DNA of 64,000 nucleotides from Cerrena zonata (Eukaryota > Basidiomycota > Agaricomycetes > Polyporales > Cerrenaceae). The first letter of the stretch is position 1; each line of letters begins with the position of its first letter. The notes beneath the pieces are model-generated. The model was not told the origin of the DNA. It searched no databases and saw nothing but the letters and a program-made list of their open reading frames with translations. Location of the stretch: assembly GCA_038087015.1 (NCBI GenBank), contig JASBNA010000026.1, positions 372,001 through 436,000 of the forward strand. Direction: 5' to 3'. This document shows, one piece after another, positions 1 through 64,000 of this stretch. The position numbers and the translations under genes were made by a program.

Positions 1-200
1 GCGCTTTTCACATGCCCAATAACCTCATTGACAGAATCTATAGTTGGCCATTCTGCATATGAGAATTCGACAGGAACTGGGAGGCGTCGGAGTGCATGCT
101 TCAGGTCTGAGAGCCACGAAACATGACCCTCAGTAGCAAGCCGGAAGGCCTCTTTAAGAGCACGAGTAGGTAGCACTGGCTCTTCCCGTAGGATGTACAG
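1..200 (-). pseudogene. C-terminal tail of the LINE reverse transcriptase, beyond the inserted transposon
   Basis: The complement is open in one frame across the whole stretch and reads LYILREEPVLPTRALKEAF and further. It continues in frame from the RT segment that ends at 1746 once the transposon and one CAG are removed. The arrangement, an 'LALGFLLYIL' helix followed by 'SWLSDL', matches the thumb/C-terminal region of fungal LINE RTs that I know. It runs off the left edge of the window. Confidence 0.75.
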
Positions 201-1742
201 TGCATCAGGAAAAACGGAAATGTCTAATTGGCATACATTAGTAGATAATTGGCGCAAATTATACAATTAGCACAATTAGACCAAATAGTTTAGCCGCTTC
301 CACATTAGCAGCATATTAGCAACTATTTACGACTAATTGGCTTTCATTAGAGCCTATCTATCGTTGCAATTAGAAGCTATGTATTCGCAGGTGCACAATA
401 ATAAGTTTCAATAAATATATTATTAATGGATTACGGTGATTATAACAAGTCTATAATGCTACAACTGACTGGCCCAAACAATCTAAATACATCTCCAATG
501 ATCTCTCAGTAGGTTGTTTACACCGTTTACATCGTTGCTAGCATACCTAGATTAGGAAGATAAAAGAGAACTGCGCTGCTTACTGGTTAAACTGAACAGT
601 ATCCGGGCTTGACTTGATACCAAAACTCGAGCGCTAAGTCCTCTAGTCATTGGAGGCTGTAACGTGACGGACCGAGTCTGAAAGGTGCCAAGTCCTGTTA
701 CAATGCATGTAAGAACACAATAATTACGAACAAGAAAGTACACATACCATCACGTTTCCAGTTGGAGTCGAATGAAAACACATAGGGGGTTTCCTGTAGC
801 CACCGTAGCCACGAATGCATCAACGTGATGACCTGGCATAAGTGCTTCCCGCAATATAAAATCGGCTTAGTTCGACTGTTAGATCGAAGCTAGTAGGTGA
901 TACGACCGTGACGTAGGGTGTCAGGAATGACATGTATTGCCCGCAGTAGTGGGTTTGCTGCCATAGTAATGCCAATGAGTAGAGTGTATCCCAAGGGGCC
1001 GAATGAAGGATAGCTTGTGGATAGTGACGAAATAAGCAATGCCAGTGTCATGAGTAGTAAGGTCTTGCTTCTAAGAGTTTGATGATGTTGGACTGAGAGA
1101 CCCGTTATAGATTCAATCTTGCAGAGTAGCTCAGTGAGATAGAGGTCAGAATGAAGAAATGCGAAGTACACGTCGCCAGCTTGAACATTGTGACGCGCGT
1201 GTGAGATTGTCACAGTCACGAACTCGAACCATTGCTGTCGTTCAAGGTGTCAACATTGTTGAGTTATTTTCTGGATCCTAACTAGTTGAATGTGTACTCC
1301 ACTCCCACATACTCGCTACCATTACTTTGGCCGCCGCGTCGATAATGAGTGTTGAGACAACCGGCTATGGGTACGTTGTCTTCACCTGCTCTTGGCGTGT
1401 TCACGTTGCGGCAAGAGTAACGATGCTGGACAGAGAATGCATGGCAATCCCAAGGTAGAGAGTATCCTACTTAAATTATCTGTACTGATACAAGACTCCT
1501 TCTCTAAACTCATTTTCACAATTCTTACTGAATTTGACGGGAGCGACCACAGCAAACCCTATGCTTTATCATACATAAATATGTAGTTTCTCTCTATAAC
1601 ATGTTGAGTAGCTAAAGTAATACTAATTATCAGCCGATTAGACATCTCACAAGTAAATTAGCACGATTAGACAGATATTTGCACAAATAGAACAATTAGT
1701 AGATAAATGACGGAAAATTAGATATCTGAGTTTTTCCTGATG
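201..1742. mobile_element. 1.54 kb TIR DNA transposon nested in the LINE reverse transcriptase
   Basis: The ends are inverted: TGCATCAGGAAAAAC at 201-215 matches the complement of 1730-1744. A 3 bp CAG duplication at 198-200 and 1743-1745 flanks it. Excision with one CAG restores an uninterrupted LINE reading frame across the junction. Both subterminal regions (about 220-360 and 1610-1725) carry many copies of CTAATT/AATTAG in AT-rich DNA, as seen in CACTA, hAT and Mutator ends. No transposase is visible, so it appears non-autonomous. A 3 bp duplication with dense subterminal repeats fits a CACTA-like element best, but the termini are not canonical CACTA and the superfamily is unassigned. Confidence 0.75.
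890..1219 (-). CDS. Unrecognised membrane-protein-like reading frame inside the 1.54 kb transposon
   Basis: An open frame of about 109 codons starts at a GTG; no upstream ATG is apparent. It has two hydrophobic stretches, around residues 52-68 and 75-92, that could be membrane segments, and a basic C-terminus. I do not recognise a family. It lies in the middle of a transposon that otherwise has no coding capacity, so it may be a captured fragment of a host gene, or chance. Confidence 0.25.
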   Translation of the reverse strand: MTVTISHARHNVQAGDVYFAFLHSDLYLTELLCKIESITGLSVQHHQTLRSKTLLLMTLALLISSLSTSYPSFGPLGYTLLIGITMAANPLLRAIHVIPDTLRHGRITY

Positions 1743-1745
1743 CAG

Positions 1746-3985
1746 GAGGAATCCAAGTGCCAGTTGGGCACGTCGGAATCGAAGGGGTGTGATTCCGGTT
1801 TCAGTGTAGAGTGGAGCTAACATGGAGCGACGGCTAATGTGAAGCATCCTTCGCAAGAATCTGGTCTGGATCTCGACCAGTCCATTGACAAGCAGTGCAC
1901 TCTCATCCAAGACGACCTCACATCCATAGGTGAGATGTGGGTCAACACGGGCCAGGTATAGAGTGCGAGCAGCGGCCGTTGGGAGATCACCGAGACGCTT
2001 CTCCAGACCCAGGACCATCCCTGCAATTGCTTTGGCTGTCTTCGCTTTCTGCGTGTAGTGACCATCATAGATCGAAGCGGTCGTTGATCCGTGGTGTATA
2101 CCTACATACGTATAGGCAGAGGTAACCTCGAGTTTCCTAGCTCCAATGTAGAGTGCCGGTGGATCACATTGAGACCCGGAGAAATTGAACGTGACGATGA
2201 GCGATTTGATGAGATTAATCTGCATGAAGTTATTTTTGCACCAGTAGAAGAGAGCATTGAGCTTCTCTTGCAGCGACTGTATAATTAGAGCCCAACCCGC
2301 CAGATCATCGGCCTGTTCTGTATGCGATACAACCACACCATCCATAACCACATCGGATGTAGCTTCAGGAAAGGTGAGATCAGCAAGGAACAGGTTCCAC
2401 AATTGTGGGGATGCAGGGTCGCCAGTAAGTATACCTGCAAATGCTGAGAAACTGGCCGAGAACTCGTCGCCGAGACGGACAACATAATTCAGCCGTTTGT
2501 ATAGCATACGCAGCCAGTCAATCAAAGGTCCTGATACACCATAACCGGCCAGTTTCATCCAGAGCGTAGGTTGGTCTACTGATGGGAATGCGTTTTTAAG
2601 ATCAATGAAGGCGACGTAGAGTATATTCTTCTTTGATCGTGCATGGTCGATAGCTGTACGTAACACGAAGGCATTATTTGCAGTGTGGTGTTTGGGACGG
2701 AAGCCATTCTGGGTATCGGGGATAACCTTCGTCATGTCCACCCACTCCCGTAGCCTTCGGTCGATGAGCAGTGTGAGCGTCTTCACCAGACAGCTCTCAA
2801 GACCAATTGTGCGATAGTTATTTGCATCACGTAAGGCTGCACCCTTCAGCTTCTTCTTTGGCATCGCAGCCAGGATGGTGGTAAGCCATGAGGTAGGAGT
2901 GTCAAGACGATCGACACAGGTATTGAACAGGTCGACAAGGTCTTCGTTAGGGATCAGAAGTACTCTGTCGTAACCTATCTTATCTATACCCACAGCAGAT
3001 TTGACCGCATGTTTCCGGAGGTGATCGTTTGCACGAATAATTTCAGCCCCAGTGAATGGACGGCTAAAGTAGCCTTCCACTGTTGAGTCGACGGTGGTAG
3101 AGGGTTGCTCATTCGAAGGCAAGTGATTCAGTTTGTATGTCAAAGCATCAAACTCATCAGGTAAAGTTGCCGGAGGGTTCATACGCTCTTTAAATACATC
3201 CTTGAGGTCGTCAATGTTGACCATGGGTGTGCGTGCGCGTGTCTGTTCGAGATCACTACATACGCGCCAGAACTGAGAATCCGTTTCACATGCCAGTAGA
3301 CGTTGCAGGCTTGCATGCCGAGTCTCCGCTAGTGTACATGGGGTTTCAGCCTCAGACAGGATGACCTCTGGTACTGGCACCGGTAGAGCTCGCCGAAGGG
3401 TGGTATGTACTTTTACCCGGTCTGCAATCTCCACCTCACCCAGCAGCAGGCCCCAGTGATCTGGAATAGCGACCTCATTGCCAGGTGGGTCGACGTACGG
3501 TAGAAGGGCTCCATCGCGGGCACTCTGGTCTGCCTTGTCATGTAGTGGATGGTCAATGTGGCCTTTAATCCAGTAGAAAGAGACAGCCGCCGGACGAGCC
3601 TTCAACAGGTTGCAGATGTCTCGTAACATGTCACCATTTGTGCATGTCCAACCTAACGCTTCGTTCCTAGGCATACATATGCAGATAGAATTAATTGCAT
3701 ATTCGGAGTCCGACCATACGCGTAGCGATCTCCTCGGTGGCGCCTCGAAAATGGTGATTAGGATAGCCAGTAGCTCCCCTCTGTTATTCGTCTGTGCCCC
3801 ATACACACGGCAGCTTCTGTTGAGCTCGTGGTGCTCGCCCCAGTATGTACCAGCCCCTGCGACCGCTTTGGACGTCCCTTGATGGAGACAGGATCCATCA
3901 ACATACACCGACCTCGGTTCGGACTCTGCGTATACTGGTCCATACAGTGTCCGACAAAGGTCCTGTGGGGAATATATGGGTAATA
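1746..3985 (-). pseudogene. LINE ORF2 part: RNase H followed by reverse transcriptase
   Basis: The first about 130 codons form an RNase H fold with the acidic residues in order: YVDGS, NNRGEL, WSDSEYA and a final HDKADQSARDG segment. A linker of about 170 residues follows, then a LINE-type RT with the fingers/palm motif GFRPKHHTANNAF, VAFIDLKNAFPSV (motif A), GILTGDPASPQLWN (motif B) and EQADDLAGWAL, in which the usual F/YADD is QADD. This part has no internal stop. It begins at the MITE boundary, not at a true start codon, and ends where the 1.54 kb transposon interrupts it. The enzyme would have copied LINE RNA at nicked chromosomal DNA; this copy cannot make it intact. Confidence 0.88.
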
Positions 3986-3987
3986 TA

Positions 3988-4617
3988 CTGTCCTAAAATT
4001 ATGGCCTTCCGCGGTATGTATTGAGCTCGCGCGCGGTAAGTGAGCTGGAAATTCCGCGCTAAGTTGTGGTCCACTCAACAACTTTACGTGAAGTGGAGGC
4101 TGATTGTATGCCGAGTCAGTTTTCTGCGACAACATGTTGCACATTTCTCATCAAACATCTATTTTAGGGCTCCAAACTAATCACCATATCTCATGCATGA
4201 TATCTCAATCTCAGCTAATTTGATATCCATGTTTCCTCTTCTGACTTGCTTTCATTATTCATGGGCCTCAGGGCTAATGGGATCACCTACGAGACTACAA
4301 ATTTGGGGAAGAATAATGAAATATTATATTATCCCTTGCTCGCTAATATGATGCCTTGTATGAACCTTTGCCTCATATTCATAAGGCTGCCAATGCAAGA
4401 GAAACCAAAGCTTAACTACTTAGTATGTTAATGCAACGTTCAGATAACTGTCAATCCGTTTGGCGGGAATGTCGAGAGAAATATTGCTGTGTGCAGCAAC
4501 TGTCTTCAACAGAGCGCGGAAATTTCTTGGACACTGCGCGGAAAGTGCCATGAACACTCAACTTACCGCGAAACCACTCAATTCTGGTACTTACCGCGGA
4601 AAATAATTTTGGGACAC
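3988..4617. mobile_element. 630 bp TA-flanked MITE inserted between LINE endonuclease and RNase H
   Basis: TA at 3986-3987 and 4618-4619 flank imperfect terminal inverted repeats of about 35-40 bp. The left end reads CTGTCCTAAAATTATGG and the right complement GTGTCCCAAAATTATTT; both continue with TTCCGCGGTA. Several further TACCGCG/TTCCGCG motifs lie inside. There is no coding capacity. A TA duplication indicates mobilisation by a Tc1/mariner/pogo-type transposase. Removing the element and one TA makes the endonuclease frame run straight into RNase H. Confidence 0.8.
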
Positions 4618-4619
4618 TA

Positions 4620-5590
4620 TATAGCCCATAGGAATAGGCCTTTTTCAAAATCATGTCCAGTTGGCGGTCAATGGCATTTTTGGGCAGTGTAGGCGGGCGT
4701 CGTCGTGTCGTGCAACCCTCATCAGTCATCGGCGGGGCCATAGTGTTACTCACAATTGCAATCGACACTGCAATTGGAACATGATCCGAGAGCTCATGTG
4801 GGTACTCTGTCTCATCGAGGATGTGAAAACATGTCAATATGTTATCCTCCAATAGACATTCATCCACAATAGCGTAGTCGATAACCGTCTCTCCCAGGGC
4901 CTGAAGAGAGGTATATCTATCCAGAGACTCCGTAGTCTGCACCTCTGTGCCATTTACAATGGCAAGGTCGAAGGTGGCGCAAACATCGAGTATGTCGTTT
5001 GCATAGCGGCCGCTGTCTCTACCGTCATCAGGAGAGTACCGTGGCCAGCAGTATGGTTTAGCTGTCCTAATCTGCGTTCTCGCATTTAGATCGCCCATGA
5101 CCAGTGTATAGCAGTGGTCGACGGTGGCACAGTGGGTAATAACCTCAAGAAAATCATCAGAGGGTAAGGTCGCATGATTTATCAATGATGGAGATGTTTG
5201 CGGTGGGAAGTATGCATTTACGAGAAGTAGATTACCGAGCTCTATGACCACTATGTCACGAGTGGACAAGTCCAGTCGTTCCTTAACATAGTAGAGATCT
5301 TTGTAGATTGTGATTACACCGCCGCCGGAGTGGGACAGTGAGTTTGATAGTGGACGACTAGCTGCTATACACTGATAGCCAACGGGCAGGTGTAACAGGT
5401 CTTCCTCTTCCGGCAGTAAGTGGCTCTCTTGAATCATAATCACATCCCTTTGCGAGAGAAGCGTTCGAAACGACTCTAGTTCACATTTCAGGCGAAGGTT
5501 ACCATGTACATTCCACGAGCACACTGCGAGCTCAAGTGGAATACAATCACTGACAAATCTATTCAGGGAATGACAAAACGAGAATATACA
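4620..5590 (-). pseudogene. LINE endonuclease domain (exonuclease-endonuclease-phosphatase fold)
   Basis: The frame opens with SLNRFVSD and then CSWNVHGNLR (the N of the EEP fold). IQESHLL (catalytic E), VMGDLNARTQ (GDxN), YAIVDE and the terminal ELSDHVPI (SDH) follow in the family order. These residues nick target DNA for LINE integration. After the SDH motif about 50 codons lead to the MITE at 4617. No ATG precedes the domain. The upstream ORF ends at 5601 in another frame, so translation would need reinitiation or frameshifting, or the 5' end is mutated. Confidence 0.85.
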
Positions 5591-5600
5591 TAGTTATAGC

Positions 5601-6014
5601 CTACGTTGGCATGTGAGCGACAACACTCTCAGGAGCAGCCAGGTTGTTGTTCCAGGTATCCACAAAGCGCTGAGCTTGGGCACGGGTACCATATCGGATC
5701 TTCAGATAGTCTGCATCGCCTGAGTTCCGTGCAGGACCTAAGTAGCCTGAGAGTAGGGCGGGTTCATCTGCGAACAGCGGAGCGGTCAGGGTATCAAGTT
5801 CCAAGGCATAGTTGTATTGGTCCCAACGCATACGTCCGAGTAAAGCATAGTTGTAGACTAGGGAATTGTGTCCATCCGAGTCCACGAAAAGAGGGCGTGC
5901 CCGTCCATCAGCTTTCGTATGTGTTACATCGTCGAAATATTGAATCCACGACGTCTGTCCACCCTTTCTCATCTTGTCCATGAGTGCACTCCCTATGAAT
6001 TGGCTCTCCGGCAT
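5601..6014 (-). CDS. Short ORF upstream of the LINE endonuclease (ORF1-like, unrecognised)
   Basis: A 137-codon ATG-initiated frame ends 77 bp before the first residues of the endonuclease domain. It is rich in aromatic residues (WIQYFDD, YNYALLGRMRWDQYNYAL) and ends NNNLAAPESVVAHMPT. I see no zinc knuckle or coiled coil, so identification as LINE ORF1 rests on position only. It also borders the pogo-type transposase remnant and could belong to that element or to the junction. Confidence 0.4.
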   Translation of the reverse strand: MPESQFIGSALMDKMRKGGQTSWIQYFDDVTHTKADGRARPLFVDSDGHNSLVYNYALLGRMRWDQYNYALELDTLTAPLFADEPALLSGYLGPARNSGDADYLKIRYGTRAQAQRFVDTWNNNLAAPESVVAHMPT

Positions 6015-6024
6015 CTTCAGTCAG

Positions 6025-6553
6025 AAGGGACACTTCCATCTAGTCGTAATAGTCTGTGCTGGTGTGAGGGTTAACTGCCCGTCCTATCTAGCGGCCGTGA
6101 ATAGCAGTAAGTAGTTAGGCGATCGGAGTATTTTTTCGATAAAGCGGTCCACTTTCTGCTAATACCGGAACAATCGAGCAAGGATTTCATTTACACTTTC
6201 ATCTAGTCGCCTATGGCTGAGAGGGAATCCTCGAGAGGCAGTTTCGACTGCAAACTCGATCACCACATCAGTCTCTTCTTTAGTCAACCAAGCCTTTGTT
6301 TCGTTGAAGTGTTGGATAGACTGTTTCCCGGTAGCGTGTCTTTAAACAATATTAAAGGATAGTGATACTTTAACTCCTGTAGATCTCAGATATCCCACTT
6401 CAATGTCCCTGCGGACTGTACGGACACCTCGTCTCTCCTCCGGCTTAAAAGTTCTTCTCAATGGGCGCCGTTAAAGGCTTCTTGCTGCGCCCGTAAAAGT
6501 TCCGCCGTCTCCTTTTGCTTCTTCTTGGTATCAGATTGTGTACGTCCAGGCAT
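6025..6553 (-). pseudogene. Remnant of a pogo/Tc1-type transposase N-terminal half (CENP-B-type HTH)
   Basis: From an ATG at 6553 the frame begins MPGRTQSDTKKKQKE, then breaks. Further down, after stops and shifts, one segment reads QSIQHFNETKAWLTKEE, then a helix ending in SRGFPLSHRRL, and QKVDRFIEK. A third frame gives AVNPHTSTDYYD. Together these match the SIQEFN / WLTPEEE / RGFPLTHRR / RAVNPxT order of fungal HTH-CENPB transposases. At least two in-frame stops and two frameshifts separate the parts, so it is dead. A catalytic DDE domain was not found. Confidence 0.6.
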
Positions 6554-8938
6554 AGTAGTTGAATGTTTGCTGTTCTCTTTCGAGTTGCTTTTGCAAGACA
6601 CCACCGCCTACTGGTTGAAAACTGTACCTAACTTTGATAGCCTGAGCACACAATATGCCTCTCAATTTGACCGGTTGAGATGTGTGACAAAAACAGCTCT
6701 ACTGATATGTTATGAAGACATATACTTAGCTGCTTATAATGATATTTCCGGTGACATAAAGATTCACTTTAAAGACTTCCCGGGCCCGAACGTCTCACTT
6801 TTCGCCTGTTCGCCCATATTTTCTGGATTGTGTATTCGGAACTGTACCCAGAGAGCTTGGAGTCAGTCAAATGAAGGCTAGATATGGTAGCTATTGTAAA
6901 TTTGGGGCCGGAAGGACCAGGCGACAGGATCTCAGACTGGGGTGTATCAAGAGCCCAGGGGGCGTTCAGTCGCTCAAGCGCTAAATTCAACCTATAGCTA
7001 CATATGTGGTCACGGTGGTGCTTTGCACTCGGGGTCCTACTGATGGAGGTTTTTGCACCCTTTCGACGGAAATCAGGTATGTGCCATCTCAATGGACCTC
7101 AGAGACACTATAGTTCATACCAATGTACGTATTTCTATACCTAAACATGCCCTTTTCCCGGCATAAAAGTCAGGAGAGATGTAGAAAGTTGAATACCAAT
7201 ACAGCCCCCTATAGGCGCTGGCTTGACCTGAGGATTGTCAATGAGCCACAGTCGAAGAGATCAGATCCGGGATTATAGCGTTCGATGGTCCCATATCTAA
7301 TCGCACCTGTCTCTTGATCCAAGCCGCTACTATTACTAAGCGGAGTGGTGGTATGTGCATCTGCACTCGGGGTCCTGGCAGCGAACTTTTAGATGATGGA
7401 CACAAAATATTTCAGACTGGACGCCCCCCCGCAAGAGCCAGAGGTATATCAAGGACCTGTCCTATATTGTACCACTTCCAGTAGATAATGCCTGATCTTT
7501 CCTGATCTTGAGCATTTCATGGTACACTAAACTCCACAAATAAACAGATCTGATCCACTTTGAATGTGATAACAGGAATATAGTGGCTATAGGAATAGGA
7601 CAGACAAATACAGTGAGCAAAGCAGACCGAAGAAATGGACTGTAATCGAAAATAGCCTCTCACTATCACCACAAATTTTGAATGTGTATATACACCCTTC
7701 ACAATCATCTCAATGTCAAGTTATTAAATCATACCGATGTCGAGAGATACCAGAATCAGCTGAGCCAGGTTGTCTGAATTGAGGGTACCATACTAACATG
7801 ACAGTAACATGCCCACCAACTACCGCTTTTTAATCATGATGATACCAAAGTCAAAGCCTATATTGCTAGGAGCATGTCAATGAAAATCCTTATAAAGGCA
7901 CATAATAAGCATACGGTGAGTCACTGCACATACACGACATCTGTTGTCTGGACGATTGAGTCTGTAGACGATGAGTAATAGAGCCCGTAGCTACAGCGAG
8001 GAGCCTAGAATAAGAAAGTGATGCATGGAATGTACTGGAACAGACACACTGGTTGCTTGGCTATGGGATGAAAATTCTCTAAGGAGCGTGAAATAGTTCC
8101 TTCGTGGACAGGCCACAAGGACGTTCCCAGGAGCGGGTTGATGACTTGATACAGAGATGTGAGCAGAATGTTGACCATTGCCTCGATCGGACTCCATAGT
8201 TAGAGCAAAGTCAGAGCAGTTAATCAGTCGCGAAAGATGATGTAGATAACGTGACAATACATACAATGAGTTTCAAGAAAGCTCCAAAAAATGAGAGTAG
8301 AAAGGCGCGTCCTGCAGCTGAGGAGGGCATCTACAAGGACATGACGACACATACCGAGGCGACAATACTATTGGGAATTAAATTGCTGACGGGAGACACC
8401 GGTAATGGACACGCAACCAAGTAAAGGGACGTTCGTCGGAGTCCGTCGTGGAGACTCGAAGATGGGGAGACGACAGACCAGCGACGACGTTGATGCGTTG
8501 GACGGTATCGAACGTTGTTCTCCACGATAGAGATGGAAATCATTCTTGCAGCTAGAAACCACTGAGAGGAAACGACTCGAAGTATCGAGGAGCTTCCGAC
8601 AGAGGGCCTTACACTGGCAGAAATTAGTGTATCATGATGCTCCGAGTCAGCTACAACCCAGGATGAAGTTGTTCACCCGAGGCTGAGTGGTGTCCAGCGG
8701 AGTCTGAACCTAGACGCCCCTGTAGAGGCGCGCCGATTCAGTGCCGATTCCCGCGCGTTGCGCCAACGACCTCAAATTTCGAACACGAAATATCTTCGTC
8801 TACTTGCCTCAGGCCTCAGGCCTCAGGCTTTTGTAATTTATTGAGCTCACTTCCCCGCACAGAAATACAGAATAGGAGCACTTTGACTATACCTTTTTGT
8901 CGACGCCCTCGTCAACGACCAGAACATCAATGACTCAC
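6554..8938. other. Non-coding stretch, no gene recognised
   Basis: Only short frames occur on both strands, with no family resemblance. The phrase TGCACTCGGGGTCCT appears at about 7027 and 7365, hinting at degenerate repeats. At 8811-8829 the heptamer CCTCAGG is repeated in tandem. The part next to 8939 may contain sequence belonging to the copia element downstream of its LTR. Confidence 0.5.
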
Positions 8939-9214
8939 TGTTGAAGTAGAGAATGCGATAGGATTACGGGGATGAGACGATACAGTTAGTCGCTCTCATC
9001 ACTGGTATTTATACATGTGCGGGATCAAGTCAAATGTACTATCAGTCAAAATGGACGGAACACGGAAACAGTGAAATTAGCCCTATAGGCAAGTGAAACA
9101 GGGGAAGAAGTGGTGAACAAAGAAAACGGGGTAGGTCAAAGGATATTATAGTCAAATGGTAAGATCCGGGATAGTCAAAGTATCGACACGCGAGATGCGC
9201 ATCGATTCACAACA
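8939..9214 (-). repeat. Probable 3' LTR of the copia element
   Basis: Directly after the polyprotein frame (minus strand) lies the purine run GAGGGGGAG, a polypurine-tract-like primer. TGTTGTGAATCG then starts at 9214. A TATA-like TGTATAAATACC sits at about 9005-9016, where an LTR promoter should be. I place the far end at TG 8939-8940 (complement TTCAACA), giving TGTT...AACA over 276 bp. The outer border is uncertain because no second copy was found for comparison. Confidence 0.5.
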
Positions 9215-9221
9215 CTCCCCC

Positions 9222-12200
9222 TCAACGCGCGGAGAGTCCTATACGCTCGAGTTGTCGTTCGTGATTCGGACGGTCAAGAGCTTTGGTGAGAAGATCCGCG
9301 CAGTTGTCTTCAGATGCGCAGTGAGGGACTTGAATCTCTTTCGAGATAATTCGCTCGCGTACAAAGTGATGTTTGATATCAATATGTTTGGATCGTGCAT
9401 GGAACTGGTCGTCGTGAGCATAGGCGATGGCAGACTGATTGTCGTTGCTGATGGTAGTAGGATTGGAGAGTGGATATTTGAGATCAGCGGAGAGTGAGCG
9501 GAGCCAGATGGCTTCCTTGGTAGCATGGCATAAAGCCATATATTCAGCTTCCATGCTTGACAAGGCGACGGTAGGTTGTTTCTTTGAGCTCCAAGTAATA
9601 GCACCACCAGCCAAGAGGTACACATAGCCGGATGTAGATCGTCGATCGGAGTGGTTGCTTCCCCAGTCAGCATCGGAGAATCCGTGAAGTATAAGGTCAG
9701 TGGATTTTCCGTAGGTAAGACCAATGTTCTGAGTTCCTTTGAGATAACGGAGAACTCGTTTTGCAGCGGTCCAGTGTGCTTGGGATGGGCGTGACGTGAA
9801 TTGGCTGAGGTGTTGAACGGCGAAGGAGATATCAGGGCGAGTGGCGACAGCGGCATACATGAGGGAGCCGATGAGAGCGGCATAGGGGACATCATTGAGG
9901 GGTTCTTCAGTTGAAGGAGTAGAAATAAGGGAGTTGTTAGAATCGAGAGGAGTGCGAACAGGAGTACAGGAAGACATATGAAAACGTTCGAGAATGGTTT
10001 GAATGTAGCGAGATTGGAAAAGGGTGATAGTGTGAAGAGATCGGTTCCGAGAAATTTCAATACCTACGAAACGTTGAGGGGAACCAAGATCAGTAACATC
10101 GAAATGATTACGGATCTCCCCCTTAACTTTCGTCATGTCCCCTTTGCCAGATGCGAGCATGTCATCGACATGAACGATGACCGTGACAATATGATCGTGT
10201 TCTTGACGAGCATAGATGCATCGATCGGCAGTGAGACGGGTGTAGCCCAAAGTGTCGCAAAACACTTTGTTGAGCTTCGCATTCCAAACACGGCCAGCTT
10301 GTTTGAGTCCATACAGGGCTTTGAAGAGCCGACAGACGTGTGGGGAGCCATCTTCATAGCCAGGGGGTTGGACCATATAGAGTTCTTCTTCAAGTTCGCC
10401 GTTGAGGTAGGCACCAACAACATCCATTTGGTGGATTTCGAGGTCTTCGACAGCGGCGATAGCAAGCAGGGTGCGGAAAGATTCAAGACGCATGACGGGA
10501 GCGAAAGTGGCGGAGAAGTCTTGACCGGGAATCTGGGAGAAGCCCTGCGCGACTAGGCGTGCTTTGTATTTGAGTATCGAGCCATCGTTGTCGCGTTTGA
10601 TGAGAAAGACCCACCGACATCCGATGGCCTTTCGTCCTTCAGGTAAGTCAACCAGTTTGTAGGTACCCAGTTTCTTCAGCTGAGCAATTTCAGCGTCCAT
10701 AGCCGCCTTCCAAAGTGGCCAGTCTGGTCTTGCCATAACTTCGGCAAGAGTCCTTGGTTCATCGGTGAGTTGTCCTTCTTCATTGAGGAAGACAAAGACA
10801 GCATTGGTGGAGTTGGAGTTGGTAGATGGGAGAGCAGGTTTTCGAGCATCCGGATTTGCAATCAGCTTGTAGTCCGGTCTCGACTTTTCGGCATTTCGAG
10901 CAGATCGGCGAGGTTGAGAGGGGTCGGGGGAAATGGTAACAGGTTCAGGAGGGGTTGACGTCGTCACAGACTTGTCAGATGGATCACTCTCCCCCTCAAG
11001 CTGTGAGGACGGAGCAGTGGCGGAAGTGGTGGGAGCAGGTACAGGTAAGTCAATCACTTCCTTTCGATCACGGAAAATGACATTCCGGGAGGTGATGACG
11101 CGATGGGTTGAGGGATTATAGACGCGCCAAGCTCGGCTCTCTTCGGAGATTCCAACAAAACGATGAAGAATTGACTTCGGTGAGAGTTTGTCTTGCTGTC
11201 CTTCTGGCAACAATACCCAACATTCTACACCAAACTCGTGTAGAGTTGCTAAGTCAGGACGTTTCCCCCAGAAAGCTTCATGAGGAGTCATGTCCTTCAA
11301 GGCACGGGTTGGCGAGCGGTTCTTCAAGTAGCATGCATACATGATCGCTTCCTCCCACAAAGTCTTGGGGGGTTTAGATGTGATCAGCATCGCACGGCCA
11401 TGTTCAACAATTGTTCGGTTCAGCCTCTCAGCAATACCATTCTGAGCAGAAGAGTACGGCGAAGTGGTTTCAATCTTGATTCCACTCTGATCAAGGTAAG
11501 CCTTGAATTGCCCCTGAACGAGTTCTTTCGCATTATCAACACGAATAATCTTCAAGACTATACCCCTTTGCCTCTCGACGAGCGCTTTATAGGTCTTGAA
11601 ATGACCAAGAGCCTGGTCGCGAGTCTTCATGCCCAACGTCATAGACCATCGTCCTCCGAAATCGGTCAGGCCAAGAAAGTATCGGTTACCCTTCAAGGAT
11701 GCTACAGATGCGGGTCCCCAGGTGTCAACAGCGACAGCTTCCCCCACAAGGTATGTCGTGAGAGACATCTTTGGGAAAGGAGTTTTTGTCTGACGTGCCT
11801 GGACACATGCATCGCAATCGAAATCCAAGCTACTAGAGGTATCAACTATCATGCCATCAACCAACTTCGGGAGGTCTTTCAACTGTCCCTTGTTCAAATG
11901 GCCCAATGCACAGTGCCACTCAAACCAAGAACGGCCACGACACGATTGAACAGCTAGTGCAAGACTGTCAGTCTTCGGCACTACTACATCCATACGGTAG
12001 AGGTACGAAAATTCGGTTCCACAACCGACAATGCTCTGCGAGCCCTTTTCGATCACTTCTAAACCGTTATCTCCTATCCAGAACTGATAACCAGCTTTTC
12101 GCAAGCGACCGATCGAAATCAAATTGTATGCCAGGTCTGGAACATAGAGAGCCTCCGGCAACACAATCTTGTGTTGTACACCACTATAGGCAAAGGCAAT

Positions 12201-13205
12201 CTCGACACGACCACGACCATGAGCAGGGAGCTCACCGGTACCCTTAATTCGGTGACCGGGAGTAGGGGAATAGGTGGTGAAAAGAGATCGATCGTTGACA
12301 ATGTGCTGTTGGGCACCAGTGTCTGCAAGCCAAAGTCCGCGTTCCATGACAGTGAGTGTTTCCGGGATTGTAACAGTAAATTCATAGACATCAGAGTTGT
12401 CTTGGGAAACTTCGACCACATTGGTCTTAGAAACCGTCGACGCATCTTTCTTCTTTTTAAAGTTACGCATTTTCTCTTTATATTCCTCCGTCTCTGGCTG
12501 CTTACAGTTTGGACCAAGATGTCCTTCCTTTCCACAGTTCCAACAGACTACCCCCTTACGGAATTTCGCATTGCCTTTACCGTGAGCCGACTTAGACTTT
12601 GCAAAAAGAGCCGTTGTACCCGCGCGATCCTTTCGTCGAGATGCCTCTGATTGGATCCGCGCGATAATCTCCATAGATTTGAGGGTACCAGAAGACGAGA
12701 AATCGATCGAAGAAATGAACAAATCCCAAGAATCCGGCAACGCCGTGAGGATAATGAATGCAAAATCCTCATCCGAAACCTTGTGTCCCAGTAGAGCCAA
12801 CTGCTCTTGGAAACCACGCAAGGTACGTAAATGCTCTTCGATATCATCAGTTTCGTCAATGATGTATCTATACAGCTTTCTCCGAAGAAGGACCGTGGCA
12901 ATCGGACCCTTGATACGGAAAATGTTTTCGAGTGAGTCCATTGCTGCTTTAGACGTCTCGGCTGACATAACATAGTTGAACATCGACGACGCGACACGCA
13001 ATCTAATGGCTGTCAAAGCCTTCCGGTCATCTTTCTTCCAAGCAGCAACTTCATCCTTTTTGTCCGCAGCTGGACAGGGAGTTTCTCCGGTAACATAGTC
13101 CGCAACACCCATCTCGTACAAGATGTCCATTATCTGAACTCTCCATACACCCCAGTTATCTTCCCCCGCGAGGGGTTCGATACGATACTGACTAGCTGTT
13201 GCCAT
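9222..13205 (-). CDS. Ty1/copia retrotransposon Gag-Pol polyprotein, full length and uninterrupted
   Basis: One ATG-initiated frame of 1,327 codons has the complete copia order. Gag comes first, with a CCHC zinc knuckle (CWNCGKEGHLGPNC, around residue 225), then an aspartic protease (DTGAQQHI, about 295). Integrase follows, with an HHCC finger ending CDACVQARQTKTPF and the DDE core (VDTWGP, RVDNAKE, SAQNGIAERLN). RT has RLVAQGF, MDVVGAYLNG and HVDDML, and the C-terminal RNase H has DADWG, SSMEAEYMAL and HARSKHID. Integrase before RT is diagnostic for copia. No stop or frameshift is seen, implying recent insertion or selection. The leader before the ATG lacks a recognisable LTR or primer-binding site. 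Confidence 0.95.
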   Translation of the reverse strand: MATASQYRIEPLAGEDNWGVWRVQIMDILYEMGVADYVTGETPCPAADKKDEVAAWKKDDRKALTAIRLRVASSMFNYVMSAETSKAAMDSLENIFRIKGPIATVLLRRKLYRYIIDETDDIEEHLRTLRGFQEQLALLGHKVSDEDFAFIILTALPDSWDLFISSIDFSSSGTLKSMEIIARIQSEASRRKDRAGTTALFAKSKSAHGKGNAKFRKGVVCWNCGKEGHLGPNCKQPETEEYKEKMRNFKKKKDASTVSKTNVVEVSQDNSDVYEFTVTIPETLTVMERGLWLADTGAQQHIVNDRSLFTTYSPTPGHRIKGTGELPAHGRGRVEIAFAYSGVQHKIVLPEALYVPDLAYNLISIGRLRKAGYQFWIGDNGLEVIEKGSQSIVGCGTEFSYLYRMDVVVPKTDSLALAVQSCRGRSWFEWHCALGHLNKGQLKDLPKLVDGMIVDTSSSLDFDCDACVQARQTKTPFPKMSLTTYLVGEAVAVDTWGPASVASLKGNRYFLGLTDFGGRWSMTLGMKTRDQALGHFKTYKALVERQRGIVLKIIRVDNAKELVQGQFKAYLDQSGIKIETTSPYSSAQNGIAERLNRTIVEHGRAMLITSKPPKTLWEEAIMYACYLKNRSPTRALKDMTPHEAFWGKRPDLATLHEFGVECWVLLPEGQQDKLSPKSILHRFVGISEESRAWRVYNPSTHRVITSRNVIFRDRKEVIDLPVPAPTTSATAPSSQLEGESDPSDKSVTTSTPPEPVTISPDPSQPRRSARNAEKSRPDYKLIANPDARKPALPSTNSNSTNAVFVFLNEEGQLTDEPRTLAEVMARPDWPLWKAAMDAEIAQLKKLGTYKLVDLPEGRKAIGCRWVFLIKRDNDGSILKYKARLVAQGFSQIPGQDFSATFAPVMRLESFRTLLAIAAVEDLEIHQMDVVGAYLNGELEEELYMVQPPGYEDGSPHVCRLFKALYGLKQAGRVWNAKLNKVFCDTLGYTRLTADRCIYARQEHDHIVTVIVHVDDMLASGKGDMTKVKGEIRNHFDVTDLGSPQRFVGIEISRNRSLHTITLFQSRYIQTILERFHMSSCTPVRTPLDSNNSLISTPSTEEPLNDVPYAALIGSLMYAAVATRPDISFAVQHLSQFTSRPSQAHWTAAKRVLRYLKGTQNIGLTYGKSTDLILHGFSDADWGSNHSDRRSTSGYVYLLAGGAITWSSKKQPTVALSSMEAEYMALCHATKEAIWLRSLSADLKYPLSNPTTISNDNQSAIAYAHDDQFHARSKHIDIKHHFVRERIISKEIQVPHCASEDNCADLLTKALDRPNHERQLERIGLSAR

Positions 13206-14333
13206 TCTAGGCCAAAATACAACACGTATTAACCAACACGAGGTTCAGCTCAGACGCGACCGTCTACTCTAACGCGAGTCAAAAACGGAAAAGGTAAAGT
13301 GGGGATTGGGAGAATGGGAAGTGAGAAGGGTTGCGAGTAAGAGTGTAAGTTTCGAGTGTGATAGGTGAGACTCACGAAGGGCTATCTACCAGGCCTAACC
13401 TTCCTTTAGACATATTGGGGGGTGAACATCGCAAGAGCATAACGATGAGTTTGGCTAGATCAGACCGTTATTTTGGTCGGGGTCGTACAGGTGCGTCTCG
13501 CATTTATACCGCTTATTCTAAATAACTGCTCTCTTTACCACCAGGTCTTCTTGAAAGTTTCAATACGCACATGCCACTTGGAATGGTGTTGAAAAAAATG
13601 CACCGGATCCTCAAGCACCTTCCCTTTCGTCGTAACTGATTCCCTCCGCGCACTGTCACGACCCATACCCCCCACCCCCCTCCTTTTCACCTATGCCACG
13701 GTTGTATCTCCTGCTCCATATCATTTCCAAATACTTATCATTGTTAACTAGCGACCCTTCCTGTCTGGAACGTAGGTCGAATGTGAACATGTTTTCTATG
13801 AGCACCTATGGGACGTGTCTACATTAGGCCACATCTATTCTGTATCCTCGGTCCTGAAACATTCTTCGTGACATCCTCTCGATGTTTTGCCCTTAGTGTT
13901 ACATTTTATTTTTCCCGGACAAGATCCTCCCAATACACTATACTGTTTCAGCGTCAACTGATAAATCTGGATCTTCTCATTTCTATCTCCGACGTGGCAC
14001 ACTGTATATTGTAACGCTACAGATGTTACACAATACAACGATTGTTCGACTGCGACTTGTGGTTGTATACTCATTACCTCATTCCCTTCAGTTGTTATTT
14101 CTGTAACATAGTAACCGACGTGAACTCTGACAAGCTCGAATAACAATGAGTATACCCTAGAATCACATGCTCTTGCTCAATCAAAAATGATTACAACTCA
14201 TATCAATAAGACTCAGTGTCCATGACTGATTCTGAATACAAACAACATATATGGACTATTATATTGTACAAAAAACAGAGGATTTGGAGCACAGTGAGAG
14301 CTCCTAGATGGTAGTACAAACAGTGACAATGGT
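13206..14333. other. Region upstream of the copia polyprotein; 5' LTR not found
   Basis: A 5' LTR matching 8939-9214 should lie here but no similar stretch was seen by eye. A TATA-like ATTTATACC occurs at about 13501-13509, in the orientation to serve the copia gene. The rest has no gene-like frame: the short frames at 13.8-14.15 kb oppose one another and resemble nothing known. Confidence 0.4.
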
Positions 14334-15972
14334 TTACAAAGAAAGTCCTAGAAGTGAAGACCATAATCTTGCAAGTGGATCCATGACAGCGGCACCACAC
14401 CCCTCACCAAATAAGCCAAGTGCTATGTTTGTCTCAACTTCATTGACAAAGTAGGAGCACATGCCACCCTGTTCGAAGATACCAATGTCCATACGACACC
14501 ATTCAGACAACAACGAATATCCATCATGATCACGATCACGGGCGATGAGACCTTCCAGAGTATCTCGCGCAAATAGCACCAGGTCGCTCGTCATCGGCGA
14601 ATATTGAGGGGGATCCATTGAGAACAGATAATCGTCCACAATGATACCTGCCTGTAGCATTGCCCTGTCATACCAATATCAGGTTCTGATGGGAGAATAG
14701 TGCGGATTCAGCTTACGCCACATGCTCCAAGCTCCTTATCTGATGATGACTATCAACAGTGTGCCATTCACCGCCATCCTTGCCCAAACGGGCTACAGAA
14801 ATCCATACTACCTCCTTCTCAATAAAGTATACCTTATACTCCCCCAATTGGCGCAAGGTGGGAACCCAGTCTTGCACGATCCATTGCCTGCCTGGCAAAT
14901 CACAGGCTCCTCGAAGCTCATCAACAGAGGGGGGTGGAGATGACGGAAGGTATACATGTTTACCATACGCACTGTGAGTGCGTTTCAGTACCTTCCCTGA
15001 TGGAATACCTTCGCCATCCCACAGTGAGCTGGCTGGGCGAGGAGTGTGAGTTATTGTGGTAGCAATCTCATCCAAAATTTGAAGACGACGGAGCTTGAAT
15101 GCTCCCCTCCTTGAAAAGGGAATAGGCGGCCAGACCTTAATCAGTCTAGAAAAGGTATCCATCTTCTCATCGAACTGTTGATAGTTCTGTCTTGTGATAC
15201 CATTGACATTGGTGCTGCAATGAACCAGATTTATAATTATTTCAGTATGAAGATAATGTACATAACTTACACATATTCCGTGGTGTAGTCAATAGCCCCC
15301 AACACAATATCAGCTCCTTGACACGGACCCGTTTCAGGGTGCTCAACGTCACCCTTCATCAACCAGGAAAGGAAATTCTCCCATCTTATTACCTTGAAGT
15401 CGAAATAATGACTATACTTGCGGTGCATCTCTATCACGAGGAGAAGCTAAACCGTGACACACATGATCAGCCCCATTATGACCACATAAGTGTATAACTT
15501 ACCCATTTGTCGATCAAGACTCTCTTCATATGTTCTCCATCATCTAAACGTACGTCAGGATCCAGAACAGCGAAATGACCTCTGGCAGGATGGATCAAGT
15601 GCATCTCAGTGAAGCAAACGAGTGCCTCTGTGTAGAAGACATTCCTCCGCATATTGACCTCATCGCTTCTGAGATTTGGGTCTGGGATAAAATAGAGATT
15701 TTTGCAATTCTTTCTCATAATGTGAAGGTGAGAATCTCATGCGCATTATAAATGCGAGTAACACGCACATTATCGATTGCAGCTGGCTCATTTGAGGACA
15801 ATGACTCGTCCGAGTCGTGATCCGAACCATCCTACCCGTCTCTGTGGTTAGTTCAACATATCAATCCTGTGGTTTACTCTCTTACTTCATCTGAAGCGTG
15901 ACTCGCTGATATCGTCTTGCGTGCAGTATGCGAAACGGGGCGAGAGGTACAGATAGATTTACGAAGGGTCAT
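14334..15972 (-). CDS. Spliced gene of an uncharacterised mushroom-fungal family with an ATP-grasp-like C-terminus
   Basis: An ATG at 15972 opens MTLRKSICTSRPVSH. A GT..AG intron and an acidic segment (DGSDHDSDESLSSNEP) follow, then exons reading NLYFIPDPNLRSDEV, YSHYFDFKVIRWENF, LWDGEGIPSGKVLKR, WIVQDWVPTLRQLGEYKV and finally CRMDIGIFEQGG with YFVNEVE. Splice sites join the last four exons in frame; the join near 15725 is uncertain. I recall multi-copy Agaricomycete proteins with the blocks 'GKVLKRTHS', 'VQDYVPxLxxLGEWRV' and 'DIG...YFVNEVE'. The D-x-G and N-E-x-E spacing resembles the metal-binding end of ATP-grasp enzymes, which is inference only. No break is visible in the well-read part. 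Confidence 0.7.
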
Positions 15973-16619
15973 GTTGACTGGTTCGCTGCGATGGTGAAGA
16001 TCAAGCTTCAAGAAGCGCTGTTGTTGGCCTAGGCTCGTAAAACCATCCCACTCGCAAGCCAGGCCCGCCTTCCTTTTTGGGTTTTCGGAGTTTGGAAAGG
16101 CGCGAGCTTGCGAGCGGGCTGGGCAATTAATTGGTCGCGGTTTTGGCGTGAGGGTCCTAGCGCCCGCAAGGCGCTTCGGACTTAGTCGTTTTCGCGTGAT
16201 GTCTACTTTCTACGGAAATGGAATATGTGTCCCATTCACTCAAAAGTCTGAGTTTCGACACGAAAACAATATATTCTGGTAAGGAAATTTGAATTCTATC
16301 ACTTGTAGCCGCTAGAGCTCACGCTACGCAAGAGAGCCTTCATAGTGAGTGAATTCGGTATCAGAGCATGCTGATCACACGAAACACCGATCGCGGTCGT
16401 TCTGTTAGGTTCAGTGTGATGTCAGTAAGGTACGTGTGATGTGTACAAACAACTATAATACGCACTGGGTCATCAGAAGCTCACCAGGTCAAAGATATCG
16501 ACGATCAAGTGTCATTTCCCCCACACCATTCAGTCCAAAAAGGCCGTTGTCAACGCGCGAGGAGGGGGGCCGAATCCCCAATGTGAACGGACGAGATCCG
16601 GCAGCTGCTCGATACCGAA

Positions 16620-16960
16620 AATCCGATGTGAGAGGGTTAGGAGAGGTATCTGGACATGGTAGAGGGATGGGGGAGATGGAGTTTCTGAGAGGGTAGGGAA
16701 GTGGAGATACATCTTCTGGGGCGTTGGGATGAGGTAGGCAGAGTGGTAGGAGGAGATGGGGCATCTGGAGGTGTAATAGGGGTATGTGCGAGATGGGTGT
16801 CTGGTGGGGTAGGAGAGGGGAATAGGGATGGGCGAGATGGGGTGTCTGAACAGACGGGATGGGTGAGATAGGGTATCTGGTGATAGTGGGAGTGTGTTGG
16901 TGATGGGTGGGATGGGTATCTGGAGGTGGGGGGAAGGCTGTTGGGGGGAAAATTTGAAAA
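16620..16960. repeat. G-rich degenerate minisatellite (GGGATGGG...TATCTGG type)
   Basis: The plus strand is strongly purine-biased. It repeats variants of GAGATGGGNNATCTGG about every 35-60 bp, with intervening G-rich text such as GGGATGGGTGAGATAGGG. Copies are diverged. The opposite strand shows artificial proline/serine/histidine-rich reading frames. The same core motif recurs at 19.06-19.43 kb. Confidence 0.7.
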
Positions 16961-17224
16961 ATGAGGGTTGGTATATACAATCTATATGGGTGTCTGGTGG
17001 TGGTATAGGAGGGTAGTTTGGAGGGTGAAATATATTTTTTCATAACATACCTTCTAAATGCAGAATCTATTGATTCTGAGTCAGAAATAGCTAGTTTACA
17101 ATGAGGGGTGAGGAGGAGAAGGTTGGCTACCTTGTGCTGGAGCATGAAAATCAATATGTTTGATGCTTATATGATCTGTACTAGTATATTAGAGACCAGG
17201 GACAGGTGTTAAACAGAGCACCAA

Positions 17225-17500
17225 GCTGGATTTCAAAAGTCGTCGTGACTTTGCATCGCAACTTGACACATTTTCGTGACTTGCTCATTTGCATATTTTC
17301 GTGAGTGTGCATATTTTCATGAGTGTGCATATTTTCGCAAGCATGCACATTTTCATGAGTGTGCATATTTTCGTGACTTGCACATTTGCATAATTTCGTC
17401 AGTGTGCATATTTTCGTCAGTATGCATATTTTCGTCAGTGTGCACATTTTCGTGAGTATACACATTTTCGTGAGTGTGCATATGTGCATATGTGCATGAC
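17225..17500. repeat. 18-21 bp minisatellite GTGCATATTTTCGTGAGT
   Basis: About 13 imperfect copies of a unit with core TGCATATTTTCGTGAGTG run in tandem, with TCAG, CATG and CAAG variants. Many copies keep multiples of three, so the complement reads a repetitive THENMH-type peptide. I regard that as a by-product of the repeat length and not as a gene. Confidence 0.8.
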
Positions 17501-17585
17501 CTGCACATATTCTTGCCACACTTACATGCAATATATAAATCCACATTGCTATACCGATTGTGTCTAAAATAGAGGTATTTCCCTT

Positions 17586-17925
17586 GTTTTCGCGACATTT
17601 TCACTATAGTCAATGTCACGATCGCGAGTGTGCATGTGGGCGATGCTTCCTTCTCTACTGAGCAAGATGCAAGTTACCTCATCTTCATCGCTTGAGAACT
17701 GGTGAAGTTATCCTCATTTCATTCAAGTTATCTTAAAACTTAGACAGACTGGGTAAGTATTGTCGTTTTCGCGACATTTTCACTATGATCAATGTCGCGA
17801 TCGCGAGTGTGCATGTGGGCGATGCTGCCCTTGCCACTGATTGAGATGCAAGTTACCCTGTATTGATTGATTAAGAACTGACAAAGCTACACTTATATCT
17901 TTGTCTTATAATCCAGACAGACACC
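17586..17925. repeat. Tandem duplication of a 179 bp unit
   Basis: The block starting TTTTCGCGACATTTTCACTAT, followed by CGCGATCGCGAGTGTGCATG and GATGCAAGTTACC and ending near an ACAGAC phrase, occurs twice. The starts are 179 bp apart (CGCGAC at 17591 and 17770). The first part is nearly identical; the second part has drifted. It contains the palindrome CGCGATCGCG in the second copy and CACGATCGCG in the first. Confidence 0.75.
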
Positions 17926-18360
17926 TCTCTTCCGATTTATGATTTTGCAACTGTTAAGGTCTGTACAGTCACAAAACCGCCTGTGTCACATAGTGGAGAC
18001 ATACTAGAGCATCTTGTAGTGCTCCAATGTCATCCATGTACTAAACGGAAAGTGTAATATACCTTTCTGACTGGCATACCATAGCTTAACTCAGGTAAAT
18101 ACTATTGTTTTTATATTGCTCTCATTGTAGGCATCGTTTCAATTGTAACTGTCCATGTAGCCAATGGTTAGGGATTGAGAAAACATAATGCAGGCTACAT
18201 TACACAAATCGCCTTAGAATTGACAGAGATATGAACTATTCAATGTGATATCTCCTGGTTAGATCCTCTTTATTTCATTTTGTAACAAATTGTCTTACTA
18301 GGAGATCTGACTTCTAGTCAAATCCATATCTCATGACTCTGAGTACAGATCTACTATATC

Positions 18361-19020
18361 ATGGCAACCCATCAGAACGATTCTCTCACATCTTTTGGTA
18401 GCTGGACTACCGATTCAGACCGAATCGTGCGATTCATATTAAAGCAACCAAGGGCACCTCACATCACGCCGTCCACACACACCAACCACGTCCGCGCCCT
18501 TCGTATCCTCGGCCCTGGTGGTCGAGACTCACGACTTACCTTGCTCGTCGTCCCGTACTCCCTATCCTTCTTCTATCATTGTGTCTCAACACCTTTTTCT
18601 TTTCATATAGGTTTTTCACCTCGCCGACTGCAGCCTCTCCCTTCATCAGCCCATCAACGTATCCATCCCTCGATTTCCCACACGCTACACCTTATCAACA
18701 AAGAAGCGATCCCATCGTGTGTTCTTTCAACCTTACTTGCCGACTGGCTTCGGAGGATTCTAGTTGAAGAATTACGAACGTGCGGGGCCGATTTATGCAC
18801 ACTATTTCTGGTATTGTCCATTATTCTTCTCCGATATTTGTTATTGTTCTATTCCACTCATCTTTTGATCCAACGGCTCAATACTGAAATATCCGCACCA
18901 ATCTTACCACTCCACCCCACTCCACGATTTCATTATACCCAAGCCTATATCGCATTCTTATTGCATGCTCTACATCCAACCCCTTCAGTCACTACGGGAC
19001 TGATATACAGTATGAGATAG
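18361..19020 (+). CDS. Doubtful 219-codon reading frame
   Basis: An ATG frame without introns encodes a serine/histidine/proline/leucine-rich sequence with a hydrophobic run, LFLVLSIILLRYLLLFYS, at about residues 146-163. I recognise no family. Its end runs into the G-rich repeat. The composition looks like pyrimidine-rich DNA read as protein, so it may be chance. Confidence 0.25.
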   Translation: MATHQNDSLTSFGSWTTDSDRIVRFILKQPRAPHITPSTHTNHVRALRILGPGGRDSRLTLLVVPYSLSFFYHCVSTPFSFHIGFSPRRLQPLPSSAHQRIHPSISHTLHLINKEAIPSCVLSTLLADWLRRILVEELRTCGADLCTLFLVLSIILLRYLLLFYSTHLLIQRLNTEISAPILPLHPTPRFHYTQAYIAFLLHALHPTPSVTTGLIYSMR

Positions 19021-19059
19021 GGCGCCGACATTGCTGGTAGGTAGAGCCAGATTGTCGAG

Positions 19060-19430
19060 CTCGAAAATTCCGTAGATGCTGGGTAAGAGTGTGAGATGGG
19101 CAATCTGGAAAGTAGGATAGGTAGTGCTGTTTGTGCTATAGATTGGGCAATCTGGGGTGAGGGGGAGAGGGGTAGAGAGTGGGATAGGCTATCTGGAGTG
19201 AGGGGGGGAGCTGGAGATAGGCTATCTGCTACTGGGATGGTGGAGAGAGGGTGGGGGATGGAGATATAGTGTTGGATAGGCAATCTGAGGGTGGAGGGAA
19301 GTTGGGAGGCTAGTGGAAGATGGTCTATCTGGGTGGGAGGGATGATAGGATAGGGTGAGATGGGTCATCTGAAAATACAGGGGTGTGGTGAGCTAGTAAG
19401 GGATAGGCAATCTGGAGGGAGGGGGAGGAG
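19060..19430. repeat. Second G-rich degenerate minisatellite with GGCNATCTGG cores
   Basis: About eight copies of GATAGGCAATCTGG or GATGGGCAATCTGG variants are spaced 35-60 bp apart in G-rich, C-poor text on the plus strand. The motif and orientation match the array at 16.6-16.96 kb, so both probably derive from one repeat family. Confidence 0.7.
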
Positions 19431-19779
19431 AGGGGGGTACTTTTGGGGTAAAATACTGAATGTGTAGATCATTATTGGGGTAGTGCTGCATTGTATAGAG
19501 GGATGTTGGAGGGTCAAAAAATGTGTGAAAAGAGTGATTTGTAAAATATGTTCTAGAAAGCATACTGGAGTGATAATTGATGAAAAAAACATGATTTGAG
19601 CTTGGGGACCTTGAGGAGCAGATGTACTAGAATTAGACTGGGACCACTTTGAGACTTCATTTCAATTGCAATAGGTAGATATAACTTGGTATATGATGAG
19701 GATGGTCAAGTTTAGAGGTAGGTGCTGCATAGTGGATGGTAAATCATGCCGCACACAGGCATGCTAGGTGCAGCAAAAA

Positions 19780-20440
19780 TATACCATTGGATCCACTTCT
19801 GAAATATGAATCAAATGGTATATAACACATGAGCAGTGGGTAGGAAATGAGCTCTCAATGTGGTGTTTGGGTCCCTGCTCAAGAAATTTGTTTTTATTGT
19901 TGCGCCGCGCGCAGATAGGCTAGGCGCGCGCAAGAGGCATTGTTGGGTTCCCCTTGAGAAGACGAATCCAACGGTGTATAATACATGTCAGGCGATGGAA
20001 GAATACTCCTTTAATTGTGCATTTGATTTCCTGCGCAAGAAAATCATTTCTGTAATTGTGTCGCGCACAGAGATGCTATGCGCGAGAATGAGGTACCGTT
20101 GGATTCCTCTTAACAAGACGAATCCAACGGTGTATAGAACATGTCAAACTATGAGGAAATAGTACCTTAATTGTGCATTTTATTTCTTGCGCAGGAAAAT
20201 CGTTTCTGTCATTGCGCTGCGCACAGATATGCTATGCGCGGGGGAAAGATATCGCTGGATTCCCCTTCTCAAGGCGAATCCAACGGTGTATAATATGTGT
20301 CAATCGCTAAAGAAATAGTATTTCAATTGTGCATTTGATTTCCTGCGCAAGAAAATTGTTTCTGTAATTGCGATGTGCAGAGAGATGCTATGCGCGAGAA
20401 CGAGGTACCGTTGGATTCTATGGTGTACCATTTGTACATT
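19780..20440. repeat. Tandem array of a 156-157 bp unit, about four copies
   Basis: The block TTGTGCATTTGATTTCCTGCGCAAGAAAAT recurs at 20015, 20171 and 20328, with a more diverged copy about 157 bp earlier. In each copy it is followed by a GATGCTATGCGCG segment and by GAATCCAACGGTGTATAAT with ACATGTCA. The unit is clearly related to the terminal inverted repeats of the element at 23370-24307. Some copies are open reading frames only because the unit is close to a multiple of three. Confidence 0.8.
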
Positions 20441-23331
20441 TAATATTCCGCATATATTGTTGTAAGATAGTAAAGATGAATGAGACGATGGGGGATTCCC
20501 TCCTCGCTCCCTCGTATATATACCGGTACCGTGTGGCTATACAGACAATGGGTACTTCTACTGGTAACTACGTACGATGGTGAATGGTAACAAATGAAGA
20601 CAATCGGGAGGGTGTCAAAGTGTGAGGGAAATGGTAAGGTAATGAGATCGGTTTATGAGATTAGTGGGCAATGGCTGCGGTGGCGTAGAAAGGCAATAGG
20701 TGGGGTGAAAATGTAAAAGACGTAATCTAATCTAGATAAAGAGAAAGGCCGCCAATGATGGCGGTGTTGACAATCGTCAAACTACAACATATATTTCGGG
20801 TGTCTGCGCATATATTTCTGATGTTTGCGCATATGTTTCTGATCCCAAAGTACACACATATTTGCGAATATATATACAGTCTGAATATGCGCATATTCAA
20901 CTTTTGCATAGTTACTTACTGTGCACATATTTGGATGTTGACACATGTATATTTGGAAAGACACACTGGGCTTCTTATTCAGTGCAGGTTCTTAACCCAA
21001 TTTATATTGAATTTGAGATTTGTATCTTCACAGAAAAGCAATGTAAGATGAAACTAGACTACCACCAATTTTCAATGAGACCTCCAAGACCTGATTCCAT
21101 TCTTCATACCCCACGTCAGCTTCTTGTCTGTCGTCCGCATGTCTTGACACCGCCATATCCAGGAAACTAGTGACATGAAAGTCAAAGCAAATGAAAATCA
21201 GCGATCAAAACTAAGAACATACCCCCATACATACCGTTGCAATATCCTACACCTGGTGGCCCGCTGGTGGCCACGCCCAGTTGTAACGGGGCTCAAACGA
21301 CACAGAAGTATTCAACAGGTGCTACCAGAGCTGATACAGGTGCTTATCTTGTGGCAAGAGTGGTAAATAGAAGAATGACGGCGGAGACGGGAGCCACCAC
21401 AAGAACGATGAGGGCAGTGAGGATGGGTGATGACGATAGGGAACAAGCAAGGTTTCGACTTGGCCGAGATGACAGTGGGATTGATCGCGGAATGTCACAG
21501 CGCACGTGGATCGTCACGTCATGTCATAGAGGACTTAGACAGAAAATTGAAACGGTCAGGCCGCTGTAAGTAGGACAGAATAACAACTTCATTACTATTA
21601 ATAGTGCCTACCATGCTGGATGGCTTCGTCGGAGCCCTACTACGGCCAGTTAAACCTCTTAGCCTACTTAGGAGTTAGTCCCTATAATACAAGGGCTACT
21701 GAAACCAAAGGAATGAGATTTGAATATGCGCGAGTCGCTATTCAGATAATGAAACACTGCATGTACCATGTTACATAGGTACGCAATTCGCAAGTTCCTA
21801 GAAACTGTGCACATGTTGAGCGCTTCCGGGAAATATATGCGCAACTCGCAGAAATTCACCATATATGTGCGGGAAAATAATTGTCCGATTGGTACACCAT
21901 AAAAAATATGAACATGAATATAAGCTGATCAAGCTGAGAGTGGACTGAAGTGAGAAACAGGTAGAGGAGTGTCTTCGAGACAGGGTGCAGAGGATATGGA
22001 GGCATCCACATGGAAGACATGAGCCAACCCCAAGTAACAGACAGGTAAAAGAGAAGCAGTTATATTACCTCACCTCCAAGTTTTCTCATAGATGTTTGTT
22101 GCGGGCTAGTAGCTCAGAGTCCATTCTAGGCTGTTGTCTCAAGCATCAATCAAGCATCAATAGCAAATATTGTAGAAGGCTTTGAAATTGGCAGAGGGAC
22201 TGTTTGAGTAATAGGTCATTGACCCCCATATTTGTACCCTTTTGCATGAGGAAAGCTAAGTGTTGGATCCAGAGATACAGCATTAACTCTTACATTCTGC
22301 CTTGGGCGACCACAGGTGAGAGGTATCCAAGAGGTATTCAGAACTACATTCGGTGTATGTATATGCAGTATACCACTGCCATGCTTCTTCGCTCTTGGAG
22401 GGGCCAGGCATATTCACACCAGATTGGTTCCCATCAAGCTTAAGGTGACACGAAGCTCAAGGCAACATGGAGCACAGTTGCTAAATCATGAGAAGATCAA
22501 GTGTAAGCAAGTTCAGAGTCATAAATGAGAGGGGAAAGATGGAGGGGGATACGGGTGCTCAACCTTGTGAAGTCAAGAGGAGTGAAATGAGCTTGCGCTG
22601 AATTTTTGGTGATAGGGAGTACCAATGCAGATGCATCATACTGGTGGTTTCCAAGTCAAGACCTAATATGACTTATGGCTCATGAGCTAGTGTGGACAGC
22701 AGGACAGTTGTAACAATGCTTACCTTCATGATTAGTGAGGGCAGCTGAGTGTGGCAGAGAAAGCTTCTCCGAGGAGTTCAACCGTCTTTCATCAATATCA
22801 GCTTCAGACAGAACACATCAATCATCAATGTCTGCCTCAAACATGACTCCCGGGGTACAATTCCTCTTCTCAGCGAGATGGAGCATTGGCAGCAGCTTCA
22901 GTGAGGAGGTATTGGTGATATCTAAAGACAAATATGACCCTTATTGGAACTTGGGATGCCATAGGGAGAATAGTATATTCTTGCCTCTTGTAGGGATACA
23001 CTGTACTGCACCCTTCGATGGTCAACCATGAAAAGCCCAATTAGGCAGGCAGTTAATGGCGCCGTGGGTTACAACAATATCACCACTGTAAAAGAGTCAA
23101 GATCCCAGAGAGTTGGATTGATTGGTCCAAGTTCATGTTCAGGATTCAAGAGATATATAAAGAACATCGTTGAGTCAAGAAAGCAAAGGACGATGTGGTA
23201 GTAAGCAGGCTCGGAACATACGGAACGTACGTACATAGGGTTAGGTCGAGCGTGGGAGAGGTAATAAGTATCAGCCAATCAGAGGGCCTCTTTGTCTCGG
23301 GGATCTCGGAGACCACTCTCTTTTGTATAAT
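20441..23331. other. Long non-coding stretch, no gene recognised
   Basis: I see no gene here. A run of GCGCATAT-type phrases at 20790-20910 resembles the minisatellite at 17.2-17.5 kb. An imperfect hairpin GCCGCCAATGATGGCGG occurs at about 20749-20765. Short frames on the plus strand at 21.2-21.6 and 22.0-23.0 kb have no family resemblance. Confidence 0.45.
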
Positions 23332-23338
23332 AGATATA

Positions 23339-23369
<31 letters not shown>
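23332..23369. repeat. GATA tetranucleotide microsatellite
   Basis: ATAGATATAATAGATA leads into about seven uninterrupted TAGA units ending at 23369. The final TA is also the left target duplication of the adjacent inverted-repeat element. Confidence 0.9.
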
Positions 23370-24307
23370 CAATCTGGTGGAGATATAGTATCTCAGACCT
23401 TCATCTGATTTTGCGCGCATAGAAATTGTTTGTGACACTGCACTGCACATAGGCATGCTAGGCTTTATGAAAGGGTAGATCTCAACTCTCATTCAGAATA
23501 CAAACCCAACAATATATCATACATGTCATATACAAGGGAAATGATGATAATGATATTTTGCCAAGCAACATGCTCCCTGAAGTAGAATATACTCTCCTCC
23601 AAACACACATTGATATTGGTAAGGTAAAATCATCTTTATAGTAGGTTATGAGGTATCCCTCATAGCATAGTCTAGCTGTCCTAAGTATTGGACAAACTTT
23701 TTCTTAGCCCTAGGGTTAGTATATCCTGTTGCAAGTTTCACTTCTAATACTGTTCTTCATAGTACTCTGTCTTATATATTTGTGGTTATGCTCCAAGTTC
23801 TGTCATGGTAGCTGGGGTCCCATATATTGCTTCATTCAACAAATCTAGGCTACCTTCCTTTGTATTATTTGGCTACATGATAAGCCTTGTATGCTCAGAA
23901 AGGGGTGTAATTTGGGATGTTTCTTTGTCAGGGGAGTGGAGAAGTAGAGCATACTTTGGAAGTCTGTTTTTGACCTTATAGCTAAAGGGAGAGATGAAAT
24001 TGGAGTACTTCAGTTGGGTAATAATTATGAGAGGACCATCTGTTAAACAGTGAAGTCTGAGCCCAGCAATTGTAACCACAAAGAGGGCTTCTTGCTGAGC
24101 TGATGAGAGTAATTGTAGACACAACCACAACACTATTTCCCTTGTATATGACATGTATGATATATTGTTGGGTTTGTATTCTGAATGAGAGTTGAGATCT
24201 ACCCTTTCATAAAGCCTAGCATGCCTATGTGCAGTGCAGTGTCACAAACAATTTCTATGCGCGCAAAATCAGATGAAGGTCTGAGATACTATATCTCCAC
24301 CAGATTG
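23370..24307. mobile_element. 938 bp element with 173 bp near-perfect terminal inverted repeats and TA duplication
   Basis: Positions 23370-23542 match the complement of 24135-24307 almost base for base, starting CAATCTGGTGGAGATATAG. TA flanks each side (23368-23369 and 24308-24309). The middle has no gene. The length, TA site and lack of coding fit a Tc1/mariner-related MITE with long arms. The arm sequence resembles the 156 bp tandem units at 19.8-20.4 kb (GCGC...AGAAATTGTTTNTG, GGCATGCTAGG, CATACATGTCA). Confidence 0.88.
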
Positions 24308-24581
24308 TATTTATAATATACCATTGGATTTGTATTTCAAAGGAGCATCCAAATATCCCCTTGTACTCTTGCGAATGAAGGTTGTCTTGGCGTATCCTAA
24401 GGCACATCCATCGTTAGAACATCAGCATACAATAAACCTATCGTTCGGAGGCCTCTGTTAACAAAGGCGACTCCAAACGAAGGGAGATATGTTGTCAGGC
24501 ACCACTCACCTCACGTTGCTGCCCAGGGTTACACGGGCCGGTGTAGAGTCAAGCTGAAGAGTTTGCCGTCGGGCGCACTCC

Positions 24582-25346
24582 GAAATCCAGAACGTCGGAT
24601 CGGTGGGGAGATCGGGCTAATAGCCCGGGCTATTGGCCTTGGCCCTCTTTGCCCCCGACCCCCCCGTTAATGGGGATGGTCAATGGGGTTTATTCCATGT
24701 GGAGTTGCCCGTTATGGTCCACCCTATCATGCTGGGGCTCACGACCGTACTCAACTTGTTTGCAATATTAAGACTGGTGATTGTTTTCTAAGACATGATA
24801 ATGATAGCTTGTGTCTACTCGGTGTATAGAATCTAGGATGTCCTACTAGTGTAACACCAGTTTTTGGGTAATCAGTTGAATAAACATGTATGACTATAGC
24901 GGGGTTATTGTCAGCACCTACCATATATGGTACTTATTTCGACGTTTTATTGTTCTAAGTACTTATGAATAACAGTTGTCTTATTTTTTTTACTCTAGAG
25001 TATTTTATTGCTGAGCTTAGTACTGTACTCTTGATGCACACACGATGATCATGTTGTGAGACTCGGGTCACGCAGGGGGATTTTTGTTAGTCTCAACACA
25101 TTAACCTTGGTATCATTTAGTCTATAGAATCCTGCTACCTTTCAAAAACTCATTATATCGTTGACACTGATTACTAGCTACTACTAGCGCCAACATATCG
25201 TGAGTATCCCACGGTGTAGATGACCGTAATGGCCCTGGCATAAATGCATTGACCACCCCTGACTCGGGGGCACAGAGGGCCAATGGGCCAATTGGCCCGG
25301 GCTAATTAGCCCTCTCTCCCCGTCGATCAGACGTTCTCCCGAAATC
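24582..25346. repeat. Imperfect inverted repeat with GC-rich palindromic arms
   Basis: The left arm (24582-24684) and right arm (25247-25346) are complementary with small gaps. Shared blocks are GAACGTC-GATCG, GGGGAGA--GGGCTAAT, AGCCCGGGC, TTGGCCCTCT-TGCCCCCGA and GGTCAATG. Each arm also holds a local palindrome around AGCCCGGGCT. The 560 bp between them have no gene. This is probably an old MITE-like element; I could not assign a target duplication. Confidence 0.6.
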
Positions 25347-25569
25347 AGCTATATAGCTCCGGCGCCTCTTCCCGCTTCCGAATCACGATCGGAGATCGGG
25401 AGATCTCAGATCTCCCAAATCTACCCTGGTTTCTTTGTGCGTCCATCCCGGTCACTATACTATTACTATTTACCTTGATGGTTCTACAGAACCATCAAAG
25501 TGACATTGCATCTCAAGACTCAAGCCGTTCGTCCCTCGTTTGCAACATCCCTCCTCTTTTCGACCCTTT

Positions 25570-26415
25570 CATGCACTCCTCTGACTATCCTGCTGTCGAA
25601 CCGTAAGTACTTGACCCTTCATGCCTTTCAAATATTTACATACTTTATTGCTTGCCACATTCGCGAATGTTACGATCTTTTTCCAAGCATCGACTCGCTC
25701 AATGAGCACCCTATCCGGCACCATGGAAGCCTTCCCCTTGCCTATTCCCCTAGTAAGCAGCTGTCTTCCCTTATGTTTCAGACTCAACAACTTGAACATT
25801 AACCATTTCATCGTAGCCCCCATTGCCTCCCATCTCCCCCTTAGCCCTAATCCACCTAATAAACCCTTCCATTCGCCCACCTTTACTATGGTGTGCTCTA
25901 CTAATAATGACACTCTTCCATCTTCCCCTGTCTCCGCTCCCCATGTTGCGAGATCCTTGAATCCATTTGGTAAGTTTTGACACATCTCTCCCCTTCATTG
26001 CTTTGCATCCTCAGCAGTGTTCTATCCCCTCTACCCATTGCACCTTTGTTATCTTCTAGCTGCCTGTCCGACTCTCATCAGATCCCCGGCCTCGGATCAC
26101 GCCACTGGTCAACTCGACGTTGCCTTCCCCCACATTCACCCCTTTACGCAATCTCCTGATTCAACTCTTTTCATCGTATGCTATCATTATTTCCCTACTT
26201 TGCCTGGACCTCATCCTAACCTGGCATTTATTTTATTAGAGAACATCATTGGGTCTCTTACCACCCTTCTACCAAGCTCACCACCCCCTGCTCCTCCTTC
26301 CCTTGACCCTAACTTCCTCCATCGCTGGCAGTCTTCTTTGATCATAGTTTCTGACTCATGCAATGACGGTGCTATATGTGCGAGGACTCTGACACTATGC
26401 AATTGTAGCTTTTAA
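25570..26415 (+). CDS. Unrecognised spliced gene, convergent with its neighbour
   Basis: A plausible gene starts MHSSDYPAVEP at 25570. Introns with good GT..AG ends join it to blocks PIDSLNEHPIRHHGS, PIASHLPLSPNPPN, HVARSLNPF and a last exon (26017-26415) with GQLDVAFPHIHPF, LFIVCYHYFPTLPGPHPNL and LIIVSDSCNDGAICA before the stop. Introns I infer: GTAAGTACTTG..CCAAG, GTAAGCAGC..GTAG and GTAAGTTTT..CTCAG. The frame is consistent throughout. I do not know the family. The gene ends 70 bp from the 3' end of the minus-strand gene at 26485-27436. Confidence 0.5.
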
Positions 26416-26484
26416 TTATATATTGTTCTATTGGTTTAATTTGGCGGTCCTTAGTGCCCTCCAACCCTCCAACACCTCGTGTAT

Positions 26485-27436
26485 CTACCCTTCTATGCAG
26501 AATTTGTTTGAGATGCTCATCTTAGGATAAGGTGAGGTAAAGACAGTGATATTCTGAATGACAGACATGGGTGAGATCAACATATGTAGGATGGAGACTA
26601 TGTACACTATAATGACGTAGAGCAGAGTGGGATGTGGGATAACAATACCATCTAGACAACTAGAGTCATGGTGAGCAAGGGATGAGATGGGCAAAGCCCT
26701 TCGGGGCATTCTGACGCTAGCATGGGTCACCTGAGAGTTCAAAAGTTAGCATGCGATACGGGAGGGAGGGCACGCAAGAAGGGAGGGTGGGATGGGACTC
26801 AGGTGTCCAGCTAGACATCCTCCATGGAGAGAGAGGGAGAGATGGAGCTTACCTTCAGTGATGGCCAAAGAAGTTTGTCCAGTCGGGTCCGTACATGCAG
26901 GCTCTGCTTCGAAGGCCTTTGATTGCCACCTCAATGGCTGCTAGACGGGTGTCATTACTGGACTTGTGGAGGTGTTCCAGTAAAATTTGTTGGTGCTCCT
27001 CAGATACCCATTTACTCCGGGTGTTGCCAACTTGTTGAAGGGATGGGAGCTCGTTGGGATCAACGAATGAGACTCGCGCAGTGAGTGTGGCGATCTCTAG
27101 AACACCCCTCCACATACCCACAATTATGAAATCGCAGTCATGCTGTCCTGCGCGGGAGACTCTGAGAATCCAGCTCTCAAAGGCATAGTAATTGCAGGGG
27201 AAGGCATTGTCAGTGGGTGACACTGCGTCTTCGATGATGTTAAGGTGGATTTTTGATCCAACAGTGATCGAGTGTGGTGGTGTGTAGTTGGGCATGATGA
27301 GGTTGACCAGACGAAGGCGGTGAGGTTTGATGGCAGAGTCAATGTTGTGCTGTGTCACATCTGCAATGAAGTGGATGGTTGGCTGTACATCTGCAATTGG
27401 AGGTGTGGAGACATTGTCGGCGGTTCTGGTTTGCAT
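26485..27436 (-). CDS. Unrecognised two-exon gene, convergent with 25570-26415
   Basis: An ATG at 27436 opens an exon of about 190 codons (MQTRTADNVSTPPIADVQ...). It has a beta-rich middle (SITVGSKIHLNIIED, WILRVSRAGQHDCDFIIVGMWRGV) and a helical end (HQQILLEHLHKSSNDTRLAAIEVAI). A GTAAGC donor follows near 26855 and a CTCAG acceptor near 26736. The second exon is hydrophobic (LLYVIIVYIVSILHMLI) and stops at 26485. I see no known domain. Pairing with the upstream convergent gene suggests the two may travel together as a repeat-borne unit; this is inference. Confidence 0.5.
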
Positions 27437-28018
27437 TTTGTTGGAGGAGAGTTAGTGCGCGTGAGGCGTGCAGTAGTAGTTTCTTTGAGAGAGCTGTTTG
27501 GTCGAGTTTGCAACTTGATGGAGTGTTGGTATCTAAGTCAGTCATCTTATATGCTCTGAGGTGGTCTTGGCGCAGTAGAAGAGAAGTGCAATACTGCGGC
27601 TTATGCATTGTCCTGTCTTGGTGTCTAGGTTGGTTAGGGACTGCTTTGTTATGCAAAAGCGGGTTTATGGCATGTTCTGGCCTGGGTCTGGTGTTGCGGC
27701 TCAGGAAGCGGAATTGGGGTGTGAAAGTGTGAACCGTGAGGCCTTGGGGCGTCAGATGCAGAGCAGACCATGGGGATAAAACATACCTGTATTTCATTTG
27801 GGAGTGGGTCGGTGGGTGAAAAGAAAAGAGGGTGAGCGTAGAGGAGGAAACGAACGATCCTCACCGGCGTGGAGTGGGCGGAGGACAAGCAGAGCTTGGA
27901 CTTCAGGCGCCCACTCACTGTTCTGACATAGACGCCACTCTGTGGCCAACCTCGTGCCTCGCCGGCTCCCTACAGACTTACACATCAGCTTTTCTGCGTA
28001 CTCCTGAGGTCTGAGAGT

Positions 28019-29247
28019 GGATGACTTTCCATAAGCCTTCTATCCTATTCTGGGCTCTAAATCCTATTTCTAACTACATATATGGAAGTTAATCAGCGGG
28101 AGTTGCTCTAAATTTCGGGATTAGCGACGAGGCTGAGTCTCAAATTTCTATCCGGCATCATTGGCGAGTGCATGCCGAGGAGCCGGAGCGTCTGGGGGTC
28201 AGTTCCCATTTCAAATTATAGGCGTCTTTCCCATTTGGGAGAGAGCCGTCTAGCACAGGCAGTTACATCTACAGAGGGGGGTCCCCCCCCTCTGTAGAGT
28301 TGACGTTCTATTTCTAAATTCCCGTTCCCAATGAGGAAGGTCACTTTCCACCTTTGTCAAATATGTCAAGGCCACTTAGTTTCGGCTCTACATGAGGCAC
28401 TTGATATCTAGTAATACTGTTTTAATATATTACAAGTATTTCTGTAGGTTAGGTGTTATGTTTAAGGATACACAAAGACAATCATGTAACTTGACATGTC
28501 GGACATTCACTATTCAACAAGTTGCCTTATTCCATTGTGCCATCATTAAGCAATGAAGAAAAATAGCGGAAACTTAACTACTCATCGAGAGACAATCCTA
28601 GTACAACTTTTACTTTTGTAACATATAACCTTAACTATCCGCCGCGGTAGCCTCACGCACACCGGCACACGGCAGTTCTATGAGGTTCCCGTATAGGTTG
28701 ATGATGCTTGAATGGTGTCAAGAAAGTGACTCCCTTTGGTTCATGATTACCTTTTCCGCACTGCCCTTAGTCACCCAAAGCCGAAAGTTCTACATGAACT
28801 CGCAGCTTCACCTACTAGGGGCCCTTGCCTATGCTGCCGTCGATTTCAAGTTCAACTTGGAGAGCAGTCAAGCATTATCTAATCTAATCACGGTAGTGCT
28901 GTGCTGCAACGTGCGGCTAATCGGTCCGTTCAGCGCCGGAGCTGCCCCAAAGTTGCCTTTAGAGTGAGCGCGAAAGTCACTCACTGTCACTGCCTGCGGC
29001 CTTCTTTAGTACTTACTGTGGGCTTTCAATGAGTATGTATCGATAAAATACAAGTATATATCTCTTATATTAGGGTGAAAATATTGCTCAATATATACCT
29101 CTCCCTTTACCGTGGCCGAAGTAACAATATGCTGAGTCAGCATACCAACCTTCCAAGTAAGGGAAATCTAGATCTAAACTCCGAATCGTTGTCCGATTTA
29201 CAGCTAGAAATCTAGAACTAGAATAGAACGCTTATGGAAAGTCATCC
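28019..29247. mobile_element. 1.23 kb TIR element with candidate AGT target duplication
   Basis: Both ends read GGATGACTTTCCATAAG inward, and similarity continues for about 45 bp (CTATTCTNGTTCT). AGT at 28016-28018 and 29248-29250 may be a 3 bp duplication. Inside is a 95-codon ATG frame on the plus strand (28680-28967, MRFPYRLMMLEW) with no known relatives, and a perfect 13 bp hairpin. No transposase is visible, so it is probably non-autonomous. A 3 bp duplication would suit PIF/Harbinger or CACTA-type elements; the evidence does not decide. Confidence 0.65.
28269..28297. other. Perfect 13 bp stem hairpin (CTACAGAGGGGGG)
   Basis: CTACAGAGGGGGG at 28269-28281 pairs fully with 28285-28297 across a 3-base loop. 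It lies inside the TIR element at 28019-29247. It could extrude as a cruciform or fold in RNA; no adjacent gene is obvious. Confidence 0.7.
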
Positions 29248-31740
29248 AGTACTGAGATGCTTTTAGCCGCCCAAGGAAAACAGTTATGAGACTACAGCGA
29301 CCAAAGAGACTCAAATTATTTTTGAAGAATATGAATCCTGTAGTCTATGGGTGTATATAGCAAAGTTTTGGTGAATATTCAATGTGAGGGAGGTTGTGTT
29401 TTCGTGGTCGGCTTTTGACCTCTGAAAGCGCGCTTTTGTAATCTCTGAGGCTGAAGCATCTGAGGCTCCTGAGCGCGTCTGAGAGCGTGTTCTCAGGACT
29501 CCTCAGAGTCCCAGTTTTCAGCCGTGTCACAGGCATCACCATCGTCACCATCGTCACATCTGTCATACTGTCACCTAAGCGTCTACACCGCTTGGTCACC
29601 TTGCTTTTCATATTCTACTCCCGCCTATCCATAACCCAACCACGGTTACTTTTCGGACAGAGTCGCCGTGCTTCGCGCGTGGCCTCTAGACCGATGAGAT
29701 CCTGGTCTACAACCCCTTTCGTGTTGAACCCACTTCTGCACTCTGTCTTTCTTTCACCGTCCTCTCGTTTTCAGTTGCTTTATTCTGCCATTTCCTCACC
29801 CTATCTCCGGCTCATGCAGCGTACAATCCTTAAGACCAATAACGACACGTGAACCGAAGAGTGTGGCCTTGTTTCTGAGCCGTGCACTCGTAGTATCGAG
29901 CCGTTACTCCTGGAGACGACTCTGCACATGCTTCCTCTTTCCTGCATCACGATTTATCTCCGCTTCAAGGACAATCCACTTTCCCCCATCACCCTAATCA
30001 TCGCCAGCATAGAACCCAATCCTTCGAAATCAAAGATGCCGTTCTCCATATCATACCGTGGCCCATGGTCAGTTTGCATATATGACTGCAGCCTATTCTT
30101 AGGGTTAATACTCAATCCCTCTTTGAACTAGTTGTCTGTCGTCGCGAAATGTGTCGGTACCAAAGGACGCGAAGCCCGCACAATCTTCGGAATGAAGTGC
30201 CTCTTTAGCAGCCGAAGCACCCGATACATATTGTCCTGTGCTGTGGGGTTTTGATTCCTAGAGTCGGCGCTGAGAAAGATCTTCTTCGCACTCTTTCTCC
30301 ACTAACCAACGTGGAAGTATACACTTCTCGACGACCGAGTTTCCCTCTTTACCTTCTTCCCTCCTGCCGTGGGGTCTGAACGCAAGAATCTTTGGAACGC
30401 CATTTCCAACCACATACTCGTGGCCACAAAAAGTAATGAGACGATTAGATGAGCACTTCACTGCGTTCTGCCACGCACCTCCTCTTGATTGACATTCTAC
30501 AACACAACAACGAAGTCCCACAAAATTTTGAAAATAAAATACCATCTAGTAGAATGTATATACAATATCCCAACATTTTTCCGAATATATGCTAAGTTCT
30601 TGCCGTGCTATACTATATGTATTGTAGTTGTGACCATAGCATGGAAATTCGGCGCCTGGAAAAGTCTCATTATTTTTTTGTAGCCGCGAGTACAATGTCT
30701 CGGTGTAGACATCCTGTCGAGACGCGCCACCAAATATTCCGGTGCAATGCCTTCTAGTTCATACCCTCTAGGTGTAGGGATAAGAAACCGCTTGTCAGCA
30801 GGTGCTGTCGGCAACTGGTCGACTGCATATCGAACCGCCGTCAAGCAAGCTAGTCGGAGTTGCGAAAGGCCATGATGACTGACATACAAATTGGGCTCGT
30901 GCGTCACTTCATGTCTAACTTTGTCGAACTCTTATCAACTAACACTACCACCATAACCCAAGAAATATCAACACGTACTTGTGAAGTCCTCTATTGTCTT
31001 CCTCACTCGATTCTTCTTCTTTTCTTTGCGTCGAGCTATCGCTTCCGGTGTGCGTGTGTGTCTGTGAGGCCGTTTTCCCCTTCTCATCCTTAATCCAAAT
31101 TAACTGTCGTGTTAGCCCAACATAAACTCATCTTATGGTTGCCATCTTACCTTCAGTATCATCTTCCCCTTGAGGTTCAACCCTCATCACATCTTCTCCC
31201 GTCGTGAGATACGGAGCGACTGTAGGCGGCGGCGTAACTTGCTCTTACAATGGTGAGTCATCAGTTACGAATGTTCTTGTCAACTGAAATATTGAGCCTA
31301 ACCTACCTTGGCTTATCCTTATACAGCCAGCAAGCATAATCTCAGCCAGTGCCACTGCGTCTGGAACCGGCATTTCATTGACGGCGGGTGCATTGCTTGT
31401 ACTAGCCATCTTGCAATGGCCACCGTCTAGCTTAGAGATAGATCACAACTCTGAGTGCCTCCTTCAAGCTGTAAGTTAACCAAAGAAATATCGATGAAGA
31501 TGTGGCAGGTGTAAGAGTCAACTCTGAGCAATTGAAGCGATTGTCCTCTCCTTTTATAACCGAAGTGCAGATTGCCTTACCGATCTCGGATCACTTACAT
31601 TCTATCAATCTCCTACTTTCTTATTCAAATTCTCCATTCCACAACCTGTTCCCTATCAACGTCGTTCTACCCGATGTTTTTTCCAAGTATTCGTTCCTAA
31701 CCAAGAAACGCTCATAATCCAAGCTCACATACAGGCGCAG
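29248..31740. other. Intergenic stretch, no gene recognised
   Basis: Short frames on both strands (for example plus 29487-29852 and 29928-30131, minus 30258-30545 and 30608-30907) carry no motif that I recognise. Pyrimidine-rich text from about 29.5 kb resembles the leaders of the genes at 25.5 and 33.5 kb. TTAGGGTTA phrases occur singly, not as telomere arrays. Confidence 0.4.
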
Positions 31741-32848
31741 TCATAATGTTACTCCTCCTTTCACCCTTTTGACACTTCTCTTCGACGTTTGTCTCTTTCT
31801 CTTCCCAGCTCCACTGGTACCCCGGTTGCCAGCATTATGCCTCGATGCGGTGGTTATGGCATCTGCGATACTCCCTGTCACGTACCCCCGGGAAGGCCCT
31901 CCCGGATGGGCACTACTCATCGCGTTCCGCGCCATGCTTCCTGGCTCGTCTTGTTCCGTCTTCACCTGTACTCTCTCCGTCTTCCGGCTCAGCTCCTTTC
32001 CCATTCTGTTCTTCTCCCTAACCCTTACCCCTGCCCTACCCTTCCCTTTATTTCTCCGCCCTTCCTCCTCACTAACCCTACTCTCCTCAGCGCTATCCGT
32101 AACACCTAAGTCGCACCCTTGCCCCTCCCTAATCCTCTCTCTGTCGTCCTCAGCTTCTCTTCTCCACTCCTCAACACGTTGGTCTCTCTGTTCCTCCAAC
32201 ATAGTAACATACCTATCACTAATCTTCAACCGCTTCTCTATCCATTCTTTCCTTTCCTTCAGCTGTCCAGAACGCCTTTTCCACTGACCAACCAGTTCAT
32301 TGTAACGGTTGTACACTCCAATCTTCTCTGCACTCCACGTAGAAACATCCCCCTCCTCTAGCTCGCGGCCGTGGCTCATAGCCTCATCAGGTTGTTGAAC
32401 AGGATTCCTGCTAAATCAATCGTTAGCCTGCCCCTCACTCCCGAACTTTTCTCTCGCCATCACTTACCTTTCCCAATCGCCTTCCTCAGAGTCATCAATG
32501 GTCGCAGGTGCATCCAATTTCTCTAATTCCTTCAATGCTCTAGCACTCAATTATCAATCTACCTTTTGCTGAAATCCCAGCATGCATAACTTACTCATTC
32601 CATACATCTGATTCCCTCCTTGCCTCTACAGAATTTGACCGTGATGGGAGGAATAACGGTCTTGTGTTACGCGTTTCAGTCGCCTCACGGTTATCGTCCT
32701 GGTCAACTTCATCCAGCAACCCAGTCGGCTTGAATTCCCTATCTCGACGTAGCTTAGTTCCTTTTCTCATTAGCAAGTGTCGGCTATCATACCTGCTCCT
32801 ACGAGCTCGACTCGTACCCTCCCCCTTGCTTCTGCCGTCTCTGGTCAT
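31741..32848 (-). CDS. Unrecognised basic, coiled-coil-like protein (three exons)
   Basis: Three exons, 32848-32595, 32539-32468 and 32410-31741, join with GT..AG introns of 55 and 57 nt into an exact 331-codon frame. The N-terminus is arginine-rich (RARRSRYDSR). A short acidic segment follows (LEKLDAPATIDDSEEGDWE), then a long charged helix (VGQWKRRSGQLKERKEWIEKR...) likely to form a coiled coil, and a lysine/arginine-rich tail ending KRKRQTSKRSVKRVKGG, which could be a nuclear signal. I recognise no enzyme domain. It is divergent from the large gene at 33566, with about 700 bp between them. Confidence 0.65.
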
Positions 32849-33565
32849 CGAACTCTTGTTTTATGTACGTTGATCGTTTGGTTTGCAACCCAGTACTTTT
32901 TTTGATAAAAGGCCTCAGCAAAGCTAAGACGACTGATGGTCACGGCAAGGTGCGCGGTGCAGTTGAAGCACGCTTTAGACGTTTGGACAAGCGACCGTGA
33001 GAAGCAGATTGCACCTGTCGATCTCAAGATCCCCTGGCGTTTATCCATCTAGATCTGAAGTCTAACCCATGTGGCACGACTCGGCGCCAATCCTCTGCCT
33101 TTCTCAAACCGCTCAACCTCTCCGCGTTTTCACCTTGAATCAACACTCAACACCATTCCCCGCTTATGCTATACATCATCTGCTTAGGGTTAGCACTCAA
33201 CATCCTCTGTCTTCTTACTTTTTACCCTACACTCGCCGATCGTAATCCTCGGTAAGTCGTTAGGAATCACGTAGTATTGAAATCTAACTCTTCTCTGTCC
33301 TCTCTTTCAACAGCTTCGGTCAATACATCGTACCTGTCGACGTCAATTCCAGGGTAGCCTTAGCTGTGCTGAGGCCCCTTCTGCATCGACCTCAACTTCC
33401 AGCAAACACCTGCTTCTGCGTTCACCTCCTTAGCCTACATTCGGTTGTCCCTGCATCGTTCTCCTGCTTTCCGTACTTTGATACTCCTTCTAACCTTAGT
33501 ACGCTACCTTGCAACCTCTCCCGTCTCGATATTCTCTGACACCTTGGTTGCAAATTAGACTCGTG

Positions 33566-36299
33566 ATGGCTCTTTACTCTACTGAACAACCTTTCTCGCC
33601 AGCTGTGTCACGCTATTATTTCAATTCTCTCCACGGCCTTGTTGCTTCCAACGTCGACGATGTGTTCCATTACCCAGATACACGTAATTATTATGCTGCA
33701 GCTCACGGACGCAACCTCCTTCCAGGGCGCGGATTTCCTTCGCGTCTCTACTTTTCGACGAGTCGAGACTGGAACTATCGTTTGAGGGCCAACTGGGGTC
33801 GCGATAATTACTTCTACATGGCGTACCTTCCTTGCTCTCTCGATTGTCGGGGAGACCCTCTGTTGGACCCTCTTGACTGGCGTCATCCCTGGACTCCTGC
33901 ACTACTCGCTCAATGGCAGGAATTGGAACACATTCTACTTGCAACCGCCCGTGCCCTCATTCCTCTACGTCAATGGATCCCTCTCGACACACGCATGCCA
34001 CCACTTCCTTCAAACAGTGGATACGCGCAATGTTTCTCCCATCCTAACGATCCGCTGAACTCTGCTAGGAGGCTCAATGCTCAGCGATTTCTTTTGGCAT
34101 GGTGCTGTTGGATTTCATTCGTCATCTCTCTAGGGTTAGCAAATGTTGATGGGTTACCGAGATGGAAGAAACTCTTGCAGGCCTCCAGTCTGGAACCCAC
34201 CGTCATTGATCGTATCACACAGTCCAGTTTCCTTTGTGGTTTAACGAAGGAACAACGTGTTGGTATGGTGTTCAATATGTCTGCCGACTGGGGTATCTTC
34301 AATTTGTGCGAGAGGATGGAGCCATCGATAAGAATCTGGTACCTCTTTCCTACTGCTTCGGCAGCAGATACCCCTTCTTCATTTGGACGCAGCCTCCTTC
34401 CAAAGCCACATTTCTTGCGAAGTCTTCCATTGAAAGAGAAACCTCTGGTCACACAACCTCCACTGTTTGGTTCGACATCTCAACGCCTTCCAGTAGCCTC
34501 TACATCTCAATGCCTTCCAGTAGCCTCGAAGTCTCATCACCAGCCCTCAGAGTCGTCTGTTCCTCTCCCCCCTTCCACTTCCTCTCTAACCCTCACCTCG
34601 CCACCCCCATCTGTCTCAGGGCCGAGTCGCAGCGATGCATCTTTGCCGCATACAGACCGGTCTATGTCAACTCCTGCCCATTCATCACATCGGGACCACC
34701 AAGCTCTCGATGACGAGGGTATGCCTTTCCCCCCAAACTCCGCTCAAGGCCGTTTTGAGACCATGACAGACTTCTTTATCCGTCGAAGGCTGGATGACGA
34801 GATCAAACTATCCAAAGAGTCTGCTGCACATCGAGCCCTACGGATGCAGCGCATTGAAACCTTTGGCTCCATGACCAAGCCCTACCAAAAACTTCATTAT
34901 TTTCAATGGGTTAAGGCAGAACATTTCCCATACCACTTCCGTCAGCCACGTACCATTGATTGGGCTGAGGAGGTATGGGAAGACTATACATTACACCAGA
35001 AACGGTTCCACGCATGGTCGATGGATATAGACTTTTCGGAGGACTTTGCTCCTGACGAGGAGCCGTTTGATTTCTACGCCGGTCCCAATCAAGAATTTAT
35101 GCAAGTCCCCAGTTGGGAGGACAATAATCTACCAAACGTCCAGCATCCTACACTTCCCGTCCTCCAACCTGTGGTTGGCGAATTCAAGAAGTGTTTTATG
35201 ACCATTGACAATATGGAACCGCTCACGACAGCACTCAAGACACGTTATGGTGCCACTCTCACCCCCTTCGTTGGACCACCTTCGTTCTCGTTTGATATGG
35301 CACTCAGGCACCTGAATGAAGAACATCATGGGTTGCTTTCATCGCAGGAAGCCCATGGCATCACTCATTTCGTAAGTTCGGTTCTCGCTGCCCGCAACAC
35401 CAGTATGCTTCCCGTTGAGGTGTCGGATCTCTCCATCCATTCACCTCGCCCTCCCACCCTCGTAAGCTTGACCGAGGCTTGCCCTGCTTCAGATCCTGAC
35501 AAAAGGATCTACGTTCTTTCCTGCCGCAATAGCAAAGAGTTAGGACTGTACCTCCTTGCCTACGACTCCATCACTGCCAGGCAGATATGTCGTATCGGTA
35601 CCGCAGACCTTTCGCCCCTCGCAGAAAACCTCATTTGCCGTGGTTGCACTTTCGGCGTCCTCAGTGTCGACACCCAAGCAACCCCCCAACTCGCTCATAC
35701 ACCGAGGGTCACCACGTCTTTTCGTGCTCGCACCCATACCTTCACTCGCGATGATTACTGCTCCTACGTACTCTCACGATCTCGACTCCTTCTCAAACCG
35801 GCTCTTGCTGTGGCAGCATTTACTCACGGTGGCATTATATGGCGTCTGGCAAGCGAGAGTGTTCAACAACGGGGCGTGATGGATCTGTCATCGACTGAGC
35901 TGCCCACACACAACGCTGCTCTCATAAATACTGTCGATCTTCCACAGATGGTCACATACTCACTCTCTCCCAGTGAGATTGAAATGATAGTCGGGGCCTA
36001 CACTGATTATAACGGTTAGTCTCTTCATTCCACCACACCTTCCCTTCGCATTGATAAATACTCCTTTAGACCGCCAGAAACAGCTCACTACCTATACCTG
36101 GTGGCCGACCCCCACGATCTGGAACTCATCTGGCCTGAATGTCGGGTATTGGACACGTGGATGTGAAGTGTGGTTTCAGGACATTCTCCAGAAAATACGG
36201 GAAGGCAAGCACTATCCTCTCAGCCAAAGTCAGTGGCGCAAAATCCTTCGGCGTCATACCAAAACCGTCCGTGATTTCCAAGATTGTCTCCTAAACTGA
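33566..36299 (+). CDS. Large repeat-associated protein of unknown function (Agaricomycete family)
   Basis: Exon 1 (33566-36014) and exon 2 (36070-36299) are joined by a 55 nt intron, giving 892 codons without a break. I chose the ATG at 33566 because it is the first in frame. The N-terminal third holds LIPGRG-like LLPGRGFPSRLYF, YLPCSLDCRGDPLLDP and LIPLRQWIPLDTRMPPLPS. A low-complexity Ser/Pro linker follows (about residues 300-385, with the direct repeat LPVASTSQCLPVAS). The C-terminus has YTWWPTPTIWNSSGLNVGYWTRGCEVWFQ. I remember these blocks from a multi-copy Agaricomycete family of unknown role, often next to mobile DNA. No catalytic motif is evident. Confidence 0.75.
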
Positions 36300-36987
36300 G
36301 TACTGTTAAGCTTTGCTAACGTTGGCGCATTTCTCACTTTGTCGATTGCCTTTCTTTCTTGCTGTTAGCGTACATTTTTGTAACATCTCGACTAGTACTA
36401 TGTAGTAATGACAGAGCAAGTTTAGTTCGAACTCTGTAAACTAAGGCGTAAAGTATTTAGGTTTCCTTGCATGACTAGATCATCACTTTGGTCCGGCTCC
36501 GCACCGTTCTGATATCGTGTGATTAACGGACGCGCCAGTTCGATCGAGATCGCGTCTCGCACCCTCTTCCATCTGACCTTCAACTCGTGATCTTCCCTTC
36601 AGCGTTGACTACTTCTCTGACCACCAACAATTCATTTTGGACCGTACTCTTGCGTTATCTGGACTAGACTTGACCCCTTCTTACTTGTGGTGTACCTCGA
36701 TTCGTACGTTGTAGTTCATATCGACTTGCTGTTTCTTGCACGCACTAACATATTGCCTGGCTCCAGTTGTCCTAACCCTCCGGCTAAACAAGCAGCCCAA
36801 GAACTCCTACGAGAGTCGTCTAAGCTTTGCTGAGACCTCTTACCCCTCACTCCTGTTAGGGTTCCACCGCCGTCGCTATAACTGTCACTAAAGATCGGCT
36901 GTGTTTAAATTTGCCAATAGCTAACGCTCATGTACGTCTATCATTGTCCCAACCGGCAATATTCTGACACTTGCCTAGTCTACTACC
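36300..36987. other. Intergenic stretch, no gene seen
   Basis: There is no convincing frame. The phrase GTCGTCTAAGCTTTGCTGAGACC at about 36817-36839 is nearly the complement of 32913-32934, a 20 bp inverted match bracketing the large gene at 33566-36299. Confidence 0.4.
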
Positions 36988-38346
36988 ATGCATAGAATGT
37001 TGTGCATTCATGAGCTCCTCTCAATGGTTGCCCAAAATCTTGTCTATAGCGACTGGCGTGAAAATTATGAACCCGACCTTCTCTCCTTTCTGTTAACATA
37101 CCGCACGTTCATAGAACCCGCGCTGGATGTTCTATGGCACACCATATATGACCTCGGACCTCTCATGCATCATCTCCCTCAGGAATTGGTAATTTCGGAG
37201 GAGAAAGGTGTGACACTGAAACTACAATCTACGTTACTAGAGGATATCGAGGTAAGGATCCTTAGTCTCGTTTGTGCTATAGTGCTTCATATTATAAACA
37301 GACAGTTTATAAATTGGCTCGCAGGCCTAGCATCGAGGATTGGCAACGGGTCCTTTTCTATACGAAGCGTATCAAAGAGTTTCACTTCCTTACCTCGATA
37401 TTCCAGCCATGTCTCATCCACTTTCCACCCGTATCATTTTCCATGGCCTTGTTTCCGACCCTCTGGGACAGCGCAGCTACAGAGAATTGGAACTACCTTT
37501 GCATTTTTATGTCGGAATCTGTCTCTTCGATTTATCTCTTTGTCATGGATACTGAAGGCTTCGTTTGCTTTCTCTCGGATGCGGTCACTAACATGCCGCA
37601 CCTCCAATCACTCAGGCTCACACATCCTGATCTCAAATTCTCCCCTTCCGATTTGCAGATGATAACCCTGTCCTTGCCGCTTCTACGAAACTTGACTAAT
37701 ATCGACCTCAATTTTCCAAAACCTGGCATTCCTATTCATCACACCATCGTGGAAGGTCTTTCACGTTTGTCTAACCTCAAAACCCTCGTGTTCACCATCT
37801 TCCATGCTCCGTTTGGCGCTGTGAACATGGACTTACAATATGGGTTCGCGTCTCTTGAAGAGTTGAAGTTGTTGTGGGATGATGACGGATGTACAATCAC
37901 AGCCATTGGTGCTCACATCTCTTTGTTTGACTGATCTCTCCATCGTCTACAATCATATTTTAGATGAATTGGATGCAGATGATGCTGATGAGCCAGCTTA
38001 CTCCATTTTATCTCTGCCGTCAACATGTATAATGCCTCTCCTGCATCATCATGCATTGAGGGAGATCATACTAGAAGGCATACACATTGTCTTCTCTGGT
38101 TCTCTAATCTATGACATGGCCAAAGCATGGCCCCAACTTAGAACTCTACTGGTAGATACATTGTTAGATGGTGTAAAGCCACATGTTGATGTTTTGGAGT
38201 TGTCTCCTTTTGCAACCTACTGTATGGCGTCCCATGTGTATGGCGTCCCATGTGCACTTTTATTCCTACACAAATACTGTGAGTGTCTGTACACAAACAA
38301 AGTGATGCGCGCGTACAAACTCAAGAGAAAACCGACCACGTGGTAA
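36988..38346 (+). pseudogene. F-box-type protein gene, frameshifted and interrupted by a MITE
   Basis: Exon 1 (36988-37251) begins MHRMLCIHELLSMVAQNL and has LLTYRTFIEPALDVLWHTI, the F-box layout common in Agaricomycetes. A 50 nt intron (37252-37301) leads to DWQRVLFYTKRIKEF and leucine-rich text (MPHLQSLRLTHPDLKF, LSNLKTLVF). Such proteins choose substrates for SCF ubiquitin ligases. The frame shifts by one base between about 37879 and 37934: one frame stops at 37934, and the next carries on with LCLTDLSIVYNHI. From 38225 the reading enters a MITE, which supplies the last about 40 codons up to the stop at 38346. Confidence 0.65.
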
Positions 38347-38993
38347 ATTACCTAAGCATGGGAACCAGCAGATTCTGCCTTATTGGGCTGCGAGGTGTCC
38401 ATTAGGCGCCTTAAGCAATGACGATAAGATATGCCAGAGTGATCCGATTCCCATGGCTGAGCGGTTAGCGTCTCAGCACTAAGCTGTGGGTTCAACTCAC
38501 AGTAACATCAAATTTTCTCTAAGACTTATGAAAGCTGCCTCTGTTGAGAAACAGAAGGTAGCTCATATTAGGCCTCCCTTACACTTGAAGAGTGTTTGAT
38601 TCTCTTTTATTCTCTCAGTAGGGGTATTATCTCTTGTGAAAATATTTTTGAGTCCATTTTGTACCTTTTCTTTGAGATTCTACAAAGAAATTGAAGGGTA
38701 TCTTATCAAGGTCTTGCACTATGCCAAAGTAGAATTATAATAATAATAATTGATTGCAATAGGTTGGCGCCCGATGGACATCTCGCAACTCAATAAGGCA
38801 GAAACTTCTGGTTCCCACGCTTAGGTAACTGACCACGTGGCCGGGTTTCTCTTGAGTTTGTACCCCGGACCGTTTGTTTGTATCGCGCACCGGGAGTTTG
38901 TACGGGTGCATCACTTTGTTTGTACGGACACTCCCTTATTTGTATGTCAACGTACTCTGTTTACGTCGGAATAAAAGTGCACATGGGACGCCA
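38225..38993. mobile_element. 769 bp TA-flanked MITE with long inverted repeats, inserted in the F-box gene
   Basis: The ends read TGGCGTCCCATGTGCACTTT inward, with TA at 38223-38224 and 38994-38995. The left arm (to 38410) and right arm (from 38766) stay complementary through CTCAAGAGAAA-CCG-CCACGTGGT, TTACCTAAGC-TGGGAACCAG and TCTGCCTTATTG to GGCGCC. The left arm lacks about 45 bp present on the right. Its outermost 16 bp are duplicated in tandem (38223-38254). Removing it leaves F-box-like coding in frame across the site. Confidence 0.85.
38440..38751 (+). repeat. Probable tRNA-derived SINE nested in the MITE
   Basis: A pol III A-box-like TGGCTGAGCGG (38455-38465) and a B-box-like GGTTCAACTC (38489-38498) are spaced as in a tRNA. 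A unique body of about 230 bp and a 3' tail of TAA repeats (38737-38750) follow. The tRNA-like part does not fold into a proper anticodon arm, so it is not a functional tRNA. Borders are approximate and I found no clear target duplication. Confidence 0.55.
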
Positions 38994-39430
38994 TAGGATA
39001 CCTCAGTTATTCCATCAAAATTACAAGAACCACTGACTCTATTACAGCTGTTGTCCCACTGTCTTGGATAGAGAATTTGTCTTCTTTTCCCATTGACCAA
39101 TTTGTAAACAGACTTTTTCTATTACTCGCTTCACTTTGTTGTCTTTTGTTATCCCCTGCTTCTTGATTTGTCCCGTCCCTCGCTATCGTTGCTTCTTACT
39201 TATAAACAATATACCTAATGCTTGAATAAGAAGGACTCAGATGGTCTGTTTGGAATCCATATTTGTAAGTAGGGACTCATGCTTCTCACCTATGTGCCTG
39301 AAAGAAGTTGACATAGTTGCATGATGTTGAAGAGGTAAGTGATGGGAGTCACGTTTATGCAAACCCGATGCTTCTGTCCTAGAATCGTTCTAATTTGTAT
39401 ATCCTCTAGGTTGTCTGAATAAATGTGCCG

Positions 39431-40295
39431 ATGAAAGTAAGAGGTTTCCCTTCGCCCTGTCTTTCCTCTCCTCTAGCATTCCTGTCCGTCATGCTTAATT
39501 CTCGTCTTCTTCGCTCCTCTGGGCTATCTACTTACTTCCCTGAATGTCCCCCTGAGGTCCCTGGACTTTCTTTTCCTATCGACGCACTGAACCACATCGA
39601 ATCTACTTCTCTCCTGGGATCCTATGTCTACCGAAGTGACCATCCATTAACTTACCCTCATCGTATTGGATTATTTCGCCCTTACGATTCCAATCCAGAG
39701 ATAGGTCTAGGGGACAAGATAATGTTGCGTATAGAAGGGATTCCTGACCTTGAGTTCTTGTATAACTCTCGTTCATATTTGGTGGAAGGATGGATCATCG
39801 GAGTCCACTTCGAAACTTCGGAATATGTGGAATTCACTTTGATAGCCAAGTTTCAACGCGTACTCCAAGTTGTATTTTTGGACGTCCCACAATTTTTTGT
39901 AGCCCATGAACGTTCTCCACCGTTTACTCATCGCATCGATGGTATTTATCACTGGACGTATTTGTCAGTACCCGATGTCGAGAGTCGTGCACGAGAAATT
40001 CAAGGAATTACTGACGACAACATTCTCAACTGGAGTGTCACATATCGATCGGCTCAAAGCAACCTCATGAACTTGCGTTGTACTTCAGTTCGGTTTTTTC
40101 GTCTATTGGATCCAAATTTCTTCCCCTGCGTAAGTAATTTCTTGCATTGTCATTCTTTTGATTCCGATTGATTTATCCTTATTTATGCAGGATGCCCATC
40201 GTAATATCATTCTACCTGACGAGGCACACGCAATCATCCGCGACGAATATCTGGCTCACCGAGCCATAGACGCTCTTATTACGGGTCGTACTTGA
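39431..40295 (+). CDS. Unrecognised two-exon gene
   Basis: Exon 1 runs from ATG 39431 (or the ATG at 39491, MLNSRLLRSSGLSTYF) to 40129. A 61 nt intron with GTAAGT and TGCAG ends precedes exon 2 (40191-40295), which ends DAHRNIILPDEAHAII...ITGRT and a stop. The frame is exact: 267 codons from the first ATG. Middle blocks are GLGDKIMLRIEGIPDLEFLY, VEGWIIGVHFETSEYVEFTL and PFTHRIDGIYHWTY, which look globular and beta-rich. I recognise no family. It may form a group with the genes at 31.7-36.3 kb. Confidence 0.6.
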
Positions 40296-41027
40296 ATGCC
40301 TTCGTATATCGTCGGTGAGTCATACTTGATGTGACATAATATTCGACACGAATCTGACACGTGTTTATCGTTCTGACGTAGCATCCTTTTCTTGACATCG
40401 AGCGTCTTATCGAACACAATCAGATGCTTAACTTTGATTGCGAGCGGAGCGAGCATATTGGTATGGGGGGTAAACTTGGGCTCTTGGTGGGGACAAACAA
40501 CTGCAAATTTTGCGATCAAGCGCCGCAATGCCAATTCTGCCCTTTCGCTGGATAACATTTGCAAAACTACTCCGTAGCACATTGGGCTTAGGCAAGTTGT
40601 TTCGCAGTAAAATATTCATTATTATATAATAACGGGGCTACTACGAACATAGCTAGCAATCTACGCCTGCGAGGAATATAGCCGTAATGATAAAAGAATC
40701 CCCAGTGTGAGTCCGTTGACGTAGAGTTTTTATAAGTAACTAAGTATAATAAGGATTGAATGGGAAAGGTCCATGCATGAAGGCTGCATTAGCTGCGCAG
40801 AAGCGATGTTATCGAAGGAAAAAGAAAAATACAGAAAGGTGAAGAAGAACAATATCCACACATAAGGCTGTGTTAGCTTTCGATAGCACTAGGGAGTGAG
40901 AGTCACAAAAAGATAGGGAATCGTGCGTCCTAATCAACGAAATAAATAGAGTTGGATAGAAATGTAGAGTGTCCTCGTATGAAGGCTACGGCAGCTTCTC
41001 GATGCTAGAGAGGACGATAGTGTGATA

Positions 41028-41392
41028 CTGTACTTTTTCGACCAACAAGGATGTCACGCGTCACAAGCCCAAAAATCCCCGCCGTTTGGACACTTTGTCA
41101 CGGCTCACAGAGACAGCCATTTGGTCACGGGCGCTTTTTTTGTAGGCGCGCAGCGTGAAGTCAATGGTTATGGTAAATCATCACTATAATTGATTTTTCA
41201 GCTCGTAACAGCTAAATACTCTCACAGAGCATTAAATTTTATAGCCTACAATCAAAATTTTGCTGCCAATTATCCAAATTTTCACCTGTTGTCCGGATGT
41301 GTCACACGTCACTGAGGGTTCATCCTGTTTCACAAAGCGGATGAACCGTGTCACTTGTCACAAGGCCATCCTTGTTGGTCGAAAAAGTACAG
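41028..41392. mobile_element. 365 bp TA-flanked MITE
   Basis: The first and last 27 bp are perfect inverted repeats (CTGTACTTTTTCGACCAACAAGG...), with TA at 41026-41027 and 41393-41394. Looser symmetry continues inward (TGACACGTCACAAG-like and CGGATGAACC/GGTTCATCC motifs). It has no coding capacity. It abuts, and may have inserted at, the truncated repeat that begins at 41395. Confidence 0.85.
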
Positions 41393-41394
41393 TA

Positions 41395-41687
41395 GCTCTT
41401 GTCAAACTCACCAAGTTATGCTTGACAAAGGTGCATGCCGATTGATGCCGACGTTACCCGCCCGTGACTGGTCTGTGACCTCGCGTTCAAACGCTACCAC
41501 TTTCAAGCCCTCCACATCAAAATTGTGCCGAGGCATTGAGTTCCCTTTCTTTTTTTCAGCAGACTTCTGGGGTTTATAGCCAAAACGCACAGCTATACAA
41601 CAGTGAAAAAATGGTGAAAAGTCATTGAGTTTGGATAGAACCCGAAGCGTACCAGTGGGGAGCGTTCAAACTCCCCAGGTGCGATAG
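41395..41687. repeat. Truncated copy of the MITE at 61480-62153
   Basis: The stretch is nearly identical to 61866-62153, including TTGACAAAGGTGCATGCCGA, GTGACCTCGCGTTCAAAC and the terminal CAAACTCCCCAGGTGCGATAG followed by TA. The left half of the element is missing: it stops at the right edge of the 365 bp MITE. Confidence 0.88.
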
Positions 41688-41689
41688 TA

Positions 41690-43980
41690 GCTCAATTTCG
41701 GCAAGGGGAGCTGTGATGGTGACGCATCAGCGAGCGGGAGTAGGCGACGTTTGTGTTTTCTTCTTCACAGCCATGGCGAGTAGATGTGTCGTTGGAATCT
41801 GGCACGCACTTGTGATCGTATCTGCTGTATTACTGGCACGGTCACAGGGACTGTGTCGTTATAAACGTGAGTGGGTTTTGCATCTAGCCTAAGTACGCTC
41901 AGCGACTCGCATGGACACATGAGTACATGGAGATAGGCGAGCTACTATCAACTCTAACGACGCGACCACCTACTCGTGAGGGGTCTAGCAAACTGGGGTT
42001 TCGCGGTTTATTGGTCCAATACTAACGACTCCTGTCTTTGCAGTGACAACGGTCTGCTGTCTAGGATGCGATATAGGGTGTCTGATATAGGATGGGAGGC
42101 AGCGCTTAGCTGTGGTGAACATCAGTCGGTGCGTTTCTCATGCAGGGTGTTCCGGAGAAGGATGAGATGGGCTGCATCCAGTCTTAATCGAGCGAAGCTC
42201 TGAAGCATCGATACAACAGCACTTGGAGACGCTAGATTGAGACGTGCTAAGTTCGAACAACGTCAGAAAAGTGCTGTTGCCTTTGCAGATGAACTCCGAC
42301 CGGTTGAGCTGGTGTAGTTAAAGGTTATAACTACCGAGGCTGTGGGTAGCAAGGTCCTTATATGTGGACACAGCAGCACTTAGAGGCGCTAGATTGTAAC
42401 GTGCTCAGTTTGAACAACGTCAGAAGAGTGCTGCTGCCCTTGTAGACGGGTGCTTGCTAGTCATCGTGTAGGTAGCGTATATACCTGCCAATCGACGTCA
42501 GCTTCGTGACTCTATATTGGTGGCAGCTCTTACTCACTGTGTATGTCACGGGTAAGTGTGCCTGTGCTGTCTCTCTAGGACTTTCCCGCCGCACGATAGC
42601 GTACAAGGTGGAGCGAAGAAGGTGTTGGGTCACCTTGATGGACGGGCAGGTGAGTGAGTGAATGTCAACGCGGCACGCAAGTGTGTGAAGCAAGGTCAGT
42701 ATGCGGTTCAATGAGGCTCTTGGAGTTTATGAGATTTAAGAGAAAAACCCATGGCGATGGTGGGCATGAGGATCACATGGAAGTTTAATCGGAAGGTCAC
42801 GATATTTAGTGTTGAAAGAGACATAAGTGAGGTGTATTGAGGAGCGGAGAGTTAAAGTGGAAAATGAGGGTAGTATTGAGGGACGGACAGAGAAAAATGC
42901 CTCTGGCCAATGTTGTTAAGAATTGAGATTAAGCATCAAGGATGTGAATGTGACGCAGTGCAAGCAGTGGTTGGGACTTAAGGTGTGATGACAGGAATGC
43001 TTGTACGGCAGAAGATTGATTTGTAAGGAGGTACAAGAGTCGCAAGGATGGTGCCACACAGTGGCCATTAGTCGAGTATAACCCGACCAACGCGAGCTAA
43101 ATTGTAAGATTCGCTATGAGATCATATAGTGCATTATGCTGAACAAATTGTACACAAAATCGATGCGCGCGAGTATAAGTTACCGGGTCTGCATGCGCGT
43201 ATCTTTTGATGACCATACTATCACACCACCGGAGTTTGATGCTTCACCAAATTGTGAAACTCTACGCGTTCTACAGTTTCTACATATAGTCAGAATCAGT
43301 GGTGCATATAGCAGAGATATACTACTACATGAGCTGTACAGATTTACATTAGGTTTAGTATACAATTGAGTGTGCCAGAGGGGAAAGGTGGGATTGACAC
43401 TACAGCTACATTCAAGTTGATCTAATTGAATCATACACTTGCCCGTCGACGGATAAGGATTCAATATGCAGAAATAATCCATTTCAGCTCTACAATCCAT
43501 TGATAAACGAACGGAATGTAGTAAAACCTGGATATTGCCTTGCAAGGTGTGACACCAGCCACCCGGATTCCATGCCGAAATCAAACCCCGCCGTAAGCGG
43601 TGGCTTCACCAAGGTTAGTATGAGCCTTTTCAAATTTTGGTTGATGGATCGCTTGTCAGGTTAGGACCCCTGGCTATTCCCCAGGAGGTTATATTCCAGA
43701 ATCCTAATTTTCGGGCCAATCCGTCCTCTATATTCTGGCGTCTAGATGTCCGAAATGGGATACAACCTCGATTTTTGGGCACTTTTCGTCCGAAATCAGC
43801 ACATAGGCTTGACATACGGGTGTCTCGTCCTTTCCATGGGATACAACATCGAAACCGGCGCAATGCGTCCTTTTTAGGGATATAACCTCAAATACGGCAC
43901 ATATGTTTCGAAAATGCTCTGTATGTTCATTTCAAACTCAGACAATGCGAGAAACAGAACAACAATTATAATGTATTAAC
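41690..43980. other. Non-coding stretch with local duplications
   Basis: No gene is recognised. Apart from the 157 bp direct duplication listed separately, the region from 43.62 to 43.89 kb repeats a phrase like GGGATACAACNTCGA several times among CCGAAAT-type motifs, suggesting a decayed repeat. Short frames have no family resemblance. Confidence 0.4.
42215..42449. repeat. Direct duplication with 157 bp spacing
   Basis: About 78 bp (CAGCACTT-GAG-CGCTAGATTG, CGTGCT-AGTT-GAACAACGTCAGAA-AGTGCTG-TGCC) occurs at about 42217 and again at 42374, with roughly 85% identity. The DNA between the copies is unrelated. Confidence 0.7.
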
Positions 43981-43988
43981 AGCATGTA

Positions 43989-44958
43989 CTGTATTCTACA
44001 GCAATTTGCATAAGTATAGAGCGGGTCGAATTGTGGCGTAAAATCGCAGTTGCTGTTCCGATTGATCGGCAGAGTATCGGCAGTCACAGCTTGGCCGCTG
44101 CAGTGATGCGCAACCAGGTGGAAATCCATGAAAGTCAGGCCAGGTGGCCTTGCCTAAAGCCGGCGGAAATCCGTAGGCCAAGGCGGTGACCTGACCTTCG
44201 CAGGATGCCGTAGGTGTCTGATTGGCTGTTCAAATGTTACCCGACAATAACCTAAAATATGAGACGAAGTCAGAAATATCCCTAATTTGGATATGTACAG
44301 CATTTGTCATAGCTCTGGATTGAGCTTTTGTTTTTGGTATGTCACTTTTACGCCTTTAGGAAAGACCACCCAAGTGTGAGAAAAGACAAACCCATTTTCC
44401 CAGGCGAAAGTCAGGCGAATGAATGGCGAATGGCTTTCCCGAAGGTTACTGACCTTTAACATCACTGGGCCGCTGGAAACTTCGAGGTATGCCCATATTT
44501 CGACTACGTAGTTGGTGTCGCAGTAGTGGTATTCACCTTGGAATGACCTGAAGTATAGGAGATAGCCCAATAGGGAGCAGTGCAGCTTAAAGTATGATTA
44601 TCTAGCTACCCTGGTGCTTACTGTATTATTTTGACTGCAACAAGTGTTGCAATACACATTTCAGACGTTCTATACCTCAGATTGTGACTTAAACTCGGTA
44701 CAAATGCTTGGTCATATTAGAATAGAGGCAGGATAGAAGCAGTACGGCGATTTGGGACATTTAGAGCGAGGTAACCTCTCTTATTCGCTATTCAAAGGCT
44801 CCTGGAATGTTAAACCGCATACATACCTTCCCAATTTGGAGGACCTGCTCCCCGTGGTCATCATGGCAAGCAGTGACTGCCGATCAGCCGGAACAACGAC
44901 TGCGATTTTACACCACAGTTCGACCTGCTCTATACTTATGTAAATTGCTGTAAGACAG
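43989..44958. repeat. Inverted repeat, about 95-105 bp arms and 0.97 kb overall
   Basis: 43989-44094 is complementary to 44864-44958 at roughly 85%, sharing ACAGCAATTT-CATAAGTATAGAGC, GTAAAATCGCAGT and GATCGGCAG. The left arm has an extra 10 bp repeat (GAGTATCGGC). The interior has no recognised gene. It probably represents a MITE-type element; no target duplication was found. Confidence 0.65.
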
Positions 44959-45118
44959 TTGTGCTATTGGAAAACATAACTAACTCTCAATCTCAATATC
45001 TGAATCACCGGAAGACTCCTCATCCCCACAAGGCGCCTACGTATGGTCGGCGGGTTGGTCGGACTTCGTTTGAGGTTTTGACTTCGACGCGCGACATTTG
45101 GCGCCCGAAACTTCGGAG

Positions 45119-45444
45119 CTTGAAATGAAGTAGTCAATATGTTTTAATTCAATTTAAAACTGGGGGATTGTTTTCTAAGGGTGGACAACCTCAAATATAT
45201 GTTATATGGGTCTCATTTAAGCCATATGTTTTAAAAAACCGAGTGTCAGATGCACACAAGACAGGCGAGATACAAATCTAAGTAGCCTGAGTGAGTATCC
45301 GAGTCGTCGACATTGGCATAAACTCTCTGGCACGAGGCTTTAATTAGTAAGGAAAGCGGTGACGATAATTAGTAAGGAAAGCGGTGACGACCCGTGACCA
45401 TGAGAGCAGATACAACAAAAGAAACTGCTTTGCCTGTGTAAATC
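45119..45444 (+). repeat. Left terminal inverted repeat (326 bp)
   Basis: It matches the complement of 51476-51776 throughout, except for single-base differences and a 25 bp tandem duplication (AATTAGTAAGGAAAGCGGTG... twice, about 45340-45391). Taking out one duplicate gives 301 bp, exactly the length of the right repeat. Confidence 0.93.
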
Positions 45445-46763
45445 CGAAGACGCAGAAACGGTATCTTGATATGGTAATGTTTTTTCCTATTCAATCATGT
45501 TCATTGACATTCGGTTGGCTCCCGAGACGATGTTAATCATTCTCTAGATGACTATATGCTCCACTCAAACTGTGCACCGCCACCATCCGGTCCACACTGG
45601 GAAGTGGTCCACTGCCCGTCTGCGGTCAATATCTCAAGACTAGCCACAGAATAAAAACAATAAATTGGAATAATATATTGTATGAATCATAAACACTAGC
45701 TACCATATTGGTTCCTTCACTGGATATAACAGAATTCCGGTCTGAGTGCGTATTTCTGAGAGGTATTACCATTTTTGGGCATTACAGATGGAGGACCCTG
45801 AACCCTCCAAGCCATAGCTCTGTCTAACTTCCTCAATAGGTTCCTATTTTCAGGAAAATATATTTTTAATACCTCTACTTTATGCTCTCATGAGTAATGT
45901 ACTGAGTATTAGCAGAGATGAATTATATTTCGAATATATTCTAATGGAGGGACTTGTGAGTAGCTTCAAACAAGAAAGGAATATTGAAGCTTGATGAATA
46001 TGCCCAAGGTCTTATTGGGTATGTTCTATGGTATATGAAGTAGTATAGAGCATAACCATGCTACTCTCATATTTATTATGGTTTATCTACATGCTCAGGG
46101 ATTGAATATATATATAAAGTGTCTGTTTGAGTACTGGAAGTTCCCATAGAGTAGTTTTTTGATTATCTTGTTTTGAAAAGGCCTTGTAGGGATTTTTGAG
46201 GACTAAATATATCTACTCATCATTTCCCCAAGTTTGAAGTAGAACAGTGAAAGGATGACCATTCTACAGCCCATTTACTATGAGCTTCCTCTATATCGCA
46301 GAAATGGTGTCGGATTATTCCCAAATATAGTATGTGTCAGCATGTGGACCACCTTGACTTGTATGTTTAGATATAATGTTTATTGTCTCATGAATGAGCA
46401 CCAAATATTCAATCAATTACTTCAAGTCCCTTCTACTTCCACTCATAACCTTTTTCTAATGATCTTGTCACTCTTTTGAACAATCTGTGGCCCATTTCTC
46501 GATGGGCGCCTACACTGGACCACTACCAGGTCACACGCCAGAGTGGAGGTCTCTTCAATAGAATATTCATAGCGAATGTTCATCCCACTTGAAAAAATAA
46601 ATGGTCTCATTATATGGTATATAAATACCTACAGTACTGCATTCCACAATTTAAGAGCTAGGTTTATATGAATTTACTCTTTAATTTACAAATTTGCGTA
46701 GGGTGGACCAGTTCCCGGCGGTTGACAGTATGTTGTTTTCTGCTCATCATCAGACTCTCATAC

Positions 46764-48597
46764 TCACGTGTATCTGCTAGATGTCATTAGCGAGGCTCTT
46801 GAAATGTGGAATATAGCATGGACAAAGAGAACCGTCCATGAGATTCAACAGTGAGTTAATATGTATCAGCTACTTGAATCGGTCTCTAACTTAGTTCAAA
46901 CTACTCTTAGTGAAGATGTATCTGTACGCTTCTGTGGAAACATCAATCCTCTGCCGAACCTTGAAGATGGTACCCTCTCAACATTCTATCACACTCACCT
47001 CAAGGAGCACAATTCTGAGTCATACTTTGGGCGTTATGTCGGAGAATGTCGACGTCCTCCTCTTCCTCTAGAGATTGTGATCGATATCTCAGATGTACGT
47101 CTTGTTTTATTGGGATTGTATTTCAAAAACTTTTCTAATCCAAATTTCACAGTTCGAAGGTCGAACTCATTCAAAGGCACCAGAAAAGTTCCAGACCCCC
47201 AAGCGCGGTCGACATGCTGTATCAGATGATGCTGATGACCTCGATGAGGAGGATTCTACCTCTGGCCACAAACGGCAACGAAAGAGTTCTAGTATGTGTA
47301 ATCCCTTCCTATTTTCAAGTTGTGACTTACGATAATAACTGTTATCAATTAGCACGTCCTGGACCACTGGTGTCTCAATTTGAGCCCCGACATGCACAGA
47401 CAGTACCCCCTTCATCAGCTCAACGTGTCACCCTTCGTGTTGCTCATTTCGAGCTTGATGCAAAAGGTGCCTTCCATGTGGACTGGACTCCTGAGAACGC
47501 TTCTATTATTAAGGCGGTAATCGAAAAGGATGCAGTCAACGTCTCAGGAAGAATGAAAAAGGTCTACAATGTAAGTGTATTATTTAGGCCGTGACCTTAC
47601 TTTCGTTGACTACTAATTGTTAAATTATATCAGATATCTCTATTTCGAGGTAGTGCTGCACCTGAACCATGGGTCGCCAAGCGATTTGTCAATATTGGCA
47701 ATGGTGTAGATGCAGTCACGCCTAAAGAAAACCAAGACCAATTACAAGCAGAAGCAAGTCGTATTTGTTTGGGAAAGGCTATGCTTGCTGCGTTTTATGA
47801 TCGTGCATCCGAAACTGGTACCCGAATCTCCAAAGGTATGTCATTCTCCTCATACTGCAGTTAAGTTCCTATCTTACATGGGCATATTTTAGCGTTTAAT
47901 TTCACCGAGATTATCCTTGTATCGGAGGTATACCAGTGTCACATCGGCCCATCCGTAGCATCTGGCTGTAGTGGAAGCACTCTACCTGAAAATACCACTA
48001 TTGTCTGGTTGCTTGAGCCTCGATGATCCAGTCGTGCTCCGACTAAATGGAGTGGAACTGTGGACTTCCCAGTTCACAATGATCAGAAAGGGCAGACTAT
48101 GGATGCCTTTGGTCATTTCAGCTTGACCTGGACCAAAAATACAATCGTTCTTGCTGATCTCCAAAGTGAGTATTCAAGCGATCCCACTCTAACCATATCA
48201 GCTTTCTGACTAGGATATATTAGGCACCTCCACATTTGTTAAGACACCGCTTGCAGGTGGTATACAACGCTCATGTGATGTCCTCTTCGACGTCATGTCG
48301 CATTCTCTTGCCGGGTACGTACCATAAATATGAACTTATATAATACCAAGCTAACGATACACGTCTGGTAGATCCACTGGTGTTGGTGATCATGGTCGTG
48401 ATGGTATCATGCACTTCGTGCAGAGCCATAAGTGTCAAACATTCTGTGACGGGCTGGGACTTGAACCCCTGTCTGAGGATGATATTGAAGAGACGGCCCT
48501 GACAAATTATGAAGATTACAATGAGGATGTTGAAGATAATCCGGAGAATGAGGATTATAATGGTGAAGAGGATTATGAAGAAGCAGAGGAAGAGTGA
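46764..48597 (+). pseudogene. Alpha-type (atypical) protein kinase gene with one premature stop
   Basis: Exons 46911-47094, 47153-47291, 47353-47570, 47634-47835, 47893-48165, 48224-48314 and 48372-48597 join in frame through introns of 57-63 nt. One more exon lies before 46850 and the true start is unresolved. Kinase signs are a YNISLFRGSAAPEPWVAKRF strand pair with candidate ATP lysine, IVWLLEPR, an AFGHFSLTWTKNTIVLADLQ core, LFDVMSHS, the GVGDHGRDGI loop and a closing HKCQTFCDGLGL cysteine/histidine cluster as in MHCK/EF2K-type kinases. A very acidic tail ends the protein. Codon TGA at 48024-48026 interrupts the core right after EPR; CGA would be expected there. Confidence 0.82.
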
Positions 48598-48984
48598 TTG
48601 CAGTTTAAGACATATATGTCTGTTAGTGTATTTGTACTTTAATCCGGAATCTCAGTCTGTTTTGTGTCAGAACTTGATTTCTATGGTGAATTATATTGTT
48701 GTATATGCAATGGTAAGGCAGTAGAGTTCGATGAAGTTAGAGATGAATATACATGGGTTATGATACTAAAATAAGAGCGAGCAGAGCGGGTGTGGTATGA
48801 AAGAGACAGAAGACGAAAAACATAAAATAAGACATGGAAAATGTAAAATACTTGGAATAAAAAGTATGAGCTCGGAACGAGCCTGGTAGCAGTATCAATG
48901 CAAGTCAATATGAGTCTGGAGTTTCTTCAATTTTACTGTTATATTTCATTTCGTACGGGTGAATTATAATAATATTGTATATGA

Positions 48985-50535
48985 TTAAAAAACATGATCA
49001 CACAGACGTGATGTCATCATCCCAAAAATCCGCCATCCATTAGCAGTGTCACGGTAAGGAGACCCAATGCTGCAATAAACATGTTCCGCAGCATGACAGA
49101 AAGTATCATCTACCCAACGAAATGCTTCGGATCTGGAAACACTGATATTTTGCCGGAGCGCATCAAGAGTCTCTTGTGGTACCGGTGTACTGTACAGTGC
49201 ACCACCATAGTCCTGGGGTCGTGCAAACACGTCATCTGGTGGCGCACCAGAAGGAAGGTGGGATTTCCTTTGTTTACGGACACGGTGGTTATTCCACAGT
49301 TGCATGAAACGGTCCAATTCGGTTTGAACAATAGGGGGCCACAACCATTGGAACAGCTTGCTAAATAGCAATGCAATCGTCAGATCCCAGCTTTAATAAC
49401 AAATAAAATCAGATACATACATATGAATTATGTTATTTGGATTAAAGAGCCCGTTGTGCTGCCCTTCACGTAAGATATCCTCAATATTAAGACCAGCCTT
49501 CTGACGTAACTGATGCCAGAAGTTCTCAATACGGACATTAGTAGTGCTCTTGAGGGCAACAAATGCAGGTCGTTGTGTACGATCTATATCGGGCAGGAAT
49601 GACTCTCTAATATCTAGTCAGTAAAAGTGGAAATGAATACAAAGAAAAACCGTACCGCAATGCTATTTGTATAGCGTACATCTCGCCTGTTTCACTTCCG
49701 TGGTAAACGGTGAGTTGTAGAGGGAAAGCTGTAGATAGATTCCATGAGTAGAGTATCAAATAAAATCCACAATATACAACATACCTCCATATATCTCAAG
49801 GAAATCAAGGTGGACATGTCCAATGGTAGTAGCAAGCCGTGCATTGGCAACGAGATGCAATATCTTACCACTGAACTTATCTCGGAGTCCATAGACAGGA
49901 ATACCAACTTCTCATGGCCATCAGAATTGACTTCCTGGAATACACCTCCCGATCGCAGGTGCCCAGTATGGACCTGCTTACGCCGCAAGTGGGGATGTCG
50001 GATAATCCGACCTGCAGGATCTTCAGCCTTCATAACAGCTCGAACCATAGACCTAGAGTTTCCGACTATAAGGCTTCAGCAATACAAACTGTGTAGAGAT
50101 ATCACATACCGAGGGATAACATGGCCCTCATTTGCAAGTAAATGTCTAACGGTATTGGGACCATTGAGACGGCGGGGATCGGCAGCCATCTTCTGAACAA
50201 CCAGAGAGGTAACAGTCTCATCAGATGGAGGCTTACGTACAACAGGTATGTTGTATTTGGTATGTAACTCCTTCAATTTTGTACGCTTGTAAATTTTGAG
50301 TCATTAGTGTCGATCAGACGGTAGGTCAGAACAACGTTTCATACTTAATTGAATATCCCAAATCAACTTCCAGTCGTCGAAGTCGATCGTTATAAGGGAG
50401 CTGCTCCTTGGAATACTTGATAAGTGCAGCAATGAGGACATCTTCTGCTGGAACTGTAAGGAGATCAAAATGAGAATAGACTTCATGCACGTCATGGTAA
50501 AGATTGCAACTTGCCAATGCCATTATTTTTGCCAT
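48985..50535 (-). pseudogene. Integrase-core (DDE) transposase gene, frameshifted
   Basis: Six exons (50535-50345, 50285-50110, 50052-49785, 49728-49656, 49606-49421, 49360-48985) fit GT..AG introns of 49-60 nt. An ATG opens MAKIMALASCNLYHDV. A helical DNA-binding part includes VPVVRKPPS-like IPVVRKPPSDETV. The catalytic core shows NSDGHEKL (first D), GHVHLDFLEIYGAFPLQLTV then YHGSETG, and NVRIENFWHQLRQ (E). The C-terminus has LWNNHRVRKQ and SGAPPDDVF, typical of fungal and fish 'integrase core domain' proteins. Exons sum to 1,270 nt, one base out of frame: the break lies after HEKL, before IPVYGLRDKFSGKIL. The second acid appears as Y instead of D. Confidence 0.82.
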
Positions 50536-51057
50536 TATAACCTGTCAGATTGACCATGGTAGACGAGGTGTTGAATGGAATAAATGTCTAGATAGAGTAG
50601 GTTAGGGAGTAGTGGAGGCAGAGGGAGAAAAGTACATTGAGTCTAAGTTATAGTGGGACGATATTTATACCAAGTGTTTATGTCAAAGCTTGATCGATGA
50701 GAGTCCATTGTTCAGGTTGCCAGAGATAAGGTTTAAGACCATTTGACGTTGGAGCATAAGCAGTGTAAGAGGGCCGACGCAATATGAGAATAATATTGTG
50801 AAGCGGTATTGAAAACAAAGGCCAAAGTATGATATATGATTATTGAAGTTGAACCCAAAAGTGTGTCCTAGCGGGCCGAGAATTTAAGACAATGATGTCA
50901 CTGTAGGCAGGTCTCAAGTTATTCCGTAGCCAACCTATCATTGATATCATGGTCGACGGTCAATTGAGATGGTAAATCTTTACATAAAATTATGAATTAT
51001 GATAATAACATGAACACATTACCCGAGAACTTACCATTGGCACATAGCTTGAGAGTG

Positions 51058-51291
51058 TCACGGCCAATACTGGTCGCGGTGGCAGGACACGAATCTGGCT
51101 CTCGGAACAACACGAAGAAGCACCTGGCCAGAATATATATCACGGATTTGATAGATTGTGGCACTGTTGCTGATACTGAGTATCTGGGCCTCGACGCCAA
51201 CATCGCCAAGTCTGTAGTTGCCAGTATTAGGTATTATGGTGGTTCCTAAAGGCTCGGAGTTAGCAGCGGAGGTGTTAGTTTGATGGGCCAT
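51058..51291 (-). CDS. Small unrecognised frame between transposase and right TIR
   Basis: An ATG-initiated 77-codon frame starts MAHQTNTSAANSEPLGTT and contains GNYRLGDVGVEAQILS and IYQIRDIYSGQVLLRVV, a plausible beta-rich domain. It is read in the same direction as the transposase, 520 bp upstream of its ATG. It could be a third element gene, a first exon or chance. No family is recognised. Confidence 0.35.
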   Translation of the reverse strand: MAHQTNTSAANSEPLGTTIIPNTGNYRLGDVGVEAQILSISNSATIYQIRDIYSGQVLLRVVPRARFVSCHRDQYWP

Positions 51292-51475
51292 ACTGGTAAC
51301 GTGCTCACAATGGTGGTATCCAAATAGTAGGGGAAAGATGAAGATGTGTGTTCTCTGATTGTCGGTCACCGTTCGGAAGGTGTATCTATATATCACTGGG
51401 GGTTAATGTCAATGGGCTCAGGTAGTATCAATATCATTACACATAAGCTGAAACTTGACCAGGTTTTCCGAGTCC

Positions 51476-51776
51476 GATTTACACAGGCAAAGTAGTTTCT
51501 TTTGTTGTATCTGCTCTCATGGTCATGGGTCGTCACCGCTTTCCTTACTAATTAAAGCCTCGTGCCAGAGAGTTTATGCCAATGTCGACGACTCGGATAC
51601 TCACTCAGGCTACTTAGATTTGTATCTCGCCTGTCTTGTGTGCATCTGACACTCGGTTTTTTAAAACATATGGCTTAAATGAGACCCATATAACATATAT
51701 TTGAGGTTGTCCACCCTTAGAAAACAATCCCCCAGTTTTAAATTGAATTAAAACATATTGACTACTTCATTTCAAG
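51476..51776 (-). repeat. Right terminal inverted repeat (301 bp)
   Basis: It is the complement of the left repeat. Visible differences are the absence of the 25 bp duplication and G/A changes such as CCCATGACC against CCCGTGACC, and CTACTTTG against CTGCTTTG. Confidence 0.93.
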
Positions 51777-54700
51777 ATATGCTCATACCTCTCACCTCAA
51801 GCCCACTTCAACAGGCGGCCTTATGGCTGGAAACACTGTCCATTGATCTCAACTGACCAATCGTACTGGTCTCCCCGGAAGAGGGTGGTAACCGTCGATG
51901 TGGAGGTTTTGGAGTATCAGGCAGAACGTCTCGTACAAGAGGGTTACACTTGCAATATGTCACATTCCAGGATACCCAGGCAATTCAATACCACTCTGAA
52001 TATCATTGTGCTATGAAAGCCGACAGATGTTGATGGATTCCATCTCGTCATTTCAGATGTACCTCAAATAGGGGCAAAATAGGGGTATCCACAAATGCGG
52101 ATGCCCATGTACTATGAGTGAGAAATTCACCCGATGAACTAAATAGTAACTACCAACAGCGGAGTCGATGACCAGAACATTGGAGGAGGTCAAGAACGTA
52201 TACATACCTTCGTTAGCAAGTTCAACAACCGGCTCGACTCTCGCTACTGCACCTTCACTTAGACCCCCCGAAGACGCGGGAGGACTCCGATCAAATGCTC
52301 ACGTACTAACAAATACCCATGTCAATACGCCGTCTCATTGCCAAGCCCTGACCCGTCTACCAAATGGTGGATACCCATCGTCAATAGAATGCCTCCGGAT
52401 GAGCGGAATCAAAAGAGTGAAGAGTATGCCAATTCTGCAAGAAACAGGGCATATTAGAAGATGAAGTCATGTCCTGTTTGAATGCAACTTCGATTCAGCT
52501 AAGACACTTGAGAGCAAACTATACAGAAAAAACGAGGGAGTACATACCAGTAATCGACCGGAATACTGAATACCGGGATAGACGAGAGGTTGCTATGTCA
52601 CAGATGTATTAGCACATCAAGAAGCAATGCCGGCCCTAGTAAACCTCCTCAGCAGTGTCTTTGATATTCGAAGAATCCAAAGCGCTGATTATCTGGAGTC
52701 TGAAGCAGTACCTTGAGCTGGACATTTATTGGCACGCGGAAAATACTGTGCACAATTGGACAAAGCCTCTGAAAGAGGCTAGGCTCGTGACCTCAGTGCA
52801 ATGTATGGACCATTTGTGTAAAACTGTTGTGACACTTTACCAGCATAGCTTGGTTTTAGATGCTTTGACAGTCCCGCATTTAGCATTCAGGAAAGGATAC
52901 GCAACCTTCAAGCCCCACTTACTTAGGCTAGTTTATTGTCTGGAGAACAACTTTAAAAAGCAAAGAAGTAGACGGAGGATATCCAAAGGTTAATGGAGAA
53001 ATCGGAATATAATATATTTCGTTGCTCATAGTAGACATACCAAACTTGCATTGACATTAGAGGTGAAAAAGAACTCTTATACCTTATATGGGCCCTAAAC
53101 AGCCTCCTGATTCTTTCACACAGGATCCCTAATACCCTATGCCAATCCATCTATTTCTATTGGTTTTGTATAGAGATGACATAGAAATAGTTTTGCATGG
53201 AGATATTATTCATCCACTGTAGTCTCCTCAGATGTTTCAATGTCTATTGGCGAGCTGGAAAAAACTCTAGGAATGTATACCAGCACCTAGGTTATGAAGA
53301 CCAATATAGGATACCACAGTGTCGATCTCTTTGTAAGCACTATCACATATATTCTTATATGCTAATCTGAGTGATTTGATTTGATTATAGTGCCAGAGCA
53401 TAGAGCTACTTTTATTGGGAACCCTGGAGCAATATGAAGTTCTCAGAGCTATGGCTGATTCAGATTATTTCCAAGATTGAGCATATGTCACTCAGACTTG
53501 GATCTAGTCTCTTTGAGAAGCACGGAAGGTCTACTATGATAAGACCTGCCATTCTGTATTATTTACGTTCCCTCCTCATGATCCCATTCTCTATGAGCTC
53601 CTTGGGAGAAAGAGTCGTGATAGTAAGAGGCAATGCTATCCACCTGACCAAGCCAACGGCAGCAGAGAATCCAAGCTTGCATAATTCCACCATGGCTTAC
53701 TAGAGAAAAGTAACTAAGACTTAACAGCTCCGGGAGGTTTTAGATGGAGTATAACAAAGTGTGATTAGGAAATAGCACGGGAGGAACAGGTGCAGGAGGA
53801 ATCCAAGCAGGAATAAAAAGAAAAGGGGGAGAAGAAGAACAGTCAACCTGGACCTCAACCTGATCTGTGTCCGGAATTTAATCTGACCTGAGACAGTAAA
53901 CAGAGGTTCCATGAACAATGGAGGATATTATTAAAGCCTCCTCAAGGGAGTAAAACTCAGAAGCAAGTTTCTTTAGATGCACAATGTAGGTGAACGCATA
54001 TATTAATGTGTCATTATTGACCGAAGGTTCTGTGTTATGTGCTTGGTCCCCCATAGAAAGATGATAGTCGCTCCCCACCCATGCCACTGACTATACCTCC
54101 AGGAAAAATCTCGTCCCAGTGTAGCTCTAAGAGCCAGCAAGATGCACTGTAGGTAATGTCCAGATCTGAAGGTAGACCGGAAATATGAGGAGATGCAGAC
54201 ATAATATCTTTGGCTCTAGGAGATTGTGTCATTTTCAGAATATACAGGAAGGGGGAGAAGAGGGAAGCAGAGAATGATACTGGATCATGATGAGCAGGGT
54301 GGGTGTGGAGGTGAAGGTTTAAAAGCAGGAGCGGGATATTAGAGAGGGATTATTCTACCAAATCATTTATGATGCTGCTTTTCTACGGAGTTCTGCCTCC
54401 AAATCTCACAGTTTTATATTGCAAGAAGATCAGCCATTTTGGCGCCACCTGCTACTTGTAAGCAAGAGCTTAGAGGGGCATGTACCATTCGTGGAAGCAC
54501 TATCATCAGGTTTGTAGGAAAGTATTGCGACAAATAGATAGTCATGGTATAACCTAGTTGCATGACCAAGACCAAAGTGTCCTGCTCAACTTTACATTTG
54601 CAAGTTCAATTCTTGTGTGCAGATGATAAACACTTTCACATAAATGAAAAAATGCAACTTGTTGCGTAACTGAGCACCTGCCCAAGAATTTCAAGAAAGG

Positions 54701-55404
54701 TAGTTACTGAAGTGTCACTGTCAGGCGCCCCTCTGATTCCCCCCCATCATCATTGTCGTACGTCTAACATTCTCACAAACATTTTTCTGTAGTGAGGTTA
54801 TGGCGGACAAGATACGTCCTTTTGGCTTTGACGTTGAGAAAGGCATATGTGATGATGTTCAACCCTGTTGTATTCACAGATTCTATCAGAAACAGATGTT
54901 GTCGATATATATTTGCTCGTCAACCGTTGTGCTTGTATGATACTTGCTTTGATCGCAGCAGCGACTAGATTAATACAAAGCGAAGTAATGAAAATAATAG
55001 AGAAAATGGTTATAAGCTCGAACACAATGCCGTAGAGACCATCATCGCAGACCCTGTGTAGAAGACTTTCAAGTTTATCATGATCTTTTCGGAGTCCTGA
55101 ACCTTATCAAGTACGACCAACAGAAGTTGCATAGCATTTTAGGCGAAGCATCAATCAGGTGGTATGTCTTAGCATCTGTCATACTGAGATGATATATCAG
55201 AATATCTATGTATATATTATATAACTACAACTCCTCTACATATTACTACTAGTATAATGGAGGAAAGGCATAGTAAAGGTGTCATCATCACATTGAATTA
55301 CTATTTTCCCTAGGGCGCACCCGAAGTCAAAGGACAGATAGATTGTAGAGCCCAATACAGAAAGAGGTTCAGTCAGTATTTGGAGACGCGACTTGTCCAT
55401 GCAC
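51777..55404. other. Stretch without a recognised gene
   Basis: Moderate frames occur (plus 52655-52993 and 53434-53703, minus 54798-55025), the last with a hydrophobic N-terminus. None shows a family signature or convincing splice structure. Phrases near 52.2-52.6 kb look like decayed coding sequence read in several frames. Confidence 0.35.
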
Positions 55405-55468
55405 AGGTTCGGCACTCCAGGTTCGGCACTCCAAGTTCGGCACTTCGGGTTCGGCACTCCAGGTTCGG
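55405..55468. repeat. 14 bp minisatellite AGGTTCGGCACTCC, about 4.5 copies
   Basis: Four complete units with one- or two-base variants (AAGTTCGGCACTTC, GGGTTCGGCACTCC) and a partial fifth run head to tail. There is no gene context. Confidence 0.88.
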
Positions 55469-57426
55469 TATCTACAGTGTAAGATTGATGTCCTGATGTC
55501 TAAGGACCTCCTTATGAGGCCTTGACTAGTATAGGTAGATTTAACCTATACCATTGTATCAACACATCAGGTTAGACCCCCAAGTCTCAAGACTCACATC
55601 CCGTAGGCATACAGTGAGTCTCGAAAGAAAATGTCTTCAACTTGCTATTGCCCATAATCCGACTATTCCAACATCAACGCCGCTAAGTGAAGGAGTGTGA
55701 TAGTAGTAAGTTCTTGAAAGGAGGGGATAGTGAGTGTCTTCAGATGCAGGCTTCCATAAGGTACTGATGAGCAATGACAACTGATGTGAAGCCAGCGCAT
55801 CGACATAAACATTCTTGAGATACACGAGACCTTCGAGAGAGAGAATCCGAATATGCTACAGTAAAAGAGGAAGGGAAGAACCAAGAATGACAACGCTGCA
55901 ACACCTTCAGAGGAAAGTCAGAAGTTTGGTTAAAGTAATGATTTAGACATTCACTACTTCGAGCCTAAGGGCGATAAGTCAATGTAGCCTCCATAAATGA
56001 TCGCCAGCTGGGGTCGAGCTCAGATCAACACTGTTCTTATATCCGGGATACTCGAAGCCAGCCAATGATCAGCCGAATGCAATTATTATTGCGATAATTT
56101 ATATGCTACAACAAATGTAATCATGGCATAAGCGCACAGTCCAACAGATGTCTCGGAGTGATTGCGGATTCCAGGGGTAGGGAGCGATTTCATAGACCTC
56201 TGCTAACAAGACTCGACACCGCTTTTACCACATGAGTTCCTTGCTCGTGCTCACTGCCTCACCCGTCCGCAACTGATTACACCTCCTATCAAGTGTTAGC
56301 GATGCCCTAGCAGAGACTTGATAGGGGGAAGCATGTAACCTCTCAGCTGCCAACTGCCGGAGCTCTGCTCCTTGATTTATACCTAGAGTCGGCCTCATTA
56401 CAGCCATTTCACAAAACCTAGTCGCAGTGTTCATTTTTTTTCGCTATTTACCACGGTTTAAGCGCTACAATGTGGCTAAAGTGACACACGGCATAATACT
56501 TGCTGTATCATAACCACTTTGGTTTTTAAGCCTGATTTGGGTTTTGGGATGCTATTCCTGTGTCCAGAATCAACTTATGAGGCCTCTGATGTTCTCAAAC
56601 CAAGTATCCAAAAGATTCTCGTGAGCTCGGTCAACACGCTTCCAAATTGAGAGATCTCGTTTTGGTTGACGCCTGAGAGGCATCCCCATTGACTATAAAA
56701 ACATGGTGGCATCGAGTACATAGTGAAGGGTAACGCACCAATAGGTATCAAAACTGAGAATACTGAAGTTCCACTCCATGAGTTATTTAGGGAGATCTAA
56801 TGAGTGTAATGTCCATGTATGGCTACCGCGCATGCCGTGTGGCTGGCGCTGTGGCAAGGCCGCCCAGTTGCGCCCAAAAACTGAGAAAAAATTGGACGCT
56901 GCGACTAGGTTTTCTGAAAGCGCTATAAGGTTGCTCATGTGTTTTGAGCGCTCAAGGTCCAACTTGATTTCTATTTGTTGGGGCTTGCTCGTGCTGCTCC
57001 TCCTTCACTCGTTCATCGCGTGGTTTCGTCTGACTAAGGATGCTCACGAACGCCCTCGTTGTCGCACTGCACAAACTCCACCTGAAACTCAAACTCTCAT
57101 GGTATTTGCATGATTATATTTGACTGCTGGTGATTACATGGAGATGAGGTATCTTAGTGTACAGGACTGAAGTAAGTATACAAATTGTAATGAAAATGGA
57201 AAAGGTCTATTATTGAAAATTAGGGTAAAGCGGTGTGTCGCTAAAATTGAAATGGGAGTCATGATGCATATACTATAAAGACCGGGAGATGAGAGCCAAA
57301 TGAGTGCCAGTGTAGCATAAAGTTATTGCTGCAACAGTTCGTCCTCTCTGTAAGTTTATAGCAATATTTGAAGGATTGTAACGGTATAAAACTGATTCAA
57401 ATTGTTCAAGACTGATGCTTGATGCA

Positions 57427-58640
57427 GACGAACCACTCCCAAGCCTCGGTTCGAATGGAAGCTGCAGCAAGAACGCGGTGTCAACCGTGAAACATTCGCC
57501 ATGGGTTCAGCTCGGAATGTAATAAACATTGCTCGCATGGAGCACACTCTTCCGAGCTGTATTCAGTCTACGACACCCGACATGACACCTCCATACCATG
57601 TGCACGTACTGCTATAGAATCACTCGTAAATGGTACACGAAAGTGTGCTGAGTTCACTCGTCTTAATGCTTTTAGTGACATGTCCACCGAACATCTTGTT
57701 CGGGAGGTTGAACGTCATGAGAGGACTGTGTTGATGGCCCCAATACCTGTATACCAATATGGCTTCACCAATCGTGTCGTGGGTGTCATCGTAATGGCAA
57801 GACTCCAAATCTATGTTTGAACCAAAGATTTCCTAACCCGCTTACAGGAATGGTATCTGAGGCATTTACTTCTTCACACACTCAACGACCGGTCATATGC
57901 TTCTTTTGACATTTTGCGACCATCGATGATGGGATTGAATATTTTGCGACATTTCTAATGTCATGTTATCACCGCTGTGGCTGGCCGTATCCCCGCCTAC
58001 CCCACTTCCCTGCCTGACCCCAGGGTTCAACACGATGAACTTTCTCAATGCCTGGGATCAACTCACGATACTGACAAGTGCAGCGTATCTCAGTTTGCAA
58101 CTGGCTAATTATTCATCTGGCAGTGGTCAGACTATGAACGTCCCTGTGAACGCGGAATAGCTTCTCGATAAATGTTGTACGTTGAATACGAAACCTAGGA
58201 TTCCTGCCGATTTCTTTGAACGGAAGCAGTCAGACAGGTTTGAGGCATTACTGTGATGTTGACTCTTTTCCTCATTTGTCATATCTACTGATATTGCTTT
58301 AGAACGCTGCTATCTGGACTGGACATTTGAATGGTCCAGAACAATTCAAGGGCGATGTCCTACTGGATGTGGTTGAACACCCACGATGAGGCCTACAGAT
58401 AAAGTGAGTCAGGCGGTGTTACGACCGCTCTAGTCCTTCCAGGTTCTGCCAATGCGATAGGTAATATCTCCTGCTTTCTCCAATTTCTCTACCTTTTTGA
58501 TTACCATATGCAGGAGGACAGGGTATTCTCATCAAGCTCAGACCGACTTCAGCACGTTCCCCAACGGCAATGCTTCTAGAGAACCCGTATTCGACTAATA
58601 TAGCAGAATATGATCCTTCTCTTTGTCTACGTTGGAGACA
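57427..58640 (+). pseudogene. Decayed coding remnant, unidentified
   Basis: One frame reads PKPRFEWKLQQERGVNRETF and ARNVINIARMEHTLPSC. Another continues FTRLNAFSDMSTEHLVREVERHERTVL and VYQYGFTNRVVGVIV. After several stops come GPEQFKGDVLLDVVEHP and GILIKLRPTSARSPTAM. Each segment looks protein-like, but frameshifts and stops separate them and I do not recognise the family. Confidence 0.3.
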
Positions 58641-59282
58641 AATGAAGTACGTATCGTCTGTTCTAGATACAAAAAGTGCTTATAAATCGATATATATCGT
58701 GTTGACATGCGTGTGGTATGTTTGAATATTTGATACTCTATTTTATAAAATAGTCTAACCCTATTTCTTTCTGTGTCATAAGGCGAAAATCCTGGTATTT
58801 CCATACTCTACATAATGGCTTGCACATAATTCTTAGTTTTTCCAAAATAGCTCGAGTCTATTCTGGCACGAGGATGGACACTACGTGGGCATTCCGACAA
58901 GCGTAAGGGGGAAAATTACAAATCCAAAACCTTCATCAAACATTATGTTAGTTACGACAAGACGCGTCAAATTAAAGCATTCTGTGTCAATGCGCAAGCT
59001 GGTAAATGAAATGCTACTGGAGAATCCCCAGAAGATTATCAATGGGAAGCTTTGGTCGATGTACTCGGAGGTCGTGTCAAGTTTCGTTCATTGTGCAATA
59101 TCATACCGTATCAATTTGTTGATATAACATTCTTATAGGTCCACAACCATTGTTATGAGACGGTTGATTTGGGTTCATTAACTAGATTGATATTATGGAA
59201 AATATCTCATGGTGATATTGATTACCAACGAATTTAAGTTCTCGATCGCTGCCAACCGAGACATAGATATGTTGCAACAAAA

Positions 59283-60057
59283 TCAAAATGGACCTTTCGA
59301 ACATGTCACTAGCCTCATATCATCGAACCATACACACAACACAGTATCGGCATGATCCTGGATCACTCTCACAAGTTCTCTCCGTGCCAGATCCCAAATG
59401 GCCACTGTCTGATCACTTTCCCCGCTTGCCAAAAGCCCATCATAGACCCAGATACCCAATACACTCCCTCATGGATTCCTTCAATCACCCGACACACTGA
59501 ATTTGTCATCAGGTCCCATTCGCGGACTGTCCAATCTTTCGACCCTGTAAAGAGGACCTGCTTTCCTGTATCAGGATAAATGTAGAGCTGTAAGCAGTAA
59601 ATAGTGTTGGTATGAGGGATGGTAGAACCATAAGTGTTTAGATTGTAGAGTCAGTACGAAGTAGATCTCATGTGGTTCTGGAGACGGATGTGAGTTAGAG
59701 AGAGAAGCTTGTAGTCTGGTTTTGAGAAGTGCATAGGTGTAATAGTGATGTATTTGGGTAATTTTAATGACTAGACCCAGAGTTTCTGTAGTTTTATGAA
59801 GATGTTGAAGGCGAGGACGGAAGCTCCGAGCGGTGTACAGGAGATGAGGAGTCCATAGCCATTGAGGCGAAGTCGGAGTCTTTAAGCATGATTTTGTGTG
59901 CCATACACCTACCATTCATATATTGTGTAACAATCTGGGTAAAATGTAGGCTGTGTGGAACTGGAAGGGCTACTGACTGATTGAGCAAGCATTTGCCGCG
60001 TAGTGGCATATTCGAGTCCTTATATTCTCCATAAATCAGGAAACACGCCGATTGCAA
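59283..60057 (-). pseudogene. F-box/WD40-repeat protein fragment
   Basis: The 3' part reads TIYCLQLYIYPDTGKQVLF, then GSKDWTVREWDL and, after a one-base shift, YDGLLASGESDQTVAIWDL and VLCVWFDDMRLVTCSKGPF before a stop. These are consecutive WD40 blades; the LVTCSKG phrase with xxVLCVxFDD is typical of Cdc4/beta-TrCP-like F-box proteins. Upstream, KIMLKDSDFASMAMDS may be the end of an F-box region. Several frame breaks and the missing remaining blades mark it as a fragment. Confidence 0.55.
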
Positions 60058-60185
60058 CTACTGGTAAGCGATATTGAGCTCATCGATCCATATGCGAATC
60101 ATATAAAACAAATCACTAGTTAAAGCAGCGACAAGTCGCACAATTCCGATACCTCAATATATTAAATAAAAGCAAAATGTCTCCT

Positions 60186-60325
60186 GCTCCTTCGCATCTG
60201 TCTTCAACAGAAGCTCTGTCACAGGGATACAGAGCAAAGCGTGAGAGTAAGCCACAATAAGTCCGAATGAAAACACCAAGTGGCTGCTCCTCCGCATCTG
60301 TCTTCGACAGAAGCTCCGTCGCAGG
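60186..60325. repeat. Direct repeat of about 40 bp, 100 bp apart
   Basis: GCTCCTNCGCATCTGTCTTC followed by ACAGAAGCTC-GTC-CAGG occurs at 60186 and 60286 with three or four mismatches. Confidence 0.75.
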
Positions 60326-60439
60326 ATGGTGAGCGCCAGGCCCGGGAAAGGCCGGGAGAAGGATACGCAACAAAGGACAACAAACACAGCGGGAATCAAT
60401 TCCTGCAGCGCCCGGATGCAAGAAAATGACATTGTGATA

Positions 60440-61475
60440 GGACTCCGGCTACTCCCTATAGTGCATGTCCGGAATTTTGTCTCTTCGAGGCTTCCGGCGC
60501 GCATGTTTTTTGGACCTTCAGAGGCGCTATCCGGACATACCTACCTAGTTAGGCGCCTAATTTTCGCCTCGTTTTGTGCCGTTTTTAAGCTTTGAAGTAC
60601 TAGTATTGCTTGCAAGAAACTATTAGTAGGAGATACATTGATGTATACTCTAGTTATGATAAATGTAAATACATGTCAATTTTTGAGTGAGACCGTAATG
60701 CAGGAGTGGGTTTCTATTTACCAATGCCAAATGTGTCGATAAGGCTTATGGACCTTGCGGGTATCTGCAGTTGCATTGCGTCCGAGTCTGAAACAATGCA
60801 CTCACTTACTCACTCGATGACCACATTGAGCGACAATGTTGTGTCCTGACTCCTTGAAGGGTGTATACACTAGTATGTTTGTCCAACAATACACGATAAT
60901 ATTTACAACAATGGTAGTATGATGTTATTGTTTGACTATGCTCTCTATTTTATTCTTACATGCATGTCCTGGCTTGCTCACACTTATTATAACACAACAA
61001 AGGCTTCATAAGTTATTGCAAAAGCTAGAGCATGCACTTAAGATGGTCCCGAGACACAAGATAACATACACAAGGCATTGAATGAGGTTTGTATGAAAGA
61101 CAAAGAGAATATCAATATAATACTACTTATTACTAATATGCCACCTAGCTAGAGCGTCGATGAATATTTAGTATTATATTATACAAGTTACCTATTATGA
61201 TATTTTCACACCCCGATTATCATTAATATTACTAGTATCGTCGGTCAATAATGTCTGATACCTTAATTCTGATTAAGGGTGTATACAAACAGCCTATGCA
61301 ACAAGGCTAAGTAAACTGACTTAGTGACTACAGGTAGACCTCCGCCGCGCTATACCGGACATAGTATCTGAGGATTTCCTTCATCCGCGCACTTTACCCG
61401 GACATACCTACCTAATTTTTCGAGCCTTCGGCCGCGCTATCTTCGGACATACGCTGTAGGGAGTAGCCGGAGTCC
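60440..61475. mobile_element. About 1.04 kb TA-flanked MITE
   Basis: GGACTCCGGCTACTCCCTA begins the left arm, and its complement ends the right arm; TA lies at 60438-60439. On the right two extra bases (TG, 61476-61477) precede TA 61478-61479. Arms of roughly 120-150 bp share ATGTCCG, GGCTTC-GGCGCG-like and TAGGTAGGTATGTCCGG motifs, partly in tandem. The centre is AT-rich without genes. Confidence 0.75.
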
Positions 61476-61479
61476 TGTA

Positions 61480-62153
61480 CTATTGCACCTGGGGAGTTTG
61501 ACAGACGCCGTTTTGTCAAACTCTATGGGTTAGACACTTTCCACTCAGAATTAAAATCCAGTATGGTATGATATTGTAGCTAGATACTATTACATGCATT
61601 CTTCCAATTTTCAGATGAAACCGTCCAGAATTGCATGTGCCAGAGGACAATATGGCGATGTGCAGCCTCATCTTCAAGCAGATCTTAGTAGATCGCTGGC
61701 GAATGCCTTGACGGATCCTCCTCAAATGGGCAGATAAGATAGAGATATATATTTATAGCATACTCTAGTAGTCTGATTCTACGATCACAGTAGAGGTCGG
61801 AGTAGAGTTAACTTATCTTCCGAGTGTTCATGCAAATGTGACATGAGCTACTACAATGGTGTTCACACGCTCTTGTCAAAGTTATGCTTGACAAAGGTGC
61901 ATGCCGACTGATGCCGACGTTACCCGCCCGTGACTGATCTGTGACCTCGCGTTCAAACTCTACCACTTTCAAGCCCTCCACATCAAAATCGTGCCGAGGC
62001 ATTCAGTTCCCTTTCTTTTTTTCAGCGGACTTTTGGGGCTTATAGCCAAAATACACAGCTATACAACAGTGAAAAAATGGCGAAAAACCATTGAGTTTGG
62101 ATAGAACCCGAGGCGTACCAGTGGGGAGCGTTCAAACTCCCCAGGTGCGATAG
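61480..62153. mobile_element. 674 bp TA-flanked MITE; second copy truncated at 41395-41687
   Basis: CTATTGCACCTGGGGAGTTTGA at the left matches the complement of the right end with one mismatch. TA flanks it at 61478-61479 and 62154-62155. The right half is almost identical to 41395-41687, so it is a repeat family. It has no coding capacity. Confidence 0.85.
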
Positions 62154-62155
62154 TA

Positions 62156-63727
62156 GTAGGCGGTAGGCACGGTGGTTGCTTCGGGACCTCGGCGTTGAGT
62201 CTTGAGTCTTGACTAATAACACGAACCAACGAAGTTCACAACGCTGAAGATGTGAAATAAGAGGGCAGCAAGCTTAAGTGGAGTCCGACGAAAACACGCT
62301 AAAACTGACCGACTGGCGCTTTGTTCGAGTCAGGTTCCCTTCAAGTTATATATGTACGTCTGACTTCTTAATGCCTCCGCCTACTCTTACTAACTGTCGG
62401 ACAGTCGCTGTATGTTCAAGTTAGCAGTCTTCTCCAACTCGGAGTTGATTGTGACCTCAACTAGTACTCACCGTATAACGAGGAGGGGCCGTCTGGACGA
62501 ATTCAAGCAAATGAAGATGTGGTTCAGAGAACGGTTCAAAGAGCAAGGGTGCGTGTTCATAAAGCCTTTCCTCAAGCTCTTCCGACTTGCGCGCCCCGTT
62601 GAGAGGCCGCGTCAGCCCCATGTCTCGTCAGCAACACTCACCAATGCTCCACCTTCCTACCGTAGGTGAGAAGATGCAGTGCAAAACTTGAAACTACGAC
62701 AAGGCCGTTGCTCCGGTAGTTAGGTACTGCTCCACCTCTCGTGACATCGTTGCTCCGAGTCTCACTTCTCATTTACCAACTTTCCTTCTGAAAAACCTGA
62801 ACTCATCTTCTTGTTTTCCTCTTCTCAACATCGACGCTCACAGGTGCCAGTGGCTCAGTGAACAATGGGTAACAATGTACCTCCTTTGTTTGCCATTTCC
62901 GTAGCTCATGAATCATAACATCCCAAACGAGTTCACTCGACCACTCTGAGTTCCCCGCCCAATTTGCATAGTGCGAGTGCCGTGCTCAGGTCTGTCCTCC
63001 CTTTTACTATGTTCAACTCAGTCCTGAGTCCCCGCGCAGATATTTGACCGTAGGACATCGATTGCGCTCAACACTCCCCATTCTCTCTTTGACTCAGAGC
63101 AGCTCTATCTAAATAACAATGACATTGAAACAACATTCAAAGAAATTCCGTCGACTTTATGGACCACAGTGTCATAGAGACCTCCCCGGCGCCGTTTTGA
63201 CGATCATCCACTTCTTCATCATACATTTATAGCACATTCCATGATGTCTTGACGTCTACTTTTTGTATCCTGAAACTACCTTCTCATTACAAAATTTGTG
63301 TATGTAGATATTCATTGCATAGAAATATACTCTTGATTGTGAAGTTCTACTTGAATCAGAGCCCATCGGCTTCTCGCATCTTTGAGTGATATTTATTGTC
63401 TCGTTGATCTAGATGCTCTTGTGCAAGCCCAATAAGTTCAATATCTCCCAAAAAGGAACTGTAAGTACATGTAGCTTTGCTGATGCTATGCTACTATCGG
63501 CTACCAAGACACTGCAAACCCATTCAATTTCATTCGTTTCGACCCTAGTCTCGGCGACTACCCTCTTCGCTTCCTAGCATTTTGGCATTTTGGCACTTTG
63601 ACTTCCTACTTCCACGAATGTGTACCCTCAAGGTCATCTCCAGATCTTTCCGACAATCCAAACCCTGCAATAAACAAGAAACATCCAAAATACAGGCGTA
63701 CATGAGTGATTCATATCCCAACTCCAA
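62156..63727. other. Mostly unassigned region
   Basis: One ATG frame at 62412-62669 (plus, 85 codons, basic: RITRRGRLDEFKQMKMWFRERF...) could be a small gene or exon but matches nothing I know. The rest, pyrimidine-rich on the plus strand, shows no supported coding. Confidence 0.35.
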
Positions 63728-64000
63728 TCATGCAGTGAGAACCTTATTCCCAGCCTTGTCCCACTCAATCTCCTGATTCAGCATCCCTGTCAGAATCAGC
63801 TCCTGGTTATACACCGGATACCCAGCCTCTGCCAATGGTCTCCAAACCGCCTTGTCGTCCGGACAGCTGATCACATGGCGGTCGGAATTGGCTTTCAAGA
63901 TACGCACAGTAGGTGTCCCGGTTCCGACCTAAACGCATAGTGTACAAACATCGATGAGCATATAAATATCTTTTACGCCGCTGACATGATAGATGAACTG
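63728..64000 (-). CDS. C-terminal exons of a gene leaving the window, unidentified
   Basis: Minus-strand exon 64000-63977 (QFIYHVSG) joins in frame through a 47 nt GTAAAA..TTTAG intron to exon 63929-63728, which reads VGTGTPTVRILKANSDRHVI, DDKAVWRPLAEAGYPVYN and ends NKVLTA with a stop. Splice phase and composition look like a real gene. The visible 75 residues do not identify a family. Confidence 0.55.

Follow-up and report, generated by a model that had tools for sequence, protein, structure and literature searches.

Positions 45119-51776 of the window, i.e., the whole 64,000-nucleotide stretch of Cerrena zonata DNA analyzed here, hold a 6.66-kb element in which near-identical inverted repeats of about 300 bp enclose two convergent genes, an alpha-kinase gene on the forward strand and an integrase-core transposase gene on the reverse strand, with 387 bp between them. 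Its boundaries are marked by the following features:

45119-45447, forward strand: left terminal inverted repeat, 329 bp, mirroring 51473-51776
45341-45390, forward strand: tandem duplicate of a 25-bp unit, left arm only
51473-51776, reverse strand: right terminal inverted repeat, 304 bp
45042-45118, forward strand: candidate true outer left end, starting with TATGGTCGGCG

The repeats of roughly 300 bp noted in the preliminary description are real: the outer 247 bp of the two arms are 100% identical, and the full alignment of left and right arm reveals 3 substitutions and one 25-bp insertion, the latter corresponding to the tandem duplicate. No target duplication is visible at 45119 and 51776. 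A candidate for a TA..TA-type end is present on the left only, 77 bp outside the repeat, and a counterpart of 45042-45118 was not found outside the right arm. The candidate resembles the start of a second element on contig C6 (TACGGTCGCCG; see below), yet when up to 2 mismatches are tolerated, this start occurs at 7 sites in the window versus 6.8 expected; since this is the chance frequency, the 45042 end is weak, and the count of 1 versus 0.03 for the left end was obtained post hoc, the pattern having been modelled on the match itself. The sequence of 45042 is thus only suggestive of the true left terminus. If the element did start there, its two arms would end unlike each other.

Profile searches confirmed the earlier assignment of the enclosed genes to an integrase-core transposase and a convergent alpha-kinase. 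The transposase matched PF24764 (rva_4, 'Integrase core domain') with E 1.2e-8 and the kinase PF02816 with E 1.2e-24 (87.9 bits; cut-off 21.3), these two being the only Pfam matches among the genes of the element:

46861-48597, forward strand: alpha-kinase gene, exons 46861-47094, 47153-47291, 47353-47570, 47634-47835, 47893-48165, 48224-48314 and 48372-48597
48024-48026, forward strand: in-frame TGA in the kinase domain
about 48985-50535, reverse strand: broken integrase-core transposase gene with introns
49703-49705, reverse strand: TAC codon, placing a Tyr where the homologue alignment has the second catalytic Asp
49896-49908, reverse strand: frameshift zone of the transposase, where matches of two frames meet
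51058-51290, reverse strand: short open frame (MAHQTN...) between the right arm and the transposase, without a Pfam match

Both genes are broken. The transposase carries the frameshift and a Tyr in place of the second catalytic Asp, which is retained in 114 of the 121 rows aligned with it (120 of these are homologues listed among 199 integrase matches; the remaining one is the model from the C6 element, which duplicates one of them). The kinase gene is interrupted by the in-frame TGA, with which the end of the public gene model P0001 (QCA50_012647, 337 aa) coincides exactly; this model starts further upstream than ours, the splicing of which was inferred by eye. A PDB sequence search with the window kinase gave 0 matches, and its predicted structure was poor (pLDDT 40.4) and left out of the analysis. 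The integrase was predicted with a pLDDT of 80.7; a fold search with this model gave 38 matches, none of them reaching E<=0.001, the weak top ranks including DDE transposases. No integrase relatives were found among 155 pattern matches in viral_contigs.

A second element of the same genome (C6:919951-926235; 6,285 bp) is far diverged from the window element but built alike. Its terminal repeats (643 bp) are identical, its ends read TACGG...CCGTA, and it is flanked by a 5-bp direct repeat, CAGTG. It contains, again convergently and here in open frames, an integrase gene (P0014; QCA50_005905) and an alpha-kinase gene (P0134; QCA50_005906) with consecutive public locus tags and a gap of about 50 bp. 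The public contig bearing both tags measures 1,952,743 bp, as does C6. The integrase matches PF24764, displays the DDE triad D168/D227/E274 and shows a trace of HTH_21 (17.2 bits, below the cut-off of 28.1). The kinase scores 62.8 bits against PF02816 (cut-off 21.3) and found 6 weak matches in a PDB sequence search (best 5e-07). As the AKRF lysine motif is missing from this kinase, and likewise from one of the six others aligned (P0013), its activity is unproven. The integrases of the two elements are 31% and the kinases 21% identical, so that the two do not stem from one recent duplication. In both elements the kinase thus lies between the repeats together with the transposase, where the preliminary description would have given up its proposal had repeats flanked only transposases or kinases never lain between them.

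The comparison also bears on whether the inverted repeats could stem from a segmental inverted duplication rather than being transposon ends. The missing target duplication and the repeat-rich flanks of the window element would be in line with such an event, whereas the equal gene content, terminal signatures and 5-bp flanking repeat of the C6 element, as well as solitary relics of the window repeat standing alone elsewhere in the genome, speak against it, making this origin very improbable. We consider it just as improbable that the alpha-kinases are host genes around or beside which transposons inserted. Related kinases do occur in several mushrooms, with four in Favolaschia claudopus, among the 13 alpha-kinase matches, and the family is called highly expanded in rusts (PMC4469406). 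Against this, the matching ends lie outside both genes in both elements, and all three alpha-kinase loci found by our searches of this genome adjoin transposase-type genes. A host kinase gene struck by chance insertions was rejected on these two grounds, and the original assignment of the kinase to the element was upheld by the C6 element, with its own repeats and both genes in convergent orientation.

The preliminary description knew of no published account of such an element. This does not hold: the transposase and alpha-kinase in opposite orientation are described for TET+ IS3EU transposons in Kojima 2025 (PMC12730594), so that the layout is already known and not new. According to the same paper, rust IS3EU families have TAYGG..CCRTA ends and TIRs >30 bp; the ends of the C6 element fit this pattern, and both elements have TIRs well within it (304/329 and 643 bp). 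They differ from the rust TET+ IS3EU elements in repeat length (some 300 bp in the window element, 643 bp in the C6 element) and in their polypore host. They also differ in lacking the TET/JBP gene between the two genes, for which 387 bp and about 50 bp leave no room, although this gene defines the TET+ families and not IS3EU as a whole. The usual IS3EU target duplication is 6 bp, compared with the 5-bp CAGTG of the C6 element and an unreadable one in the window element. With IS3EU/GingerRoot in general (PMC10045372), both elements share the integrase-like DDE transposase, and the C6 element the TA..TA ends; the text of PMC10045372 considered here makes no mention of a kinase. We have classed both as IS3EU-like, as a TET-free polypore relative.

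Taken together, the window element is best explained, with a probability of roughly 0.86, as a degenerate, no longer autonomous copy of an IS3EU-like DNA transposon from a mushroom-forming fungus whose standard gene set pairs an integrase-core DDE transposase with an alpha-kinase convergent to it. The transposase would bind the long inverted repeats, probably via an N-terminal helix-turn-helix, and would move the entire segment between them, kinase included. The kinase may act for the element, for example by phosphorylating the transposase or host chromatin/silencing proteins. That it serves the element and is not a random passenger is the reading toward which we lean, because the pair was kept while both proteins diverged far. 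A kinase captured by chance and kept only through its position between the repeats, with no role in transposition, appears unlikely to us. Fungal transposon superfamilies are reported to have exchanged TET/JBP cargo (PMC12730594), and the window kinase is broken; on C30 a weak alpha-kinase neighbours a gene that has the KDZ-associated domains CxC5/CxC6, and on C8 a KDZ-type element encloses an RTC4-domain gene, both of which fit such capture as well. However, the identical pair in identical orientation in two far-diverged elements, and the oppositely oriented pair reported for TET+ IS3EU families in that source, count against it.

The proposal that the kinase moves with the element stood in part: two elements are paired alike, but the window copy is dead, and four other rva_4 integrase loci showed neither a kinase nor a long inverted repeat in the stretch inspected. 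Each element is single-copy in this assembly, so that movement of the kinase along with its element was not directly observed. A search of the assembly with the flanks of each element joined found no empty site: the matches were confined to the flanks themselves, plus unrelated repeats in the case of the window element. At the C30 kinase locus, a TIR search found nothing above the direct-repeat control. In a kinase profile search of proteins, 1 of 7997 scored candidates reached E<=1e-10, namely the C6 kinase itself. By eye, no contig was common to the 13 kinase matches and the 120 listed of 199 integrase matches; the two lists represent different sub-families.

A further feature connects these elements with transposons of another type. 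Their terminal repeats contain a module consisting of box A (GGGGGRTTGTTTTCTAAG) and, at exactly +79, box B (GAGTG), with a diverged spacer and, in some families, a box C (TTGAATA) near +107:

45162-45179, forward strand: box A, left arm, GGGGGATTGTTTTCTAAG
45241-45245, forward strand: box B GAGTG, left arm, at +79 relative to the box A start
51716-51733, reverse strand: box A, right arm
51650-51654, reverse strand: box B GAGTG, right arm

The module is present in the window element, the C6 element, tandem arrays and the KDZ-type element on C8. Besides the module, this last element has in common with the window element its long TIRs and the presence of a second, convergently oriented gene, and it differs by its 8-bp duplication and its CxC5/CxC6 gene; CxC5 and CxC6 were matched there, the KDZ (Kyakuja-Dileera-Zisupton) transposase domain itself was not. 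The window element was rejected as a KDZ transposon, as its genes match only PF24764 and PF02816. A known RNA was likewise rejected as the identity of the module, since L030, L074, L029 and L073 gave 0 Rfam matches at the gathering level. Tentatively, the IS3EU-like elements with their kinase and the KDZ-type element with its RTC4-domain gene might share a rigid cis element, a common promoter or a site at which a single factor docks, encoded by the host or by an element, which would place transposons of different origin, and the kinase cargo, under one control. The module points outward in the C6 element, which counts against the promoter reading.

The module in common suggests that different fungal transposons come to share a control element by convergence or by exchange. 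With an open-frame, cleanly flanked kinase element in a wood-decay polypore, the idea that kinases spread as transposon genes becomes directly testable outside the rusts.

The preliminary description had placed a convergent alpha-kinase gene and integrase-core gene between two inverted repeats of the window (C26:372001-436000; assembly of 55.5 Mb in 171 contigs, which the C-numbers denote), and this arrangement was borne out, the two genes standing tail to tail with their Pfam matches between the arms. A second kinase-bearing element, termed the C6 element, was found through an integrase search that matched at C6:921k.

Features of the window element and of other elements
45119-45447: left inverted repeat of the window element
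51473-51776: right inverted repeat of the window element
Between the arms, + strand: alpha-kinase gene (PF02816, E 1.2e-24)
Between the arms, - strand: integrase-core gene (PF24764, E 1.2e-8)
45162-45245 and 51650-51733: shared module in the window arms
C6:919951-926235: C6 element, 6,285 bp, arms identical over 643 bp
Within the C6 element: integrase QCA50_005905 (P0014), 424 aa, 100% identical to our gene model
Within the C6 element: kinase QCA50_005906, 619 aa, convergent to the integrase (PF02816, E 5.7e-17)
C8:590228-596613: KDZ-type element with an 8-bp duplication, CATAATAT

The window arms differ by 3 substitutions and one 25-bp tandem duplication, and the protein modelled at the kinase locus (P0001) is the public Cerrena zonata entry QCA50_012647. 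The seven exons of the kinase gene, with splicing as inferred by us, are readable except for a single TGA at 48024-48026, and the motifs VAKRF, ADLQ, LFD, GVGDHG and HxCxxxC are all retained in the alignment. The transposase carries a frameshift at about 49896-49908 and a Tyr in place of the second Asp of the triad, a position occupied by Asp in 114 of 121 other aligned rows (120 homologues among the matches listed plus the C6 integrase model, the latter a duplicate of P0014). Judged from the frameshift, the Tyr and the TGA, it is very unlikely that the window copy would be autonomous. Near-identical arms combined with broken genes are compatible with recent mobilisation of a defective copy in trans or with arm-to-arm conversion.

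The C6 element ends in TACGG...CCGTA, with CAGTG on the outer side of each terminus, and its kinase has a Cys-rich N-terminus. Identity to the window element amounts to 31% for the integrases and 21% for the kinases; a DNA search of the genome with the C6 arm matched its own two copies only.

The alpha-kinase loci found, in searches incomplete to the extent that the C6 kinase was absent from the PF02816 matches, were the window, C6:922k and, weakly, C30:463906, and all three adjoin transposase-type genes. At C30:461561-466951 the weak partial kinase gene is convergent to a KDZ-associated CxC5/CxC6 gene, with no recognisable terminal inverted repeats at the locus. As a separate observation, C30 and C25 share about 5.9 kb at 99.4-99.6% identity, including a relic of the window repeat, representing either a duplication or haplotype copies. 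A PF24764 search gave 17 matches at eight loci, with C6:230k below the cut-off only and the integrases of the window and C6:921k both absent. Four of the eight loci were examined, over 9.9 kb at C6:378k, 8 kb each at C65 and C1, and only 3.3 kb at C10, the other four being C59 (two loci), C8:616k and C6:230k. Neither a kinase nor an inverted repeat longer than 27 bp was found in these stretches, with profiles that are imperfect controls, as the integrase profile had no match in the C10 stretch and the kinase profile matched the C30 kinase at 0.0033 only. The C6:378k integrase is far closer to the Pfam model than that of the C6 element (6.5e-62 versus 7.4e-07), which suggests that the kinase-paired integrases may form a separate branch.

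A short sequence, GGGGGRTTGTTTTCTAAG (box A), lies inside the arms of both kinase-bearing elements. With up to one mismatch it occurs at 26 places in the genome, 22 of them exact (reversed pattern: 1); these are not independent, since arms and tandem copies were counted singly, and by eye fall into about eight families. They include both arms of the KDZ-type C8 element, one site ahead of a CxC5 gene on C2, an array of three copies upstream of the C6:378k integrase and another of six copies on C132. In 23 of the 26 places the distance from the first base of box A to box B (GAGTG) is exactly 79 bp, whereas C7 has AAGTG at this position and C73 and C131 lack the box; the identity of box A is a product of its use as search pattern, while box B and the spacing are independent of that selection. 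Among seven family representatives, spacer identity is 21-49%. Columns common to at least six of them were compared with 2000 shuffles: from box B onward there are 11 (shuffled mean 0.5, maximum 4), the spacer has 4 (mean 0.8, maximum 6) and the upstream part has 2 (mean 0.4, maximum 4). Conserved columns are found at box B and at about +106 to +114, where box C (TTGAATA) is present in the C6 element, the C8 element, C12 and C34, and absent from the window arms. IS3EU-like elements and KDZ-type elements, in their terminal repeats, and tandem arrays have this module of fixed spacing in common. It looks like a promoter where it is directed inward: in C8 the ATG follows after 266 bp, on C2 the first ATGs follow after about 190-235 bp, and at C6:378k an open frame with a putative start follows after about 240 bp. 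However, in the C6 element it is directed outward, and in the window element it lies 1.2 kb before the transposase coding region and 1.4-1.7 kb before that of the kinase.

The C8 element pairs a CxC5/CxC6 gene with a convergent gene that has an RTC4-like domain, and gave no match to the KDZ transposase domain itself. The RTC4-domain gene is a possible second kind of cargo, and no paper treating RTC4 together with KDZ was found in the accessible literature.

A repeat, also present at C29, C1 and C19, starts at about 51806 beyond the right arm, placing the right boundary of the window element at 51776 or slightly past. The sequence at 45042 on the left side, TATGGTCGGCG, is similar to the C6-element terminus TACGGTCGCCG; as such sites with up to two mismatches number 7 in the window versus 6.8 expected, 45042 as the left end is only suggestive. 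No target duplication was readable for the window element. Other repeats were noted in passing. A small element at 43997-44952, with 76-bp inverted repeats (89%), lies inside another dispersed repeat (43933-45031), both parts of which almost adjoin on C7. Inverted repeats of 180 bp at 23363-23542 and 24135-24314 (99% identical, 592 bp apart) probably form a small non-autonomous element, and direct repeats of 278 bp at 41413-41690 and 61879-62156 are 95% identical and 20 kb apart. At C87:16089-16566, two inverted pieces of the window repeat stand back to back, as a deletion derivative or a MITE-like relic.

The view that no such element had been published did not hold, as a transposase and an alpha-kinase in opposite orientation are described for TET+ IS3EU transposons (Kojima 2025, PMC12730594). 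The rust families there, from seven species, end in TAYGG..CCRTA and duplicate 6 bp, and Tuber indicum is the source of one TET+ family. Outside TET+ IS3EU, no such pair was found in the accessible fungal alpha-kinase, transposon and IS3EU literature. IS3EU elements in general are described as having TA..TA ends and duplications of usually 6 bp (PMC10045372). The window element is IS3EU-like, without TET and in a polypore host; strict IS3EU membership is not claimed, because the duplication is 5 bp in the C6 element and unreadable in the window element. We favor the reading that the element is a transposon with the kinase as a standard gene (probability 0.86). Conservation of the gene pair suggests that the kinase probably aids the element; that it is a chance passenger is the less likely reading.
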